Assembly: GCF_000153125.2 (NCBI RefSeq)
Contig: NZ_CM002299.1
Coordinates: 1,178,809 to 1,242,808, forward strand
Length of the DNA stretch: 64,000 nucleotides
Reading direction: 5' to 3'
Origin: Congregibacter litoralis KT71
Lineage (GTDB): Bacteria; Pseudomonadota; Gammaproteobacteria; Pseudomonadales; Halieaceae
A program made the position numbers and the translations under genes. This document shows positions 1 to 64,000 of this stretch, piece by piece. Under the pieces are notes generated by a model. It did not search any database and was not told where the DNA came from. It saw only the letters and a list, made by a program, of their open reading frames with translations. How positions within the stretch are numbered: position 1 is the first letter of the stretch; each line of letters opens with the position of its first letter.

Positions 1-602
1 TAACGGGAGCGGGTGACAAGACTTTTTGCGCAGGGGCATCCCTGGACGACTTGAATAGCGGTGTACTTAAACCCGATGCTTTTCAAAGTGTCATGCATCG
101 CCTTGCCAGTCTGTCTATCCCAACCCTGGCGCGGGTGAACGGTAATGTGTTTGGCGGAGGTACCGAACTCGCTCTGAGTTGCGATTTTAGAATTGGCGTT
201 AAAGGTTCGCGTCTTCGTGTTCCCGCAGCCGCATTTGGATTGTGTTACCCGCCAGCGGGTATCTCCCTGTTTGTTGAGAAACTGGGTGTCAACGTCGCGC
301 GACGGATGCTCGTGGCGTCGGAAGCCATGGATGCAGGAGAGGCTCATCGCGTTGGGTTTTACGACTACATGGTTGCAAGAGATGAGCTTGACGAACGTGT
401 TGAGGAGTTGACCTTGCATATTGCCGGGCTTGCACCCCTCGCGACAAAGGCTATGAAGGAGCTGGTTGACCAGGCGGGACGGGGTTCCATCGACATCGCC
501 CGAGCGACGGAGTTAGCGCGCCAGTGCGAGGAGTCTGATGATTTGCAGGAGGGGTTTGCGGCGCAAAGAGAAAAGCGCATGCCGCAGTTTTCCGGAAGCT
601 AG
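1..602 (+). CDS. enoyl-CoA hydratase/isomerase family protein (5' end outside window)
   Basis: The reading frame is open from the left edge (codons in phase with base 3) and stops with TAG at 600-602, so the N-terminus is missing. The first visible residues, TGAGDKTFCAGASLDDL, form the oxyanion-hole segment of the crotonase family. ARVNGNVFGGGTELALSCDF is the second signature: the helix following the CoA site with its Gly-Gly-Gly turn. The C-terminal LAPLATKAMKELVDQ helix also fits. Crotonases hydrate or isomerise enoyl-CoA thioesters; the exact substrate cannot be told. The gene is convergent with the sensor gene on the other strand, leaving 3 bases between stops. Confidence 0.85.
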   Translation, partial: TGAGDKTFCAGASLDDLNSGVLKPDAFQSVMHRLASLSIPTLARVNGNVFGGGTELALSCDFRIGVKGSRLRVPAAAFGLCYPPAGISLFVEKLGVNVARRMLVASEAMDAGEAHRVGFYDYMVARDELDERVEELTLHIAGLAPLATKAMKELVDQAGRGSIDIARATELARQCEESDDLQEGFAAQREKRMPQFSGS

Positions 603-605
603 GGT

Positions 606-3600
606 TTACTGAAGAGCGGTGTCGCTGAAAGTAAAGCTTAGGCTGATCGTCAGGCTGTTACCCGCGTCATAATCGTCAGCGACTTTACCGCCCCCCGATT
701 CAATGAGATGCAGGGTGAATGGCATGTGACGCTCAAGCTCTGCGTCACTGTCGTGCTTGAGTCCACTGTCCTCAACACGCAGCTGATACTGCAACTCGCT
801 CCTGTCGTCGCGAGTGGGGGGAGCCATGGCGATGTAGATTAGGGGGTCGAGAGATCCATCGTAACGCCGACCCATGATCGCAAGCTCCAGCGCTTCCTGG
901 ATAACGAGGCCTAGGTACAAAGCATGCTCCAGGGGCACGGGGTTCTCAGATACATCGTTGGTGATGATGGCTCGCGCTGCCACTTCGTTGGACTGGGCCA
1001 GAGACGCGGTGATTTCGTTGGTGAGGGCGTGTACATCTGTGCGTTCGGTTGTTGTCGTCCGGTCTGTAAACAATTGAATGCTGCGCAGGACCGAAAGCCT
1101 GTTCGCGATGGCCGTAGCCGTATATTCCTCAGCATCTTGCAGGGTTGCGTTGACCGCGGCCTCGACGGCGTCTAGTAGCTGCTGTGCTGATGAAGTGCGC
1201 CGTAAAAGCAGCACTTCATTGGCCTCCCGTTGTGCCTGATAGTCATCCTCCAATCGAGAAAAGGCTGCGTTGCCTTCTTCCGCCAACTTCAGCCGTTCCC
1301 TTTGTGCAACGTTTCGATCGTTCCAGGCCTTGAGGTATTTAAAAAGAACGGCAGCCAAAAGGAGGTAAGCAGCGAGGGCCCACCAGGTGCGCCACACGGG
1401 AGGGAGAACGCTGATAGGCAGTGAAATCTCGTTGTCACTCCAAACGCCGGCGGAATCAGCGCCCCTGGCTCTGAACACATAGTCACCAGGCGGAAGGTTC
1501 TGATAAGTGACGACGTTAACACTGCCGGTGTTTTGCCACTCTTTGTCGAAGCCTTCGAGTTTGTGTTCATATTGATTTAGGAGAGGTCGCCTATAGTCGT
1601 TTACTGTTAGGTGAAAATCTGTGGTGTGTTGGTTGGCTTGGATAAAGAGCCTTGTGTTAGAAATCTGGAGGATATTTGATCGATACATTTGACCATCTAT
1701 GGCTATTGCACGCAGCCAGATATTGGAATTCTCAGCGGCGGCCTTTGATCGGCTTTGATCTAGCATGTCGTAACCGAAATGCCCTCCAAAAAAGATTTCC
1801 ATTTCGGTTTTCAGGCTCGCCCCGTGATTAAAATCGAGATTTGAAAGACCATGTATCTTACCCAGCCTCTTTTTCGCGCCAGAACGAACATTGATCGATA
1901 AAAGGCCATTGTTTGTTGCAGCCCAGAGTGTTTCTGAATCCTCCTGATTTAAGCTGTAAATCGACAGGTTGCTCGTGTCAAAAGCAGATTGATTGGATAA
2001 GGGCCGACTTTCGGTGAGCTCAGAAACCGAGGTCCTCATCATTCCATGGTTTAAAGTGCCCAACCAAATGGTCCCATCTTCTCCAAACTCAGATGATAGT
2101 ATCCTCGGTTTTTTAAAGCTTGAGCGAGTCAGTTGTAACGAGCACGAGTATGGGATCAGCGACTCTAGACAAAGAAGCACCACGTGGTCCTCAGTCGTAA
2201 AAACGACCTTTTCTAATCCGCCAAGACTCGTGATGCTAGTAACTGGAGAAGGGTTCTGCCGCCAATCTAGAGGCATCTTTACATCAAAAATGGCCCCATC
2301 CTTGAGGTATTTCAATCCTCTCTTATAGGTGCCAATCAGCATTCCCTCTCTTAGGGGCAAAAATGAGGTCACACCAGCGTTTGCCAATAGTCCAGTTGCT
2401 GTTGCAGTAATTGATCTGTCTTCAGAAATCCGGAAGACTTTCATTCCACTCGAGAATGTGCCGACGAACAAAGAGTCTTCAAAGATACCCAACGCGGTCA
2501 CGCGAGGGTCTGGTGTGGACACGTCAGGCTTTGGCCAAACTAAAGTGTGCGAGTCTTTGGCCCGATTCCAATAAAAAATTCCATCATACGATGCAATAAA
2601 AACCCCATGTTGTCCGTCTTGCGCAAAGCCCAGCACTTCGGTGGCTTGAGATAAGTTGATTCCTTGCCATGTGCGCCCTTGGGTGGCTGCCAGGTAGCCC
2701 ATGCCGCTTTCAGATAAAACCCACAGGCCTTGCGTTGTGATCGAGAGACCGGTCACGGAAGAGTACTTGTTTGTTTCGACGCGCTCTACCGTCGGCATTT
2801 GAAGATCAGAAAAAAAGAGCCCTCTGTCTGTTCCGAAAAAAAGGTGGTTATTAGCGTACTCTAAAGTTCTGAGTTTGTTTCCAAGAAGCCTAGGGAAGTA
2901 AAACGATTTTGTTTGCCCCAAACCTGAAATACTGAACACACGAAGTTGGTTGTCGCTCAGATACACACAAAGCTGATCTTTCGACTGAATGTATGCGATC
3001 GCCAGTATTGTTTTTCCTTCCGGAGCCGAAAATACTGATGTTCTTTGGCCAGCCTCCTCGGTAAGGTTGCAGAGGATTCTTGTACTGGTCCCTCCACATA
3101 AGCCCGTGTTGTTGGTCGCTACAATCTGTGTCCGTAGCCCTACATCTACAACTTGTGGCTTTACGGTTCCCGCATTGGACGGAGATGCGTGTCGATACAC
3201 TTCAATAGTATCTTCAAGCCGCAACACCAGTGATCCATCTGGAGTGAAAAGAATTTGACGCCCAGTTGCGGATCTTTGTCTTCCGCTGGCTAAAATACTT
3301 ACAAATTTATTCGTGCTCTGAGAGTGGATGTAGATCTTTCCACCGTCTGACAAAGCAAACAACGTACCTCCCGAGTTCTCGACCATACTAACTATTTCAT
3401 CAGAGATCGTTCGATGCATGCCGCTGGAAACGCTGTTCAGTTTTTTTCCGAGCGAGTCATCTAGTAGAAAAAGAGCCGATTGCGTCCCGATCCAAGTGCG
3501 GCCACTAGAGTCGCTCAGAAATGAGCGAACCGGGTTTTCTTCAACTAGTGCTTCTAATGATGTGGGAGCAAAAACATAATCTAGAGAAAAAGATGGGTTG

Positions 3601-3671
3601 CATGTGATGAGACCGCACATGAGGAGCAAACAACGATACAGACTAAGCGGGCTGGTGCGATAATCGAACAA
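606..3671 (-). CDS. two-component propeller/Y_Y_Y sensor with degenerate kinase domain
   Basis: A protein of 1021 residues. A hydrophobic N-terminal segment (about 10-30) looks like a signal or anchor. Residues about 40-650 contain repeated propeller motifs of the Reg_prop kind (GRTWIGT, GTIWLGT, TLWAATNNGLL). A Y_Y_Y-like immunoglobulin domain follows (about 690-755, LPPGDYVFRARGADSAGVW), then one membrane helix near 760-780 and a coiled coil. The last 200 residues resemble a HisKA_2-type kinase (EALELAI, VEDSG, a Gly-rich ESGGGKV). However, no histidine stands where the phosphoacceptor is expected (LLLRRTSSAQQ), and the N-box asparagine is replaced. I infer a kinase-like protein without normal autophosphorylation. 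It starts 7 bases after the stop of the hybrid kinase upstream and is probably co-transcribed with it. No receiver or DNA-binding domain is present. Confidence 0.75.
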   Translation of the reverse strand: MFDYRTSPLSLYRCLLLMCGLITCNPSFSLDYVFAPTSLEALVEENPVRSFLSDSSGRTWIGTQSALFLLDDSLGKKLNSVSSGMHRTISDEIVSMVENSGGTLFALSDGGKIYIHSQSTNKFVSILASGRQRSATGRQILFTPDGSLVLRLEDTIEVYRHASPSNAGTVKPQVVDVGLRTQIVATNNTGLCGGTSTRILCNLTEEAGQRTSVFSAPEGKTILAIAYIQSKDQLCVYLSDNQLRVFSISGLGQTKSFYFPRLLGNKLRTLEYANNHLFFGTDRGLFFSDLQMPTVERVETNKYSSVTGLSITTQGLWVLSESGMGYLAATQGRTWQGINLSQATEVLGFAQDGQHGVFIASYDGIFYWNRAKDSHTLVWPKPDVSTPDPRVTALGIFEDSLFVGTFSSGMKVFRISEDRSITATATGLLANAGVTSFLPLREGMLIGTYKRGLKYLKDGAIFDVKMPLDWRQNPSPVTSITSLGGLEKVVFTTEDHVVLLCLESLIPYSCSLQLTRSSFKKPRILSSEFGEDGTIWLGTLNHGMMRTSVSELTESRPLSNQSAFDTSNLSIYSLNQEDSETLWAATNNGLLSINVRSGAKKRLGKIHGLSNLDFNHGASLKTEMEIFFGGHFGYDMLDQSRSKAAAENSNIWLRAIAIDGQMYRSNILQISNTRLFIQANQHTTDFHLTVNDYRRPLLNQYEHKLEGFDKEWQNTGSVNVVTYQNLPPGDYVFRARGADSAGVWSDNEISLPISVLPPVWRTWWALAAYLLLAAVLFKYLKAWNDRNVAQRERLKLAEEGNAAFSRLEDDYQAQREANEVLLLRRTSSAQQLLDAVEAAVNATLQDAEEYTATAIANRLSVLRSIQLFTDRTTTTERTDVHALTNEITASLAQSNEVAARAIITNDVSENPVPLEHALYLGLVIQEALELAIMGRRYDGSLDPLIYIAMAPPTRDDRSELQYQLRVEDSGLKHDSDAELERHMPFTLHLIESGGGKVADDYDAGNSLTISLSFTFSDTALQ

Positions 3672-3678
3672 TTAATTT

Positions 3679-6600
3679 TCACCCCATCAGATAACTGTTC
3701 ACTTCTATGGTGTATCGCAAATAATGAGACTTTAAGTCTTGTATGACTTGGGTGTCTTCTTCAAACCTGAATTGCAGGTATCCCTTTTCCAATTCATCGG
3801 CTGCCGCGCGGATCTCTATGGCGCCCATGTTTGCGCTCATCGATTTTATTGCGTGCGCTACTGTTCGTAGATTTTCCCTGTCTTTGTTTTGAATGCAGGT
3901 TTCTAGCTCCTTGAGTTTCTCAGTGAACTGAGACGAAAAGCCTTCGATCAGTTTTGGTATGAGTTCTTCTGAGTCTACAGAAAGGCGCTTAAAGTTGGTG
4001 AGAACATCGGTATCTAGAACTTCATCTTGAGTCACAAGTGCTTGGTTGATACCTATGTTTTTTTGGGCTGAAGTTGTCGATGAAGCCTCCATTTCGCTCA
4101 GGACTCCAAAGCTCTCAAGGGCTTTACGGAGGTCATGTGTTGTGAATGGTTTGGTGAGCAAACCATTCATCCCTGCATCAAGAGCTCGCTGCTTATCTCC
4201 TTGGTCTCCTCCAGCTGTTAACGCAATGATGGTTGTTCTAGGCAAGCCTCTCTCTTGCTCAATTTTTCGAATTCTCTGTGTGGCCGCGTAACCATCAAGT
4301 ATTGGCATTTGGCAGTCCATGAAGATTAGGTCGTATTTACTTTTTTGAAAAAGATCAACGGCCTCCTCGCCATTGCCTGCTAGCTGAACTTTTGCCCCCA
4401 GGGAATGCAGCATTGTCATTGCGATTTGCTGATTTACCGCGACGTCTTCAACAACGAGTATATTTGTCTTAATGCCGTTGGCTTTATCTTCATCGTTTCC
4501 GATCTGTATAGTGCGCTCACCCGAGGACTCTGTGGCTATGAGTAGTTCTGACTCGGTGAACGGTGGAGAGATGAAGTAGGTGTTGCCCGTTGGCTCGGGA
4601 GTTTTATTGTCGGACCAAAGGACGATAAGCTTTGGTGCAGCAAGGCCATCACAATTTGTAAGACTTTCCCATTGTCTTCTATCTATTAAAAGCCTTTCGG
4701 GCTTTAGTTGCTGGTGTCTAATGCTCTCAATAGAGTCGAACCGCTCTGCAGCATACCCAATAGCAGACAGTTTAGAACTTATTGATTTGAAAATTAGCTC
4801 GTTTTCAGTTACGCAGATAGTTTGCTCTTCACCGCGTTGAGGTCTTTCGGGCTCCGCGTCGATAGCACGGAGCTTGGTTTCGAAGGTGAAAGTCGAGCCG
4901 ACATTGAGCTCAGATGTTACTGAAAGCGAACCATCCATCAATGCTGCGAGTTCTTTGGAGATGGATAACCCTAAACCTGTGCCTCCATATTGGCGAGTGG
5001 TGCTCGTATCGGCTTGAGTGAATACCTCAAAAACGGAGTCCAACTTTTCTTTCGCTATACCAATCCCGTTGTCTTCGACCGCGACCTGATATCTCACGGT
5101 GTTTTCACTAGAGTCTTCGCTAACGGCAGTAGTTGAGCACCGTATTACTACCTTCCCGCCTTTCGTAAACTTAATCGCATTCCCAATCAAATTAAGCAGT
5201 ATTTGGCGAATTTTTCCTACATCGCCATAGACTTTTCTATGTTGACAATCACCCCAGACGATATATACCTCAGTACCGTGCGAGGACGCACTTTGTATGA
5301 GGAGAGTGCAAACGTTATCTATTAGAGAGATCACGTCAAACTCGGAAAAATCAAGTTCTAACTTGTTGGCCTCCATTTTGGAGTAGTCGAGAATCGAGTT
5401 GATGATCGCGAGTAAAGATTCGCCACTATCTCGTGCAGTTTCTGCATAGGACCTTTGTTGCGCGCTAAGTCCCGACTGAATAAGCAGGTCGGTCATACCG
5501 ATCATGCCGTGCATGGGAGTACGAATTTCGTGGCTCATTGCCGCAAGGAATTCGGACTTCGCTCTCGCGGCAGCTTCGGCTTCATTTCTAGCCAACATCA
5601 AGTCGTGAGTACGCTCCTCTACCCTTTCTTCAAGCTCTAGTCGTCTCGCAAGTTCTCTCCTCGATTTGGCTTGTTGCTGCCTAAATATAAATAGAATCAC
5701 GTAGACAATGAGCGCGGCATATGCGGCGAACGCGTACCAGGTTAGCCACCATGGAGACGCAATGTGCAGCGTGAGTTCTCGGTCGTTGTTACTCCATATC
5801 CCACTTGAGTTTGTCGAGCTAAGTCTTAACTTATATGTGCCATAGCCTAAGCCAGATATTGATACGCTGCGTGTTTGGCCTAGGTTGATCCACTCGTTGT
5901 GTATGCCATCTATTCGATACCGGTAATCAATCGTACCGGGCTGTCGATAGTCCAGAGCTGAAAATGATACTGATGCGAATTGATAGTCATAGTCGAGGTA
6001 AATGTCATTTAGATCAGAGTATGGGGTTTCGAAGTAGACTTGCTCGTTGAGTAATTTGAAGCTGGTTATTTGTATTTCCGGTTCATAGTTATCTTCGTAG
6101 TTGATGTTTGAGTCTACAACGTTGAATCCTCCAAAACCTCCAAAAAACAGAGTGCCGTTTTCGCCAGCGTGCGCACTTCCTTGATTGAACTCTCGACCTT
6201 GCAGGCCTGCACTGATGTCGAAACTAATTGACTTCTGTCGAGAGCTGTCAATTTTTGTAAGACCTAAGTTGTGAGCGGCCCAAAGGTTGTCGTCTTCGTC
6301 GATAACTAGACCCAGAATGTCGGAAGTGGGCACACCAACACTCGGCGCAAGTAGCTGAAATCGCGGAAAATCATCTTCAACACTGTCCAAAGATAAGTAG
6401 TTTATGTCGCCTCTAGTTCCGATCCAGAGCCGGCTTTCCTTGTCCTCTGCCAGGGAAAAGACAACGTTACTTGATAGTGTTCTAGTGTCGTCGGGATCAG
6501 ATTTGAACCGCCGGAAAGTGGCAGTTTCTGTGTCAAATAGGTTTAGCCCGTCCTGCGTGCCCACCCAGATCTGCTCGCGCGAGTCGATTAATATCGATAT

Positions 6601-8109
6601 AACCCGGTCATCGCTTATAGTTGTGTCAATCCCACTTTGAGTGGTGAATGATTGAAAAGTCTTTGTACTTTGATCGAAGACGTTTAAGCCGCCGCCATAG
6701 GTGCCAACTAGGATTCGACCATCAGACAAAGCTTCCAACACCGGGACTCCGTTTGCTGACAATGAACCGTCATGGCCATCAGCGGTGAATTGCGTAATCG
6801 TTTTTGAGGCAAGGTCGATCTCAAAAAAGCCAGCGGTATACGTTCCGGCGTATAGCATCGATTCATGTTTCTCGATGCTCATTATTTGATAGTCCCCAAG
6901 CAGATTTAAGATGGGTCTTTGCAACTGCCAGTCATCGCTCGAGTTTTTTGTGGCCTGCAATGAGTTGATTCCCCTTTGCGTCCCAATCCACCAGTTGTTC
7001 TCTTCGTCGGTAAGTATCGAGAATGTAGGGCTCGACGAGAGTCCATCCTCTTCAGTGAACTTCTGAAAAAGAGATCGAGTGCCTTGCGCTAAACCACTGA
7101 AAGTCCCGATCCACAGCATTCCTGATCTGCCCTGCATCAAAGATAAAACAGCGGCACTGGGCAATTGCGTGTTCACTGAGGTTAGCCATGTCGCTCCTGC
7201 GCTTTTGGAATAAACCACTATCCCAGATTCAGTACCAAACCAATGATTGCCGTCAGTATCTCCCATGACGGTCTGAATTTGGTTTGCCGTGTCTGCTTGT
7301 GTTGCGAAATGAAGCGGATGTCTTGAAACACTCTTTCTTTTGATCGCGTAAAGAAATGCCCCTTTTGTTTTTGATGTGACCAAGAGTTCGCCAGATTCAA
7401 GTAACGCCATGTCACTGATGTCAGTGGGAAGAGTAGTCGCGCCTTCAACAATTTCACCGTTCAGACTTACCAGAACACCCGTTTCGGTGTCCATGCGGTA
7501 CACCCCACTGCCATCAACGGCAATAAACAGGGTGCCGTTTTCTGTTTCAACAAACCCCTCAATCCCAGCACTAGGCATCTGATTTGGAAGAAAGTAGTGC
7601 ACGAAAGATTCTTCATTTGGATAAAACCGGCTGAACCCGGAACCGTTTGCATAACCAACCCACAAAGAGCCGTCTCCGCTTTTATAGAGGCTGGAGACCA
7701 TATTTGAGACGGGGTTTTCACTGCTAATCGACGGTAAAGCCTCATAGGAAGTAAAACTAAGGTCGGCTTCATTGAACCTACTGAGCCCGCCTCCGAGCGT
7801 TCCTATCCAGAGCCTTCCCTGGTCATCCTCGGCAATGGTAGTGGTGGCCTGATTATTGATTGAGGTCGGATCAGCGCGATCAGTTTTGAATGCGACGACC
7901 TCTTGGCCATCGAATCTATTTAAACCTTCTTGCGTGAGCAGCCATATAAAACCGTTACTATCTTGGTATATGTCGACTACTGTCTTCTGTGAGAGGTTTT
8001 CAGAGGCTGGAGAAATCTCTATCGCGTACTCGTCCTGTCGAAACGCCGTAGCGTTCAGGCTCACCAAAACACACGTGAGCAAAGTGACGACCGTTAGTAT
8101 CGATTTCAT
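3679..8109 (-). CDS. hybrid sensor histidine kinase (propeller, Y_Y_Y, HisKA, HATPase, REC, Hpt)
   Basis: A protein of 1476 residues with an N-terminal signal-like helix and many periplasmic propeller repeats (GFIWLLTQEGLNRFDG, GRLWIGTLGGGLSRF) to about 690. A Y_Y_Y domain follows (GYGTYKLRLSSTNSSGIWSN), then a membrane helix near 787-809. The cytoplasmic part has the H-box EFLAAMSHEIRTPMHG (His about 860), N-box NLIGNAIKF, and G-boxes DNGIGIA and GGTGLGLSIS. A divergent region near 1095-1195 could be a pseudo-receiver. The true receiver begins near 1215, with Asp about 1265 in FMDCQMP and Lys about 1320. The C-terminal Hpt domain carries AHAIKSMSANMGA (His about 1419). This order supports a phosphorelay His-Asp-His. 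Periplasmic sensors of this build in other bacteria often sense oligosaccharides; the ligand here is unknown. It is first of a two-gene minus-strand unit. Confidence 0.93.
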   Translation of the reverse strand: MKSILTVVTLLTCVLVSLNATAFRQDEYAIEISPASENLSQKTVVDIYQDSNGFIWLLTQEGLNRFDGQEVVAFKTDRADPTSINNQATTTIAEDDQGRLWIGTLGGGLSRFNEADLSFTSYEALPSISSENPVSNMVSSLYKSGDGSLWVGYANGSGFSRFYPNEESFVHYFLPNQMPSAGIEGFVETENGTLFIAVDGSGVYRMDTETGVLVSLNGEIVEGATTLPTDISDMALLESGELLVTSKTKGAFLYAIKRKSVSRHPLHFATQADTANQIQTVMGDTDGNHWFGTESGIVVYSKSAGATWLTSVNTQLPSAAVLSLMQGRSGMLWIGTFSGLAQGTRSLFQKFTEEDGLSSSPTFSILTDEENNWWIGTQRGINSLQATKNSSDDWQLQRPILNLLGDYQIMSIEKHESMLYAGTYTAGFFEIDLASKTITQFTADGHDGSLSANGVPVLEALSDGRILVGTYGGGLNVFDQSTKTFQSFTTQSGIDTTISDDRVISILIDSREQIWVGTQDGLNLFDTETATFRRFKSDPDDTRTLSSNVVFSLAEDKESRLWIGTRGDINYLSLDSVEDDFPRFQLLAPSVGVPTSDILGLVIDEDDNLWAAHNLGLTKIDSSRQKSISFDISAGLQGREFNQGSAHAGENGTLFFGGFGGFNVVDSNINYEDNYEPEIQITSFKLLNEQVYFETPYSDLNDIYLDYDYQFASVSFSALDYRQPGTIDYRYRIDGIHNEWINLGQTRSVSISGLGYGTYKLRLSSTNSSGIWSNNDRELTLHIASPWWLTWYAFAAYAALIVYVILFIFRQQQAKSRRELARRLELEERVEERTHDLMLARNEAEAAARAKSEFLAAMSHEIRTPMHGMIGMTDLLIQSGLSAQQRSYAETARDSGESLLAIINSILDYSKMEANKLELDFSEFDVISLIDNVCTLLIQSASSHGTEVYIVWGDCQHRKVYGDVGKIRQILLNLIGNAIKFTKGGKVVIRCSTTAVSEDSSENTVRYQVAVEDNGIGIAKEKLDSVFEVFTQADTSTTRQYGGTGLGLSISKELAALMDGSLSVTSELNVGSTFTFETKLRAIDAEPERPQRGEEQTICVTENELIFKSISSKLSAIGYAAERFDSIESIRHQQLKPERLLIDRRQWESLTNCDGLAAPKLIVLWSDNKTPEPTGNTYFISPPFTESELLIATESSGERTIQIGNDEDKANGIKTNILVVEDVAVNQQIAMTMLHSLGAKVQLAGNGEEAVDLFQKSKYDLIFMDCQMPILDGYAATQRIRKIEQERGLPRTTIIALTAGGDQGDKQRALDAGMNGLLTKPFTTHDLRKALESFGVLSEMEASSTTSAQKNIGINQALVTQDEVLDTDVLTNFKRLSVDSEELIPKLIEGFSSQFTEKLKELETCIQNKDRENLRTVAHAIKSMSANMGAIEIRAAADELEKGYLQFRFEEDTQVIQDLKSHYLRYTIEVNSYLMG

Positions 8110-8160
8110 TGAGACACTGTTGTTGATGCTTCCGCTCGCATTCTACAGTGATCAGTAAGC

Positions 8161-8202
8161 AAAAAAAGTAAGGGCCAGCCTGCTGTGCACAGGCTGGCCC
8201 TT
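8161..8202 (-). terminator. rho-independent terminator for leftward transcription
   Basis: A 13-bp perfect stem (8170-8182 with 8190-8202) closes a 7-base loop. It is followed on the minus strand by the complement of seven A residues at 8161-8167, a U-run. It points leftward, so it ends transcripts coming from the repeat-protein side and shields the kinase genes. Without the IS element it would lie about 55 bases behind the stop codon of the 9488-10132 gene, a normal distance for that gene's own terminator. Confidence 0.8.
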
Positions 8203-8228
8203 GTCTACGTACGCTTCGGAGCTTTGGC

Positions 8229-8262
8229 TGAATCGCCACCAGTTTGCTAGACACCTTTCAGC
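8229..8262. repeat. left terminal inverted repeat of the IS3 element
   Basis: Thirty-four bases starting TGAATCGCCACCAG are the exact reverse complement of 9424-9457. The next inner base pair no longer matches. The outside flank is GGC. Confidence 0.95.
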
Positions 8263-8291
8263 CATACAAAATGGCTATCAGAGAGGTGTTT

Positions 8292-8570
8292 ATGAGCAAC
8301 AAGCGTTACCCCGAAGAATTCAAGAGAGAAGCCGTTCGCCAGATCACGGATCGCGGCTACAGCGTGGCGGACGTGGCCAGTCGGCTGGGCGTGACGACGC
8401 ACAGTCTGTATGCCTGGGTGAAGAAGTACGGGCCGGCTGCTGAGCAACATCGAGTGGAGGCTGATGATCAGGCCGAGATTCGTCGGCTACAAAAAGAGCT
8501 TAAGCGTGTCACGGAGGAGCGTGACATTCTAAAAAAAGCCGCGGCGTACTTCGCGAGCCAATCCGAGTGA
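8292..8570 (+). CDS. IS3-family transposase OrfA
   Basis: A 92-residue protein, the DNA-binding half of an IS3 transposase. The helix-turn-helix is YPEEFKREAVRQITDRGYSV followed by VASRLGVTTHSLYAWVKKYG. A leucine-zipper-like coil IRRLQKELKRVTEERDILKKA mediates oligomerisation in this family. I chose ATG 8292 because AGAGGTG lies just upstream and MSNKRYPEEFKREA is the usual family N-terminus; an upstream TTG in frame falls inside the terminal repeat. The frame contains A AAA AAA (8531-8537), in the phase needed for -1 slippage into orfB. Confidence 0.93.
   Translation: MSNKRYPEEFKREAVRQITDRGYSVADVASRLGVTTHSLYAWVKKYGPAAEQHRVEADDQAEIRRLQKELKRVTEERDILKKAAAYFASQSE
8531..8537 (+). other. candidate -1 ribosomal frameshift site in IS3 orfA
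   Basis: Seven A residues form X XXY YYZ in the orfA frame (cta aaa aaa gcc). The -1 frame is open from here through VLREPIRV into orfB, so slippage would give an OrfAB fusion, the usual active transposase of IS3 elements. No downstream stimulatory structure was verified. Confidence 0.55.
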
Positions 8571-9439
8571 GGTACGCTTTTATTCAATCCCATCGCCACC
8601 AGTTGCCGGTGCGGCATCTGTGTTCTTTGCTTAACGTTCACCCCAGCGGTTTCTATGCGTGGCGTCGACAGCCGCTATCGGCTCGCGGTTGTGAGGACAA
8701 GCGGCTCTCTGGCCTGATCAAGCAGTTCTGGCTCGAGTCCGGTGCTGTGTATGGCTATCGGAAGATCCATCGTGATTTGCATGAAATAGGCGAGTGTTGC
8801 GGCCCCAACCGTGTCCACCGTCTCATGAAAGACGCTGGAATCAGGGCGCAGGTTGGATATCGCAAGCCACGGCATAAGGTTGGCAAAGCGCATGATGTGA
8901 CGCCTAACGTACTGCAGAGACAGTTTAATCCGGCTGCGCCGAACGAGCGATGGGCGACCGACATCACCCATATTCGGACCCACGAAGGCTGGTTGTACCT
9001 GGCCGTGGTCATCGACTTATTCTCGCGCCGGGTGATTGGCTGGTCGATGCAATCACGGATCACGAGCGATCTGGTTCTAGATGCCTTGTTGATGTCGGTG
9101 TGGCGTCGCAAGCCGGTGAGCAAGGTACTTGTTCATTCGGACCAGGGCAGTCAATACACAAGCTATGACTGGAGCGCGTTTCTACGCGCAAACGGCCTTG
9201 AGGGCAGTATGAGCAGACGCGGCAACTGCCATGACAACGCAGTCGCTGAAAGCTTCTTCCAGCTTCTGAAACGCGAGCGCGTGAAGCGCAAGATATATCC
9301 GACCCGGCAGGATGCCCGGGCCGATATCTTTGACTATATCGAGATGTTCTACAACGTCAGACGCCGGCATGGCTCGAACAGCCTGCTGTCACCTGTAGAC
9401 TACGAACAGCATCACGAAAAACAGCTGAAAGGTGTCTAG
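8567..9439 (+). CDS. IS3-family transposase OrfB (DDE integrase catalytic part)
   Basis: A 290-residue protein starting GTG inside GTGA, which overlaps the orfA stop. An HTH_21-like segment (YGYRKIHRDL) precedes an rve integrase core. Core motifs are NERWATDITHIRT (first Asp), LVHSDQGSQYTS (second Asp) and NCHDNAVAESFFQLLKRE (Glu). The tail FYNVRRRHGSNSLLSPVDYE is the family's usual end. All three acidic residues are present and there is no truncation. The final codons run into the right terminal repeat. Confidence 0.95.
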   Translation: MRYAFIQSHRHQLPVRHLCSLLNVHPSGFYAWRRQPLSARGCEDKRLSGLIKQFWLESGAVYGYRKIHRDLHEIGECCGPNRVHRLMKDAGIRAQVGYRKPRHKVGKAHDVTPNVLQRQFNPAAPNERWATDITHIRTHEGWLYLAVVIDLFSRRVIGWSMQSRITSDLVLDALLMSVWRRKPVSKVLVHSDQGSQYTSYDWSAFLRANGLEGSMSRRGNCHDNAVAESFFQLLKRERVKRKIYPTRQDARADIFDYIEMFYNVRRRHGSNSLLSPVDYEQHHEKQLKGV

Positions 9440-9457
9440 CAAACTGGTGGCGATTCA
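9424..9457. repeat. right terminal inverted repeat of the IS3 element
   Basis: An exact 34-base inverse copy of 8229-8262, ending ...GGCGATTCA. It overlaps the last codons of orfB. The outer flank is GGC. Confidence 0.95.
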
Positions 9458-9487
9458 GGCAGGCCGCCGCGAAAGTAGTTAAGAGGT

Positions 9488-10132
9488 TTATCTAATGCCC
9501 CAGATGTAACCCTTTTGGTCAGCTGCGTTACGGATGCCCCAAATGTAGCCCTGCTGGTCAGCGGCGTTACGGATCCCCCAGATGTAGCCCTGCTGGTCAG
9601 CTGCGTTACGGATGCCCCAAATGTAGCCCTGCTGGTCAGCGGCGTTACGGATCCCCCAGATGTAGCCCTGCTGGTCAGCGGCGTTGCGGATGCCCCAGAT
9701 GTAGCCCTTCTGATCAGCTGCGTTACGGATGCCCCAAATGTAGCCCTGCTGGTCAGCGGCGTTACGGATGCCCCAAATGTAGCCCTGCTGGTCAGCGGCG
9801 TTGCGGATGCCCCAAATGTAGCCCTGTGGCTCGCTCACCGCAGAGCCCGAGTAGTCCACCGATGCCATGGCCGATTCGGCTTGAGATGCTTCCCATCGAA
9901 ACCCAGGGGCGTTTACTTCTGATGCGCGCACCACTTTCGCGCTTGTGTAAGGAGTAGCCTGATCCCATATGAATCCAGACTTGACGACCTGTGTTGACGC
10001 GAGCTGTTTCGCAACAACTTGCTGTACGGTTACGCCATGCTTCACAAACTCTTCCGCACCAGCTGTTGTTCCCACCGCTGTTGCGAGACTGAATGTCGCA
10101 ATTGATAAAGCTGCTTTGATTGTTGCTTTCAT
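9488..10132 (-). CDS. exported tandem-repeat protein (nine GYIWGIRNAADQQ units), unknown function
   Basis: I do not recognise this 214-residue protein. Residues 1-26 look like a Sec signal peptide ending TTAGA before EEF. Residues 104-214 are nine copies of a 13-residue unit, G-Y-I-W-G-I-R-N-A-A-D-Q-(Q/K), starting at 104, 117, 130 and so on to 208. The last copy stops directly after GYIWGIR. Two diverged half-motifs, SGFIWDQ (52-58) and PGFRWEA (77-83), suggest the array grew from an older G-aromatic-x-W motif. No cysteine is present. Q, N, A and G spacing loosely recalls curlin repeats, but the period is too short for CsgA. Possible roles are a secreted matrix or amyloid-like protein, or a precursor cut into short peptides. 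The gene lies 145 bases behind a secreted subtilase on the same strand, and its own terminator now lies beyond an IS element. Confidence 0.85.
   Translation of the reverse strand: MKATIKAALSIATFSLATAVGTTAGAEEFVKHGVTVQQVVAKQLASTQVVKSGFIWDQATPYTSAKVVRASEVNAPGFRWEASQAESAMASVDYSGSAVSEPQGYIWGIRNAADQQGYIWGIRNAADQQGYIWGIRNAADQKGYIWGIRNAADQQGYIWGIRNAADQQGYIWGIRNAADQQGYIWGIRNAADQQGYIWGIRNAADQKGYIWGIR
9491..9826 (-). repeat. 39-bp coding tandem repeat, about 8.6 copies
   Basis: DNA of the GYIWGIRNAADQQ array. Copies are nearly identical, differing at a few third positions and at one Gln/Lys codon. Variants ending in ATCCCCCAGATG and in ATGCCCCAAATG (plus strand) partly alternate, which suggests expansion by duplicating pairs of units. 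The array is prone to copy-number change by slippage. Confidence 0.95.
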
Positions 10133-10169
10133 ATCACCACGCCTGCCTTCGTAGTTAAGAATTTGATTC

Positions 10170-10208
10170 CCGGAAACTGTTTCCGGTGAGGTCGGAGCTG
10201 TCTCCGAC
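10170..10208 (-). promoter_or_regulatory. two adjacent dyads in the leader of the repeat-protein gene
   Basis: CCGGAAAC (10170-10177) pairs with GTTTCCGG (10179-10186) around one base. GTCGGAG (10191-10197) pairs with CTCCGAC (10202-10208) around CTGT. Both lie 38-76 bases before the minus-strand start codon. They could be operators or stem-loops in the messenger leader. No U-run follows on either strand, so a terminator is unlikely. Confidence 0.5.
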
Positions 10209-10259
10209 GTCCTCAGTGCTTAACTTAGGCGTGCGTGCTCTATTTCGGGAGGTGTGTAC

Positions 10260-10277
10260 GTACCCCGTTTGGGGTAC
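10260..10277. promoter_or_regulatory. perfect dyad GTACCCC-GTTT-GGGGTAC behind the subtilase stop
   Basis: A 7-bp stem with a 4-base loop adjoins the subtilase stop codon (complement of 10278-10280). On the minus strand it is not followed by a U-run, so it may be an operator, an mRNA 3' stabiliser or a processing site between the subtilase and the repeat-protein gene rather than a terminator. Confidence 0.4.
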
Positions 10278-12293
10278 TTAGTTTTTCTGCTCGTCTGTCG
10301 CTAGCTCTTCGATGCGCTGCTGTTCCGTCCGATAAATCTCCAGCCAGTCTATGGGACCAGAACGAGGCTTTTCCTTTAACCGCTCGAGGTGAGCGCCCAC
10401 CCCCCAGCGTCGGGACTCAGAGAGTCCTTTTTCGCTGGCACGTTCGCTGATTACATCGGATTGTCCCGGCAGGGACGGAGGGGCTCCATCGGAGAAGACG
10501 GCGGGACCCTGAAAGTGCTGGCGGCCATCAATGTCAGCGTCGAGGTCCAGGGAGGCCTGCTGGCATTGTGCGGCGCCCACCGTTAGTGCTCGCTGAATAT
10601 TGATCATGCCCTTTCCCTGAGCGAAGGGAGAGTAGGCGTAGCGACCATCTACCTCAATCGCCGGTTCGGCGCTTGTGAGCAGCATGCATTTGAGTTCATC
10701 GTTATTGAGTTCAGGTGATATCTGCAGCATCAACGTCACGAGCCCGGATACCAGCGCCGTGGCCTGGGAGGTGCCGGTCATCACGAACTCACCGCTCTGG
10801 AGCAAATACTCCGGCAGTTGCTGACTCAACGTTGAGCCGGGCCGGATGATGCCGGAGATGTGCCCGCCCATGGCGACAAGATCGGGCTTGATGTGACCCA
10901 TAGGTGTGGGGCCCCGGGACGAAAAGTCCGGTATGTAGTCGTCGTCGCGAATGTCTTCTGTCCAGGAGTCCGTGACGGCGCCCACGGTCAGTAAATAGGG
11001 GAGGTTGCCCGGAGACCCGACGGTCATCGGCTCGGGACCTTCGTTACCTGCGGCGGCGGCGATAAAAATCCCAGCTTTCCAGGCTTGCATCAATGCCTGG
11101 TTGACCGGATCTTCCCAGTAAGGCCACCGGGGCCTTGCAGCGAAAGAAAGATTGAGCACCCGAATATTCAAGCGTTCCCGGTTGTCGACAACCCACTGTA
11201 CACCCCGAACGATGTCCAGAAATCCCGCTTTGCCTGATTCATCAAAGGCCTTTACCACGACTAGCTTCGCATCCGGCGCGATGCCCCGGTAGCTGGGGCG
11301 GGCAGTCCCGTCGCGGGTAACCTCGCCGCTGCGGGCGAGAACGCTTGTCATATGAGTTCCGTGGCCGCTGGCGTCAAACGCCTCGTCCATCTCGACGCCG
11401 GCTATCGCGTCGTAGCGAGCCAGCACCCGCTCTTTGCCCTGCGTATCGAGGGTCAGCTCAGCATTTGCTTCCCATAGCCCGGAGTCGAGCACTGCCACGG
11501 TAATATCACGTCCCGTAATGCCGTGACTGTGCAGCAGCGCCGCGCCGCTCACAGTGGGGTAGTAGCTGTCCTGCAGTGGCTGTGAGTAGCTCGGTACTAA
11601 CTCTGCGATACAGTCGTCATCAACTCGCGCCTGCAGTGTCAGCTGGTTTTGCAGCGCATCGCTGGCCGCAGGCGGGTTCTCAAACTCAAAACGTAATTCC
11701 ACTATTTCGCCGGCTGTTAGCGTCAGTTCGTGCACTCCCTGCCAAACGACATCCCGTGCGTTGTCCGGACTCTTTCTAATCGATAGCTTCGATGAATCCC
11801 AGTAAGCTGATTGAAGCGAACCCAGCTCCGCTGGCCATGAGAGGCTGCCCTGGCCTACGGTGAGGAGGCGATCCGATTTGTTGAACAGTCGCCAGGATGC
11901 GCTGCGGTCCTGCCAGCGCAGTTCAATAGCCGCGCGAAGCGGGCACTGGCCCAGATCGGGCGCCTCGGGCGCTGGTTCCCACGCCAGATCGTCGATACTG
12001 CGGGTGATACCCGGGGTTTCTTCCAGGATGGTGGACAGTTGGCCGGCATCCATCCGTGCACCCACGGCATTGATAATAGGTAAGTGGTGAGTGACCGTCG
12101 CTCCGTGGCGTTCGGCGCTTTGCACGATAGCGTCAAGATCCGTTCCCTGGATCATGACGAGGAGGTCTTCGCTTCGCTCGTCTGGCGCCTCCATCCCTGT
12201 AGCGCCAGGCGAAACAAGCAGCGAAAGAAACAGCAGGGCCATAAGCGCGGTGCAGAACAACAGGGCGGTGCTCTGATAAAACCTTTGGCACAT
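10278..12293 (-). CDS. secreted subtilisin-like serine peptidase (S8)
   Basis: A 671-residue protein. Residues about 1-33 are a long hydrophobic signal or anchor. Residues 42-105 resemble an inhibitor-I9-type propeptide (LLVMIQGTDLDAIVQSAERHG). An intervening beta-rich region (about 115-235) may be an extra domain before the protease. The catalytic triad is complete: Asp270 (VAVLDSGLWE), His311 (DASGHGTHMTSVLA) and Ser509 (MTGTSQATALVSG). The oxyanion Asn417 lies in AAAAGNEGP. About 100 residues of charged tail follow. It begins 5 bases after the stop of the EAL-domain gene, suggesting co-transcription, and precedes the exported repeat protein, a possible substrate. That link is inference from position only. 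Confidence 0.93.
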   Translation of the reverse strand: MCQRFYQSTALLFCTALMALLFLSLLVSPGATGMEAPDERSEDLLVMIQGTDLDAIVQSAERHGATVTHHLPIINAVGARMDAGQLSTILEETPGITRSIDDLAWEPAPEAPDLGQCPLRAAIELRWQDRSASWRLFNKSDRLLTVGQGSLSWPAELGSLQSAYWDSSKLSIRKSPDNARDVVWQGVHELTLTAGEIVELRFEFENPPAASDALQNQLTLQARVDDDCIAELVPSYSQPLQDSYYPTVSGAALLHSHGITGRDITVAVLDSGLWEANAELTLDTQGKERVLARYDAIAGVEMDEAFDASGHGTHMTSVLARSGEVTRDGTARPSYRGIAPDAKLVVVKAFDESGKAGFLDIVRGVQWVVDNRERLNIRVLNLSFAARPRWPYWEDPVNQALMQAWKAGIFIAAAAGNEGPEPMTVGSPGNLPYLLTVGAVTDSWTEDIRDDDYIPDFSSRGPTPMGHIKPDLVAMGGHISGIIRPGSTLSQQLPEYLLQSGEFVMTGTSQATALVSGLVTLMLQISPELNNDELKCMLLTSAEPAIEVDGRYAYSPFAQGKGMINIQRALTVGAAQCQQASLDLDADIDGRQHFQGPAVFSDGAPPSLPGQSDVISERASEKGLSESRRWGVGAHLERLKEKPRSGPIDWLEIYRTEQQRIEELATDEQKN

Positions 12294-12298
12294 GGGGC

Positions 12299-14109
12299 TT
12301 ATTCCTTGGACTTCCGCACTCGTGCAATCGTCTCAGAATAATCCTGACGAATGGCGTTGGGCACATCCTCGGGGTACAGGGGGCGGGCAAAGTAAAAACC
12401 CTGCATCAGATCAACACCGCGCTCCGCCAGATAGGCGAGCTGCTCTTCTGTTTCGATGCCTTCAGCGATAGAGCGCATGTTCAGCGTTTTCGCCAGGGCA
12501 ATGATTGCGTCCACGATGGCCGCGCCATCGGCGCTGTTCATGTCAGCGACAAAGCTTTGATCTATTTTAAGTGTGTTGATGGGAAATCGTCTTAAGTAGC
12601 TCAGGGACGAGTAACCCGTACCAAAATCGTCCACCGCAAGATCCAGCCCGAGAGATTTCAACTGCGACAGTTTCAGAATGTTGCTCTCGCCATCGGTCAT
12701 GATGGCGCTCTCCGTAAGCTCTAATTCCAGACGTTGAGGGTCCAGCCCGGAGCGGGACAGAAAACCCTTAACGTAGTGCAGGAGGTCGGGCTGATTGAAC
12801 TGCAGGGGTGAGATATTCACGCACACGCGAAAGCTGGCCAATCCGATGGAGTCCCAGTAAACGCAATGCCGCGCTACCTCTTTGAGTACCCACTCGCCGA
12901 GCTCGATAATCTGGCCCGTGCTTTCAGCCACGGGAATAAAGTCCGCAGGCGAGATCATGCCGCGCTCAGGATGTTTCCATCGGACCAGTGCCTCAAGGCT
13001 CACTACGGCTCCCGTCAAAGTTTCTACCTGGGGCTGGTAGCGCAGCTCGAGCTGATTCGTGCGCATGGCCTCCCGGAGATCTTCCTCCAGTTTGAGGTGC
13101 TCCACGGAGCGCGCGTTCATTTCTTCGTTGTAGAACCGGAAGCATGCCCGGCCATCGGCCTTTGCCGCGTACATGGCGGTGTCCGCGTTGCGCACCAGGC
13201 TGTCGGCGTCGAGGCCATCCTGTGGATACATGGCGATACCGATACTGGGCGTGACTACGGGGTTGTGCGTTTGCAGCGCAATGGGCTCGGAGAGCGTCTT
13301 CATAATCCGCAGGGCAATACGCTCAACGTCGTCGGTGTGCTGCACATCGGCAAGGACCACGGTAAATTCATCGCCGCCCAGGCGTGCTATTTCGGTGTTG
13401 CCGTCGTGCTCCTGCTCGTCTTCGGCACTGGATTCCGTGTAATAGCTGATGGCGTCATCTTCTCTCAGCTCATTGATCAGCCGCTTGGAGATTCACCAAC
13501 AGCGATCACGCGACGTGTCCGATGGAGTCATAATGCGCTGAAGTATCCAGATCGATAACAGAAGGGCCGAGAAGGTGTTCAAACGCTGGGAGCGCTGAGG
13601 ATGCGATTGAGCTGTTCGTTAAAGCTGCGACGATTGGGTAGGCTGGTGAGAGGATCAAAATAAGCGAGGTAACGGAGGCGATCCTCCTGGCGCTTGAGGC
13701 TGTTAAAGGCGTTGCTCGCGCGGAGCATGTACTGAACATCGCGCCCCAGCAGGGACCAGTTTACCGGCTTGGTTTTGTACTGGGTTGCGCCCGCTTCAAA
13801 GCCGTCGTCAATGGATTGCCGGTCGTCAGAGCCGGTAACAATCATGATGGGGACGCTTTCCCCCTGGGGCATAGCGCGGATCCGCTGGCACACTTCCAGG
13901 CCCGTCATGCCGGGCATTTCTACATCGAGAAACACCAGGTCCGGGCGCTCGCGGACAAAAGCTTCCAGTGCTTCGTGACCGTCCGCGGCTTCAATCACAA
14001 TCATGCCCTCAGACTCAAGGCATTGACGGCTCAGCAAACGTACGTTCATGTCGTCGTCAGCGACAAGAATCGTAGCACGTTGCCCCGGCTGGGAAACCTC
14101 GTTGGACAT
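12299..14109 (-). pseudogene. REC-GGDEF-EAL response regulator, GGDEF part broken by frameshifts
   Basis: Three minus-strand frames together encode one regulator. 14109 to about 13590 encodes a receiver (VADDDMNV, phospho-Asp in LVFLDVEMPG, Lys in TKPVNW) and the GGDEF start DPLTSLPNRRSF, then TGA. About 13600-13506, in a second frame, gives VIDLD...DSIGHVA, the expected FKxxND/GH segment. From about 13490, in a third frame, ISKRLINEL...ARLGGDEFTVVLADV and a full EAL domain follow (LEALVRWKHPERG, NISPLQF, ELTES, VDDFGTGYSSL, KIDQSF, EGIET) to 12299. At least two shifts are needed within about 100 bases. Either the diguanylate cyclase half is dead or the source sequence has local errors. The EAL segment could still be translated from GTG 13360 (12299-13360, 353 residues). 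Confidence 0.85.
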
Positions 14110-14267
14110 AACTTAGAGTCGTTACAGAAGATAAGAAAGGCTATCATTGTGCCGTGCCAATGCCCAGCATTCCCTGCGCAAAGACACGATGGCTATCTTG
14201 GCATTGGCTCGGCGCTAACTCGGCTCTGTGCTACCATTTTTTGGATTAGTATCCCCATAGGTTCAGC

Positions 14268-15332
14268 ATGACTATCGCCTCCGATCGTCTGCAAGCGATT
14301 CGCGAGCAGGTCCAACATCACCTCGACAAAGATGCGGCTAAGCAACTGTCGCCCGATGAGCAGCGCGTGCTCGTTGCCAGAATCAAGGAGCAGCTTGCGG
14401 CACACAATGCCGTGATAGTGGCTCACTATTACACGGCGCCCGAGATTCAGGCGCTGGCGGAAGAGACCGGCGGCTGCGTGTCGGACTCCCTGGAAATGGC
14501 GCGTTTTGGCCATGACCACCCGGCAGAGACGCTTATCGTCGCGGGTGTCCGTTTTATGGGGGAGACTGCCAAGATTCTTACTCCGGACAAGCGGGTGCTC
14601 ATGCCTACGCTGGAGGCTACCTGTTCCCTTGATCTTGGCTGTCCTGCGGACGAATTCTCGGCATTTTGTGACCAGTATCCGGATCGCCAGGTCGTGGTGT
14701 ATGCCAATACCTCAGCGGCTGTCAAGGCGCGAGCCGACTGGGTGGTGACCTCGAGCATAGCGCTGGATGTAGCCGAGCATCTGTCGGCGAAGGGCGAGAA
14801 GATCCTTTGGGCTCCCGATAAACACCTGGGAGGCTACGTGCGTCGGGAGACCGGCGCAGACGTCGTGATGTGGGACGGCGCCTGCATAGTGCATGAGGAG
14901 TTCAAGGCTCGGGCCCTGGTAGATCTCAAGCGTGTCTATCCCGATGCCGCGGTATTGGTGCACCCGGAGTCGCCCCAAAGCGTCGTGGAGCTTGCGGACC
15001 GCGTCGGCTCCACGACGCAGATCATCAATGCAGCAAAAGAGATGGATAATCAGCAATTCATCGTGGCTACCGATCAGGGGATTTTCTACAAGCTTCAGCA
15101 GGAGGCGCCCGATAAGCAGTTTATTATCGCGCCCACTGCGGGTAACGGAGCAACCTGTCGCAGCTGCGCGAACTGCCCCTGGATGGCCATGAATGAGCTA
15201 GAATCTCTTGCCAGCGTTTTTGATCGTCAGGATAACGAGATCTTCGTCGATGCCGCTCTGGGAGAGCGGGCGATGGTCCCGCTGCGACGCATGCTCGAGT
15301 TCTCCGCCAGCCGGGCTGCGTCGCGACGTTAA
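14268..15332 (+). CDS. nadA: quinolinate synthase A
   Basis: A 354-residue protein, typical length. NadA condenses iminoaspartate with dihydroxyacetone phosphate to quinolinate in NAD synthesis and carries a [4Fe-4S] cluster. Visible motifs are [78 protein letters not shown] and the C-terminal [16 protein letters not shown] with a ligand cysteine. ATG 14268 is the start. The gene is divergent from the REC-GGDEF-EAL gene across 158 bases and convergent with the M48 protease gene; it appears to be monocistronic. Confidence 0.97.
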
Positions 15333-15349
15333 AAGGCTACCGGTCTTCT

Positions 15350-15386
15350 CGTCGTTTCGTCGTTTCGTCGTTTCGTCGTTTCGTCG
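15350..15386. repeat. 8-bp tandem repeat (CGTCGTTT) about 4.6 copies
   Basis: Perfect head-to-tail copies of CGTCGTTT lie in the 137-base gap between the convergent nadA and M48 genes. It is not part of any reading frame I support and has no terminator-like fold. Confidence 0.95.
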
Positions 15387-15469
15387 ATCTGGCGGCAGCG
15401 GCGCTTTCAGCCGTGACCGCAGCTCTCACTGCTCGCTGCCATGCTGGAAAGTAGAGGCGAGTCTTTCCT

Positions 15470-16972
15470 TCAGGACTCCAGCATCGCTTTCATTTCGGTC
15501 ACATCATTGATGCGCTGATTGATCTTGGCGCTCGTGGTGTAATCGTTGCGCACAAGATCCAGGGCGTAACGAAGCTGTTTTTCTGCCTGATCAAGAATGC
15601 CGTTGAGGATAAAGTATTCCGCCCGCGCCTGATGCAGGCCGATGATGTTGCCAGACAAGCCCTGAACCTCCGCGAGAAGATACCAGAGGTAAGGGTCATT
15701 GCCCTTGCGCTTGCTTTGTTCCAGCAGCACCTCTTCGGCCACGTGGGCCTGCTGGTCCTGCATCAGCGCCTCCGCATAAGTCATCGTCAGCGCATGGTTG
15801 TGCGGATTTAACTTCAGGCGGTCGGCGAGCTTTTTCGCGGCGCGGTGGGGCTCGTTTTTCGCCATGTCGATGCGCGCATCGGCGATCACGTATTCAAGTC
15901 TGTCCGGCTCCGCCGCCCACAGGGAGTCGAGCTCCAGGGCCGCCTCATCGCCGCGCCCAGCATCCGTTAGTGCAAGTACCAGTCCATAACGCGCGGCGGC
16001 GGTGGAGCGGGGAGAGCCGTCGAGCTCTTTTCGGAACTTGGCGGCAGCCTCTTCCGGCGTGTCCGAGAGCTGGTTGAGCACGCGGGCGCGCATGAGCTGA
16101 TAGTCGAGCTTCGCCGGGCGGATCTGCTTGGGGTACTGGCGGGCGCGATTGCGGGTATCGGCAATACGGTTCTCCGACAACGGATGGGTACGCAGGAATT
16201 CGGGGATTCGGCTGCCCGTCGCATAGCGCGAGGCCTGCATCATGCGGTCGAACATTGAGGACGCCGCGTGGGGATCCATTCCTGCGTTAACGATGGTCTG
16301 CATGGCAACGCGGTCTGCCTCTGCTTCGTTGCTGCGGGAATAGCGCAGTGCCGAGTCCTGAGCCGCAGCCTGGGCCGCAGCCAGGGCCGCCATGCCCGCG
16401 TCGCCCCCGGCCGTGGCCATCAGCACGAATCCCGCAAGCATCGCCGCCAGGGTCAATGGCTGCTGGGTTTTGGCAAACTCCACCCGTCGGGAAAAGTGTC
16501 GTTGACTCAGGTGGGCGATTTCGTGGGCAATGACCGTGGCCAGCTCATCTTCCGTTTGGGCATGGAGGAGCAGCCCGTTGTGAATCCCTATGACGCCACC
16601 GGGGACTGCAAAAGCATTGATCGCGGGGTTGTCCACCACCACCAGCTCAAGGCGTCGATCTTCCAGTTCACTTTCTGCTGCGAGTTTAAAAATCAGATCT
16701 TCGAGATAGCTGAACAGCAGCGGGTCGTTGACCGTTGCCGCCTGACTGCGGAACACCCGCAACCAGGCGCGACCCAACTGGTACTCATACTCCGCAGAAA
16801 ACAGGCTTGTGCTTGATTCGCCCAGATTGGGAATCTTCAGTTTTTCCGTGCGTTGGGCTTGGGAGGGCGTCGTGACGCACAGCAGCAGGACCGACATCAG
16901 GGTGATAAGCAGTCGGTTCCAAAAGCGCGGCGCCAGGAGGCTGCGAACTGGTTTGGTGGCGATCATCAGCAT
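15470..16972 (-). CDS. M48 family periplasmic metalloprotease with TPR tail (BepA/YfgC-like)
   Basis: BepA-type proteases act in the periplasm in outer-membrane protein quality control. From ATG 16972 the protein has 500 residues: a signal peptide (LLITLMSVLLLCVTTPSQAQ), the zinc motif HEIAHLSQRH at about 150-159, and the third-ligand region SNEAEADRVAMQ. HPLSENRIADTRNRARQYP follows, then about 200 residues of helical TPR-like repeats. The frame is open to 17095, but the extra 41 residues (MCRRFSLTTARY...) precede a good signal peptide, so I prefer the inner start; ATG 16966 is also possible. It is divergent from the TusA-like gene. Confidence 0.85.
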   Translation of the reverse strand: MLMIATKPVRSLLAPRFWNRLLITLMSVLLLCVTTPSQAQRTEKLKIPNLGESSTSLFSAEYEYQLGRAWLRVFRSQAATVNDPLLFSYLEDLIFKLAAESELEDRRLELVVVDNPAINAFAVPGGVIGIHNGLLLHAQTEDELATVIAHEIAHLSQRHFSRRVEFAKTQQPLTLAAMLAGFVLMATAGGDAGMAALAAAQAAAQDSALRYSRSNEAEADRVAMQTIVNAGMDPHAASSMFDRMMQASRYATGSRIPEFLRTHPLSENRIADTRNRARQYPKQIRPAKLDYQLMRARVLNQLSDTPEEAAAKFRKELDGSPRSTAAARYGLVLALTDAGRGDEAALELDSLWAAEPDRLEYVIADARIDMAKNEPHRAAKKLADRLKLNPHNHALTMTYAEALMQDQQAHVAEEVLLEQSKRKGNDPYLWYLLAEVQGLSGNIIGLHQARAEYFILNGILDQAEKQLRYALDLVRNDYTTSAKINQRINDVTEMKAMLES

Positions 16973-17152
16973 GCAGTATTCTACGTGAGTCGGGTGGTCA
17001 TCGATTTGCCGCGGGTGAATTAATCCTTTGGATGGCAATCGGGCGTAGAAGTTCTCCCGATAGCGCGCCGTTGTTAAAGAGAAGCGCCGACACATGTCTT
17101 TCCACGGGCCAGCAGTTTCACGACAGGTTTTACTTCAAATTCTACGATAAGG

Positions 17153-17425
17153 ATGGCGACGTTGAGCAGTGAGCAAGCATCTCACGGGGGAATAGGTCAT
17201 GATGCGGACGCCCGGGTCGACGCCCGGGGCCTTCGCTGTCCCATGCCCTTACTGATGGCGAAGCGGGGTCTGAATGCACTGGAAGTCGGGCAAACACTAC
17301 ATTTGCTATCCACCGATGCCGGCTCCCGCCGTGATTTTGAGGTGTTTGCCAGGCAAAGTGGTCACGAGATAGTCCAAACCCTGGATGTGGATGATGAGTT
17401 TCACTTTGTACTGCGCAAGAGCTAA
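17153..17425 (+). CDS. TusA-family sulfurtransferase-like protein
   Basis: A 90-residue protein. The family signature DARGLRCPMPLLMAKRGLN contains the sulfur-carrying cysteine in CPMP. The remaining fold is the usual two-layer alpha-beta (VGQTLHLLSTDAGSRRDFEVF). TusA proteins relay persulfide sulfur, for example for tRNA thiolation, but many paralogues have unknown partners. The N-terminal 20 residues are extra compared with E. coli TusA. It is followed after 2 bases by the AI-2E family permease, an association also seen elsewhere in gammaproteobacteria, and both are probably one transcript. Confidence 0.85.
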   Translation: MATLSSEQASHGGIGHDADARVDARGLRCPMPLLMAKRGLNALEVGQTLHLLSTDAGSRRDFEVFARQSGHEIVQTLDVDDEFHFVLRKS

Positions 17426-17427
17426 AA

Positions 17428-18516
17428 ATGCTTGAGATTTTACAGAAATGGTATGAGCGCTACCTCTTTGAAGAGGAGTCGGTGCTCCTGTTGGTGCTTA
17501 TACTGCTGTCTCTGGTGCTGTTGGCCACCATCGGGGACATTCTTGCACCGCTTCTGGCTTCCATCGTCCTCGCCTACCTCGTACAGGGCGTTGTGAATCT
17601 TCTCTGCCGTTTGGGGTTACCACCCTGGCTGGGGTTCTTTATCGCATTTACGGCTTTTATGGGGGCTTTTTTTGCCGTGCTCCTTGGACTGCTACCTCTG
17701 GTCTGGCGCCAGTCCATCGGGCTGATCACTGAAATTCCGCGCATGATCGATCAGGGCCGGGATCTTTTGGAGGTGCTTCCCGGAAGGTACCCCGACGTGT
17801 TCAGTCAGACGCAGATCGACCAGCTGCTGGCCGGGGTGCAGGGCGAGATTGCTGGCCTGGGTCAAAAAGTCGTGACCGTGACCCTGGCGCGCATTCCCGG
17901 ATTTATGACTTTGTTGGTCTACGTCGTTCTCGTACCCATCATCGTGTTTTTCCTTTTGAAGGACAGGACTCAGATTACCCGGTGGGTGACGTCCTTTCTG
18001 CCCGAGCGCCGACCACTCCTCAGCCGGATCTGGGCGGAGATGAACGTGCAGTTTTCGAATTACGCCCGAGGCAAGATGGTGGAAATCATCATTGTGGGTG
18101 CCGCCAGCTATGTCAGTTTTACGGGACTCGGGCTTCGCTATGCGGCGCTTTTGGGATTGCTCGTGGGCTTATCGGTCATCATTCCCTACATCGGCGCATT
18201 TCTCATCACGGTCCCTGTGGCAGCGGTGGCGCTGTTTCAGTGGGGACTGACACCGGAATTTTATTGGGTGTTGGCGGTCTATCTTGTTATACAAATATTA
18301 GACGGCAACGTCCTGGTGCCCTTATTGTTTTCTGAAGCCGTTAACCTTCACCCCGTCGCGATTATCGTAGCGGTACTGTTTTTTGGTGGAATCTGGGGCT
18401 TGTGGGGTGTGTTCTTCGCGATCCCCCTCGCAACCCTGATAAAGGCTGTGATTAACGCCTGGCCCAAGCGCGAAACCGTCACCGCTACTCAATCTCTATC
18501 TGACTCCGCGGAGTAA
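17428..18516 (+). CDS. AI-2E transporter family (PerM/YhhT-like) membrane protein
   Basis: A 362-residue inner membrane protein with about seven or eight predicted helices. Two or three lie at the N-terminus (VLLLVLILLSLVLLATIGDIL). A soluble loop carries PGRYPDVFSQTQIDQLL. The conserved core includes VVLVPIIVFFLLKDR, GLRYAALLGLLVGLSVIIPYIGAFL and LDGNVLVPLLFSEAVNLHPV. The family includes the quorum-signal exporter TqsA, but also ion antiporters and uncharacterised members, so the substrate is unknown. It starts 2 bases after the TusA-like gene and ends 4 bases before the M16 protease gene. Confidence 0.9.
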   Translation: MLEILQKWYERYLFEEESVLLLVLILLSLVLLATIGDILAPLLASIVLAYLVQGVVNLLCRLGLPPWLGFFIAFTAFMGAFFAVLLGLLPLVWRQSIGLITEIPRMIDQGRDLLEVLPGRYPDVFSQTQIDQLLAGVQGEIAGLGQKVVTVTLARIPGFMTLLVYVVLVPIIVFFLLKDRTQITRWVTSFLPERRPLLSRIWAEMNVQFSNYARGKMVEIIIVGAASYVSFTGLGLRYAALLGLLVGLSVIIPYIGAFLITVPVAAVALFQWGLTPEFYWVLAVYLVIQILDGNVLVPLLFSEAVNLHPVAIIVAVLFFGGIWGLWGVFFAIPLATLIKAVINAWPKRETVTATQSLSDSAE

Positions 18517-18520
18517 CACT

Positions 18521-21415
18521 ATGCAAATCCGTATCACCGCCCGACGCGCGGTGCAGGCAAGTCTGTATGCGCTGTTTGGCCTTCTTGTCGCTTGCGCAAA
18601 TCCAGACATGGCGTCCCCATCGGCAAAAAAACCGGCCCCCGACGCACCGGTGCAAAGTCCCAATGATCGTTTTGCCTACCGCTTGATAACGCTGGATAAC
18701 GGGCTGAAGATCCTGCTCATTTCGAATCCCGACACCCCGAAAGCGGCGGCCTCCCTGGATGTGCAGGTGGGCAGCGGCGACAACCCCGATGGTCGGGGTG
18801 GGTTGGCGCATTTTCTGGAGCACATGCTCTTTTTGGGCACGGAAAAGTACCCCGATGCGGCCGAGTACGTGCAGTTTGTGACGGAGCACGGGGGCAGCCG
18901 AAATGCCTACACCAGCTTTGAGCACACCAACTACTTCTTTGACATCGATGCCGATCACCTGCCCGGGGCCCTGGATCGCTTTGCCCAGTTCTTTATCTCG
19001 CCAAGTTTTGACACCGCCTACGTGGATCGTGAGCGAAACGCCGTCCAGGCCGAGTATCAGATGGGGCTCAAAAGCGATGGCCGACGGGGGCTTGATGTTT
19101 TTCAGGCATCCATGAATCCCGCACACCCTCTCAGCCAGTTTGCCGTGGGTAGCCTGGATAGTCTTGCAGACCGACCGGACGCGAAGGTTCGTGATGATCT
19201 GCTGCAGTTTTACGACGATCACTACTCCGCCGACATCATGCGCCTGGTGATCCTCGGTCGCGAGCCCCTGGATGCCCTTGAGGATATGGCCGCAAAGATG
19301 TTCTCCGCCGTGCCTAACCGCGGCGTAGAGCTGGAGACCATCAAAGAGCCCCTGTTCGTTGATGCACAGCTGCCCATGCTCGTAAAAATCAAACCCCAGG
19401 GCACCCTGCGGCAACTCGAAGTCAATTTTCAGATCCCCGATTACCGGGGAAACTATACCGTCAAGCCCATGACCTATGTGTCGAACCTTATAGGGCATGA
19501 GGGCGAAGGCAGCTTGTTGTCGCTGCTCAAGCGCGAGGGTCTTGCCGATGCCCTGTCCTCAGGCACGGGGCTGAGTTGGCGCGGCGGTGAGCTCTTGTCC
19601 GTGACGATAAACCTGACGGAAAAGGGCGTTGAGGAGTACGAACGTGTCCTCCAAAACGTGTTTGCCTATCTGGACTTACTGCGCTCGGAGGAGCCCAGGG
19701 AGTGGCTGTATCAGGAGCAAGCGGCGGTGGCGGCCCTGGGGTTTCGCTTTCGGGAGCCCTCGGCGCCCATGGGCTATGTCAGTCGCCTGAGCAACGCCAT
19801 GCATTACTACGACGATCCTGACGTGCTTCAAGGGCCCTATCTCATGAGCGATTTTGATGCCGCGATGATCAGCGATGCCCTGCAGTGGTTGATGCCGGAT
19901 AAGGCGCAGGTGGTGCTTACCGCCCCGGAGGTCAGCACGGACCGCACCTCGCGTTTTTACGAGGTTCCCTACAGCAAGCTGGGACCCGAGGCCCTCATGC
20001 TGTCGCGCTGGGAGGGCAGTGATATCGAGGGATTGCATCTTCCCGAGCCCAATCCCTTCATTGCCGAGAATGTGGAGCTGGTTGCCCTGACAGACGACAA
20101 CCCGCGCCTCCCGGACCTGCGTGTGGAGGAGCCGCGCAAGCGTCTCTGGTTCAAGCAAAGCGAAGATTTCCGGGTGCCCAAGGGAGCGATGTACGTCAGC
20201 TTCCGGTCACCCCTGGTGGCGGCCACCGCAGAGCAGAAAGCGGCTTCAGCCCTGTATACCCGCATGGTGAAGGACGCGGTTCGCGAATACACCTATCCGG
20301 CGCTCCTGGCAGGACTGGGTTTTAACTTTTATACCCATGGTCAAGGCATCAGCATGCGTGTGAGTGGGTACAACAACAAGCAGTTGGCCCTGTTGGAAGA
20401 TCTTCTGGCGAAAATCGCTGATCAGACGTTTGATCCTGCGCGCTTTGAGCGTCTGCGTCGCGAACTGGTGCTGGGACTGCAGAACACCGTCGCACGTCGG
20501 CCCACTTCCCAGTTATTGGATGATCTGCGCCGGGCCCTGGGCAATGGGGCCTATGACGAGCAAGAGCTGATAGATGCCCTCGAGGCCATGGACGTGGAGG
20601 GTCTGGAAGCCTACCGCAAGGAGTTCTGGGCGTCGGTGAAGGCGGAGGGAATGCTCTACGGGAATTATGCGCCCCCTGAGGTACAGAAGATGTCGGAGGT
20701 TCTCGATGCCGTGCTCGGTGAGGGTGAGGGTGCACCGGCGCTAGCGCCCGAGGTCTTGCAGTTGGTCGAGGGCGAGCCGCTGGAATTGCACGCAGCAATT
20801 GAGCATGACGACGCTGTCGTTGCCTGGTACCTCCAGGGTGACGGTCAGGCCTGGCGCGACCGGGCCCTCGTTGCGCTCACGGGTCAGATTACCGAGTCCG
20901 GATTTTTTCAGCAGCTGCGCACGGAACAGCAGTTGGGCTATATCGTTTCGAGCTTTTACTGGCCCCAGCACGACGTGCCGGGCTTGATGCTCCTTGTGCA
21001 ATCTCCCTCGCACTCCGCCGGCCACGTCGTGGGTGCCATGGAGCAGTTTCTGTCGGATACGCTCAGGGATATCACCGAGGAGCAGTTTCAGCGTCATAAG
21101 CAGGCACTGATCAATGCGACCCTGAAGCCCCAGGAGAATCTCGGCGAACGTGCTGAGTTTTACTGGCAGTCTATTGCGTCGCGGGAATGGTCATTCGACG
21201 CCCCTCAACAGATGGCGGCCGCCGTCGAGTCTCTAAGCTTTGATGAATGGCAGGAAGCCTATCGCGACCTCTTCCTGGAAAATCGACGATCCTTACTCGC
21301 TTTGAGCGTCGGGGCAAAGGCGGCGCCAGAGATCGAGGGCAATGCGGTCTTCGATAATCCGGAAGCCCTCAAAAAAGGCCGCGACCGGATTACCGTCGAC
21401 TTGTCTCCGCTGTAG
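18521..21415 (+). CDS. M16 family (pitrilysin/insulinase-like) zinc protease, predicted lipoprotein
   Basis: A 964-residue protein. The N-terminus has a lipobox (GLLVAC, Cys25), so it is probably anchored in the outer or inner membrane facing the periplasm. The inverted zinc motif HFLEHMLFLGTEKYP gives His97, Glu100 and His101; the downstream third-ligand glutamate lies in RERNAVQAEYQ. Full-length pitrilysins have four M16 half-domains and about 960 residues, as here. The C-terminal QLGYIVSSFYWPQHDVPGLMLLVQS is typical of protease III (PtrA). These enzymes degrade short peptides. It is the last gene of the 17153-21415 run. Confidence 0.93.
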   Translation: MQIRITARRAVQASLYALFGLLVACANPDMASPSAKKPAPDAPVQSPNDRFAYRLITLDNGLKILLISNPDTPKAAASLDVQVGSGDNPDGRGGLAHFLEHMLFLGTEKYPDAAEYVQFVTEHGGSRNAYTSFEHTNYFFDIDADHLPGALDRFAQFFISPSFDTAYVDRERNAVQAEYQMGLKSDGRRGLDVFQASMNPAHPLSQFAVGSLDSLADRPDAKVRDDLLQFYDDHYSADIMRLVILGREPLDALEDMAAKMFSAVPNRGVELETIKEPLFVDAQLPMLVKIKPQGTLRQLEVNFQIPDYRGNYTVKPMTYVSNLIGHEGEGSLLSLLKREGLADALSSGTGLSWRGGELLSVTINLTEKGVEEYERVLQNVFAYLDLLRSEEPREWLYQEQAAVAALGFRFREPSAPMGYVSRLSNAMHYYDDPDVLQGPYLMSDFDAAMISDALQWLMPDKAQVVLTAPEVSTDRTSRFYEVPYSKLGPEALMLSRWEGSDIEGLHLPEPNPFIAENVELVALTDDNPRLPDLRVEEPRKRLWFKQSEDFRVPKGAMYVSFRSPLVAATAEQKAASALYTRMVKDAVREYTYPALLAGLGFNFYTHGQGISMRVSGYNNKQLALLEDLLAKIADQTFDPARFERLRRELVLGLQNTVARRPTSQLLDDLRRALGNGAYDEQELIDALEAMDVEGLEAYRKEFWASVKAEGMLYGNYAPPEVQKMSEVLDAVLGEGEGAPALAPEVLQLVEGEPLELHAAIEHDDAVVAWYLQGDGQAWRDRALVALTGQITESGFFQQLRTEQQLGYIVSSFYWPQHDVPGLMLLVQSPSHSAGHVVGAMEQFLSDTLRDITEEQFQRHKQALINATLKPQENLGERAEFYWQSIASREWSFDAPQQMAAAVESLSFDEWQEAYRDLFLENRRSLLALSVGAKAAPEIEGNAVFDNPEALKKGRDRITVDLSPL

Positions 21416-21778
21416 GCGCCGCTGCAGGAATCTGACTGCATAAGTCATCTACAGCAGTGCGCCGGGTTCGAGCCGCAGGTGAGGCCTGACGGTGCGCTAG
21501 TGGCTCAACCCATGGGATGAAGCGAGAGCTTTTAAGTCCACGGGTTTAGCCAGAGATCGGGGTTTCCTCACAACGCTAACGCGAGACAATGGGTTCTTTA
21601 TTAGAACTAAGTGGCGAGATTCGTGCACTTGTGATCAAAATTTAGACACCGTATGATGACGCCCATCGGGCTCGGGGCTGTCATTACGCCCGAGTAAATT
21701 CTAATAAAGAACTAACTGGCGTTCTGATGTGACTGCGCTTATCAGCAGTCTCTGGCCAGCGCGGACGGGAACTCTTCA
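21416..21778 (+). promoter_or_regulatory. leader region of aceE with a 13-bp sequence repeated in inverted orientation
   Basis: This 363-base gap holds no gene I can support. TTCTTTATTAGAA (21594-21606) is followed by CTAAGTGGCG. Its exact reverse complement TTCTAATAAAGAA (21699-21711) is followed by CTAACTGGCG. Each core is itself nearly palindromic, so the sites are candidate binding sites for a dimeric regulator about 105 bases apart. CTCGGG and CCCGAG form a weaker dyad in between. The usual PdhR box ATTGGTNNNACCAAT was not seen. Confidence 0.45.
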
Positions 21779-24427
21779 ATGATCGACGACAACGACCCCA
21801 CAGAAACCCGGGAATGGCTGGACTCCCTCGATAGCGTAGTGCGCGAGAGCGGCGATAGCCGTGCCCGGTACCTGATGATGCAATTGGCCAAGCGCGCCGT
21901 TGATACCGGCGTGCCGCTTCCTCCGTCGATCACCACGCCGTTTAGAAATACCATCAGCCCTGAAGACGAAAAGCCCATGCCGGGTGATTTGTTCATGGAG
22001 CGCCGCATTCGCTCCCTTGTTCGCTGGAATGCGCTCGCGATGGTCATGCGAGCTAATGACAATGATGATGGCCTTGGCGGTCACATCAGCAGTTTTTCCT
22101 CCTCAGCCACTCTCTATGACGTCGGCTGTAACTACTTTTTCCGCGGCACCGAGGATGGCCATCCCGGTGATCTGGTGTTCTATCAGGGGCATAGCGCACC
22201 CGGTATGTATGCCCGCTCCTATCTCGAGGGGCGTCTCAGTGAGGAGCAACTGGACAACTTCCGCCGCGAAGTCGATGGCAAGGGTCTGTCCTCCTATCCC
22301 CACCCCTGGTTGATGCCCGACTACTGGCAGTTCCCCACGGTATCCATGGGCCTGGGACCTATTCAGGCGATTTATCAGGCCCGGGTGATGAAGTATCAGA
22401 GTGACCGGGGGCTTCTGGATCAAAAGGATCGAAACGTCTGGTGCTTCATGGGCGACGGAGAGTGTGACGAGCCGGAATCCCTGGGGGCAATTTCGCTGGC
22501 GGGTCGCGAGCGGCTCGGCAACCTCATTTTTGTTGTGAACTGTAATCTCCAGCGTCTCGACGGCCCGGTGCGGGGTAACGGCAAAATCATTCAGGAGCTT
22601 GAGGGCGTTTTCCGGGGCGCCGGCTGGGATTGTCTGAAGGTCATCTGGGGGCGTAAGTGGGATCCCCTGCTGGAGCGTGATGAGTCCGGCATGTTGCAAA
22701 AGCGCATGGACGAGGTCTGCGACGGCGAGCTGCAAAACTACAAATACAATGGTGGGGCTTACACCCGGGAGCACTTTTTTGGCAAATACCCTGAGTCCCT
22801 GGAGCTGGTAAAGGATCTCTCTGATGACGATATCATGTACCTGAACCGGGGTGGTCACGATCCTTACAAAGTGTATGCGGCCTATGCCCAGGCGGCGGGG
22901 CAGTTTGAGCGGCCCACAGTGATTCTCGCCATGACGGTAAAAGGTTACGGCACCGGCGAGGCGGGGGAGGCGAGCAACGAAACACACTCTCTTAAAAAGC
23001 TGGATATGGAGGCGCTTAAATCCTTCCGCGACCGCTTTGCTATTCCCATTGATGATGACGATCTGGCATCGGTTCCCTACTACAAGCCCGATGAGAACAG
23101 TCCGGAAATGCGCTACATGCGTGAGCGTCGCCGGGAGCTCGGTGGCTGTGTGCCCGCGCGTCGTAGCGAGGCCCAGGTACTGCCGGTTCCGGGGCTGGAT
23201 GCATTTTCTTCCCAGACCAAAAGCAGCGGCGATCGTCAGGTATCTACCACCATGGCCTTTGTGCGCATGTTATCGACCCTCGCCAAGGATAAGGCGATTG
23301 GTCATCGCGTTGTCCCCATCGTGCCCGATGAGGCGCGAACCTTTGGTATGGAGGGCATGTTCCGTCAGCTGGGTATCTACTCGTCCGTGGGCCAGCGTTA
23401 CACGCCCCACGATGCCGACCAGATCATGTTTTACAAGGAAGACATCAAAGGTCAGATTCTCGAGGAGGGTATTAACGAAGCGGGAGCGGGCTCAGCCTGG
23501 CTGGCCGCCGCAACGTCCTACAGCACCAGTAATTACCCCATGGTGCCTTTCTATATTTTTTACTCGATGTTCGGATTTCAGCGTATCGGCGATTTGCTCT
23601 GGGCCGCGGGCGATAGCCAGGCCCGGGGATTCCTCATCGGTGCTACATCCGGTCGCACTACGCTCAACGGTGAGGGTCTGCAGCACCAGGATGGCCACAG
23701 CCACCTGCTGGCGGCAACGATTCCCAACTGCGTGAGCTATGACCCGACCTACGCCTATGAACTCGCCGTAATCATTCAGGATGGCATGCGACGCATGTAT
23801 TCCGAGCGTGAAAACCGCTTTTATTACATCACCACCATGAACGAAAACTATCCCCAGCCGGCGATGCCTGACGGTGTTGAAGCGGGAATTGTCCGAGGCA
23901 TGTATCGCCTCAAAAGCGCCGACGGTGATGCACCCCGTCTCCGGCTGTGCGGCGCAGGAAGTATTCTCAGAGAGGTGGAAGCCGCCGCGGAGATACTGCG
24001 CAGCGACTATGGCGTCGATGCGGAGGTGTGGAGCCTGCCGAGCATCAACGAGCTGCAGCGCGACAGTAAGCAGGTAGACCGCTGGAACATGTTGCATCCC
24101 GGTGAGGCGCCACGAACGGCGTTCTTTACCGAGCAGCTGCAGGGCAGTGACGCTCCCGTGGTGATTGCCACGGACTATATGAAGAGTTTTGCCGAGCAGC
24201 TTCGCGCCGCCTGTCCCGCGCCCCTGTATGTTCTGGGCACCGATGGCTTCGGACGCAGCGATACCCGCGCCCGGCTGCGACATTTCTTTGAAGTGAGCCG
24301 TGAGTTTGTTGTACTGGCTTCCCTGAGCGCCCTCGCTGCGCGGGGTGAATTCAGTGCCGAGGATGTGGCCGCTGCACGCGATGCCCTGGGTATCGATCCG
24401 AACAAAGTAGACCCCACAACGATATAA
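21779..24427 (+). CDS. aceE: pyruvate dehydrogenase E1 component, homodimeric type
   Basis: An 882-residue protein, close to E. coli AceE in length. It decarboxylates pyruvate with thiamine diphosphate and transfers the acetyl group to the lipoyl domain of E2. Motifs include GGHISSFSSSATLYDVGCNYFF split around the active site, QGHSAPGMYARS, the ThDP signature GDGECDEPES through VVNCNLQRLDGPVRGN, and VPIVPDEARTFGMEGMFRQ. LQHQDGHSHLLAATIPNC lies in the transketolase-like middle domain. ATG 21779 is used; the ribosome site is weak (CGGGAACT). aceF follows 46 bases later. Confidence 0.97.
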   Translation: MIDDNDPTETREWLDSLDSVVRESGDSRARYLMMQLAKRAVDTGVPLPPSITTPFRNTISPEDEKPMPGDLFMERRIRSLVRWNALAMVMRANDNDDGLGGHISSFSSSATLYDVGCNYFFRGTEDGHPGDLVFYQGHSAPGMYARSYLEGRLSEEQLDNFRREVDGKGLSSYPHPWLMPDYWQFPTVSMGLGPIQAIYQARVMKYQSDRGLLDQKDRNVWCFMGDGECDEPESLGAISLAGRERLGNLIFVVNCNLQRLDGPVRGNGKIIQELEGVFRGAGWDCLKVIWGRKWDPLLERDESGMLQKRMDEVCDGELQNYKYNGGAYTREHFFGKYPESLELVKDLSDDDIMYLNRGGHDPYKVYAAYAQAAGQFERPTVILAMTVKGYGTGEAGEASNETHSLKKLDMEALKSFRDRFAIPIDDDDLASVPYYKPDENSPEMRYMRERRRELGGCVPARRSEAQVLPVPGLDAFSSQTKSSGDRQVSTTMAFVRMLSTLAKDKAIGHRVVPIVPDEARTFGMEGMFRQLGIYSSVGQRYTPHDADQIMFYKEDIKGQILEEGINEAGAGSAWLAAATSYSTSNYPMVPFYIFYSMFGFQRIGDLLWAAGDSQARGFLIGATSGRTTLNGEGLQHQDGHSHLLAATIPNCVSYDPTYAYELAVIIQDGMRRMYSERENRFYYITTMNENYPQPAMPDGVEAGIVRGMYRLKSADGDAPRLRLCGAGSILREVEAAAEILRSDYGVDAEVWSLPSINELQRDSKQVDRWNMLHPGEAPRTAFFTEQLQGSDAPVVIATDYMKSFAEQLRAACPAPLYVLGTDGFGRSDTRARLRHFFEVSREFVVLASLSALAARGEFSAEDVAAARDALGIDPNKVDPTTI

Positions 24428-24473
24428 AAAGCAGTCAATGCCGCGCCCGTCGCAGGCAGTAAGGAGAGAGTCC

Positions 24474-26228
24474 GTGGCACAGGAAACAGTCCTAGTCCCT
24501 GATATTGGTGGTTCAGATGCCGCTGAAGTCGTTGAGGTGTTGGTGAGCGTCGGCGATAGCATTGAAGTCGACCAGGGCCTCATCGTGCTTGAGTCCGATA
24601 AAGCGTCCATGGAAATCCCCTCGACCGTTGCGGGCACCGTCGTCGAAATGCTTACCAGGGAAGGCGATGAGCTGGCGGAGGGTGGCAAAGTCGCGGTGAT
24701 TGAGACCGCGGGCGATGAAAGCGCTGATGAAAGTACCGACGAAAGCGCCGAAGATGGAGAAAAGAGCAGCGTCACCACGGCTGATCCTGAAAAAGAGGCG
24801 GGCGATGGCGCTGCCCCGGCGAACGCCGGCGAATCCGAAAAGCCCACAGAGTCCAAAGATCAGGGGGCATCGGAAGAGGGTGCCGGGGAGAATGCCGACG
24901 CCAAGGCATCGCAAGAGGTTCCCGTGCCGGATATTGGCACCGATGAGGCCGTCGATCTTATCGAAATAGCGGTGAGCGTCGGCGACAGTATCGCTGAAGG
25001 CGACACGCTGGTTGTGTTGGAGACGGACAAGGCGTCTATGGAGGTTCCATCGCCTTCGGCGGGTGTGGTCACCGCGCTGCGCGTTGATGAGGGGCAGCAA
25101 GTGAAACAGGGCGATGTGCTGCTACTCCTGGAGGTGGCCACTGCTTCGCCCTCGAGCTCGGGCTCAGATACTCCCTCGCAGTCAGATTCGGCGGCGGATA
25201 GCAAAGGGTCCGGTGAGGCGACGGCAGACGCCTCTGCGCAAAAGCCGGCACAGGCAGCTGCTGCGGCAGAACCAAAAGCGCCGATGGCCAATGCGTCCGG
25301 GGGTAAACCCGGCGCTGGCTCCGATAGCAAAAAAGTGTATGCGGGACCGGCGGTCCGGCGCCTTGCGCGGGAGTTCGGCGTGCCCCTGGAGTTGGTCAAG
25401 AGCAGCGGTCCCCGGGGGCGTATCCTCAAGGAAGACTTGCATCAGTACGTGAGCCAAGCCCTTTCCGCACCGGAATCCAAAAATGGTGGCGCCGGGATAC
25501 CCCCCATTCCCGACGTGGATTTTGCATCTTTTGGTCCCGTAGACGTCGTAGAGCGCAGCAAAATCGACAAGGTGACGGCTGCCAATATGCAGCGCAGCTG
25601 GCTCAATGTTCCCCACGTCACGCAGTTCGATGATGCCGATATCACCGAGATGGAGGCGTTTCGAAAATCCCTGAAGGGCGAGGCGGAAAAGCGCGGAACG
25701 CGGCTGACACCCCTGCCGTTTATTCTCAAAGCCTGCGCGGTGGCACTCAGGAATAATGAAAAGATTAATGCGTCTCTCAGCGATGGGGGCAGCACGCTGA
25801 CCCTCAAGCGCTATGTCCATATCGGCATGGCCGTGGATACGCCGGCGGGTCTCGTCGTGCCGGTGATTCGGGATGTGGACCAGAAAACCCTCTGGGAGCT
25901 TGCGGACGAGGTGATCGAGCTCGCTGGCAAGGCCCGGGATCGCAAGCTCAAACCAGCGGAGATGCAGGGCGGCGGTTTTACCGTTTCGAGTCTGGGATCC
26001 ATCGGGGGGCGCGGGTTCACACCCATCGTCAACGCACCGGAGGTGGCAATTCTTGGCGTGAGCCGGGCGGCGACGCAGCCGGTCTGGGATGGGCAGGCTT
26101 TTCAGCCCCGGCTGCAGTTGCCCCTGGGGCTTTCTTACGATCACCGGGTGGTCAATGGCGGGGATGCCGGCCGCTTTCTGACCGAGCTCTGCGGCCTCCT
26201 CGGGGATATCCGTAAGCTTCTCCTCTAA
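24474..26228 (+). CDS. aceF: dihydrolipoyl acetyltransferase, E2 of pyruvate dehydrogenase
   Basis: The start is GTG 24474 (VAQETVLVPDIGG), with AAGGAGAG six bases upstream; an upstream in-frame ATG at 24438 has no such site. The protein has 584 residues: two lipoyl domains with lysines in ESDKASMEIPS and ETDKASMEVPS, each followed by an acidic or Ala/Ser-rich linker. An E3-binding domain follows (AGPAVRRLAREFGV, SSGPRGRILKEDL). The catalytic domain ends with SYDHRVVNGGDAGRF carrying the active His. E. coli AceF has three lipoyl domains. No lpd follows, so E3 must be encoded elsewhere. Confidence 0.96.
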   Translation: MAQETVLVPDIGGSDAAEVVEVLVSVGDSIEVDQGLIVLESDKASMEIPSTVAGTVVEMLTREGDELAEGGKVAVIETAGDESADESTDESAEDGEKSSVTTADPEKEAGDGAAPANAGESEKPTESKDQGASEEGAGENADAKASQEVPVPDIGTDEAVDLIEIAVSVGDSIAEGDTLVVLETDKASMEVPSPSAGVVTALRVDEGQQVKQGDVLLLLEVATASPSSSGSDTPSQSDSAADSKGSGEATADASAQKPAQAAAAAEPKAPMANASGGKPGAGSDSKKVYAGPAVRRLAREFGVPLELVKSSGPRGRILKEDLHQYVSQALSAPESKNGGAGIPPIPDVDFASFGPVDVVERSKIDKVTAANMQRSWLNVPHVTQFDDADITEMEAFRKSLKGEAEKRGTRLTPLPFILKACAVALRNNEKINASLSDGGSTLTLKRYVHIGMAVDTPAGLVVPVIRDVDQKTLWELADEVIELAGKARDRKLKPAEMQGGGFTVSSLGSIGGRGFTPIVNAPEVAILGVSRAATQPVWDGQAFQPRLQLPLGLSYDHRVVNGGDAGRFLTELCGLLGDIRKLLL

Positions 26229-26247
26229 GCGCCCCGAGGTAGCGAGC

Positions 26248-27141
26248 GTGAAGTCCTGGCAGCAAAGGTTCCTCGAGGCGCACCGTCTGCAGGCGAGCTA
26301 TCTGGATACGGCCCGGCGATACTTTGATCCCCTGGCCAGGATGCTTGGCGATCGCCAGGCACAGCGCGGCGCCTCACTAAAAGTCGCTTTAAACGGCAGT
26401 CAGGGGTCGGGGAAGAGCACCCTGGGCGATTATCTCTGCGCCATTCTCAAAGAAGACTTCGGCCTGTCTGCGGTGGCCTTGTCTCTTGATGACTTCTATC
26501 TCACCCGTGCGGAGCGGGCTGTCCTTGCCGAGAACGTCCATCCTTTGTTGCAAACCCGCGGTGCGCCGGGAACTCACGATGTGGATTTGCTGCGGCGCAC
26601 GCTGGACACCCTGGGTCAGCCATCAGCGCTTCCCGTGCGCATACCCAGATTTGATAAGTCTGCCGACGATCGCGCGCTTCCCGAGGACTATTCCACCTGC
26701 CAGGCACCGGTAGACGTGATTATCCTGGAGGGCTGGTGTCTGGGCGCCCGCAGTGAGGCGTCTTCCCGTCTCGTAAAACCCATGAATGCATTGGAGAGGG
26801 ATGAGGATCCTTCGGGATTCTGGCGTAACTACTCCAATGAGCAACTCCGCATTTTTTATGAGCCCTTCTATGACGAACTGGATTTCTGGGTGATGTTGCA
26901 GGCGCCGGGCTTTGATCAGGTGCTGCGATGGCGCAGCGAGCAGGAGCAGAAGCTTCGTGACGCCGTGAGGGGGCAGGGGGCTGGGCTTATGGACGATGGG
27001 GCGCTCCTGCGCTTTGTTCAGCACTTTGAGCGTTGCACACGACAGTGCCTGCGCGACCTCCCCGGTTCGGTCGATGTGCTGTTTAAAATGGATGAGGACC
27101 GTCGTATCGTGGCAGTTCGCGGTTTGGAGCCAGGGGAATGA
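26248..27141 (+). CDS. D-glycerate 3-kinase-like P-loop kinase
   Basis: A 297-residue protein starting GTG 26248. The Walker A loop is NGSQGSGKSTLGDYL (about 49-63), then SLDDFYLTRAER and VDVIILEGWCLGAR, a combination typical of plant-type D-glycerate 3-kinase (GLYK/YggC superfamily) rather than GarK. It would convert glycerate to 3-phosphoglycerate. It is first in a tight four-gene unit (4-base overlap with the next gene) and supplies the acceptor for glucosyl-3-phosphoglycerate synthesis, or recovers glycerate released by the phosphorylase at the end of the unit. The functional call rests on both motif and context. Confidence 0.85.
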   Translation: MKSWQQRFLEAHRLQASYLDTARRYFDPLARMLGDRQAQRGASLKVALNGSQGSGKSTLGDYLCAILKEDFGLSAVALSLDDFYLTRAERAVLAENVHPLLQTRGAPGTHDVDLLRRTLDTLGQPSALPVRIPRFDKSADDRALPEDYSTCQAPVDVIILEGWCLGARSEASSRLVKPMNALERDEDPSGFWRNYSNEQLRIFYEPFYDELDFWVMLQAPGFDQVLRWRSEQEQKLRDAVRGQGAGLMDDGALLRFVQHFERCTRQCLRDLPGSVDVLFKMDEDRRIVAVRGLEPGE

Positions 27142-27983
27142 GCGCAGCGGTGTATCTGGTAGTTACGGATCTCGATGGTTCCCTCCTGGATCATCATGAC
27201 TACAACTATGAGGCGGCAAAACCGGTGCTCCAGGTGCTGGAGGAGATGCGGATTCCCGTGGTGCTAGCCTCCAGTAAAACCCGCGCGGAGATGCTCGAGC
27301 TGCGAAGGGAACTCGACAACGAACATCCGTTTATTGCGGAGAACGGTGCCGTGATCTGTATTCCTGAGCGTTATTTCCAGAAGCAGCCGGAGGGCACGGT
27401 GTCTCGCGACGGCTACTGGCTGAGAGAGCTTGCGCCATCGCGGGAGCAGTGGGGTGGTGTTCTGAATGAGCTTCGTAGCACCATGCCCGGATGTTTCATG
27501 GATTTTGCCACCGCCGGTACCGACGGTATTGTCGAGATGACGGGGCTCAGCCCTAAGAAGGCGGCCCTCGCCAATGAGCGAGAGTACAGTGAGCCTGTGC
27601 AGTGGCGCGGGAGCGAGGATCAGCTGGCTGTCTTTTTATCGGCTTTGCGTGCAGCGGGCGCTTCCGTGCTCAAAGGGGGACGTTTTTATAGCGTGTCCGG
27701 CGACTGCGATAAGGGAAAGGCCTTGCTGTGGCTGCGTAATGAATATGCTCTGGCGGCGGGGGCCGCGGCTGTTTATGATCTAGCCGTGGGGGATGGTGAG
27801 AACGATGTCCCCATGCTCGAGGTTGCCCGCCATGCTTTACAGATTCCTGCGCCTGACCGAGCGCTGCCGAAGCTTGAACGTGTTGATGGCGTGATTGTCG
27901 GGAAGGGCTATGGCCCCCAGGCCTGGTCAGGAGGGGTTCGCGAGTGGTTGCGCGGCCTGTATCAGTCGCGGGAGGAAGGCTAG
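27138..27983 (+). CDS. HAD-family mannosyl/glucosyl-3-phosphoglycerate phosphatase
   Basis: A 281-residue HAD phosphatase of the Cof/MPGP type. It has VTDLDGSLLDHHDYNYE (motif I, nucleophile Asp), VVLASSKTRAEM (motif II), and AVGDGENDVPMLEVA (motif IV). Lys in KGRFYSV-like KGGRFYSVSGDCDKGKA is the third motif. MPGP proteins dephosphorylate mannosyl- or glucosyl-3-phosphoglycerate. The synthase directly downstream is of the glucosyl type, so glucosyl-3-phosphoglycerate is the likely substrate, giving glucosylglycerate. It starts in ATGA overlapping the kinase stop. Confidence 0.88.
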   Translation: MSAAVYLVVTDLDGSLLDHHDYNYEAAKPVLQVLEEMRIPVVLASSKTRAEMLELRRELDNEHPFIAENGAVICIPERYFQKQPEGTVSRDGYWLRELAPSREQWGGVLNELRSTMPGCFMDFATAGTDGIVEMTGLSPKKAALANEREYSEPVQWRGSEDQLAVFLSALRAAGASVLKGGRFYSVSGDCDKGKALLWLRNEYALAAGAAAVYDLAVGDGENDVPMLEVARHALQIPAPDRALPKLERVDGVIVGKGYGPQAWSGGVREWLRGLYQSREEG

Positions 27984-27985
27984 GC

Positions 27986-29212
27986 ATGGCGGATTTTTAT
28001 CAGAACGGCATCATCACCACCCTACATAATCTCGCCGACAGACCCGTTGAGGATCTGGAAGCGGAGCTCGTAGGCTTTAGCAAGGCTCGTCCCATGGGCT
28101 TGTTACTGCCCTCCCTGTATTCGGAGCTCGAGGGGGAGGCCATGCCCCGTATCCTCGATCACCTGACCCAGGTTCCCTATCTCGAGCAGATCGTGATCGG
28201 TCTGGACCAGGCGACGGAGGATCAGTATCGGGACGCCTTGAAATTTTTCTCCCGTCTTCCTCAACCTCATCGGGTACTGTGGAACGACGGCCCGCGGCTC
28301 AAGGCGATAGACGAAGAGCTTCGGCAGATGGACCTGGCGCCCCGGGAGCTCGGTAAGGGGCGCAACGTCTGGTATTGCATGGGCTATCTGTTGGCGGCGG
28401 ACCGTGTGGAATCCATCGCCCTCCATGATTGCGATGTGCTTACCTACGATCGCTCGCTTCTGGCCCGACTCATCTATCCCGTGGCAAACCCCAATTTCAA
28501 TTACGAGTTCTGCAAGGGTTTCTATGCGCGCGTTGCCAATGGAAAAATCAATGGTCGCGTGAGTCGCCTTCTGGTGACACCGCTGCTGCGTGCTCTGAAG
28601 AAGACCCAGGGCGACATGGAGTACCTCAATTACATGGATAGTTTTCGCTATCCCCTGGCCGGCGAATTCTCATTTCGCAGAGATGTGCTCAACGACCTGC
28701 GTATCCCCAGTGACTGGGGCCTGGAGATCGGCGTTCTGTCCGAGATGCACAGGAACTATGCCAACAACCGCCTCTGTCAGGTAGATATTGCTGATAACTA
28801 CGATCACAAACATCAAAAACTGTCAGCGGACGATGCCTCGGCGGGCCTTTCCCGAATGTCCATCGATATCAGCAAGGCGCTTTTTCGAAAGCTTGCCACG
28901 CGGGGGGTGGTCTTCAGTTCCGAAAGCTTCCGTACCCTGAAGGCGAGCTACTATCGGGTGGCGCTGGATTTTGTGGAGACCTATCACAATGATGCAGTGA
29001 TGAACGGTCTTGAATATGATCTCCATGGTGAAGAGCGAGCGGTGGAGCTTTTCGCTGAAAACATTATGAAAGCGGGTGAAGCGTTCCTAGACCGACCTAT
29101 GGAACGGCCGTTTATTCCGAGCTGGTCTCGGGTGAGCAGCGCCATGCCAACGGTACGCGACCGGCTTTTACAGGCAGTGGAAGAGGACACCGCGGAGTAT
29201 GCCCCCAGTTGA
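27986..29212 (+). CDS. gpgS: glucosyl-3-phosphoglycerate synthase
   Basis: A 408-residue protein. ATG 27986 follows GGAGGAAGG and the previous stop by 2 bases. It begins [18 protein letters not shown], the usual start of this GT81-type enzyme. [32 protein letters not shown], and [18 protein letters not shown] (the Asp-x-Asp metal site as DCD) follow, then [25 protein letters not shown]. The enzyme joins NDP-glucose and 3-phosphoglycerate. With the phosphatase upstream it makes glucosylglycerate, a compatible solute used under salt stress or nitrogen limitation. The last 14 bases overlap the phosphorylase gene. Confidence 0.9.
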
Positions 29213-30986
29213 GCATGCGGGCTCCAACGAGGGCCTTGATGAAACCCCCCATGGTTTAGCGAACCGGGTTGCCCAGCAGCTCTCGGTGATTTATGCCGGC
29301 GGTGAGCTTACGCCGGCGATGCACGCCCTTGCGGTGGATCTCCTCAAGGCCATGCGGCTTGACGACGATATGCCGCAGCCAAACCCCTACCTGAATCATT
29401 GGGACCAGCGTGACGCCCTGATGATTACCTATGGAGACAGCATCCAGCAGGAAGGTCAGGCTCCCCTTCAGACCCTGAAGCACTGGCTGGATCATCATGC
29501 GGATGGTTGCATTACCGGAGTGCATATCCTGCCGTTTTGTCCCTGGAGTTCCGATGACGGTTTTTCTGTTATCGATTATCTGCAGGTGAATGAAGCCCTC
29601 GGTGACTGGGACGATATCCTGGCCATCGGCGCCAAATACACGCTCATGGGCGACCTCGTGATCAACCACTGTTCCAGCGCAAGCCAGTGGTTCGCCAATT
29701 TTCTGAACAACGAAGAACCGGGCAAGGACTATTTTGCGACCGCATCGCCCAAAGATGACCTGTCGCTGGTGGTGCGCCCGAGGACGTCGCCATTGCTTCG
29801 GGAAGTGGAGGCCATCGACGGCACGCGCCATGTGTGGTGCACCTTCAGCCATGATCAGGTGGATCTCAATTTCCGAAATCCCGAGGTGCTCAAGCGCATG
29901 GTGGAGATCGTGCGTCACTACCTCGATAACGGTGTGCGCATCTTCCGTCTCGATGCCGTGGCGTTCCTGTGGAAGAAGCCGGGGACCAGTTCCCTCAATC
30001 TGCGTAAAACCCACGAGATTGTCCGCCTCCTGCGCACCCTCATCGAGCATGCCCGGGGTGATGCAATGATCATCACGGAAACCAATATTCCCAATCAGGA
30101 AAATCTGTCCTACTTCGGCAACGGCAACGAGGCGCACTGCGTCTACAATTTCTCCCTGCCACCCCTGCTCCTCAACACCCTGGTGACGGGCGACTGCTTT
30201 TATCTGAAACAGTGGATGATGAGTATGCCGCCGCCCCAGCACGGCACTGCCTACTTCAACTTTATTGCGTCCCACGACGGCATCGGCTTACGACCTGCAG
30301 AGGGCCTTCTGTCGGATGAGGAGTTGCAGACACTCATCAGCACCATGCGTCGTTTTGGCGGACATGTGTCCTACCGGGCCCTCGAGGACGGGCAGAACAA
30401 ACCCTACGAGATCAACATCGCGTTGATGGATGCGCTCCAGGGCACCGTCGCGGGGCCCGACGAGTACGGCCTGCAGCGCTTTATCTGTGCCCATGCCATC
30501 ATGCTGGGCCTGGAGGGAATTCCGGGTATTTATGTGCACAGTCTTCTCGGTACGCGAAACGACCTGGAGCGTCTCGAGGCAACGGGGCAGAACCGTGCCA
30601 TTAATCGCCATCAGTGGCAGCTCGAAGAGTTGGAACGTCAACTGGCGGATCCCGGTTCAGAGCATGCTCAGGTGTTTCATGGGATCAAGGAACTCCTGGC
30701 GATCCGGCAAAACCAGTCGGCATTTCATCCCAACGCAACGCAGTTCACGCTGCACCTTGGATCGACGCTGTTCGGCTTCTGGCGCCAGAGTTCGGATCGC
30801 CGGCAGAGTATTTTCTGTATTTCGAACGTGAGTGATAAAGCCGAGAGTCTGCAACTCAGTGATATCAATCTTATCGAAGCCCAGGATTGGTCAGATCTTA
30901 TTTCCGGGGAGGACTGCAACAAGCAGCAAATGCTCCTCGAGCCCTACCAGACGGTCTGGATAAGCAACCGTCGGGACCATCGCTAG
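29199..30986 (+). CDS. GH13 sucrose-phosphorylase-like enzyme, probably glucosylglycerate phosphorylase
   Basis: A 595-residue protein of the GH13_18 type. Motifs are [50 protein letters not shown] (nucleophile Asp), [18 protein letters not shown] (acid/base Glu) and [42 protein letters not shown] is also present. This subfamily contains sucrose, sucrose-6-phosphate and glucosylglycerate phosphorylases. The glucosylglycerate assignment is inferred from the operon: phosphorolysis gives glucose 1-phosphate plus glycerate, and the first gene of the unit would phosphorylate the glycerate. It is last in the unit. Confidence 0.82.
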
Positions 30987-31105
30987 ACGCGCAGCGCCCT
31001 GTGCTAGAATTTTGTCCCTTTCAAGGACGTTCGGGCTGCGACGTTGTTCCCCGGTGGCACGGTCGCGGGCCCCTGTTGAAACTCTATTTTCAGGGATAGC
31101 GCTTT

Positions 31106-32296
31106 ATGGTTATCAAGCCTCGCGTACGCGGCTTTCTTTGCACTACTACACACCCCGTCGGTTGCGCGGAGAATGTGCGCCGCCAGATTGCCTACGTGCG
31201 CAGCAACGGTTCCGTTACTGACGGACCTAAAAGAGTGCTGGTGATCGGGTCCTCCACGGGCTACGGCCTTGCCTCCAGGATCGTCGCCGCCTTCGGTAGC
31301 GGAGCGGAAACCCTTGGCGTGTTCTTTGAGAAAGAAGGTACGGAACGGAAGCCCGGCACGGCGGGCTGGTACAACTCCGCCGCTTTCCATGCCGAGGCCG
31401 AAGACGCTGGTCTGTATGCAAGGAGCATAAACGGTGACGCCTTCAGCGACGAAATAAAGCAGCGCACCATAGAAGAGATTCGCAATCACATGGGGCAGGT
31501 GGATCTGGTTGTCTACAGCCTTGCCTCTCCCCGTCGTACCCATCCTCGCACCGGGGAAGTGCATAGCTCTACCTTGAAGCCCATTGGCAGCGCGACGACG
31601 CAGAAGGGGATTAACACCGACAAAGGCGAGATTCAGGAATTTCACCTCGAGCCGGCCACTCAGGATGAGATTGATAACACGGTGGCGGTCATGGGCGGCG
31701 AGGACTGGCAGTTCTGGATTGAGGCCCTCGACGAGGCGGGGGTTCTCGCCGACGGCGCCAAGACCACGGCCTATACCTACGTGGGCGAGAAACTGACCTG
31801 GGACATTTACTGGCACGGTACCATCGGTGCGGCCAAGAAAGACCTCGATCGTCGCGTCATCGATATCCGGAAGCGTCTTGCTGCAAAGGGCGGTGACGCT
31901 CGCGTGTCCGTGCTCAAGGCCGTCGTCACCCAGGCGAGCGCGGCGATTCCGGCCATGCCGATTTATCTGGCGATTCTTTTCAAGGTGATGAAGGAGCAGG
32001 GTACCCATGAAGGCTGCATTGAGCAGGTGGATGGGCTGTTTCGCGATTCACTCTATGGGGCAAGCCCCGAGCTTGATGAGGAAGGCCGTTTGCGTGCCGA
32101 CGGCAAGGAGCTCGACCCGGCGGTGCAGACAGCGGTGGGAGCGCTCTGGGAGCAGGTGGCGACGGAGAACCTTCACGAACTCTCGGACTTTGCGGGCTAC
32201 CGCCGTGAGTTTTTGCAGCTCTTTGGCTTCGAGGTTGACGGTGTTGATTATGACGCCGATGTTGATCCCCTGGTTCCCATCGCGCAATTGGTCTGA
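31106..32296 (+). CDS. fabV: enoyl-[ACP]/trans-2-enoyl-CoA reductase FabV
   Basis: A 396-residue protein starting [20 protein letters not shown], the characteristic start. [16 protein letters not shown] is the NADH-binding turn, and [19 protein letters not shown] follows. [17 protein letters not shown] contains the Tyr-x8-Lys catalytic pair of FabV, longer than the Tyr-x6-Lys of FabI. It reduces trans-2-enoyl thioesters in the last step of fatty acid elongation and is naturally triclosan-tolerant in known cases. It is followed after 2 bases by the MBL-fold gene. Confidence 0.97.
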
Positions 32297-32298
32297 CA

Positions 32299-33123
32299 AT
32301 GCTGGAGCATGGAAAACCCTGGCGACTCAGCCCCCGCGTTCGCCGCCTCGTGGCGCCCAATCCCGGCGCGATGACCGGCCCGGGAACCAACACTTATCTG
32401 CTGGGGGACGAGGACGTGATTGTCCTGGATCCCGGTCCGGCCATCGATTCGCATATTGACGCGATTCTGGCGGCCGGTGATGGACGTATCCGTTATATCG
32501 TGTGTACGCATACCCACCCCGACCATTCCCCGGCATGGAAGGCGGTGGCGGAAGCCACCGGTGCTCAGGTGATCGGTGCTCTTCCCGAAGGCGATGATCA
32601 TCAGGACGAGACTTTCTCCCCCGATGTTACTCTCGAGCACGAATATCGTCTGAAAACCCCTGAGCTATCGCTCCTGGCGCTGCACACCCCCGGGCACGTC
32701 AGCAATCACTATTGTTTTCTCCTCGAGGATGAGGGCATGTTATTCGCCGGGGACCACGTGATGAACGGCAGCACCGTGGTGATCATCCCGCCGGGTGGCG
32801 ACATGCAGGCGTACATTGCGGCTCTGAAAATGCTCCTCGAGTACCCCGTGGCATGCATCGCTCCCGGCCACGGTGAGGTGATTCAAGACAGCCGTGCCGA
32901 GATTGAGGGCCTGGTGAAACATCGCCTGGCCCGCGAGGCAAAGGTCTTGCAGGGCCTTGTTGATCTCGGTTCCTGCGATCTGGATGTGCTTGTGCAGCGC
33001 GTATACGACGACGTTGATCCCGGGCTACACCCCTGGGCCAAGCTTTCCATGGAGGCACACTTGATTAAACTTGAGCGCGAGGGACGAGCCTTGCGGAGCG
33101 ATGATCAGTGGAAAGCCGCTTAA
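32299..33123 (+). CDS. MBL-fold metallo-hydrolase (LACTB2-like)
   Basis: A 274-residue protein. The metal site is CTHTHPDHSPAWKAV, with later ligands in HTPGHVSNHYCF, FAGDHVMNG and APGHGEVI. The start NPGAMTGPGTNTYLLG is typical of the LACTB2/endoribonuclease-like branch, which has nuclease or thioesterase-like members. The C-terminal winged region (HPWAKLSMEAHLIKLEREG) also matches that branch. The substrate is unknown. It is tightly coupled to fabV. Confidence 0.88.
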   Translation: MLEHGKPWRLSPRVRRLVAPNPGAMTGPGTNTYLLGDEDVIVLDPGPAIDSHIDAILAAGDGRIRYIVCTHTHPDHSPAWKAVAEATGAQVIGALPEGDDHQDETFSPDVTLEHEYRLKTPELSLLALHTPGHVSNHYCFLLEDEGMLFAGDHVMNGSTVVIIPPGGDMQAYIAALKMLLEYPVACIAPGHGEVIQDSRAEIEGLVKHRLAREAKVLQGLVDLGSCDLDVLVQRVYDDVDPGLHPWAKLSMEAHLIKLEREGRALRSDDQWKAA

Positions 33124-33195
33124 ACGGCCTAAGCCGAATGAGCCACCTAAGCCAACTAGACCACATAGGCCACGTAGGCCACGTAGGCCACGATA
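33124..33195. repeat. 9-bp tandem repeat (GCCACGTAG), eight units, decaying to the left
   Basis: Units in phase from 33124: ACGGCCTAA, GCCGAATGA, GCCACCTAA, GCCAACTAG, ACCACATAG, GCCACGTAG, GCCACGTAG, GCCACGATA. It starts at the stop of the MBL gene and ends before the ribosome site of the acyl-CoA synthetase. No terminator fold is seen. Confidence 0.85.
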
Positions 33196-33244
33196 AGCCA
33201 CACCCCCATAACCCTAAAAACAGACTTTTTGAAAGGAGTTTTCA

Positions 33245-34876
33245 ATGAACGGTTTGATGATGGATGCTTCACTGACGATTACGTCAATCATGGCCCACGC
33301 CGAGCGGGTCCACGGTAATCAGGAGATCGTGTCGGTTACCCGCGATAATCCCCGCCATCGTTACACCTATAAAGATGCCTTTAAACGCACCCGCCAGCTC
33401 GCCAACGGCATGGCGGCCTGGGGTCTGTCCCGGGGCGATCGCATCGCCACCCTGGCATGGAACGATTATCGCCATTTTGAGACTTACTATGCGGCCGCCT
33501 GCAGCGGTTACGTCTGTCACACCATCAATCCACGGCTGTTTCCCGAGCAGATCGTCTACATCATCAATCACGCGGAAGATCAGGTGGTGTTCGTGGACGC
33601 GGATTTTATTCCCCTGGTGGAAGCGGTCGCAGAACAGTGTCCGAAGGTGCGTGAGTGGGTGGTGCTGACCAGCAAAGAGCATATGCCGGACTGTAAGCTT
33701 GAGAATGTCAGCTGCTACGAGGATCTGGTGCACAGCCATTCCGACGCCTTTGACTGGCCAAGCCTCGAGGAAAATGAAGCCTGCGCCCTGTGCTATACCT
33801 CCGGTACAACGGGCAATCCCAAGGGCGTTTTGTACTCCCACCGCTCCACCATGCTCCATGCCTATGCCACGCTGATGCCCGATGCCATGGGTTTATCGGC
33901 CCGCGATGCCATCCTGCCCATTGTTCCCATGTTTCACGTTAATGCCTGGGGCACGCCTTACGCCTGTCCCATGGTGGGTGCCAAGCTCGTCTTTCCCGGC
34001 AACAAGATGGGCGATGGTGAGACCCTGGCAACGCTGATCAATGACGAGGGTGTGACCATGTCGGCGGGCGTGCCCACGGTATGGCTCGGGCTCCTCGCTT
34101 ATCTCAAGCAGTCGGGCAAGACGGTTGAGACCCTTGACCGCGTGATCGTCGGCGGCGCCGCCTGCCCCCTGTCGGTGATGGAGGACTTCGACCGCTATGG
34201 TGTGGAGACGCGCGTGGGCTGGGGTATGACGGAGATGAGCCCCCTGGGCTCCGTGAATGAGTGCACCGCTGCCCGGGATGAATACAGTGAAGAGGCCTTT
34301 GCCAAGCAACGTCTGAAAGCCGGTCGACCGATCTTTGGGGTGGAAATGAAGATTGTGGATGACGAGGGCAAGGAGCTGCCCTGGGACGGCGAGGCCTTCG
34401 GGTCATTGAAGGTTCGCGGTCCGTGGATTTGCTCCAATTACTATGAGTTGGGAGAGGACTCCAGCGCCCATGCGGAGGAGGGCTGGTTCGAGACCGGTGA
34501 CGTTGCCACCATCGACCCCTCGGGATACATGGCTATTACCGATAGAACCAAAGATGTCATCAAGTCCGGCGGTGAGTGGATATCCTCCATTGATGTCGAA
34601 AACGCTGCAACGGACCACCCCAAGGTTGCCGAAGCGGCGGTGATTGGTCGCTATCATCCGAAATGGTCCGAACGGCCCCTGCTGATTGTCGTCAAATCGA
34701 CGGACGGTCAGGATCTTACCGCCGAGGAAATGCTGGCCTGGTTCGATGGCAAGATCGCCAAGTGGTGGACCCCCGATGCCGTGGAGTTTGTGGACGAGTT
34801 GCCCCACGGCGCTACGGGAAAAATCCACAAGGTGGGTCTCCGCGAGCAGTTTAAGGACTATGAGTTCACGGGCTGA
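33245..34876 (+). CDS. fatty-acyl-CoA synthetase (AMP-forming, AlkK/FadD-like)
   Basis: A 543-residue protein, starting ATG 33245 with AAAGGAG seven bases before it. The P-loop is [20 protein letters not shown]. Adenylate motifs include [28 protein letters not shown] and [16 protein letters not shown]. The catalytic lysine is in [13 protein letters not shown]. Spacing and the GGEWISS box match medium/long-chain acyl-CoA ligases. It activates a fatty acid to acyl-CoA via acyl-AMP. It is separated from the upstream gene by the 9-bp repeats and probably has its own promoter. Confidence 0.93.
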
Positions 34877-34903
34877 CCCCTGAGTCTTTGTGCTTCGTCG
34901 CCG

Positions 34904-34924
34904 CAGGGCCCCGCGGGGGCCCTG
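34904..34924 (+). terminator. possible terminator hairpin behind the acyl-CoA synthetase gene
   Basis: CAGGGCCCC pairs with GGGGCCCTG across a few G/C bases, followed by TGTTAAAC. The stem is strong but the U-run is poor, so its action as a rho-independent terminator is uncertain. Confidence 0.4.
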
Positions 34925-35055
34925 TGTTAAACTGCAGTGAATTAACGGCTGCCTGAGACGTCTCATGTAGACGGGCATCGGTCCGTGCATGGCTGATCAC
35001 TGTCCTCAGAGTTCAGCCTTTTGATTCAGGCAGTTGCGCTAAAGGGTCGTAGACG

Positions 35056-36813
35056 GTGAGCACACAAAAACTCGGCGAAATTCTGGTGGCACAGAGCAAG
35101 CTCTCTGCACGGGATGTCGAGCGCAGTTTATTGGCGCAGGCCGAAATGGGAGACCTCTTTGGTCGCGTGCTCGTTAAACTTGGTCTCGTATCCGAGGTTG
35201 ACGTGGCTCAGGCGCTGAGCGAGCAGCTGGAGATTCCCCTCCTTACAGCGTCGGATTACCCTGAGTCGCCCCCGGTGCCCGAGGGTTTGGCCCGCGAATT
35301 TCTCGTTAGCAACAACGTCATTCCCATCGCGCTGTCTGAGACTGAGGCGAGCTTTGCCGCATCGGTGCCGCAGGATCCTTATCTGGCCAAAGCTCTGGCT
35401 ATGGCTGTGGATCGCCCTATCAAGCTCATGCTGGGCACCGACAGCGATATTTCCCGGGCATTGGAACAGATGCTCAGCGAGAGCGGCACGGACGAGGATG
35501 AAGAAGATCACCTGGACCAGTTTGCCGGCCAGAGTGATGACGAATTCATAGAGCATCTGAGGGACCTCGCGTCTGAGGCACCGGTGATTCGCCTGGTCAA
35601 CCAGCTGATTCACCGGGCCCTGGATCTTTCGGCCTCGGATATTCACATCGAGCCCTTTGAGGACGGTCTGCACCTGCGCTACCGGGTTGATGGTGTTCTC
35701 CAGGACATGCCCGATCCGCCAGCCCTAAGCCTTGCGCCGGCAATCGCCTCGCGCATAAAGCTACTGTCACACATGAACATCGCGGAGCGGCGGTTGCCCC
35801 AGGACGGGCGCATCATGACCCGGGTCAAAGGCCACGAGCTTGATCTGAGGGTGTCTACGATTCCCACGGTACACGGCGAAAGCATCGTTATGCGGGTGCT
35901 CGATCGGGAGAGTATCCAGCTGTCGCTGCCGGACATGGGTTTCAGCGAGGACACCCTCCTTCGCTATCAGCAGTTGCTGGCGCGGCCCCACGGTGTGCTG
36001 CTGGTGACGGGTCCCACGGGCTCCGGTAAAACCACCACGCTCTATGCGTCCCTGGCGTCCATGGACACACGGGACCGCAAGATCATTACCGTAGAGGATC
36101 CCGTGGAGTACCAGCTCGCCGGGGTCAATCAGATTCAGGTGCAGGCACAGATAGAGCTGTCCTTCGCCCGCGCGCTGCGCGCCATTCTGCGACAGGATCC
36201 CGACATCATCATGATCGGTGAGATGCGCGATGGCGAGACGGCGCAGATCGGCGTGCAGTCGGCGCTCACGGGGCACCTGGTGCTGTCTACGCTGCACACC
36301 AATACCGCGGCGGGGGCGATCACGCGCCTTGAGGATATGGGTATCGAGCGTTACCTGATCACGTCGTCGGTTAATGGTGTGCTGGCCCAGCGGCTTATCC
36401 GCACGCTGTGTCATCACTGCAAATCGCCCGTTGAGCTTTCGGATACGGCCATCGCTCAATGCGGCATCAAGCGCTTTTTGCCCCCTGGCGAGCGTACCGT
36501 GTATGAGCCCAAAGGGTGTGAGCACTGTCTCCAAAGCGGCTACTCCGGCCGCACGGGCATTCACGAACTCTTCCTCCTCGATGAAGACATTCGCCGGGTC
36601 GTGCAGTCGGGCGCGGACGCCTCCGAGCTGCATACGGCGGCGCGGAATCAGGGCATGATCACCCTGTATGAGGATGGCCTGCGTAAGGTGGTCGCGGGAG
36701 AGAGCTCTCTCGAAGAGGTGCTGCGCGTCACCCAGGATCAAAGTGAGGGTGAAGATGTATTGCCCGTAGGCGCCTCGGCGGAAGTGAGCCGTATCCAGCC
36801 GATGCCGGCCTGA
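35056..36813 (+). CDS. gspE: type II secretion ATPase GspE
   Basis: A 585-residue protein, GTG start at 35056. An N-terminal MshEN-like domain (LGEILVAQSKLSARDVE) is followed by the GspE catalytic part. Walker A is GPTGSGKTTTLYASL; the Asp box reads EDPVEYQLAGVNQIQV; Walker B-like sequence is RQDPDIIMIGEMRDGETA; the His box is TGHLVLSTLHTN. The zinc-binding CxxC pairs (CHHC and CEHC) bracket about 45 residues near the C-terminus. It powers pseudopilus assembly at the inner membrane. It is first in an operon with the order E-F-G-H-I-J-K-L-M-C-D. Confidence 0.97.
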   Translation: MSTQKLGEILVAQSKLSARDVERSLLAQAEMGDLFGRVLVKLGLVSEVDVAQALSEQLEIPLLTASDYPESPPVPEGLAREFLVSNNVIPIALSETEASFAASVPQDPYLAKALAMAVDRPIKLMLGTDSDISRALEQMLSESGTDEDEEDHLDQFAGQSDDEFIEHLRDLASEAPVIRLVNQLIHRALDLSASDIHIEPFEDGLHLRYRVDGVLQDMPDPPALSLAPAIASRIKLLSHMNIAERRLPQDGRIMTRVKGHELDLRVSTIPTVHGESIVMRVLDRESIQLSLPDMGFSEDTLLRYQQLLARPHGVLLVTGPTGSGKTTTLYASLASMDTRDRKIITVEDPVEYQLAGVNQIQVQAQIELSFARALRAILRQDPDIIMIGEMRDGETAQIGVQSALTGHLVLSTLHTNTAAGAITRLEDMGIERYLITSSVNGVLAQRLIRTLCHHCKSPVELSDTAIAQCGIKRFLPPGERTVYEPKGCEHCLQSGYSGRTGIHELFLLDEDIRRVVQSGADASELHTAARNQGMITLYEDGLRKVVAGESSLEEVLRVTQDQSEGEDVLPVGASAEVSRIQPMPA

Positions 36814-36817
36814 CCCT

Positions 36818-38023
36818 GTGGCAGTTTTTTATTACCGCGCCGTGGGGCGCGACGGCAAAACGGTGGACGGCACTTTAGAGGCCGCCGGTCAGGAGCTGGC
36901 CTCCCGTCAGCTGCGCGCTCGCGGACTCACGCTGCTTTCCCTCAAAAGCGACGAGGCGGGAAGTGCCGTGGGTCGCAGTGGCGGACGTCCACCCTCCCGT
37001 CAGGATGTCCTGTCCATGACCACCGAGCTGGCGGTGCTGCTCCGCGCGGGTCTGCCCCTGGACAGATCCCTGAAGGTGCTTATCGAGATGGCGTCCCTGC
37101 CGTCCATGGGGGCGCTACTCTCGGACGTTCTCAAGTCCGTCAAAGACGGTAAAGCCCTGAGTGTGGCGTTGGAGCCCTATGCCGATTTGTTTGGGCGTTT
37201 TTATCTCAGCATGCTTCGCAGTGGCGAGGCCAGCGGCGAAATGTCCGCGGTGCTGGATCGCCTCGTGGCCCATCTCGAGGAATCCAAGGCGACGCGGGAC
37301 AGTGTCGTGTCTGCGCTTATTTACCCGGCCATCCTGTTAGTGGTCGCGGTGCTCTCCATCGTCGTCATGCTGGCCTTCGTGGTGCCGCAGTTTGAGTCGC
37401 TTTTTAATGACATGGGTGATTCTCTGCCGACGCTGACCCGGGTGGTCATTAATTCCGCAGACTTTGTAACCGCCTGGTTCTGGTTACTGGCGATAGCGCT
37501 CACCCTGACGGTTATCGCTGTTCGAAACTGGATGCGAAGCGACGCGGGTAAACAGAAGTGGCATGCCCGACTGCTGCGCCTCCCTCTTTTCGGGGGTATT
37601 GTTTTCGAGTACGAGATGGCGCGTTTTGCCCGCACCCTGGGTACCTTGCTCGGCAATGGCGTGCCGATGCTCCGGGCTATCGATATTGCCATTGAGACCG
37701 TAGAAAATGTGGTGCTTAAAGCATCTCTCGGCGGCCTTCCCCCGGCGGTAAAAGCGGGGCAGCGCATGTCCGTGGCCCTGGCGGAGTCAAAAATGTTTAC
37801 GCCTATGGTGATTCAAATGACCCGTGTCGGTGAGGAGTCGGGTGCCATGGACACCATGATGCTGGAGCTAGCGAAAGTTTTTGATGATCACGTGAACTCT
37901 GGCGTGAAACGGAGTCTTACCTTACTCGAGCCTCTGTTGATACTGACCATGGGAGCCGTGATTGCGGTCATTATCATTGCGATCCTCATGGGGATTCTTT
38001 CGGTAAACGATCTGGCGGTGTAA
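36818..38023 (+). CDS. gspF: type II secretion inner-membrane protein GspF
   Basis: A 401-residue protein, GTG start 4 bases after gspE. It begins VFYYRAVGRDGKTVDGTLEA. It has two T2SSF repeats, the first around LAVLLRAGLPLDRSL and the second around FARTLGTLLGNGVPMLRA, and three membrane helices (ALIYPAILLVVAVLSIVVML, a middle helix near 220 and one at the C-terminus). It couples GspE to the pseudopilus. About 115 bases follow before gspG. Confidence 0.95.
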   Translation: MAVFYYRAVGRDGKTVDGTLEAAGQELASRQLRARGLTLLSLKSDEAGSAVGRSGGRPPSRQDVLSMTTELAVLLRAGLPLDRSLKVLIEMASLPSMGALLSDVLKSVKDGKALSVALEPYADLFGRFYLSMLRSGEASGEMSAVLDRLVAHLEESKATRDSVVSALIYPAILLVVAVLSIVVMLAFVVPQFESLFNDMGDSLPTLTRVVINSADFVTAWFWLLAIALTLTVIAVRNWMRSDAGKQKWHARLLRLPLFGGIVFEYEMARFARTLGTLLGNGVPMLRAIDIAIETVENVVLKASLGGLPPAVKAGQRMSVALAESKMFTPMVIQMTRVGEESGAMDTMMLELAKVFDDHVNSGVKRSLTLLEPLLILTMGAVIAVIIIAILMGILSVNDLAV

Positions 38024-38067
38024 ATCGCAGGTGATGCAGGTCCCGGCCCTGATAAGGAGCACCGGCG

Positions 38068-38142
38068 ATGCTTGAACATACAAGCTTGAATGTAAAAGCG
38101 CAGCAGGCGTTGAAAAAGCAACAGGCAGGAAAACAGTCATGA
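38068..38142 (+). CDS. possible 24-residue leader ORF coupled to gspG
   Basis: ATG 38068 is preceded by AAGGAG at 38054-38059 with good spacing. The frame runs 24 codons (start MLEHTSLNVK, lysine- and glutamine-rich, end KQS). Its TGA overlaps the gspG start in ATGA (38139-38142), the same coupling used by other genes of this operon. No family is recognised. It may be a translational coupler or leader peptide, or a chance ORF; only the ribosome site and the overlap support it. Confidence 0.4.
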   Translation: MLEHTSLNVKAQQALKKQQAGKQS

Positions 38143-38594
38143 GTGTTAAGGAAAATACAGTGTCTCCAAACTATCGACGCCCCAGAACCTCTCAATCCGG
38201 CTTTACACTGATGGAGTTGCTGGTGGTCCTGGCGATTCTCGGGCTGCTCATGAGCCTCGTGGGGCCGCAGGTGCTTAATCAGCTGGGGGGTGCCAAGACC
38301 AAGACAGCGCTCATCCAGATCCGCGATCTGGAGCAGGCGCTGGAGATGTACAAGCTGGATGTCGGGCGTTATCCCAGCACGGCCCAGGGATTATCAGCCC
38401 TCGTGACCAAGCCGGGCGGGACCGCGGGGTGGAACGGACCGTATCTCAAAGGGGATGTGCCCCAGGATCCCTGGAAACAGGATTATCTCTACAAGTATCC
38501 CGGCGAGCGCGGTGAGCTCGATATTTTTACTTACGGGCAGAACGGCTCTCCCGGTGGTGAAGGCGAAGATGCCGACGTCGGCAACTGGCAGTAG
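38139..38594 (+). CDS. gspG: type II secretion major pseudopilin GspG
   Basis: A 151-residue protein with the prepilin motif SGFTLMELLVVLAILGLL; cleavage would be before Phe, with Glu at +5. The body LEQALEMYKLDVGRYPSTAQGLSAL and the C-terminal calcium-binding loop region PQDPWKQDYLYKYPGERG are those of GspG. It forms the main shaft of the periplasmic pseudopilus. The start is the ATG in the ATGA overlap with the small ORF upstream. gspH overlaps its 3' end. Confidence 0.97.
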   Translation: MSVKENTVSPNYRRPRTSQSGFTLMELLVVLAILGLLMSLVGPQVLNQLGGAKTKTALIQIRDLEQALEMYKLDVGRYPSTAQGLSALVTKPGGTAGWNGPYLKGDVPQDPWKQDYLYKYPGERGELDIFTYGQNGSPGGEGEDADVGNWQ

Positions 38595-39066
38595 CCCCTC
38601 TACAGCGCCCGGGCACTCTTCCTGGAATGCCCGGGGATTCAGCCTCGTAGAGCTTTTGGTGGCCCTGGCGATTGCCGGGATGATCATGGCTGCCGCAGTG
38701 CCATCAAGCGTGCGTTTTTACGAGGGCATGCAGCGACGGCAAGCGGTCCGTGATGCCGTTACTTTACTGGCCTCAGCACGGGAGCAGGCCTTGTCGTCGG
38801 GGCGGGTGCAGGACGTTAACGTTCGACCGTCGAGTCGGCGCATCTGGTACGGCAAACGGAATCACACGCTTCCCGACGGACTGCGAATCACCGTTCACGG
38901 CGCCGCAGAGTTGAACCGCGAAGACATTGGCGTCATCCGCTTTTACCCCGATGGCAGCGCCAGCGGTGGTGGTGTGGATATTGCCCGGGAGGATGGCTCG
39001 GGCACCCGTATCAGCGTGGACTGGCTGGTGGGTCGTGTCAGGCAGAGCGCCTTGACCCCCGGATGA
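38569..39066 (+). CDS. gspH: type II secretion minor pseudopilin GspH
   Basis: A 165-residue protein. The frame opens further upstream, but ATG 38569 inside the end of gspG is a reasonable start because it leaves a short leader before ARGFSLVELLVALAIAGMIM, the prepilin cleavage motif. The body (RQAVRDAVTLLASAREQAL, VIRFYPDGSASGG) matches GspH, a pseudopilus tip protein. The leader of about 22 residues is longer than average. Confidence 0.88.
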   Translation: MPTSATGSSPSTAPGHSSWNARGFSLVELLVALAIAGMIMAAAVPSSVRFYEGMQRRQAVRDAVTLLASAREQALSSGRVQDVNVRPSSRRIWYGKRNHTLPDGLRITVHGAAELNREDIGVIRFYPDGSASGGGVDIAREDGSGTRISVDWLVGRVRQSALTPG

Positions 39067-39458
39067 AGTCTCATTCCCCTATGAGGCAGCAGGGCTTCTC
39101 GCTCTTGGAGATGGTGGTGGCTGTGGCCATCCTCGGTCTGGCCCTGGGCGCCCTCTACCAGTCCGTGGGTGGGGCGACACGGAACGTGCGCGCAGACCAG
39201 CGCTATGCCTACGCGGTGGAACTGGGTCGATCCCTGATTGCGGATAACAGCGTTGTCCCCCTGGAAGGCCTACAAAAAACCGGAGAAACCAGCGGCGGAT
39301 TTGTCTGGGAGGTGGTGGCTTCTCCCCTGGAGCGCGCCCGGGGTTCTGCACTGGGCGGCGGACGATTGCAGCTCATTGATGTCCGGGTGTCCTGGCCCGA
39401 CGGTAGCCGTCAGCGACAGATCACCCTGAGTTCCGTGGTCGCGGGTGTGCAGCGCTGA
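39063..39458 (+). CDS. gspI: type II secretion minor pseudopilin GspI
   Basis: A 131-residue protein with prepilin motif QQGFSLLEMVVAVAILGLAL and the GspI body (RYAYAVELGRSLIADN, LIDVRVSWPDG). GspI nucleates the tip complex with GspJ and GspK. It starts in ATGA overlapping the gspH stop. Confidence 0.94.
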   Translation: MKSHSPMRQQGFSLLEMVVAVAILGLALGALYQSVGGATRNVRADQRYAYAVELGRSLIADNSVVPLEGLQKTGETSGGFVWEVVASPLERARGSALGGGRLQLIDVRVSWPDGSRQRQITLSSVVAGVQR

Positions 39459-40048
39459 TGCGCCCGCAAGAGGGCGGATTCACCCTTGTGGAGATGATGG
39501 TCTCCGTAACAATCCTGTCCCTGGTCATGCTGGCTACGGTCACGGGATTGCGCACCCTCGCGTCTACTCAAAGTTCCCTTAACCGCGTGACGGACCGCAA
39601 CGATGAGATTCGCAGCGTCAGCAGCTTCTTACGGGATGCCCTGGAGTCCGCCGTCGTAGGTAGCAGCAGCGGCGGTTTGACCATGGGTGGTGGCAGTGCG
39701 GAGATGACGGTTTTTGAAGCATCGCCCACCCAGCTCATGTGGAAGACCACCATGATGTTTGGCGAGAGCACCGGGGGCAGCTTTGTCGCACGAGTAGCGC
39801 AGGAATCCGATGACATCGTCCTGCGCTGGCAGAAAATGGATGCCCGCGGTCAGATGGGTGATTGGAATAATGCGGCGGCGCGGACGTTAGTCGAGGGTGC
39901 CCAGGAGTTTTCTGTGGCTTACCGGCGCCAGCCCAATGGCCTATGGTTGTCGGAATGGGATGGAAGAGGCGCCCCCGGATGGGTGCGTCTACGAATCCGT
40001 TCCGCCGAGCGCTACTGGCCGGATATTGTGATGGAGGTGGCGCGATGA
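39458..40048 (+). CDS. gspJ: type II secretion minor pseudopilin GspJ
   Basis: A 196-residue protein with prepilin motif GGFTLVEMMVSVTILSLVML. The C-terminal part (AYRRQPNGLWLSEWDG, GAPGWVRLRIRS) fits the GspJ fold. It starts at ATG sharing one base with the gspI stop (TGATG). Confidence 0.92.
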   Translation: MRPQEGGFTLVEMMVSVTILSLVMLATVTGLRTLASTQSSLNRVTDRNDEIRSVSSFLRDALESAVVGSSSGGLTMGGGSAEMTVFEASPTQLMWKTTMMFGESTGGSFVARVAQESDDIVLRWQKMDARGQMGDWNNAAARTLVEGAQEFSVAYRRQPNGLWLSEWDGRGAPGWVRLRIRSAERYWPDIVMEVAR

Positions 40049-40863
40049 CCGTGCGCGGAAGTCGCGAATCCGGCGTCGCCCTGGCGGTGGTGGTGTGGTT
40101 TATCGCCGGCATGTCGCTTCTTGTCGCCGGCGTGGTGTTGTCTGCACGGACGGATGTCCGCCTTGCCCAGGTACATATGGGGCGTGCCGAAGCGTCCACC
40201 GCGGGTGACGGTGCCATCACCTTGTTGATGGCCGACATCCGCGACGGCGCTTTTAGCCTGGGAGGCGATGCCCGACTGCCGCAACAGCAATACCAGTTGG
40301 GGGATGTGCAGATCCATGTGCTTGCCGTACCCACGGAATGGTTGCTGGATGTGAACACGGCCTCCGCACCATTACTGGCCAATGTGTTCGAGATGTCTGG
40401 CGCTCTGCCCCGGGGCAATGCGCAGTACCTCGCCAACGCTGTTGTACAATGGCGTCAGGATGCGGGCAGGAGCGGAGGTACCCGATTGGAGGCCGTCGAG
40501 GACCTGCTAAGCGCTCCCGGTGTTAATCGCAGAACCTGGGATGGGGTCCGTGATTATGTTGCTGTGCCTGTCGGGGGTGTCGGACTTTCGCGCCCCGGTG
40601 CACGAGCGATGCAGCGGCTGCGACAGCTAGGTCAGCTGGCGCCGGAGAGCCGGGTTCGCAACAGGGGCCAGGCGCCCGTCGACGTTCCCTTGGGACAAAC
40701 GCGGGCAAGGGGCTATCGCGTTGATGCCCTGGTAAAGATTGGCGAAACCTTTTGGTTGCGCCGGCGCTGGGTATCTCTGTCCGCTTCCCTTGGGGCATTG
40801 CCCTGGCGCGTCTACCGGACCGAGCCCGCGCGCATTGTGAGCCGCCCGGGACCCGCTGTTTAG
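40045..40863 (+). CDS. gspK: type II secretion minor pseudopilin GspK
   Basis: A 272-residue protein from ATG 40045, which overlaps the gspJ stop as ATGA. The N-terminal helix SGVALAVVVWFIAGMSLLVA lacks the Glu5 of other pseudopilins, as expected for GspK. NTASAPLLANVFEMSGALPR and a second SAM-like helical segment (LEAVEDLLSAPGVNRRTWD) are the helical-insert domains. GspK caps the pseudopilus tip. Confidence 0.92.
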   Translation: MTVRGSRESGVALAVVVWFIAGMSLLVAGVVLSARTDVRLAQVHMGRAEASTAGDGAITLLMADIRDGAFSLGGDARLPQQQYQLGDVQIHVLAVPTEWLLDVNTASAPLLANVFEMSGALPRGNAQYLANAVVQWRQDAGRSGGTRLEAVEDLLSAPGVNRRTWDGVRDYVAVPVGGVGLSRPGARAMQRLRQLGQLAPESRVRNRGQAPVDVPLGQTRARGYRVDALVKIGETFWLRRRWVSLSASLGALPWRVYRTEPARIVSRPGPAV

Positions 40864-40866
40864 CTG

Positions 40867-40937
40867 CAGACAGGCAGACAGGCTGACAGGCAGACAGGCA
40901 GACAGGCAGACAGGCAGACAGGCAGATAGGCAGATAG
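40867..40937. repeat. 8-bp tandem repeat (CAGACAGG), about nine copies
   Basis: Nine units in phase from 40867, seven of them perfect or with one change; the last two read CAGATAGG and CAGATAG. It lies 4 bases after the gspK stop and about 105 bases before gspL, in the only large gap within the K-to-D half of the secretion operon. Confidence 0.95.
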
Positions 40938-41041
40938 AAAGCAGGGCTAAACAGAGCGGGCTTGGTGGACGATAAGCTTTTGTAGGTTTTGTCAGCGACG
41001 AAGCTTCAAAGAATCTTGGAAAAGGCGAGAGAGCGATAGAG

Positions 41042-42085
41042 GTGGCAGCGCAAAGCAATCAATGGGTGCTCTTCGGCATCGATATGCGTCACGTCGGACA
41101 GCAATGGCTGTCCGCGTGGCGCGAGCTATTGCTGTCCACGACCTCGCCTCTGCGACAACGTCTTGATGAGCCCGTAACCCTTTATCGCGACGGGGAGGCG
41201 CAGGTGTATCAGGGTGGGCAACCGGCGGCGCAAACAACACAGGCCACGGAATGCAGTGCGCAGCTGTTGCCCGATCAATTTGTGCTTGCCCGGGCGCTCA
41301 GTGTCCCTATTGCTGCGGAGGCGGAATTGACCTCGGTCCTGGCGATGGAAGTCGCCGCTGCCAGCCCATTCAACGCTGAGGATACGGTGTTTGGCTGGCG
41401 TGAAACCGGCAGGGATCCGCAGCTTGTTCACGTGTCGATGGCGATTGCGTCCCGCACTGCTATCGATCGCTGGAGGCGGGATGAGCAGCTGTCTTCTGCA
41501 TCTCATGGAGCCTCGGATACGGAAATCTGGGCAGAGGCGAATGGCGCCCTCGTTGCACTGGAAGGTTTTGGTGAGGCGCTGCGGGAGCGGCTTTATCGAC
41601 GACGCCTGCTGCGCACGGGTATTCTCGTGGGCGCGGTGCTCGCGCTGATTATGGTCCTGGCGGCGGTGTTTGCCATGGAGCAGCGCATCTCCCTGAATCG
41701 CTTTGAATACATGCAGTCGCGGATTCAAAACGAATCCCAGGCCGTCTCGGCCATGCGGGCAACAATGGTCGATGCCAACGAGACCATCCGGGCGGCCAAT
41801 GCCCTGGTTGCCGAATATCCCAACCCTCATCTCGAAATCGCAAGACTCACGGAGCTGCTGTCAGACGAGGCGCACATCCTGCATTTTTCCATGCGCGGTC
41901 GGGATCTGCGCGTGCGCGGACGAGCTCGGGATGCCGCCGTGGTTATGCAAACCCTTGCGCAAACGCCCAGCTTTGCGAGCGTCACCGCGCCTCAGGCCAT
42001 CACGGCTGTGGGCAACACGGGACTCGAGCAGTTTCATCTGGACATCGAACTCAGCACCCCGGCGGATGCTGGTGACGACTCGTGA
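41042..42085 (+). CDS. gspL: type II secretion GspL-like protein
   Basis: A 347-residue protein, GTG start with GAG upstream. The cytoplasmic N-half (SNQWVLFGIDMRHVGQQW, VLARALSVPI) has the actin-like GspL/PilM layout. One membrane helix lies near 190-212 (TGILVGAVLALIMVLAAVFA). The periplasmic part has a coil and a ferredoxin-like end (LELSTPAD region preceded by FHLDI). GspL links GspE to the inner-membrane platform. Its position between K and M supports the call; sequence similarity to classical GspL is modest. Confidence 0.82.
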   Translation: MAAQSNQWVLFGIDMRHVGQQWLSAWRELLLSTTSPLRQRLDEPVTLYRDGEAQVYQGGQPAAQTTQATECSAQLLPDQFVLARALSVPIAAEAELTSVLAMEVAAASPFNAEDTVFGWRETGRDPQLVHVSMAIASRTAIDRWRRDEQLSSASHGASDTEIWAEANGALVALEGFGEALRERLYRRRLLRTGILVGAVLALIMVLAAVFAMEQRISLNRFEYMQSRIQNESQAVSAMRATMVDANETIRAANALVAEYPNPHLEIARLTELLSDEAHILHFSMRGRDLRVRGRARDAAVVMQTLAQTPSFASVTAPQAITAVGNTGLEQFHLDIELSTPADAGDDS

Positions 42086-42645
42086 ACTGGATTCGCCTTC
42101 ATCGCCGAACCAGCCTGTTTGTGGGGATAACGCTGATCCTGCCCGTGTTTTTTTACCTCAAAACGGTGTTTGGACTTCTGGGGCTGGGGTTTGAGTACGC
42201 GGGAGATCGCGGACGTATCGAGCCTCGCGTAGCACGTCTGAAAGGACTGCTGCAGAACGAGGCGGAGCTGGTGAAGCAGAGCCAGGTGGCAGAGAAGCGT
42301 CTTCGGGAAATGGCATTTCCGGCCACGGATGATCCGTCGGCGCTCGCCGCCCGACTCCAGGCGGATATTCGACAGATTCTGTCGGAGGCGGGGATGTCCG
42401 TCAGTAATAGTCAGGTCATGCCCGTGCGTCAGGGCGAGCTGTTTGATCAGGTTGCCGTCAAGCTGACAACGGCGGGATCGCTCTCAGCGCTGGATGCGGC
42501 TCTGGCGGGTATCGCGGCCTATCGACCGCAACTGCTCATTGAGTCTCTGGATACCTTTCCTGTCCGCGCGAATGCCCGCAACGCTGATGAGGAGCAATCC
42601 GTGACGGCGGTGATGCAGTTGATGGTACTGAGGGTGCTGCCGTGA
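42082..42645 (+). CDS. gspM: type II secretion GspM-like protein
   Basis: A 187-residue protein, GTG start overlapping the gspL stop as GTGA. One N-terminal membrane helix (LFVGITLILPVFFYLKTVFG), a coiled segment, and a ferredoxin-like domain ending QSVTAVMQLMVLRVLP fit the GspM_b type. GspM stabilises GspL at the inner membrane. Identification relies strongly on gene order. Confidence 0.8.
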   Translation: MNWIRLHRRTSLFVGITLILPVFFYLKTVFGLLGLGFEYAGDRGRIEPRVARLKGLLQNEAELVKQSQVAEKRLREMAFPATDDPSALAARLQADIRQILSEAGMSVSNSQVMPVRQGELFDQVAVKLTTAGSLSALDAALAGIAAYRPQLLIESLDTFPVRANARNADEEQSVTAVMQLMVLRVLP

Positions 42646-43331
42646 CTGTCATCGCTACCATCCGCGATCGATACGTCGATCAGGCCGAGCCCCAGCGCTC
42701 CGAGCGGCGCCTGGAGCTCGTTGTTATCGTCATGGTTTTGCTGATAGCGCTTCAGGGCGTCGGCTGGTACCTGATGCATCTCAGTAAGGTGAAGGTACCT
42801 GCGGTTGCTCCCGCTGATGACAGCCTTCGCGTGATCGCGGTGAATGCGCCCCAGGCCATAACCGCTCCCCAGAGCATGCAGCTTCAGGCGAGGCCGCTTT
42901 TCTGGGCATCGCGCCGGCCCAACGCTAATGTGGCTGTTCAGCCGAGCCCGGATGCTAGCGGTAAACCCGCGCGTCGCCTTGAGGGTTTGCAGGTCGCTGG
43001 CGCGGTGGGTGCCGGCGAGGAGGGCAAGGCCATCGTGATCTACAAGGACAAGCTTATGCGCCTCGGGATTGGTGACCGGGTTGCCGGGTGGAGCCTGCAG
43101 TCCGTGTCCCTGGGAGAGGTGATTTTTGTGAGCGCGGGCATTCGGGATGTGCGGCGCCTCACTCCCAGACCCGTGATACCGGCCCAGCGTGATGCGCCGG
43201 AGCCTGCCCGGGCGGCGGAGGACGAGGTCGTCAGGGCGACTCCGGCAAAAACAGCCGTGCCTCAAAGTGCCGCAAAGACAGCCAGGAAAAACAACAAAAC
43301 AACGGATAAGCTCTCCCTGGGTGGGCAGTAG
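42642..43331 (+). CDS. gspC: type II secretion GspC/XpsN-like protein
   Basis: A 229-residue protein, GTG start overlapping the gspM stop. One membrane helix (LVVIVMVLLIALQGVGWYLM) is followed by a homology-region domain: ARPLFWASRRP, then LQVAGAVGAGEEGKAIVIYKD interrupted by the conserved GIGDRVAGWSLQSV. The end is Ala/Lys-rich and disordered, and no PDZ domain is seen. In Xanthomonas the gene at this position is xpsN, which does the GspC job of connecting the platform to the secretin; I apply that by analogy. Confidence 0.75.
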   Translation: MTVIATIRDRYVDQAEPQRSERRLELVVIVMVLLIALQGVGWYLMHLSKVKVPAVAPADDSLRVIAVNAPQAITAPQSMQLQARPLFWASRRPNANVAVQPSPDASGKPARRLEGLQVAGAVGAGEEGKAIVIYKDKLMRLGIGDRVAGWSLQSVSLGEVIFVSAGIRDVRRLTPRPVIPAQRDAPEPARAAEDEVVRATPAKTAVPQSAAKTARKNNKTTDKLSLGGQ

Positions 43332-43365
43332 CGAATCCTCCGGACCATTGGGATAGACCTAAATC

Positions 43366-45702
43366 ATGACTGATTCGATGAAGAGTTCACCGCCGTTCGC
43401 CAGAACTCGCAGAGCGTTTCTTGCAGCCCTGTGCGTCGTGCTTGCGAGCTGCGCCTCCCAGGACATGAAGCAAATGGCGCGCTCGGAAACGGTGCTGCTG
43501 GGAGAGCCCGGCAAAGTCGAGGGCAGACCTGAGCCGGTGAGCGCCCCCAAAGCAGCACAGGGCTCATCGTTGTCAGTGTCTGCGCAGGAGCTGGCCGATA
43601 AGCAGGCGGACGAGCGAGCCAAGCCTGTAACTTACAGAGGCACCGACCGGCAGGTCCGGCTCCCCGAACCCCAGGATACGATCAGGTTTATCGGTGACGA
43701 TGTCAGTCTCAATTTTGAGCAGGCGCCGCTGGATGAGGTGGTGCACGCCATCGTTGGCGACATCCTGCAGCTTGACTACATTGTGGATCGTCCTATTCAG
43801 GGAAAGGTTACTCTGCGCACGAGGACGCCCATCCCTCGCAATGAGCTACTGGTGGTGCTGGAATCTCTCCTCAAAGCCCACGATGCGCTGATGATTCGCG
43901 GTGACGACGGTCGTTATCTCATCACCGGTTCGCAACAGGCGATGAATCTTCGGCCGGACGTCACCAGTGCTGATGATATCGCGGCGGGGTTTTCCACCAT
44001 GGTGATCCCGCTGCAATACATCAGCGCCAAAGCAATGGCCAGTATTCTGGAACCCCTGGCAGAAAAAGATGCATTTGTACGCGTGGATGACACACGTGCT
44101 CTGCTCATGATGGCAGGAACCCGGGAGCAGCTCAGCGGCTGGCTGGAGATCGTCAGCACTTTTGATGTCGATATGCTGGCGGGTATGTCGGTGGGTATGT
44201 TCCCGTTGGAAAACAGCAGCGTGAACGAAACCATGGAGGCGATCGAGACGCTCATGGACGCCACGGGCGGGGAAGAGGGCGGCATCAGCGGAATTGTGCG
44301 CGTCTTACCCATGGAGCGTCTCAACAGTATTCTGGTGGTCACGCCGCGCGCCCACTATCTCGACAGGGTCGGTGACTGGATCCAGCGCTTTGACGTGGAT
44401 CCCGATGCACGCTTTGAAAAGCGCCTTTATGTCTACCCCGTGCAAAACACGACTGCCACCCGACTGGCTCAGCTGCTTAACTCGATTTACGCGGGCGGCA
44501 ACGCTGGAGCCGCGGGCACGCGTCAATCATCCGGTGCCATCGGCGACCAGGCAGCAGTAGCCCCGGGTTTGTCACCGGAATCTATCAGTGGCGGTGGTTC
44601 TTCGGTTTTTGGCGGTGCCAGCGGCGACGCAGGTGATGGCTCCACAATGGGCGGCTCGAACTCCGCATCGAATACAGGTTCCTTTGGGAGTGGTGGCACC
44701 GGGTCGGGGCAGGGCGCTCGCGCTGCCGCCACGGCCATGACCTCTGTAAATATGGGTACCACCGGTGCGGGACAGATCAGCCCCCTCGCGGATGTGCGTG
44801 TGGTGGCCGATGAGGAAAACAACGCCCTGATGATTTATGCCGACGGCAAGCAATACGGCATTGTCAAAGACGCGCTCAAACAGCTCGATGTGGTAGCGAC
44901 ACAGGTCATCATCGAAGCCAGCATCATGGAAGTGCAGCTTATTGATGAACTGCGGTACGGACTCGAGTGGACCTTCAAAAACGGTCTGGGCAATAACTAC
45001 GACGGTCTGGGGACTTTGGCGGCAGGAGCAGCGGGCCCGGCCGCCGCCGCAGGCTTCTCTTATACGGTGACAAATTCCCTGGGTGACATTTCGGCGGTTT
45101 TGAACGCGCTCAGTGAGGAATCGCTCATCAACGTGATCTCAAGCCCGTCGGTGATGGTTTTAGACAACCACACGGCATTCATCTCTGTGGGCGATCAGGT
45201 GCCCGTGCTCCAGGGGCAGACGATTACCAATGGTGGTAATTCGGTGCAGAACATCACCTATCGCGATACGGGTGTGCAGTTATCCGTGCGACCGTCTGTG
45301 AACGCCGGGGGGCTGGTGACCATGGATATCGAGCAATCGGTCATCGATGTGGGTTCCATTGACTCGGCCACGGGGCAGCGGGCGTTTCTGGACCGTACTA
45401 TTAATAGTCGCGTAGCCGTGCGATCGTCCGAATCGGTGGTGCTGGGGGGGTTGATTCGTGAGAATTCCAGCCTCGGCGACTCCGGCGTGCCCATTTTGCG
45501 GGAGATACCGCTCTTCGGAAGCCTTTTTGGTACCACGACTACCGACAGTCGGCGCACAGAACTGCTGGTGATCATCACACCTCGCGCCTTATATAACGAA
45601 GAAGAGCTCCGGGCGGTGAGTGATGAGATGCGTGAGCAGGTCAGATTTATGAAGCTGGTCCGAGATCCCCCCCGTTCCGGGGAGAAAACTTACGAAAAAT
45701 GA
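43366..45702 (+). CDS. gspD: type II secretion outer-membrane secretin GspD
   Basis: A 778-residue predicted lipoprotein (lipobox VVLASC). N0 domain (FIGDDVSLNFEQAPLDEVVHA split by the usual strands) and N1-N3 domains follow, with a Gly/Ser-rich insertion in N3 at about residues 385-460. The secretin core contains VISSPSVMVLDNHTAFISVG, VPVLQGQTITNG, the amphipathic VVLGGLIRENSSLGDSGVP and TELLVIITPRAL. It forms the outer-membrane exit channel. It is last in the operon, as xpsD is in Xanthomonas. Confidence 0.97.
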   Translation: MTDSMKSSPPFARTRRAFLAALCVVLASCASQDMKQMARSETVLLGEPGKVEGRPEPVSAPKAAQGSSLSVSAQELADKQADERAKPVTYRGTDRQVRLPEPQDTIRFIGDDVSLNFEQAPLDEVVHAIVGDILQLDYIVDRPIQGKVTLRTRTPIPRNELLVVLESLLKAHDALMIRGDDGRYLITGSQQAMNLRPDVTSADDIAAGFSTMVIPLQYISAKAMASILEPLAEKDAFVRVDDTRALLMMAGTREQLSGWLEIVSTFDVDMLAGMSVGMFPLENSSVNETMEAIETLMDATGGEEGGISGIVRVLPMERLNSILVVTPRAHYLDRVGDWIQRFDVDPDARFEKRLYVYPVQNTTATRLAQLLNSIYAGGNAGAAGTRQSSGAIGDQAAVAPGLSPESISGGGSSVFGGASGDAGDGSTMGGSNSASNTGSFGSGGTGSGQGARAAATAMTSVNMGTTGAGQISPLADVRVVADEENNALMIYADGKQYGIVKDALKQLDVVATQVIIEASIMEVQLIDELRYGLEWTFKNGLGNNYDGLGTLAAGAAGPAAAAGFSYTVTNSLGDISAVLNALSEESLINVISSPSVMVLDNHTAFISVGDQVPVLQGQTITNGGNSVQNITYRDTGVQLSVRPSVNAGGLVTMDIEQSVIDVGSIDSATGQRAFLDRTINSRVAVRSSESVVLGGLIRENSSLGDSGVPILREIPLFGSLFGTTTTDSRRTELLVIITPRALYNEEELRAVSDEMREQVRFMKLVRDPPRSGEKTYEK

Positions 45703-45995
45703 TGGTATTTTTCCCGGTCGCTAATTTGAAATAAGTGGGAATAAACCTCGAAGTTATACGCCCGTAAGCCCCTAAGTGACTGAAAATACGCGGTAAACAG
45801 GCATATTCTTCCGCTGCGCTTCGAGTTCACCCCATGGGTCTACGGGTGTTTTCGCGAGGAGTTTTGCCTCTGCCATCATCGATCACTGCATGGGCGGGGT
45901 TGCACCGTTTACGGCCCGGGCTACCCCCTGGAGTCTGAAAGAAACGAATCACTAAAGTCTTATAGTCCATATTTATCAACAACTTAGGAGGATGT
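45703..45995. other. intergenic region between the secretion operon and the lipoprotein gene
   Basis: These 293 bases hold no supported gene. No strong terminator fold was found behind gspD. The last 40 bases before 45996 are AT-rich (CTTATAGTCCATATTTATC) and end in a strong ribosome site TTAGGAGG, so a promoter for the lipoprotein gene probably lies here. Confidence 0.4.
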
Positions 45996-46421
45996 ATGAA
46001 GGCGGTTAAGCTCTTTTCCCTATTGATGCTGGCAATGGTTTTGTCAGGGTGCGCCGGGTCGCAAAGGCTGTCAGAACAGAGCCAGGCGGAGCTGTTAAAA
46101 AGAGCAGAGGCGCGATGGAATGCCCTGGAAAGTCGTGATTGGGGCGCAGCCTATGAATTCACCTCGCCGGCCTATCGCGATGTTTTTACGCGCAAAATGT
46201 ACGAGCGGAAGTTTTCCTACATGGTGGAGTGGGAGTTGACTTCAGTTGAATTCGTTAACTATGATGCGCGGGCAGCTGTGGCGAGTGTGGCAGTCGGGGT
46301 CATGTCCCGACCGGTCAAACAAACTTCAGCGGCCTCAGAAGCAATAGGTGCAGTGCCAGTAAGGTCAGTTGAGCAGTGGATTCTGTCAGACGGGCAATGG
46401 TGGTACAGTGCCAACTTGTAA
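45996..46421 (+). CDS. small lipoprotein of unknown function
   Basis: A 141-residue protein with a lipoprotein signal (LLMLAMVLSGCAG, Cys about 19) and a preceding TTAGGAGG. The mature part (LLKRAEARWNALESRDWGAAYEFTSP, then VEWELTSVEFV and EQWILSDGQWWYSANL) resembles small NTF2-like or cystatin-like lipoproteins with an Ala-Tyr-x-Phe-x-Ser-Pro turn. I cannot name a function. It lies just upstream of the abundant-looking exported protein. Confidence 0.7.
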   Translation: MKAVKLFSLLMLAMVLSGCAGSQRLSEQSQAELLKRAEARWNALESRDWGAAYEFTSPAYRDVFTRKMYERKFSYMVEWELTSVEFVNYDARAAVASVAVGVMSRPVKQTSAASEAIGAVPVRSVEQWILSDGQWWYSANL

Positions 46422-46450
46422 GTGTGGCAGCGGGTTGAAAGCTGGCTGCA

Positions 46451-46472
46451 GCTAGCAAAAAAAAGCGCTAGC
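46451..46472 (+). promoter_or_regulatory. GCTAGC inverted repeat around an A-tract upstream of the exported protein gene
   Basis: GCTAGC (46451-46456) and GCTAGC (46467-46472) flank a 10-base AAAAAAAAGC loop, 44 bases before the start codon at 46516. It may be an operator or a 5' leader hairpin. It is not followed by a U-run. Confidence 0.35.
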
Positions 46473-46515
46473 AAAGAATGTTTATCGCGAAATGGACACA
46501 TTAGGAGTCTCCATC

Positions 46516-48066
46516 ATGATTAAGAAGTTTTTGAAGCCCCTCGGAATTGCAACTGCAGTAGCAGCTGCTTCCGCTGGCTATGTAAACGTTGCTACGGCTC
46601 AGCCCGCAGTAGCTAACAACGCACTGGGTGATCTCGCCCTCGTGCCTTACTACACAGTAAACGGTGAGTGGATCACGGGTATTCACATCGTTAACACCAG
46701 CGATCGTACGCAGGTTGTTAAATTCCGTTTCCGTCGTGCGCCTGATTCACTGGACGCGCTTGACTTTAACGTCATCATGTCACCCCAGGACGTTTACGCA
46801 GGCTTCCTGTCTGACGACGAGAACGGCAACATCGTATGGTCAGCTAATGACACTACCTGTACTGCACCTGCCGCTACTGACGGTTCTCTGCAGATGCCAG
46901 CTATCTACCGCGAAGGCGCTGAGACTGGTTACGTAGAAATCATCGGCATGGGCGCGCCCATCGACGAAGATCAGGGCATCGCAGTTGCTGCCAAGCACAC
47001 TACCGACACACTGGTACCTGCTGATTGTGCCGCTGTTCGCTCTAACTTCTTCGCTAATGGCGTAGCTGGTACGACACGCGGTATCGTTGACAATGCGAAC
47101 TCTGTTCAGTCAGCGTCTGACGTACTGCCTGCTCCTTACGATGCAGTCAACGACAACGAGTTTGAGTTGACCGAGAACGTGTTGAAGGTGTCTTACTTCA
47201 TTCGTGACAACGCTACTGGCGTTGAGTTCGGTGACAACGCAGTTCATATCGCCGACTTCCTGCCTGAGCCTTCTATGACTAACCAGCAGTTTGGTTACCT
47301 GTCAGGCGACCTGAACGGTTTTGACTTCCCTGATCTGGATGGTGGCGAGCCTGTAAACGGTACTCGTAATCTGTTCGAAGGTCTGCGCGCCGGAGACGTA
47401 TTGGGTGTTACTAACCTGATCAACGAGTGGACGGCCAACCCTGCAAACGGTGCCGCACTGAGCTGGGTTGTAACCCTGCCCGGTCAGTATCTGATGCTTG
47501 ATATGCCCGCTTACATCGCTTCGCTGGATGATGAAGATGTCGATTGTGACACCGGTCTTGTAGCTGACGGCAACGTCACTGCGGGCGGTGATGTCTGTGA
47601 TTTCCGTGACATTCCTGTGAATGCAACGGTTGTTCCCTATAACCGTGAAGAGCTTACTGAGATCCCCGAGTCCGGTGATCTGACAGTATCTCCTGCACTG
47701 CCTGGTCAGCCCAGCGTACTGCAGCTCGCTAAGGAAACTAACGTAATCACCTTCGGCGGTAACGCGGTACTGGGTGTCTCTGACGTCGACATCACTGCAG
47801 ACCTCGGCCAGAACTTTGGTTGGTTGTCTCTGGCGGTGACTGCTGCTGATCCGCTTGAGCAGGCTATTTGCGCATGGGACGGTCCTGACACTCCTGCTGG
47901 TGACGAAGGTCTGCCCGCAGGTGCGGCACTGACTATGACTTGTAACGCGGTGGTAGAAACTGCGGTACCCATGGTTGGCTTTGCGGCTTGGGTACGTAAC
48001 GTAGCGGCTAACCCCGATGCGTCCTACGGCCGAGCGGTAGCTCACAGCTTTACCGTTGCTCCGTAA
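46516..48066 (+). CDS. exported protein of unknown function, probably abundant surface protein
   Basis: From ATG 46516 (TTAGGAG upstream) the protein has 516 residues. The signal peptide is MIKKFLKPLGIATAVAAASA followed by GYVNVATAQ. The mature part is acidic and rich in Asp, Asn, Ala and Val, with no membrane helix except the signal. Segments such as LALVPYYTVNGEWITGIHIVNTS and the ending AAWVRNVAANPDASYGRAVAHSFTVAP have a beta-sandwich look. I recognise no family. Codons are unlike the neighbours: GTA, GCT, CGT and GAC/AAC dominate, as in highly expressed genes, and a near-perfect terminator follows. It could be a surface-layer or secreted protein, perhaps a client of the adjacent type II system. 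Confidence 0.8.
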   Translation: MIKKFLKPLGIATAVAAASAGYVNVATAQPAVANNALGDLALVPYYTVNGEWITGIHIVNTSDRTQVVKFRFRRAPDSLDALDFNVIMSPQDVYAGFLSDDENGNIVWSANDTTCTAPAATDGSLQMPAIYREGAETGYVEIIGMGAPIDEDQGIAVAAKHTTDTLVPADCAAVRSNFFANGVAGTTRGIVDNANSVQSASDVLPAPYDAVNDNEFELTENVLKVSYFIRDNATGVEFGDNAVHIADFLPEPSMTNQQFGYLSGDLNGFDFPDLDGGEPVNGTRNLFEGLRAGDVLGVTNLINEWTANPANGAALSWVVTLPGQYLMLDMPAYIASLDDEDVDCDTGLVADGNVTAGGDVCDFRDIPVNATVVPYNREELTEIPESGDLTVSPALPGQPSVLQLAKETNVITFGGNAVLGVSDVDITADLGQNFGWLSLAVTAADPLEQAICAWDGPDTPAGDEGLPAGAALTMTCNAVVETAVPMVGFAAWVRNVAANPDASYGRAVAHSFTVAP

Positions 48067-48088
48067 GTAGTAACCTAGCGTAAAGTGA

Positions 48089-48118
48089 ACCGGCGCCTTC
48101 GGGCGCCGGTTTTTTTTT
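48089..48118 (+). terminator. rho-independent terminator behind the exported protein gene
   Basis: ACCGGCGCC (48089-48097) pairs with GGCGCCGGT (48102-48110) around a stable TTCG loop, followed by a run of T to 48118. It is the strongest plus-strand terminator in the window. Confidence 0.95.
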
Positions 48119-48162
48119 GCTAAATTTATTGTTTGTTACTTGAGGTTCAAAAAGGCACAACG

Positions 48163-49050
48163 ATGATGAAACGTGTTTTGATCGCTATTTCCGCATTACT
48201 GAGCGTCGCTGTCTTCGCTGCTGACGATGCCGGTGTTTTGATCGCCGACAGTGGGGTTGTCATCACAACCGAGGAGTTTGAGGCAATCTACGACACCATG
48301 CCGCCGTCGCTGAAAGCAAAGATGAGAGACGATGTGGCTGAGCGTCTCGAAATCATCAACTCGCTACTTGTAGCCCGCAAACTTGCAGCAGAGGCCGACA
48401 AAATTACGCCGTCTGATGACGATTACTGGACCCTTCATGCAGCGCTTGTCGGGGCCAAGTATGAATACATGTTTAAGCGCCTGGTGTCCGAAGTGTCGGA
48501 GCCGGACTTTGAGCCTCTGGCCAGAGAGCGCTACGTGACTCAAAAAGATAAGTATGCATTTGTGCCGGAGGTGCGGGCGTCCAGTCACATTCTATTGATT
48601 TCGCCTCCGGGTATCGATCGAACCGAGGTTCGCGCCAAAGCCCAGGGTTTGCTGGATCAACTGCGCGCCGGCGCGGATTTCGAGGCCATGGTAGCCGAGT
48701 ATTCTGACGATGCAGGTACGCGAGCCCGTAAGGGATCCCTGGGTAAGTATATTCGCTTTGGTGATCCCGGTATTACGCCGCCCTATTCTGAAGCGTTGTT
48801 TGAGATTGAAAACGTAGGCGAGTATTCCGAAGTCACGGACTCTCAGTTTGGTGTGCACATTATTCGTCTCGATGCCGTGCAGGAATCTGCCTATGCAGAG
48901 TTCGATAAGGTTCGGGACGTTATCATCACCGAAATCAAGCGCGAGTTCGCCGGTTTGGCCCGGGATGAAGTACGGGGTCGGTTCAGTATCACTGACGACC
49001 TTTATATCAATGGCGAACTCATGGAAGAACTCCTCTCTTCACAGGAGTAA
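48163..49050 (+). CDS. exported parvulin-type peptidyl-prolyl isomerase
   Basis: From ATG 48163 the protein has 295 residues: a signal peptide (RVLIAISALLSVAVFAA), a SurA/PrsA-like N-terminal helical part, and a rotamase domain. Rotamase motifs are VRASSHILLISPP, ADFEAMVAEYSDDAGTRARKGSLGKY and SEVTDSQFGVHIIRLD. Such proteins help fold secreted or outer-membrane proteins. It lies directly behind the abundant exported protein, which it might assist; that is inference. An in-frame TTG at 48133 lacks a clear ribosome site. Confidence 0.9.
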   Translation: MMKRVLIAISALLSVAVFAADDAGVLIADSGVVITTEEFEAIYDTMPPSLKAKMRDDVAERLEIINSLLVARKLAAEADKITPSDDDYWTLHAALVGAKYEYMFKRLVSEVSEPDFEPLARERYVTQKDKYAFVPEVRASSHILLISPPGIDRTEVRAKAQGLLDQLRAGADFEAMVAEYSDDAGTRARKGSLGKYIRFGDPGITPPYSEALFEIENVGEYSEVTDSQFGVHIIRLDAVQESAYAEFDKVRDVIITEIKREFAGLARDEVRGRFSITDDLYINGELMEELLSSQE

Positions 49051-49083
49051 ACGCGGGTAAAGCAGGGTAAGCTTGCGTTGTGT

Positions 49084-49110
49084 GGCTACCGTTTTTTGCG
49101 GTAGCCGTTT
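49084..49110 (+). terminator. terminator-like hairpin behind the isomerase gene
   Basis: GGCTACCG (49084-49091) pairs with CGGTAGCC (49099-49106) around TTTTTTG, then GTTT. The stem is good but the U-run is short. Confidence 0.6.
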
Positions 49111-49168
49111 CTGGCGCTTTGCCCTTACTTGATTGCGCGCAATAAACGAAAGGAATGCTCTGCCTGCC

Positions 49169-52100
49169 ATGCGCTGTCTTTTTGTTCTGGGGATGCATCG
49201 CTCGGGCACGTCCTTCGTTGCTCAGTCTCTGCACGCAGCAGGGATCAGTGCCGGGCCTGTGCCCGAGCTGTTATCAGCGCAGTCAGACAATCCTGAAGGG
49301 TTCTTTGAGAATCGCCGTCTGGTCGAGATTAACGATGCTTTAATCTCCACAGATGGCGGTAGCTGGTTTGCGCCACCGTTGAGGATTCAAGCCGACAGCG
49401 CGTCGGCGCAAGCCCAGACAACGCTGCTGGAGCATCTTGCCGATAGTTCGCCTTCGGGTCAGTTTTTTGTCAAAGACCCCCGACTATGTCTTACCTGGCC
49501 GCTGTGGGAGCCCCTGGCGCAGTCATCATCCCTTATGTTTGTCTATCGCTCGCCTTTGGCCGTGGCGCAATCCTTGGCGCGTCGTAACGGTTTTCCATTG
49601 CAGCTGGGATTATTACTCTGGGAGATTTATAACCGTCGAGCCATCGCGTCACTACCCGGTGACAGTCTGGCGCTGAACTATGACGATGTGTCCGCAGACG
49701 GTGTAAGCCTGCTCCCGGTGATAGAGCGCCTGCGCGAACGGGGGTTTGATTGCGCTTCAGAGAAAGCCGGCTCGCAGTATCGCGCGGACCTCCGCCACTT
49801 CAGTGTTGAGTCCGGGGATAACGACTGGCAGTTACTCAGCGACTCGCAAAAAAAGCTGCATGACCATTGCGTCAAGGTTTGCGAGAACGGCTACTGCGAG
49901 GTGCCGCTGGTTGATCTAGATCCCGAGTCGCAGGTGCTTGCGCGGATTCATGATGTGGCCGCTGCATTGGCGCCTCTGGCACGGGTGGTGGAGACCGGAC
50001 AGGAGCGCGATGCGGCTCAAACACTGGCGGATGAGCGTCTAACAGAGCGCGATAGAGCGCTTTCGGCTCTGAGTACCCTGGAGGGGGAGTATGACGCTCT
50101 CGTATCGGCCCATGAGGCGGAACAGCGGGTGCATGCCCAGGCGGCTGAAACGCTGGCCCAGTTGCAAAAAGAACATGACGCGCTGGCAAGCGCTCACGAT
50201 AAAGAGCGGCAACTGCATCTGCGAGCAGGACAGGCCCTTGAGGAGATAACAAGGGAGCACGACGCTCTATTTAAGGCCCATGAGGCCGAGAAAGTCACGC
50301 ATGCGGCGGCGGTCCGGGTTCTTGATGAGCTGCGGCTTGAGCATGACGCCCTTGCCAGGGCTCACGAAAACGAGGTCAAGGCGCACGCGTCCTTGATTGA
50401 TGACCATACAGAGTTAGTGTCTTTACACACCAGTTTGCATGAAGAGCTCGACGAGCGCACGGCTAAGCTTGCTTCAGCGCTTAATGATATCGAGGCCCTG
50501 AGGGCAGTCTTTACCCAAACGCGAGAGCGGCTCGAATCTGAAAATCAGAGTCTGGAGGACAAAACCGAGTACCTGTTTTCACTGCTGACTGACTCCCACA
50601 GAACATTGTTGTCTTTCGAACAGTCCACCATGGCACGCTTCCAGCGCTACACGCGGAAGCTGTACCGTTTGTTCACGGGGCAGAGAGGCAGGAACAGCGC
50701 TTACGAAGATTTATTGGAACAGGCGCACCGTCACTTTGATGAATTTGCCCTGGAAAAGCCAGGCCCCCGTCCCACGAAGCTTCGCATGGCTGGTGATGTC
50801 ATCCGCTATGTGCGACAGAATCCCGCGGGCTCGGCCAGAAGCTTTAGCCTGCCGCGTTTGCGGCGTGCCGCGTCAGTGTTTTTCGGGAGCTCTTCCGACG
50901 ACCTGGCGGTGTGGGTCAACGCGCGATTCCCCGACGCAGCCACCAGTCCACCGGCTTTCGATCCGGCGTCACTGAGTGAGGATCTCGACGCTCTGGAGTT
51001 GGATTTCCCGGAGCCCGCGGCCCCTCGCGTCTCGATCATTGTGCCCGTTTACAACGACTACCGGGTCACCATTAACTGCCTGCAATCAGTACACCGCTTT
51101 TCTCAGGACCTGGACTACGAGGTCATCATCGCCGATGACTGCTCCACCGATCTAACCACCACCATCACTGAGCGTATGCGCGGTATTACTGTATCGAGGA
51201 CCACTGAAAACCTGCGCTTCCTAAAAAACTGCAACCAGGCCGTGGCACAGGCCCGTGGCGAGTTTCTTGTGTTTCTTAACAACGACACTGCGGTTACTGA
51301 GGGTTGGTTAGCCACCCTGATCGAGCCTTTTAATGATCAGTCCGTGGGCGTGACGGGCCCCAAGCTCCTGTTTGCTGATGGCGTGTTACAGGAGGCAGGG
51401 GGCATTATTTGGAACGACGCCTCGGGTTGGAATTTTGGCCGCGCCGATGATCCCGACAAGCCCGCATTCAACTACCGGCGTGATGTGGACTATGTGTCCG
51501 GCGCCTGTCTCGCGATTCGTGGCGATCTCTGGCAGCAGCTGGGTGGTTTCGACGAGCGCTTTGCGCCCGCTTACTATGAGGATGCCGACATCTGCTTTGC
51601 CGCGCGGGCAGCGGGTTTCCGCGTTGTGTATCAGCCCGAGAGCGTGATCTATCACTTTGAAGGCGTCAGCAATGGCACGGACCTGAATGCCGGCGTCAAG
51701 CAGCATCAGGTGACGAATCAGGTCGTGTTCAGAGAAAAGTGGCAGGGGGAGCTGGATGAGGGGCATTTTCCCAATGCGCAGCATGTGATTCATGCCCGGG
51801 ACCGGTCTGCCAAAAAGCCCTGCATCCTCGTCATTGACCACTACGTTCCCCATCACGACAAAGATGCGGGGGGACGCTCGACCTATATGTATCTTCAGCT
51901 CCTGCTGTCCCTGGGGTGTCGGGTGCAATTGATGGGTGCGAACTTTTTTCCGCACCAGCCCTACACAAAGGCCTTGCAGGCCATGGGTGTAGAGGTGCTC
52001 GTGGGGGAGAGTGTGGCCAGACACCTTGATGAATGGCTGAGCGAGCACGCTCCCTACATCGATGAGATTTTTCTTCACCGTCCCCATATCGCAGAGCAGA

Positions 52101-52945
52101 TGTTGCCGTATCTCGAGCGCCTGTCCCCACGTCCCCCCATCAGCTTTTTCGGACATGATCTTCACTATCTGCGGATCGCTCGGGAAGCGGCGCTTAAGGA
52201 CGATGATGCGCTTCGTCGTGAGTCTGAGTCCTGGCGTAAGCGCGAGCTTGCTGTCTGTGAGCGAGTAGACCGGGTGTACTATTTTTCCGATGTGGAAATT
52301 GAGGCGCTGTCCTCCATGGTGCCCGCGGCGAAGCTGCGCCGCATACCACTGTATGCTATGGAACTTGATGAGCTTCCGCCCTATGAGCCGACGGCTCCGC
52401 GGGAGCTGTTGTTTGTGGGTGGGTACAACCATCCGCCCAATGTGGATGCGGCTCGTTGGTTGGTCGAAGAAATCTTCCCCGCCGTCCTCGCATCGGTACC
52501 TGACGCGCGATTGCATCTGGTGGGCTCCAACCCACCTACGGAGGTGTTAACTCTTGCCAGCGACAACGTCTGTGTTCACGGCTATGTCAGCGATGCCAAA
52601 CTAGATGCGCTTTATCGGCAGGTGGGCGCGGTGGTCGTGCCCTTGCGTTACGGGGCGGGCATCAAAGGAAAAATTATCGAAGCCATCGCAAATCATGTCC
52701 CGGTGGTGACGACGGACATCGGGGTCGAGGGTATACCCGAGAGTGACACGGTCATGTGGATAGAAAACACCGCGGGGAGCATCGCGGACACGCTGGTGTC
52801 ATTGCTCCTCGACCATGAGCCCAAAGCGGATAAGCTCGATCGTCACGAAGCGTGGCTGCACAGTTATTTTGACCGTGAGTCTGCAGCCTCAGTGCTTCGT
52901 GCGGATATCCCTGATCTTGCGGCGACCGAGAGCCCGGCGCAGTGA
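49169..52945 (+). CDS. sulfotransferase / coiled-coil / GT2 / GT4 fusion protein
   Basis: A 1258-residue protein from ATG 49169 (MRCLFVLGMHRSGTSFVAQS). Residues 1-260 are a sulfotransferase-fold domain with the P-loop-like GMHRSGTS and FVKDPRLCLTWPLW. Residues about 280-400 hold four 28-residue (four-heptad) repeats of the type LxxEHDALxxAHExE, predicted coiled coil. About 620-880 is a GT2 domain: VSIIVPVYNDYRVT, VIIADDCSTD, LVFLNNDTAVTEGW, YYEDADICFAARAAGF. About 890-1250 is a GT4-like domain: LVIDHYVPHHDKDAGGRSTY, VGGYNHPPNVDAA, YGAGIKGKIIEAIANHVPVV. It probably builds and modifies a surface glycan. The acyltransferase gene overlaps its stop. Confidence 0.88.
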   Translation: MRCLFVLGMHRSGTSFVAQSLHAAGISAGPVPELLSAQSDNPEGFFENRRLVEINDALISTDGGSWFAPPLRIQADSASAQAQTTLLEHLADSSPSGQFFVKDPRLCLTWPLWEPLAQSSSLMFVYRSPLAVAQSLARRNGFPLQLGLLLWEIYNRRAIASLPGDSLALNYDDVSADGVSLLPVIERLRERGFDCASEKAGSQYRADLRHFSVESGDNDWQLLSDSQKKLHDHCVKVCENGYCEVPLVDLDPESQVLARIHDVAAALAPLARVVETGQERDAAQTLADERLTERDRALSALSTLEGEYDALVSAHEAEQRVHAQAAETLAQLQKEHDALASAHDKERQLHLRAGQALEEITREHDALFKAHEAEKVTHAAAVRVLDELRLEHDALARAHENEVKAHASLIDDHTELVSLHTSLHEELDERTAKLASALNDIEALRAVFTQTRERLESENQSLEDKTEYLFSLLTDSHRTLLSFEQSTMARFQRYTRKLYRLFTGQRGRNSAYEDLLEQAHRHFDEFALEKPGPRPTKLRMAGDVIRYVRQNPAGSARSFSLPRLRRAASVFFGSSSDDLAVWVNARFPDAATSPPAFDPASLSEDLDALELDFPEPAAPRVSIIVPVYNDYRVTINCLQSVHRFSQDLDYEVIIADDCSTDLTTTITERMRGITVSRTTENLRFLKNCNQAVAQARGEFLVFLNNDTAVTEGWLATLIEPFNDQSVGVTGPKLLFADGVLQEAGGIIWNDASGWNFGRADDPDKPAFNYRRDVDYVSGACLAIRGDLWQQLGGFDERFAPAYYEDADICFAARAAGFRVVYQPESVIYHFEGVSNGTDLNAGVKQHQVTNQVVFREKWQGELDEGHFPNAQHVIHARDRSAKKPCILVIDHYVPHHDKDAGGRSTYMYLQLLLSLGCRVQLMGANFFPHQPYTKALQAMGVEVLVGESVARHLDEWLSEHAPYIDEIFLHRPHIAEQMLPYLERLSPRPPISFFGHDLHYLRIAREAALKDDDALRRESESWRKRELAVCERVDRVYYFSDVEIEALSSMVPAAKLRRIPLYAMELDELPPYEPTAPRELLFVGGYNHPPNVDAARWLVEEIFPAVLASVPDARLHLVGSNPPTEVLTLASDNVCVHGYVSDAKLDALYRQVGAVVVPLRYGAGIKGKIIEAIANHVPVVTTDIGVEGIPESDTVMWIENTAGSIADTLVSLLLDHEPKADKLDRHEAWLHSYFDRESAASVLRADIPDLAATESPAQ

Positions 52946-54012
52946 GAAGTGTCACCCCCGACAGCACGCCGATGCTGGGCGATTACGACGGCAGTCGACG
53001 GAACAACTTCACCGCCTTACGGATTTTCTTTGCCTGGTGCGTACTCTTTGGCCACAGTTTTCCCATTACCGGTCACGGAGAGCTCAATCCCCTGCGGGAG
53101 TTTTTTGAGAAGTCCACGTGGATAGGGGAAATCGCCGTGAGTGGTTTTTTTGCCATCAGCGGCTTCCTTGTCACCGCGAGTTTCGCGCGCCGGGGATTGC
53201 TGGATTACTGTATTTCGCGGGTTTTGCGTATCTATCCGGCTCTAATAGTCTGTGTTTGCCTTACAACTGTGGTGCTGGGTGCCTGGCTGACGACCCTGGA
53301 GCGCGCTGACTACTTTACTAATCCCCGGACCTGGAATTATCTCTGGAACACCACGGCCTTGTTTCCCATGAGCTTTCGCCTGCCCGGGGTATTCGAGTCA
53401 TTGCCTCGCCCCGGCGTTAATGGATCCCTGTGGACACTTCCCGTGGAGGTTTCCTGCTACATCCTTCTCATGGTTGTGGGTGCCACGGGTCTCCTTCGAT
53501 GGCGTACTTTGGGAAACCTCGCGGCCCTGGCCCTACTGCTATTCGCCTTTAACTACTTCGGAGACATTCCCCTCGTCGGGCGTATCGAGAAGTGGGCTGA
53601 GCCCTGCGTGTACTTTCTATTGGGCGTCGTGTGTTACCTCAATCGAGCCGCTATTCCCCTGAGCCTGCCTCTGGGTGTCGCGGCGGCAGCATTGGCATAT
53701 GTTGCTTTGGGCAAGCCGTGGTTTGATTTTGTGTTTCCGCCGGCTTTTGTGTACCTGATATTCTTTCTTGCCTACCGTAGTCCCTTTCTGGATATCGACC
53801 GCTGGTTCGGCGATCCGTCCTACGGTATTTACATCTATGCCTGGCCGGTACAGCAGGTGATTGTTTATCTGTTTCCCCAGCAGGGCCCGTACTTTAATAC
53901 CGCGCTGGCTACCCTGGTGGTGGTGACGCTTGCCTTGTTGTCCTGGCATTTTTTGGAAAAACCCGCGCTCGGTTTGAAACGACGCTGGTTAAAAACTTCC
54001 CCGGAGGGGTAA
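52942..54012 (+). CDS. acyltransferase 3 family (OafA-like) membrane protein
   Basis: A 356-residue protein, GTG start overlapping the previous stop as GTGA. RNNFTALRIFFAWCVLFGHSFP contains the family's N-terminal Arg and the catalytic-type His in FGHSF. About ten membrane helices follow, with GSLWTLPVEVSCYILL and SYGIYIYAWPVQQVI as typical motifs. Such enzymes add acetyl or other acyl groups to polysaccharides. It is coupled to the glycosyltransferase fusion and the next sulfotransferase-like gene, supporting a surface-glycan role. Confidence 0.9.
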   Translation: MRSVTPDSTPMLGDYDGSRRNNFTALRIFFAWCVLFGHSFPITGHGELNPLREFFEKSTWIGEIAVSGFFAISGFLVTASFARRGLLDYCISRVLRIYPALIVCVCLTTVVLGAWLTTLERADYFTNPRTWNYLWNTTALFPMSFRLPGVFESLPRPGVNGSLWTLPVEVSCYILLMVVGATGLLRWRTLGNLAALALLLFAFNYFGDIPLVGRIEKWAEPCVYFLLGVVCYLNRAAIPLSLPLGVAAAALAYVALGKPWFDFVFPPAFVYLIFFLAYRSPFLDIDRWFGDPSYGIYIYAWPVQQVIVYLFPQQGPYFNTALATLVVVTLALLSWHFLEKPALGLKRRWLKTSPEG

Positions 54013-54789
54013 ATGCATTATTTGATTGCGGGGCTGGCGAAGTCCGGTACTACGCGGCTGTTCAGCCAGATGAAGGAGGCTCTCGATAAGACTTCGGAGG
54101 ATCTCCCCACGTTTTTTGAGCCCGATACGGACGATGCCCTGCAGAGTATTCTCAGCGAGGAAGGTTCAACCCTTACCAAGGTGCTCATCGGGCGTGTGAC
54201 GGAACAGAATCGTCCTCTCGAGGATTTTGATAAACATGTGCTGATTTATCGTGATCCCCGCGACCAGTTCATCAGCATGCTGCTGTATCTGTTCTATGAT
54301 TTTCAGGTCAGCGGGGACGGGGATTCTTACGTGATGGCCCGGGAGGCCCTCAGCGCCAAGGTCGAATCGCCCTCATCGGTGTCTACCATTGAGCTCTACA
54401 ACACCCTTGCCAGGCTCGTGGGTCGCGCCCCTATCGCTGTTTTTAAGCGTTTACATGAGGTACAGCGGGCCTACGAGGCGCGTTTTACGCCCTTTATGTT
54501 GTGCTATGAAAATCTGTTGCAGGGGGACTCGCTACCGGAGCTGAGTGCCTACACCGGCCTGGCTCTCGAGGGCGATGCTGAGGTGCCCACAGAATACACG
54601 CGCGTCGCCCGTTCCCGTGGATTTGGTGAATGGCGATCATGGCTGAATGCTGATGACCTTGCCTTTATCGATCGCGAGTGGGGCGACAATATTCAGTATC
54701 TTGGTTATGCGCTGGAGGATTCGCAAAGGGACCTGGCCATCGATCCCCGAACATCGCTGGATTATGTGGCGCAGTTTGATCCCCGTTAG
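54013..54789 (+). CDS. sulfotransferase-fold protein
   Basis: A 258-residue protein whose ATG directly follows the acyltransferase stop. The PAPS 5'-phosphosulfate loop is LIAGLAKSGTTRLFSQM, and HVLIYRDPRDQFISMLLYLF is the 3'-phosphate loop with the RDPRD motif. KRLHEVQ and FMLCYENLLQGD follow, as usual for Sulfotransfer_1-type proteins. The acceptor is unknown; operon context suggests a sugar. Convergent with the next gene. Confidence 0.75.
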   Translation: MHYLIAGLAKSGTTRLFSQMKEALDKTSEDLPTFFEPDTDDALQSILSEEGSTLTKVLIGRVTEQNRPLEDFDKHVLIYRDPRDQFISMLLYLFYDFQVSGDGDSYVMAREALSAKVESPSSVSTIELYNTLARLVGRAPIAVFKRLHEVQRAYEARFTPFMLCYENLLQGDSLPELSAYTGLALEGDAEVPTEYTRVARSRGFGEWRSWLNADDLAFIDREWGDNIQYLGYALEDSQRDLAIDPRTSLDYVAQFDPR

Positions 54790-54830
54790 TGCATAAACAG
54801 CACCTTGGTGCTCGGCCCGCGCGAAGAGCA

Positions 54831-55517
54831 TCAGGCGCTGGTTTTTTCATCCCGCATTGTCAGAGCACGCTGGTAAAGGGCGATATCCGTCCCATGCGCC
54901 GCCTCGATTTTGCGGCGTAGGGATTTATCGATGGCATAGTCTTCCTCGCCCTGATCCGGGTTGCGGTTACGTTCCGCCGAGGTAACTGGCGCTTTGAGAA
55001 TGTCACGACCAAAGCGCGCCAGCTCTGCGGCATAATCTTCCGTAATGCCGATGAAGTCGAAGCGTTCCAGGGGGAAGCCCCAGAGAAAAATTCCGTAGAT
55101 GTTTCTTAATTCCCTGCAGAGCGCAAATTCCTCCAGACTCCATTTCTCTTCCATCATCCGCTGATGGAGAGGGCCCGACTGGCCTGGCTGGTAGCTGCGC
55201 TGCCAGTAATAATAATGCGACAGAAGACGCTGCACGGGGTCCCGTAGCCATGTTACGAACAGCAGTGGTGACGAAGGTTTCGCGAGGCGGTAATGCAGCG
55301 GCAGGAAGTGGCCATGGATACAGCGGGTTCCGCCGCTATCCAGCGTGGCTCCTCTATTTTTCAAACACCCCCGGCCGGCGTCCAAGTTTCGGGACCAGGT
55401 ACTTCGATGGAGGGGTTGATCCGCGTAGCGAAGCAGGAGAGCTTCGCCGTAATGCGCCGCCAGCGTTGCCTGAAAGCTGGAGCCTGCCGCCTTGGGCATG
55501 TGCACAGAGATCAGCAT
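54831..55517 (-). CDS. sulfotransferase family 2-like protein
   Basis: From ATG 55517 the protein has 228 residues, starting LISVHMPKAAGSSFQATLA, the 5'-phosphosulfate loop. IHGHFLPLHYRL and FVTWLRDPVQRLLSHYYYW form the 3'-phosphate region typical of Sulfotransfer_2 (heparan or chondroitin sulfotransferase-like). An upstream in-frame GTG or ATG (55544) would add nine residues without a motif. It lies downstream of the 55575-56534 gene on the same strand. Confidence 0.82.
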   Translation of the reverse strand: MLISVHMPKAAGSSFQATLAAHYGEALLLRYADQPLHRSTWSRNLDAGRGCLKNRGATLDSGGTRCIHGHFLPLHYRLAKPSSPLLFVTWLRDPVQRLLSHYYYWQRSYQPGQSGPLHQRMMEEKWSLEEFALCRELRNIYGIFLWGFPLERFDFIGITEDYAAELARFGRDILKAPVTSAERNRNPDQGEEDYAIDKSLRRKIEAAHGTDIALYQRALTMRDEKTSA

Positions 55518-55574
55518 GCTGCTTTGAAATCCCGGAAGAACCAAGGGTCCAAAACATAGGTAAAGAGCGGGTTG

Positions 55575-56534
55575 TCAGGCATAGGTCGCGTTCGTCTCTC
55601 GAAGAAGCTGCAGCATAGCGCTGTACATGGCTTCAAACTGTATGTCGCGGATGGGCGACTCGGGGTGCGTCGGAAAATCGGAATAATCAAAGAGCTGTTT
55701 GTCGCCAAAGTACCGTGTGGCGACCTCATTATCGGATTCGCGGCAATTGTCTACGAGATCACTGACGGTCTCCGGGGGCAGGACGAACTTCGGTCCGGGA
55801 AACAGTGCATTGAGCCCGGGCAGTATGGGATAAATCTCTAACTGGGTCGGCGCGTCTTTTGGTTTTCGGCGATTAAGTTCGCATTTAAATTGCGTCACAA
55901 CGCTGTTCAGCGACGGGTTACTGAGGCTTTGTCGCATGGAAAACGCGTCCACCGGGATTTGCAGCACATTTTCTGCATAGTCTTCTACAATGTTGGATGG
56001 CTGATAACGTCTTACCAAAAGCTGCTTGGGGAAATGCTCCTCCCAGGTCTCCAAAAAGCTCGCGTAGTGATTGCCCTTGAGATACACATCTTTGAAGAAA
56101 ACTTGAATGGACCCCGTATAGTCCGTGGCGTGCACGCGCTGGGCGTAGGAGGAGGCGAGGTACTCCAGTTGATTGCGGAGATAGACGACGATCTGCGCCT
56201 GAAAGTCCCGATAAGCCATCTGTACCAATCCAGGCCGGCAGTTCTGAAAACCTTCAGAGCTGATAAGGCCGATTGCCTCGGGGGGCTCGTCGTCGCTTTC
56301 AAGGGTCAGCGCCCGGACGGCTTCAAGCTGCCGGTAATCGTCAATCCCCTGGAGTTGCTGTACATTGCGCGGCTGAAATGGCCGTGACAGGCCATGATGC
56401 GCGTTTTTGACACGACCTGCCTGAGGTACAAAAAAACCGAAGTCACGCAATCGTGGCCGGTTATCCTGCAAGAAATGCTGAATAGCGGTGGTTCCTGTTT
56501 TGTGCCTACCGATGTGTATCAGGAGTTTGCGCAT
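55575..56534 (-). CDS. sulfotransferase-fold protein (HKTGTT type)
   Basis: A 319-residue protein. KLLIHIGRHKTGTTAIQHFL is the PAPS-binding loop of a family common in marine bacteria and cyanobacteria. AQIVVYLRNQLEYLASSYAQ is the second conserved block with the Arg and Ser of the 3'-phosphate site. It is transcribed divergently from the pair at 56753-58431 and followed by another sulfotransferase gene. Confidence 0.82.
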   Translation of the reverse strand: MRKLLIHIGRHKTGTTAIQHFLQDNRPRLRDFGFFVPQAGRVKNAHHGLSRPFQPRNVQQLQGIDDYRQLEAVRALTLESDDEPPEAIGLISSEGFQNCRPGLVQMAYRDFQAQIVVYLRNQLEYLASSYAQRVHATDYTGSIQVFFKDVYLKGNHYASFLETWEEHFPKQLLVRRYQPSNIVEDYAENVLQIPVDAFSMRQSLSNPSLNSVVTQFKCELNRRKPKDAPTQLEIYPILPGLNALFPGPKFVLPPETVSDLVDNCRESDNEVATRYFGDKQLFDYSDFPTHPESPIRDIQFEAMYSAMLQLLRETNATYA

Positions 56535-56695
56535 AATGGGGCTATATCGCTGAGCGCACCGCTTATCGTAAAATTCGAGGATACCAGCCTGAGGTTTTGT
56601 TCAACAGAACCTGATTGTGCAGCCTGACTAAACAGGTCGAGCATTTCAGCGCATGGGACTTGCTGACACGGACAACACATTTTTTATCTGGGCAT

Positions 56696-56746
56696 CCGAC
56701 CTTTCTGGACGTCCGACTTACCTGGACCTCCGACTTATCTGGACCT
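56696..56746. repeat. 17-bp direct repeat, three tandem copies before a start codon
   Basis: Copies at 56696-56712, 56713-56729 and 56730-56746 follow the pattern CCGACTTAYCTGGACCT, the first being more diverged. The array ends 6 bases before ATG 56753, so it covers the ribosome-binding region. The period is not a multiple of three, so coding use is unlikely. Confidence 0.9.
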
Positions 56747-56752
56747 CCTAGC

Positions 56753-57607
56753 ATGCGTCACATCATTCTTCACGGCCATATCTTTAAAAATGCCGGGTCG
56801 ACCTTTGACTGGAGTTTGAGCCGGAATTTCGCAGACGGCTTTCTTGATCACCGGGACAACCGCGCAATGCGCCAGCAACGGGCAAAGCATCTGGCGATGG
56901 TGGTTGCCAGTACGCCGAGCCTGACAGCGCTCTCGAGCCATCATCTGTGCTACCCCCTGCCGCAGCCGCCCGATGTGATCTTCCATCCGGTATATCTGCT
57001 GCGTCATCCCATTGAGCGTATCCAGTCGGTTTACGCCTTCGAGCGGAAGCAGGACGCGGATACCCCGGGGGCAATCGCTGCGAAAGAAAAAGATTTTGCG
57101 GAATACGTGGCCTGGCGCATGGAGGAAGAGGTTCCCCGGACGATTCGTGATTATCAGACCAGCTACATCGCCGGATTCCATACCCGTCAGGTAAAAGCTA
57201 CGGCGCCGGCGGACTGGATGCAGCGCGCCTTGCATCACCTTGAGTTTTTAGACTGCGTCGGGGTGGTGGACCGCTATGACGAGAGTATGGTGGTGTTCGA
57301 GGATTATCTTAAGCCGTATTTTCCTGATATCGATCTCGCCTATGTTCGTCAGAACGTAACGCAAGACCGCTCAGCCAATGAGACAATTAACAGCCGCGTG
57401 CACGACACGCTGGACAAGTTAGGTGACCTGGCCGCCGAGGTCCTCAGCAAAAACAGCTACGATCTTGCCCTGTATCGACAGGCCAATCAGAAGCTGGACG
57501 ATTCCATAGCTCGGATTGATGATTTCGATCGTCGGCTCAGCAAGTTTCGTAAGCGGTGCAAACGCGTCAACGTGGGCTCGGTTCTCGAACGTATAGGTTT
57601 AGGATGA
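56753..57607 (+). CDS. sulfotransferase-like protein (FKNAGST type), copy 1
   Basis: From ATG 56753 the protein has 284 residues. It starts RHIILHGHIFKNAGSTFDWS, a Sulfotransfer_2-like phosphosulfate loop; PVYLLRHPIERIQSVYAFER is the 3'-phosphate block. The frame is open upstream to 56615, but that part is repeat DNA without similarity to the paralogue, so the inner ATG is preferred. The next gene is a clear paralogue with the same block order, and its ATG overlaps this stop. Confidence 0.82.
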   Translation: MRHIILHGHIFKNAGSTFDWSLSRNFADGFLDHRDNRAMRQQRAKHLAMVVASTPSLTALSSHHLCYPLPQPPDVIFHPVYLLRHPIERIQSVYAFERKQDADTPGAIAAKEKDFAEYVAWRMEEEVPRTIRDYQTSYIAGFHTRQVKATAPADWMQRALHHLEFLDCVGVVDRYDESMVVFEDYLKPYFPDIDLAYVRQNVTQDRSANETINSRVHDTLDKLGDLAAEVLSKNSYDLALYRQANQKLDDSIARIDDFDRRLSKFRKRCKRVNVGSVLERIGLG

Positions 57608-58431
57608 ATAGTACGGCTGATTCGAGACCGGTGCTGCTTCACGCACATCTGTTTAAAAACGCGGGCACAACTCTGGACTGGAGTCTGCAAAGAAGTTTCT
57701 CCGCAGGGTTTTGCGACCACCGGGATGACGCAAAGATGCGCGGAAACCCAGGGTACCTCGCGGATTTTCTGAAGGCTAAGCCGCAGCTGAGGGCGCTTTC
57801 GAGCCACTGGCTGCCCTTTCCCCTGCCGGAGGTGCCGGGTCTGACCCTGAGGCCACTGGTGATTCTTCGGCATCCCATAGAGCGCATCGCTTCGGTCTAC
57901 GAGTTTGAGCGCCGCCAGGCGGTGGACCATCCGGGAACGCAGAAGGCCCGAAACGGTGATCTCCAAAGCTATGTTGCATGGCGGTTGGAGCAGGGCACGG
58001 GCCCCGTGATACGCAATTATCAAACGCGCATGCTCTCGGGGGTTTACCCGGGCAATGATGATGATAACCAACTGAATAAGGCAGTACAGTTGCTTGAGAC
58101 CTTGCCGGCGGTGGGCATCGTGGAGCGTTACCGGGAGAGCGCAGTGCTGTTCGAGGAGGCGCTTAAAAACGACTTTCCTGCTATTGATTTAGCTTTCCAG
58201 CGGCAGAACGTGCGCGATGCCAGCGATCAGCGCAGTCCCGAAGAACGCCGCGAGGCGGTGGAGCGAGAGCTCGGCGAGCTGCTGGCGCCTGTCCTTGCTG
58301 CCAATAGCATGGACCTTGCTCTGTATGACCGTGCCTGCGCGCGTTTCCATAAGGACTGGGACGGACTCCGGGAGTCGAGTGACTTACTGGATCAGCTTGA
58401 TGCGCGTTGCCGGCAGCTAGGGGCATCTTAG
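57604..58431 (+). CDS. sulfotransferase-like protein (FKNAGTT type), copy 2
   Basis: A 275-residue protein, ATG 57604 overlapping the preceding stop (ATGA). VLLHAHLFKNAGTTLDWSLQ and LVILRHPIERIASVYEFERR align with HGHIFKNAGSTFDWSL and RHPIERIQSVYAFERK of the neighbour; DHPGTQKARNGDLQSYVAWR also has a counterpart there. Tandem duplication followed by divergence is the simple reading. The acceptor is unknown. Confidence 0.82.
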   Translation: MNSTADSRPVLLHAHLFKNAGTTLDWSLQRSFSAGFCDHRDDAKMRGNPGYLADFLKAKPQLRALSSHWLPFPLPEVPGLTLRPLVILRHPIERIASVYEFERRQAVDHPGTQKARNGDLQSYVAWRLEQGTGPVIRNYQTRMLSGVYPGNDDDNQLNKAVQLLETLPAVGIVERYRESAVLFEEALKNDFPAIDLAFQRQNVRDASDQRSPEERREAVERELGELLAPVLAANSMDLALYDRACARFHKDWDGLRESSDLLDQLDARCRQLGAS

Positions 58432-58433
58432 CT

Positions 58434-60074
58434 TTGCCAGGATCTTCATTGTTGCCGTGGCGCCGATTCCGGCGCCCCGAGTTCGTCATAGCGGCCCATT
58501 ATTTTTCCGACGGCTGGCCCCTGGATTCCCTCCAGGTGATGCGTAAGCGCACCCTGGGCAAAGAGCTCAGACAGCTGCGCAAAGATGGCTTTAACACCAT
58601 TATCGTGGTGGTGCCCTGGCGAAACTTTCAGGCGACGCAGCAGCCCGTAGCCTACGACGATTTTCATCAGGCGCAGCTTCGCCTGGTACTGGCGGCAGCG
58701 CAGGGAGCTGGGCTCGCCGTTTTGCTGCGGGTCGGTTACACCCATCAGGTCATGCGCAAGCCCGTACTCAACGGTTTTCGTTGGGCTCAGTCTATGCTTA
58801 CGGACCCCGCTATTGAGAGCGCTTGGCTGGATTATTTTGCAGAGATAGACCGTATCACCCGGGACTACGAATGCTGCATTGGCGGTTTTATCTCCTGGGA
58901 GGAACTGTGGCACGCCTTTCGGGTGTGGCAGGAGCAGAGCGGCGAGGCCAATAGTGCCGCAGCGAAAGCATCAGGCTATCTGGAGTACCTCGAAGCGAGG
59001 GGTATCGAGCATGACGGACGGATACCGCCTAAAGATAGCGCAGCCCACGCCCACTACCTGAGTTTTGTGAACAGCCGCATGGCAACGATGTTCGAGCGCG
59101 CGCGATCTCACTGGCCAGCGCTCGGTGTGGAGTATCGCGTCGATAAGGACCCGGTACCTACCTCGGATGGCATCCACTGGCGCGACAACGAGCAGTTTCT
59201 GGATTGGGAGCCGCACCGCTACAGCTACTGGGCGCCGTTCATGGGCGCCGAAAACGTCGGAGAAGCATTGAGCGCTGAACAGGCCGAAGTGCTTTTGCGC
59301 TACATGCTGGAGACGACAAGCGAAGGAGGCCTTTATCCGGGCCAGATCGTTGAGCAGTTCAACTTCATCGACAACACCCAAAAGTACCTTGGCACTCACG
59401 CAAAAATCGCAGATGAGCAGATCGACGGATTTCTGGAACAGGCGGCACCCTTGTTTCGCAGATACGCCGGGGGTTACGGGCTCTGGGCCAGCCGGGACTA
59501 CCGTATGAGCATGCTTTACAACGGCGCTTTGCTCGATGACTGTCGCGGCTGGGTTCTTTCGGATGATGCGCAGGCTCGCAAAAGCGGCGGTGTCCGACTT
59601 CAAAAAGGCGCTCGGCTGAGGCAGCGCATTGAGCCGCGGGTGACCTGGGTACAGAGGAATCATCCTACAAGAGAAGTGATTCTGGAGGTGGAGTACCTGC
59701 GCTGGCGAGGCCTGGGTGCCTCCCAGCTGCGCGCTCGTCTCAATCAGGGAGCGTGGGCCAGCTGTGAAGCGGACTCAAAGGGGCGCTTGATTGCCCGTGT
59801 GCCTGCAGATCTCCAGGACGTGTTTGATAACGGCGTTGACTTTGAGATTGAAAATCTTGGCCGCTCACTCACGGTGACACGAGTGTTTCTGTATTACGAA
59901 ACCTACACCGCGGGTGTTCGAGATACCAACGGGGGGGAAGGGCGGTTTCTGGAGGCGATCCGGCATTTCAATGCACGGCTCCTTGAACCTGAAGAGCCTG
60001 AAGACGAGGAACACAGCGAGGAAATGAAAAGCGAAAGCAACGCTCCCGAGGCTGACCATCAGCTTGATAGGTAA
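58434..60074 (+). CDS. protein with a glycoside-hydrolase-like (TIM-barrel) N-terminal part
   Basis: I do not recognise the exact family. From TTG 58434 (3 bases after the previous stop; TTG 58407 is possible) the protein has 546 residues. RTLGKELRQLRKDGFNTIIV, GAGLAVLLRVGYTHQ and GGFISWEELWHAFRVW look like the beta-alpha units of a retaining GH5/GH42-like barrel, with candidate acidic residues in SWEELW and VEQFNFID. The C-terminal 150 residues (LRQRIEPRVTWVQRNH, VDFEIENLGRSLTVTRVFLYYE) look like a beta-sandwich. No signal peptide is seen. It may trim or build the cluster's glycan. Convergent, with a 16-base overlap, with the next sulfotransferase gene. Confidence 0.6.
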   Translation: MPGSSLLPWRRFRRPEFVIAAHYFSDGWPLDSLQVMRKRTLGKELRQLRKDGFNTIIVVVPWRNFQATQQPVAYDDFHQAQLRLVLAAAQGAGLAVLLRVGYTHQVMRKPVLNGFRWAQSMLTDPAIESAWLDYFAEIDRITRDYECCIGGFISWEELWHAFRVWQEQSGEANSAAAKASGYLEYLEARGIEHDGRIPPKDSAAHAHYLSFVNSRMATMFERARSHWPALGVEYRVDKDPVPTSDGIHWRDNEQFLDWEPHRYSYWAPFMGAENVGEALSAEQAEVLLRYMLETTSEGGLYPGQIVEQFNFIDNTQKYLGTHAKIADEQIDGFLEQAAPLFRRYAGGYGLWASRDYRMSMLYNGALLDDCRGWVLSDDAQARKSGGVRLQKGARLRQRIEPRVTWVQRNHPTREVILEVEYLRWRGLGASQLRARLNQGAWASCEADSKGRLIARVPADLQDVFDNGVDFEIENLGRSLTVTRVFLYYETYTAGVRDTNGGEGRFLEAIRHFNARLLEPEEPEDEEHSEEMKSESNAPEADHQLDR

Positions 60075-60769
60075 AGCGCCCCGTAGGGCGTGCGCGCCAA
60101 CAGTGACGGGTAATCCTGCAGCACATGCACAACGCGCTGTATGTCGTCAGGCGCGATGCGAGTCAGCTTTTGGGGATTCATGTCTGACAGGGGCCGCCTT
60201 TGCACGCCCTCCACCGAGTGGGCTTCGATGGCGCTGCGGTAGTCCACATCCCGCAGTTCCGGCAGCCAGGATGCCAGGGCTGTGAAGGTCTGCCGGGGGC
60301 GGGCAACCATATCTTCGTAGTACAGCAGATGGCTGTCCGGTCGTCGCTCGAGGATCTCAAGATGCATGGTGAGCCATTCGATCCAGCGCTGGGCGGCAGC
60401 CTCCCAGTCCATGTTGTTGCGTCGGTGAAGCGCCTCGCAAATGGCCAGGGGGTCGCGCATGAGGCAGATAAAATGCGTGGGTTTAAAGTGTTGCTCAAGA
60501 ATCGCACTGCGACAGAGGTGGGGTGGGCTTTTTTCCAGCAGTATCGCCTTGTCCCCATCCCAATAACGGTACCAGGTTTTTGAGACCAGCTCCCAGTCGA
60601 AGACCGTATCGGGATCCCAGGGGCGCTCGCGCATCATGTTACGCAGCTCCGGCAGCTTTTGACCCTCGTCAGGCAGGGCCGATACCTGCGATGATGTTTG
60701 AAGCAGGCGCCACAGCACCGTCGATCCGCTGTAGGGTGGTGACAGAATGAAGAGGTACTTGGCTGGCAT
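60059..60769 (-). CDS. sulfotransferase family protein
   Basis: From ATG 60769 (MPAKYLFILSPPYSGSTVLW; ATG 60775 is also possible) the protein has 236 residues. SPPYSGST is the 5'-phosphosulfate loop; THFICLMRDPLAICEALHRR is the 3'-phosphate block with RDP. LLYYEDMVARPRQTFTAL is the usual following element. It is the last gene of the sulfotransferase-rich region and overlaps the end of the barrel gene on the other strand by 16 bases. Confidence 0.85.
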   Translation of the reverse strand: MPAKYLFILSPPYSGSTVLWRLLQTSSQVSALPDEGQKLPELRNMMRERPWDPDTVFDWELVSKTWYRYWDGDKAILLEKSPPHLCRSAILEQHFKPTHFICLMRDPLAICEALHRRNNMDWEAAAQRWIEWLTMHLEILERRPDSHLLYYEDMVARPRQTFTALASWLPELRDVDYRSAIEAHSVEGVQRRPLSDMNPQKLTRIAPDDIQRVVHVLQDYPSLLARTPYGALYLSS

Positions 60770-60786
60770 GGCCACCGCCTAAAAAA

Positions 60787-62211
60787 ATGCGGGACAAGAT
60801 TAACACTGATGGGAAGAATACGGATGGTAGACAGGCCGTGAGCGAGGCTACTCCCAGCTATTCCTGGCGAGAGGCGCTGCTCATCTATACGCGCAAGAAA
60901 GCGCTGGTGCTGAGCCTGTTGGGATTCTCCGCAGGGCTGCCGTTTTTGCTGGTTTTCTCGACGCTCACCGCCTGGCTCCGGGACGAGGGCGTGGAGAGAA
61001 CGGCCATCGGCTTTTTTGCCTGGGTGGGGCTCACCTATTCCATCAAGGTGTTCTGGGCTCCCGTGGTCGACCGACTGAAGTTACCCCTGCTCCAGGGCCT
61101 CCTGGGGCAGCGGCGGAGCTGGATCTTTCTCGGGCAACTGGGCATAGCGTCGGGGCTTGGGCTGATGAGTCTGATGAACCCCCAGCAGGGCCTTGTGAAC
61201 ATTGCGCTGGCAGCGCTACTGGTGGCGTTTTCTTCCTCCACGCAAGATGTCGCCCTCGACGCTTTTCGCATTGAATCGGCCCCGGATGAAGAGCAGGGCG
61301 CCCTCTCCGCGTCCTACATCTTTGGTTACCGTCTCGCGCTACTGGTCTCCGGTGCAGGGGCGCTTTACCTCGCGGACATTCACAGTTGGTCACTGGCCTA
61401 CCTTGGCATGGCTGCCCTCGTGGGCGCGTGCATGCTCGCCACCCTCTGGGCTGATGAGCCTTTTCACCGGACGGCGGAGGAGCAGCGTCGCATGGACGCA
61501 GAGATGGTGGATCAGGTGATGGGCCGACCCATGCATCTAGAGGAGCGGTCCCTCTGGCAACGTCAGCTGTTGGGCGCGGTGATCTGTCCCTTTTTGGAGT
61601 TTCTTCAGCGTTTTGGGCCCTTCGCCTTCGTGTTGCTGGTGTTCATTGCCGTTTTCCGTTTGAGCGATATCGCCATGGGTGTCATGGCCAATCCGTTCTA
61701 TCTCGATCTGGGGTATAGCAAGTCAGAGATAGCCAGCGTTGCCAAGCTGTTTGGGTTTTTCATGACCATCGCAGGTTCCGCGCTCTGCGGAGTCCTCGTC
61801 ATGCGCTTCGGTCTGCTGAGGCCGCTGATGCTGGGTGCGATCATGGTGGCGAGCACAAACCTGCTGTTCGCAGTGCTTGCGGGGCTGGAGGGCGATAGCG
61901 CGCCGGCACTGCTGTGGCTGGCGCTGGTGATCAGCGCGGATAATCTCAGTGGCGGCATCGCGAGCACCGCGTTTCTCGCGTATCTCTCGAGCCTCACGCA
62001 CCGCAGCTATACCGCGACGCAATATGCACTGTTCAGCTCGCTCATGACCCTCCCGGGCAAGTTCCTGTCGGGGTTTTCCGGCTGGGTGGTGGACAGTTCG
62101 GGATACGCGCAGTTCTTTGTGATTGCCGCGGGGCTGGGCATCCCCGCCATTATACTTGTGGGTGTCCTGATGCACGTCGATGGCAAAAAGCGCCGGGCCG
62201 CAGAAAGTTAA
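60787..62211 (+). CDS. MFS permease of the AmpG (muropeptide) type
   Basis: A 474-residue membrane protein of the AmpG branch: LGFSAGLPFLLVFSTLTAWLRD split at the usual first helix, YSIKVFWAPVVDRLKLP, SSTQDVALDAFRIE and ADNLSGGIASTAFLAYLSSL are characteristic. AmpG imports anhydromuropeptides from the periplasm for cell-wall recycling. About 12-14 helices are expected. An inner start near 60838 (GTG) is possible since the first 17 residues are polar and unlike the family. Confidence 0.9.
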   Translation: MRDKINTDGKNTDGRQAVSEATPSYSWREALLIYTRKKALVLSLLGFSAGLPFLLVFSTLTAWLRDEGVERTAIGFFAWVGLTYSIKVFWAPVVDRLKLPLLQGLLGQRRSWIFLGQLGIASGLGLMSLMNPQQGLVNIALAALLVAFSSSTQDVALDAFRIESAPDEEQGALSASYIFGYRLALLVSGAGALYLADIHSWSLAYLGMAALVGACMLATLWADEPFHRTAEEQRRMDAEMVDQVMGRPMHLEERSLWQRQLLGAVICPFLEFLQRFGPFAFVLLVFIAVFRLSDIAMGVMANPFYLDLGYSKSEIASVAKLFGFFMTIAGSALCGVLVMRFGLLRPLMLGAIMVASTNLLFAVLAGLEGDSAPALLWLALVISADNLSGGIASTAFLAYLSSLTHRSYTATQYALFSSLMTLPGKFLSGFSGWVVDSSGYAQFFVIAAGLGIPAIILVGVLMHVDGKKRRAAES

Positions 62212-62255
62212 AAAACTCATGTTTCTTGCTTTGAGCGCCGGGGGCGCTTGGCTGA

Positions 62256-62579
62256 CTACCAGCGATAGCGCCTGAGCACCGCAGCGCCGCCGGCGCCGAG
62301 GAGTATGCCCTCGGCGGCGAGGTGGGCTCTCTGACGATCCGCGCCGTGCGTGCCCGGGGGGAGGGAGCTTTTCCCACTGGCGTTCACCACCCGGTACCAG
62401 GGTACATTGCTGTCCTCGGGCAATTTTCGAAGCGCCGCGCCCACGCGCCGTGCCGCACCGGGGAGCCCGGCGCGTTCGGCTACATCGCCATAGGTGGACA
62501 GCTTGCCGGCGGGGATTGCGCAGACCGTGAGCCAGATCCGCTGGTCCAGATCGCCATCCATGGAGTGTTTGTCGCTCAT
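62256..62579 (-). CDS. alkyltransferase-like protein (MGMT fold, no active cysteine)
   Basis: From ATG 62579 (MSDKHSMDGDLDQRIW) the protein has 107 residues. It has the O6-alkylguanine-DNA alkyltransferase fold: WLTVCAIPAGKLSTYGDVAERAG and RRVGAALRKLP. NVPWYRVVNASGKSSLPPGT has Trp in place of the catalytic Cys of the PCHR motif, so it belongs to the ATL group, which binds alkylated DNA and hands it to nucleotide excision repair. The frame is open 15 codons further upstream. Confidence 0.9.
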   Translation of the reverse strand: MSDKHSMDGDLDQRIWLTVCAIPAGKLSTYGDVAERAGLPGAARRVGAALRKLPEDSNVPWYRVVNASGKSSLPPGTHGADRQRAHLAAEGILLGAGGAAVLRRYRW

Positions 62580-62644
62580 AACCGGATTGTACGTGATCAG
62601 GGCTCGCGGCTTGCAAACGAGCATTGAGCCCCCATACTTTAGTG

Positions 62645-63061
62645 ATGAGATGGATTTTTATACTGCTCCCGTGGATGGAGCTTTTTACCCTGATTCAATT
62701 GGGTGCCCGGATAGGTGCCGTTCAGGCAATGCTCTACGTGTTGGCCACGTTTCTCCTGGGGCTCACGATACTCAGAGCGCAGGGCATGGAAATAGTCAAT
62801 AAACTCCGCGCTGCCCAGAGCGGTGCCGCTACGATGTTACCCCAGCGACTCCTCGCCGATGAGCTCGCCCTGGGTTTGGCAGGACTGCTGCTGATTGTGC
62901 CGGGTCTGATTACGGATGTCGTCGCCGTCCTCGTCCTGTTCGGACCGCTCAGGCGGAAGCTCTTTTCGGCCCTGGGGGGCAGTAAAGGCTCGGCCTCCCC
63001 CTACCAACCACGCCCCGGCGATCCCATTGAGGGAGAATTTCGTCGCCTCGATGACGATTGA
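62645..63061 (+). CDS. fxsA: FxsA family membrane protein
   Basis: A 138-residue protein from ATG 62645 (GTG 62642 or TTG 62624 are alternatives). RWIFILLPWMELFTLIQLGARIG and LATFLLGLTILRAQG are the two conserved blocks; LALGLAGLLLIVPGLITDVVA is the C-terminal helix with the typical Pro-Gly. E. coli FxsA relieves F-plasmid exclusion of phage T7; the ordinary role is unknown. It often lies before groES, as it does here. Confidence 0.93.
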   Translation: MRWIFILLPWMELFTLIQLGARIGAVQAMLYVLATFLLGLTILRAQGMEIVNKLRAAQSGAATMLPQRLLADELALGLAGLLLIVPGLITDVVAVLVLFGPLRRKLFSALGGSKGSASPYQPRPGDPIEGEFRRLDDD

Positions 63062-63171
63062 TTGCAAGACTCGTCGCATTCCACAGCCTGTCGTAACTAG
63101 CTGTAATTATTGTACTTTTCAATTTTTCTCCTGAGCACTGATGTTCTGCGTCGCAAGCGCCTCAAAAATAA

Positions 63172-63198
63172 TTAGCACTCTGGCCAAAAGACTGCCAA
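63172..63198 (+). promoter_or_regulatory. CIRCE-like inverted repeat upstream of groES
   Basis: TTAGCACTC (63172-63180) is a perfect left half of the HrcA operator. After exactly 9 bases comes GACTGCCAA, which matches the right half GAGTGCTAA at 7 of 9 positions. The spacing is that of CIRCE. It may be a functional or decayed HrcA site. Confidence 0.45.
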
Positions 63199-63204
63199 AA
63201 AGCT

Positions 63205-63232
63205 CTTGAAATCCGTTTGTTGCACCCCATAA
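63205..63232 (+). promoter_or_regulatory. sigma-32 (heat shock) promoter of groESL
   Basis: CTTGAAA (63205-63211) and CCCCATAA (63225-63232) are separated by 13 bases, matching the RpoH consensus closely. About 58 bases of leader follow, containing a CCCCG/CGGGG hairpin (63244-63256), before the groES start. Confidence 0.85.
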
Positions 63233-63290
63233 ACCAGTCAGTCCCCCGCTTCGGGGTCACCTAAAGTCGATTGATTGGAGATTTGAAGCA

Positions 63291-63581
63291 ATGAAGATCC
63301 GTCCGCTGTATGACCGTGTGGTCATTCGTCGCAACGAAGAAGAAGAAACCACAGCCGGAGGCATCCTTCTGCCCGGTTCCGCAAAAGAAAAGCCCAACCA
63401 GGGAGAGGTTGTCGCCGTCGGCGATGGCAAGGCTCTGGACAACGGCGAAGTTCGTGCACTGGCCGTGAAAGTTGGCGACACCGTAGTGTTCGGTCAGTAC
63501 GCCGGCAGCAACACCATCGAAGTTGATGGTGAAGAACTGATCATCATGGGTGAGAGCGAGATTTACGCGGTCGTAGAGTAA
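63291..63581 (+). CDS. groS: co-chaperonin GroES
   Basis: A 96-residue protein, standard length. [20 protein letters not shown] and [21 protein letters not shown] cover the base strands and mobile loop. [20 protein letters not shown] and ESEIYAVVE follow. The ribosome site is TTGGAG. It forms the heptameric lid of the GroEL chamber. A sigma-32 promoter precedes it and groEL follows 67 bases later. Confidence 0.98.
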
Positions 63582-63627
63582 ACCGGGTAAGCGCATCGCT
63601 GAACCATCCCACGACATTCAATTTTAG

Positions 63628-64000
<373 letters not shown>

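Follow-up and report, generated by a model that had tools for sequence, protein, structure and literature searches.

The repeat gene of Congregibacter litoralis KT71 belongs to a family of Halieaceae genes that are clustered with a subtilase, beta-propeller sensors and a c-di-GMP regulator. The units of its array are constrained, the gene is exchanged together with that of the neighbouring hybrid histidine kinase HK1, and aromatic arrays are fused to subtilases elsewhere. These features suggest that the repeat gene might encode the exported precursor of a polymorphic peptide ligand, which would be released by the protease and matched by the propeller receptor HK1; judged from sequence, this reading is given a probability of about 0.5. 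We infer export, cleavage by the subtilase, propeller sensing and a c-di-GMP output from the same context. The window is the whole stretch of 64,000 nucleotides that was analysed (contig NZ_CM002299.1, positions 1,178,809 to 1,242,808).

The repeat gene and its relatives

The ORF, the tandem repeat and the Trp spacing all confirmed the array (Table 1). Tandem Repeats Finder placed a 39-bp array at 9495-9826 (8.5 copies, 91% matches), and its score of 552 was the highest among the 10 rows for the window. The first-pass annotation had described nine 13-residue units. Nine GYIWGIR heptads are present, with Trp at residues 107, 120, ... 211; the first stands as a heptad and is followed by eight full NAADQ[Q/K]GYIWGIR 13-mers, which corrects the number of complete units to eight. 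Its other structural claims were borne out. The stop codon immediately follows the last Arg of the protein, so that the array ends exactly after GYIWGIR; two diverged motifs, SGFIWD (W56) and PGFRWE (W80), lie N-terminal of the array; and residues 1-26, judged by eye, form a putative, signal-peptide-like N terminus. Other tandem repeats of the window are located at 15349-15386, (TCGTCGTT)4.8; 33141-33202, a 9/18/27-nt array; 40866-40934, (GCAGACAG)8.6; and 56684-56748, a 17-nt array of 3.8 copies.

The unit had been said to belong to no described family, and this stood as far as the databases were searched. The repeat protein has no Pfam match above the cut-off (best E 0.057), no NCBIfam match up to E 0.01 and no PADLOC match, and nothing in the window scored high enough to pass the gathering threshold of an Rfam family. 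In the literature covered, mostly titles and the starts of abstracts, no description of the repeat protein or of the Trp-tail subtilases was found. The AlphaFold model of the repeat protein was uninformative (pLDDT 51); at this low confidence, it stacks short strands at WGIR.

Of 140 Halieaceae genomes, 67 were matched by the repeat profile. When genomes were drawn evenly across the order, it matched 14 of 341, all 14 of them in Halieaceae, and no repeat gene was found in the other families sampled. The single-protein query matched 24 of 58 genomes (its own included), all from one family, and none of the 21 genomes outside this family. The repeat-protein profile matches a single place in the 4.35-Mb, one-contig genome of the window. 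Searched with the profile, a set of 5.8 billion proteins yielded 44 matches to the repeat protein. None of these carries a Pfam domain, and those that have a name are annotated as "hypothetical protein"; a single-sequence search matched only the repeat protein itself, a result that therefore reflects the limit of word-based searching. The profile search that had been proposed with the annotation thus returned homologues, and no Pfam domain covers their repeats.

The relatives inspected begin with a stretch that resembles a signal peptide; a short variable leader with single [GS]Y.W-like motifs follows, and then comes the array. Across the 47 genomes with 13-residue units, 41 different units were found. 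Trp10 of the unit is invariant (47/47) and Gln5 is shared by 45/47; position 9 is K or R in 46 genomes, the window being the exception with I. Units of 12 residues occur in two genomes, and the copy number of the array ranges from 2 to 21 among the relatives. Two unit alleles are NVADQAGYRWGIR and SYADQAGYKWGFR.

The units are under purifying selection. The pN/pS among units was below 1 in 54/54 arrays (highest 0.96, median 0.255), with a median pS of 0.47 and a median pN of 0.11; the arrays are those of the named loci and of the window. Incomplete ones were counted, as were the diverged first unit and the MAG locus L104, in which the leader is read in another frame. The window array has a pS of 0.40 and a pN of 0.075. 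The annotation had explained the purity of the array by recent expansion or by constraint. Constraint is retained, and recent expansion is ruled out by the many synonymous and few amino-acid differences.

The array ends exactly three residues after its last Trp in 43 of 45 complete arrays. The exceptions are L061, with one Trp lost inside the array, and L102, with a six-residue tail; outside these 45, the G035 protein has a short different tail. Arrays do not always end in Arg (e.g. KWRIN, KRWGRG); the final residue is N, G, S, K or another one in some species. No universal cut site is therefore evident, and a cut after Arg in every unit was rejected as a general rule.

Gene cluster and co-exchange of the repeat gene with HK1

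The usual gene order in the relatives is RGE - subtilase - repeat gene - HK1 - HK2, where RGE is the REC-GGDEF-EAL regulator, which is one ORF of about 600 aa in these genomes. The corresponding features of the window are listed in Table 1.

Table 1. Features of the repeat-gene locus, in window coordinates
Feature	Position	Strand	Remarks
HK2, second propeller protein, 1021 aa	606..3671	minus	Reg_prop, Y_Y_Y (Pfam), diverged C terminus
HK1, hybrid histidine kinase, 1476 aa	3679..8109	minus	Reg_prop propeller, Y_Y_Y, HisKA, HATPase, REC, Hpt (Pfam)
Exchanged allelic cassette (repeat gene and HK1)	3679..10132	minus	Ends inferred from relatives; IS inside
IS3-type element	8225..9461	plus	38-nt terminal inverted repeats, two ORFs
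Repeat protein gene	9488..10132	minus	214 aa, ATG start; tandem GYIWGIRNAADQ[Q/K] units
Array	9491..9823	minus	Heptad GYIWGIR and eight complete 13-mers, up to the stop codon
Palindrome TACCCC-N4-GGGGTA (TACCCCAAACGGGGTA)	10261..10276		Directly after the subtilase stop
S8 subtilase, 671 aa	10278..12293 (about)	minus	Pfam PF00082, E 6.9e-42
REC-GGDEF-EAL regulator, second piece (end of GGDEF and EAL)	12299..13360	minus	ORF list, Pfam
REC-GGDEF-EAL regulator, first piece (REC and start of GGDEF)	13579..14109	minus	ORF list, Pfam

All 20 loci of relatives that were examined have the subtilase, as does the window; in L047 it is divided between two ORFs. Across the family, 85 of 140 genomes have it. 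Its catalytic Asp/His/Ser is intact, with D270, H311 and S509 invariant in 24 sequences. The predicted structure has the subtilisin fold, the model confirming the fold only. An export signal and a propeptide-like region were recognized by eye. A conserved R.WGV[KG]AH.ER-like (RRWGV.AH.ER-like) motif in the subtilase tail resembles one repeat unit ([KR]WG[IV][RK]), and is possibly a relic of a fused array or a pseudo-substrate.

The HK1 profile matches 4a2l/4a2m and 3v9f by sequence. With a strict cut-off, HK1-profile matches were found in 71 of 140 genomes, some of them partial or other propeller kinases. All 67 repeat-positive genomes have the subtilase, and 57 of them have an HK1 match; the 10 genomes without an HK1 match are assemblies of 130 or more contigs. 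An HK1-profile match occurred without a repeat-gene match in 14 genomes. In G008, G142, G144, G152 and G154, full-length HK1 and the repeat gene are on different contigs, and in some g6 loci (L048, L087, L089, L094, L098, L099) the two genes are not adjacent. Several Luminiphilus-type loci (L049, L102, L104, L107) show no HK2 after HK1. G087 has the subtilase and HK1 despite lacking the array; a 108-aa exported-looking protein with a single FQWG motif takes the place of the repeat gene. At E 1e-5, the Y_Y_Y genes of the window genome are both in this locus.

The palindrome TACCCCAAACGGGGTA is located 127 nt upstream of the repeat-gene start codon. Similar palindromes lie 129-147 nt before the repeat-gene start in L051, L052, L053, L078 and L112, and looser ACCC-N4-GGGT forms are further off in some other loci. 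TACCCC-N4-GGGGTA is unique in the genome, which chance alone could give, and the leader folds well (z -5.8). The palindrome is possibly an operator or an RNA hairpin.

The IS3-type element, which has 13 copies in the genome with 97-100% identity, is inserted between the repeat gene and HK1 and is not part of the system. The RGE regulator is split into two ORFs here; its span of 1811 nt (12299-14109) is no multiple of three, which suggests a frameshift or a sequencing error. Because of the IS insertion and the split regulator, the system may be rewired or decaying in this strain. The array itself is intact and constrained.

The repeat gene is replaced jointly with HK1, the two forming an allelic cassette, and the protease and the regulator stay. 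Between the window and NOR5-3, the subtilase is 73% identical, the HK1 sensor 25% and the kinase core 47%; between NOR5-3 and Co_bin.81, these values are 58%, 43% and 63%, respectively. Trees of 47 genomes were built with FastTree (local support). Under a unit-type rule that was chosen after seeing the tree, G[YF][RI]WGIR marks one HK1 clade (support 100), with 9/9 genomes inside and 0/38 outside. The same nine genomes are scattered in the subtilase tree. The place of the window and of two g24 rows in the HK1 tree is unsure because of long branches. The unit type changes at least 8 times in the subtilase tree, and seven of seven independent pairs on its well-supported branches agree (sign test p 0.016), as do six of six independent pairs in the RGE tree (p 0.031).

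A nearest-genome test was made without chosen types, on genomes that are not independent. The HK1-nearest and the subtilase-nearest genome differ in 18 of 46 genomes, and the unit is closer to the HK1-nearest genome in 13 of these and to the subtilase-nearest in 3, with 2 ties (p 0.021). Against the RGE-nearest genomes, the unit is closer to the HK1-nearest by 14 to 9, with 1 tie (p 0.40, not significant). Partial Mantel results were mixed, depended on the subset, are loose under shared ancestry and were not relied on: for n 46, the unit-subtilase r is 0.41 (p 0.0003) and the unit-HK1 sensor r is 0.05 (p 0.29); without Luminiphilus, g24 and g6 (n 31), the sensor gives 0.25 (p 0.005) and the subtilase 0.12 (p 0.14). 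A link of the unit to both the subtilase and the sensor would fit a protease substrate that is also a sensor ligand, and is not proof of it. Since the repeat gene and HK1 are mostly neighbours, linkage alone can carry both together. In g6, a change of unit was not accompanied by an evident switch of HK1.

The end of the exchange at the repeat gene is best seen in close pairs. Over 2116 nt of the RGE region, G065 and G068 have 99.3% identity. Their subtilases are 77-98% identical per 60-nt window, and the three windows that immediately precede the repeat gene have 90-95%; identity is 72% in the window over the repeat-gene start, and then 34-72%. These two genomes have different units, the N-terminal parts of their repeat proteins are 31% identical, and HK1 is 19-62% identical per window. 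In G066/G069, identity drops from 86% to 35% near the same place. The distant switch pairs G065/G029, G158/G159 and G158/G017 have no sharp end. Same-type pairs also fall somewhat at the repeat-gene start, yet stay at 55-86% over the first 360 nt of the gene (G029/G063 55-80%, G073/G075 70-86%, G017/G159 62-82%); their leader is at 44-80%, and most of their HK1 windows are likewise higher. The same-type pair G068/G029 is 50-63% identical in the repeat gene, little above the switch pairs.

The right end of the cassette may lie inside HK2, near window position 1571. Within HK2, identity steps up at about residue 700; Y_Y_Y begins nearby, at residue 693 of the window's HK2. The mean identities before and after the step are 20 and 64% for the window and NOR5-3, 26 and 73% for G065/G029, and 21-30 and 52-57% for a further four switch pairs. 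Three same-type pairs have 46-54% before the step and 57-74% after it, the second range being based on one to six windows. In pairs that share both the unit and the HK1 type (mean 32% for G065/G066, 34% for G013/G066), HK2 is at 32-34% and then at 50-52%, and HK2 of G001/G002 is low throughout (26 and 31%). The HK2 propellers thus differ even at shared type, so the HK2 propeller is replaced or fast-evolving and does not follow the type. The proposal that HK2 belongs to the cassette as a type-matched component, with recombination ending behind the propeller, is weakened by the identity of only 32-34% between HK2 propellers at shared type.

Aromatic arrays fused to subtilases

In the window, the array is in a separate gene; the tail of the subtilase contains a single WGV-type motif and is free of arrays. 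In another member of the Halieaceae, G009 (L148, 8694-11675), the subtilase carries 56 copies of GNYWNA in its own tail, and the repeat profile found no separate repeat gene. Further fused tails consist of SYFFND (L149, L150; without Trp), GTMWNN (L117, L118), GYLWNN (L159), DAYLWF (L160) and GDPWGGGY (L158, three spaced copies). The fused tails of family f185 consist of GGLIWKNSVNVD, DAVIWRLNFET (two loci), EAFMWD and EGVVWNNERAQPSNPVA (two copies). Among the best 120 of at least 1407 matches below 1e-60, 92 subtilases have a strictly periodic tail; Trp is present in 92/92 of these tail units, mostly as GY[LTVIA]W plus two. Fifteen of the other 28 were inspected, and all have G..W-like motifs. 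Many GYxW-tail S8 proteases (P0045-P0164) end in a motif like SIN.WV.QE, which is a possible sorting or processing signal.

The fused-tail subtilases are annotated as "serine protease AprX" or "S8 family peptidase". Their S8 domain is related to that of the window, with 44-46% identity; the L149 and P0115 subtilases as queries match the window subtilase at 46% and 44%, respectively. They share a G-Y-x-W core (GYLWNN, GYTWSN and GYIWSN, compared with GYIWGIR in the window) and, in the gammaproteobacterial loci judged, the adjoining propeller sensor. However, their array lies inside the protease, whereas that of the window forms a separate protein, predicted to be exported, with a 13-residue unit.

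In all 12 of the other gammaproteobacterial loci that offer enough context, the subtilase carries a fused aromatic array, which contains Trp in ten of them. The loci judged were L117, L118, L148-L150, L158, L160 and L211-L215, L159 being left out at a contig end; they are not all independent, since L117/L118 and L149/L150 are close pairs and five come from one family. A protein with Reg_prop and Y_Y_Y (Pfam) adjoins the subtilase in all twelve, and a kinase, GGDEF or GGDEF-EAL output is present where the record reaches. The genomes of ten of the twelve loci, and that of the window, have only 1-5 Y_Y_Y genes each (E 1e-5), and in G489 and G531 the sole Y_Y_Y gene adjoins the subtilase. It is very unlikely that the subtilase and the propeller sensor are linked by chance.

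Behind the actinobacterial GxxW- or Trp-tail subtilases (L120, L122, L124, L129) lie genes for a GAF/PAS kinase, a GAF-GGDEF-EAL protein or a SpoIIE-type protein, and no propeller was found next to them. A plasmid search with an actinobacterial Trp-tail subtilase gave no match. The link between protease and signalling may reach beyond the Proteobacteria.

Functional readings and comparison with known systems

As a peptide precursor, the repeat protein would be exported, as its N terminus suggests, and the co-encoded exported subtilase would cut the array into copies of the unit or release the array. Such cleavage is suggested by the constant neighbourhood and by the proteases of this kind to which aromatic arrays are fused. 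The unit would be recognized by the periplasmic beta-propeller of HK1, with which its gene is co-exchanged, and HK2 may take part in recognition. HK1 would act by phosphotransfer on the conserved regulator, which has the REC, GGDEF and EAL domains, and hence on c-di-GMP. The outcome might be self-recognition or a density signal that controls c-di-GMP behaviour such as aggregation. A wider proposal is tentative and stands somewhat below even odds: the locus would represent an undescribed Gram-negative peptide-pheromone system, in which the subtilase frees a Trp-centred peptide in many copies from the tandem array, allele-specific propellers set c-di-GMP, and the cassette is swapped between species. 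The same odds apply to this proposal jointly with the mode of release, which would be in trans in Halieaceae and in cis in other Gammaproteobacteria.

The annotation had offered two functional readings, an amyloid-like or matrix protein and a precursor of short peptides. The context and the co-exchange with HK1 favour the precursor; for the amyloid or matrix protein, the structural model was uninformative. It is rather unlikely that the product is a surface or matrix protein, whose array stays intact and self-associates (amyloid-like or mediated by Trp/Gly), is matured or shed by the subtilase, and is regulated by the sensors and the c-di-GMP enzymes. Several features would suit such a protein: the Gly/Gln/Asn content and aromatic spacing, the arrays that end with a complete unit, the near identity of units, which suits self-stacking, the short strands modelled at WGIR, and the tracking of the subtilase rather than the sensor by the unit over all genomes. 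Congregibacter forms aggregates, according to a passage in PMC2654016. The model, however, has a pLDDT of 51, and relatives differ in copy number (2-21) and in the length of the unit (12 or 13). A matrix function alone also leaves unexplained why the kinase is exchanged with the array, and the protease and the c-di-GMP regulator are not.

The same co-exchange would be seen if the uncut array were displayed on cells or vesicles and bound by the propellers of sister cells, with the subtilase removing the array. The fused arrays, which remain part of an exported enzyme in other lineages, are consistent with such contact-dependent self-recognition. In a hybrid kinase of the HK1 layout, however, the propeller is expected in the periplasm, where it should be out of reach of a large displayed protein, and we consider this explanation improbable. 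A slightly lower probability still is given to sensors that detect oligosaccharides, with the Trp array as a carbohydrate-binding or adhesive part and the cassette as a substrate-specific set. Trp is common in sugar binding, known propeller sensors of the HK1 type are associated with sugars, and Bacteroides hybrid kinases of the HK1 fold detect oligosaccharides; the profile matches of HK1 to 4a2l/4a2m and 3v9f point the same way. However, no polysaccharide lyases, glycosidases or SusCD-like genes were found among the part of the neighbours that was scanned with Pfam.

Peptide signals with exchangeable receptor specificity are textbook knowledge in Gram-positive bacteria and unexpected in Gram-negative bacteria. 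If the peptide-ligand reading is true, members of the marine family Halieaceae (OM60/NOR5) communicate through ribosomal peptides, it becomes possible to test which class of ligand the Reg_prop/Y_Y_Y sensor fold has in this lineage, and many unexplained Trp-repeat subtilases gain a role. Natural allele pairs with nearly identical flanks and a different cassette exist, such as G065 and G068.

HK1 shares Reg_prop, Y_Y_Y, HisKA, HATPase and REC with the Bacteroides hybrid two-component sensors (HTCS, 4a2l-type). Unlike these, it ends in Hpt, has no AraC-type DNA-binding domain, and lies in a cluster with protease, repeat and c-di-GMP genes. The repeat protein resembles curli CsgA/CsgB as an exported tandem-repeat protein that ends with a repeat and in the Q-x-G pattern, which is known from curli; no curlin repeat domain was matched in Pfam up to E 1, and no curli secretion genes were found among the neighbours scanned. 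The cyanobactin PatA-type protease model (PatA/PatE; TIGR03895) gave 35.5 bits, below its cut-off of 421.05.

Among the closest parallels is the comQXPA or agr type of locus, in which precursor and receptor are adjacent and co-polymorphic and the rest is conserved. The same arrangement was found here, with mixed results in the distance tests. Parts of PMC6334282 describe comQ, comX and the 5' end of comP as the variable part of the pheromone locus of B. subtilis, and the precursor gene and the sensor part of the receptor as poorly conserved among comQXPA pherotypes, with the rest conserved. The repeat gene and HK1 behave alike. No homologous part of comQXPA or agr was found in the window system, and no Pfam or NCBIfam match to a ComX/AgrD-like precursor or a ComQ/AgrB-like enzyme was found in the repeat protein or the scanned neighbours. 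The window system differs from comQXPA in its tandem-unit precursor, subtilase, beta-propeller sensors, c-di-GMP output and Gram-negative host; moreover, the whole of HK1 differs between alleles, and a step inside a gene is seen only in HK2. The parallel of the repeat gene and HK1 to the variable part of comQXPA is the strongest reason for the suggestion that they might be a ligand and its receptor.
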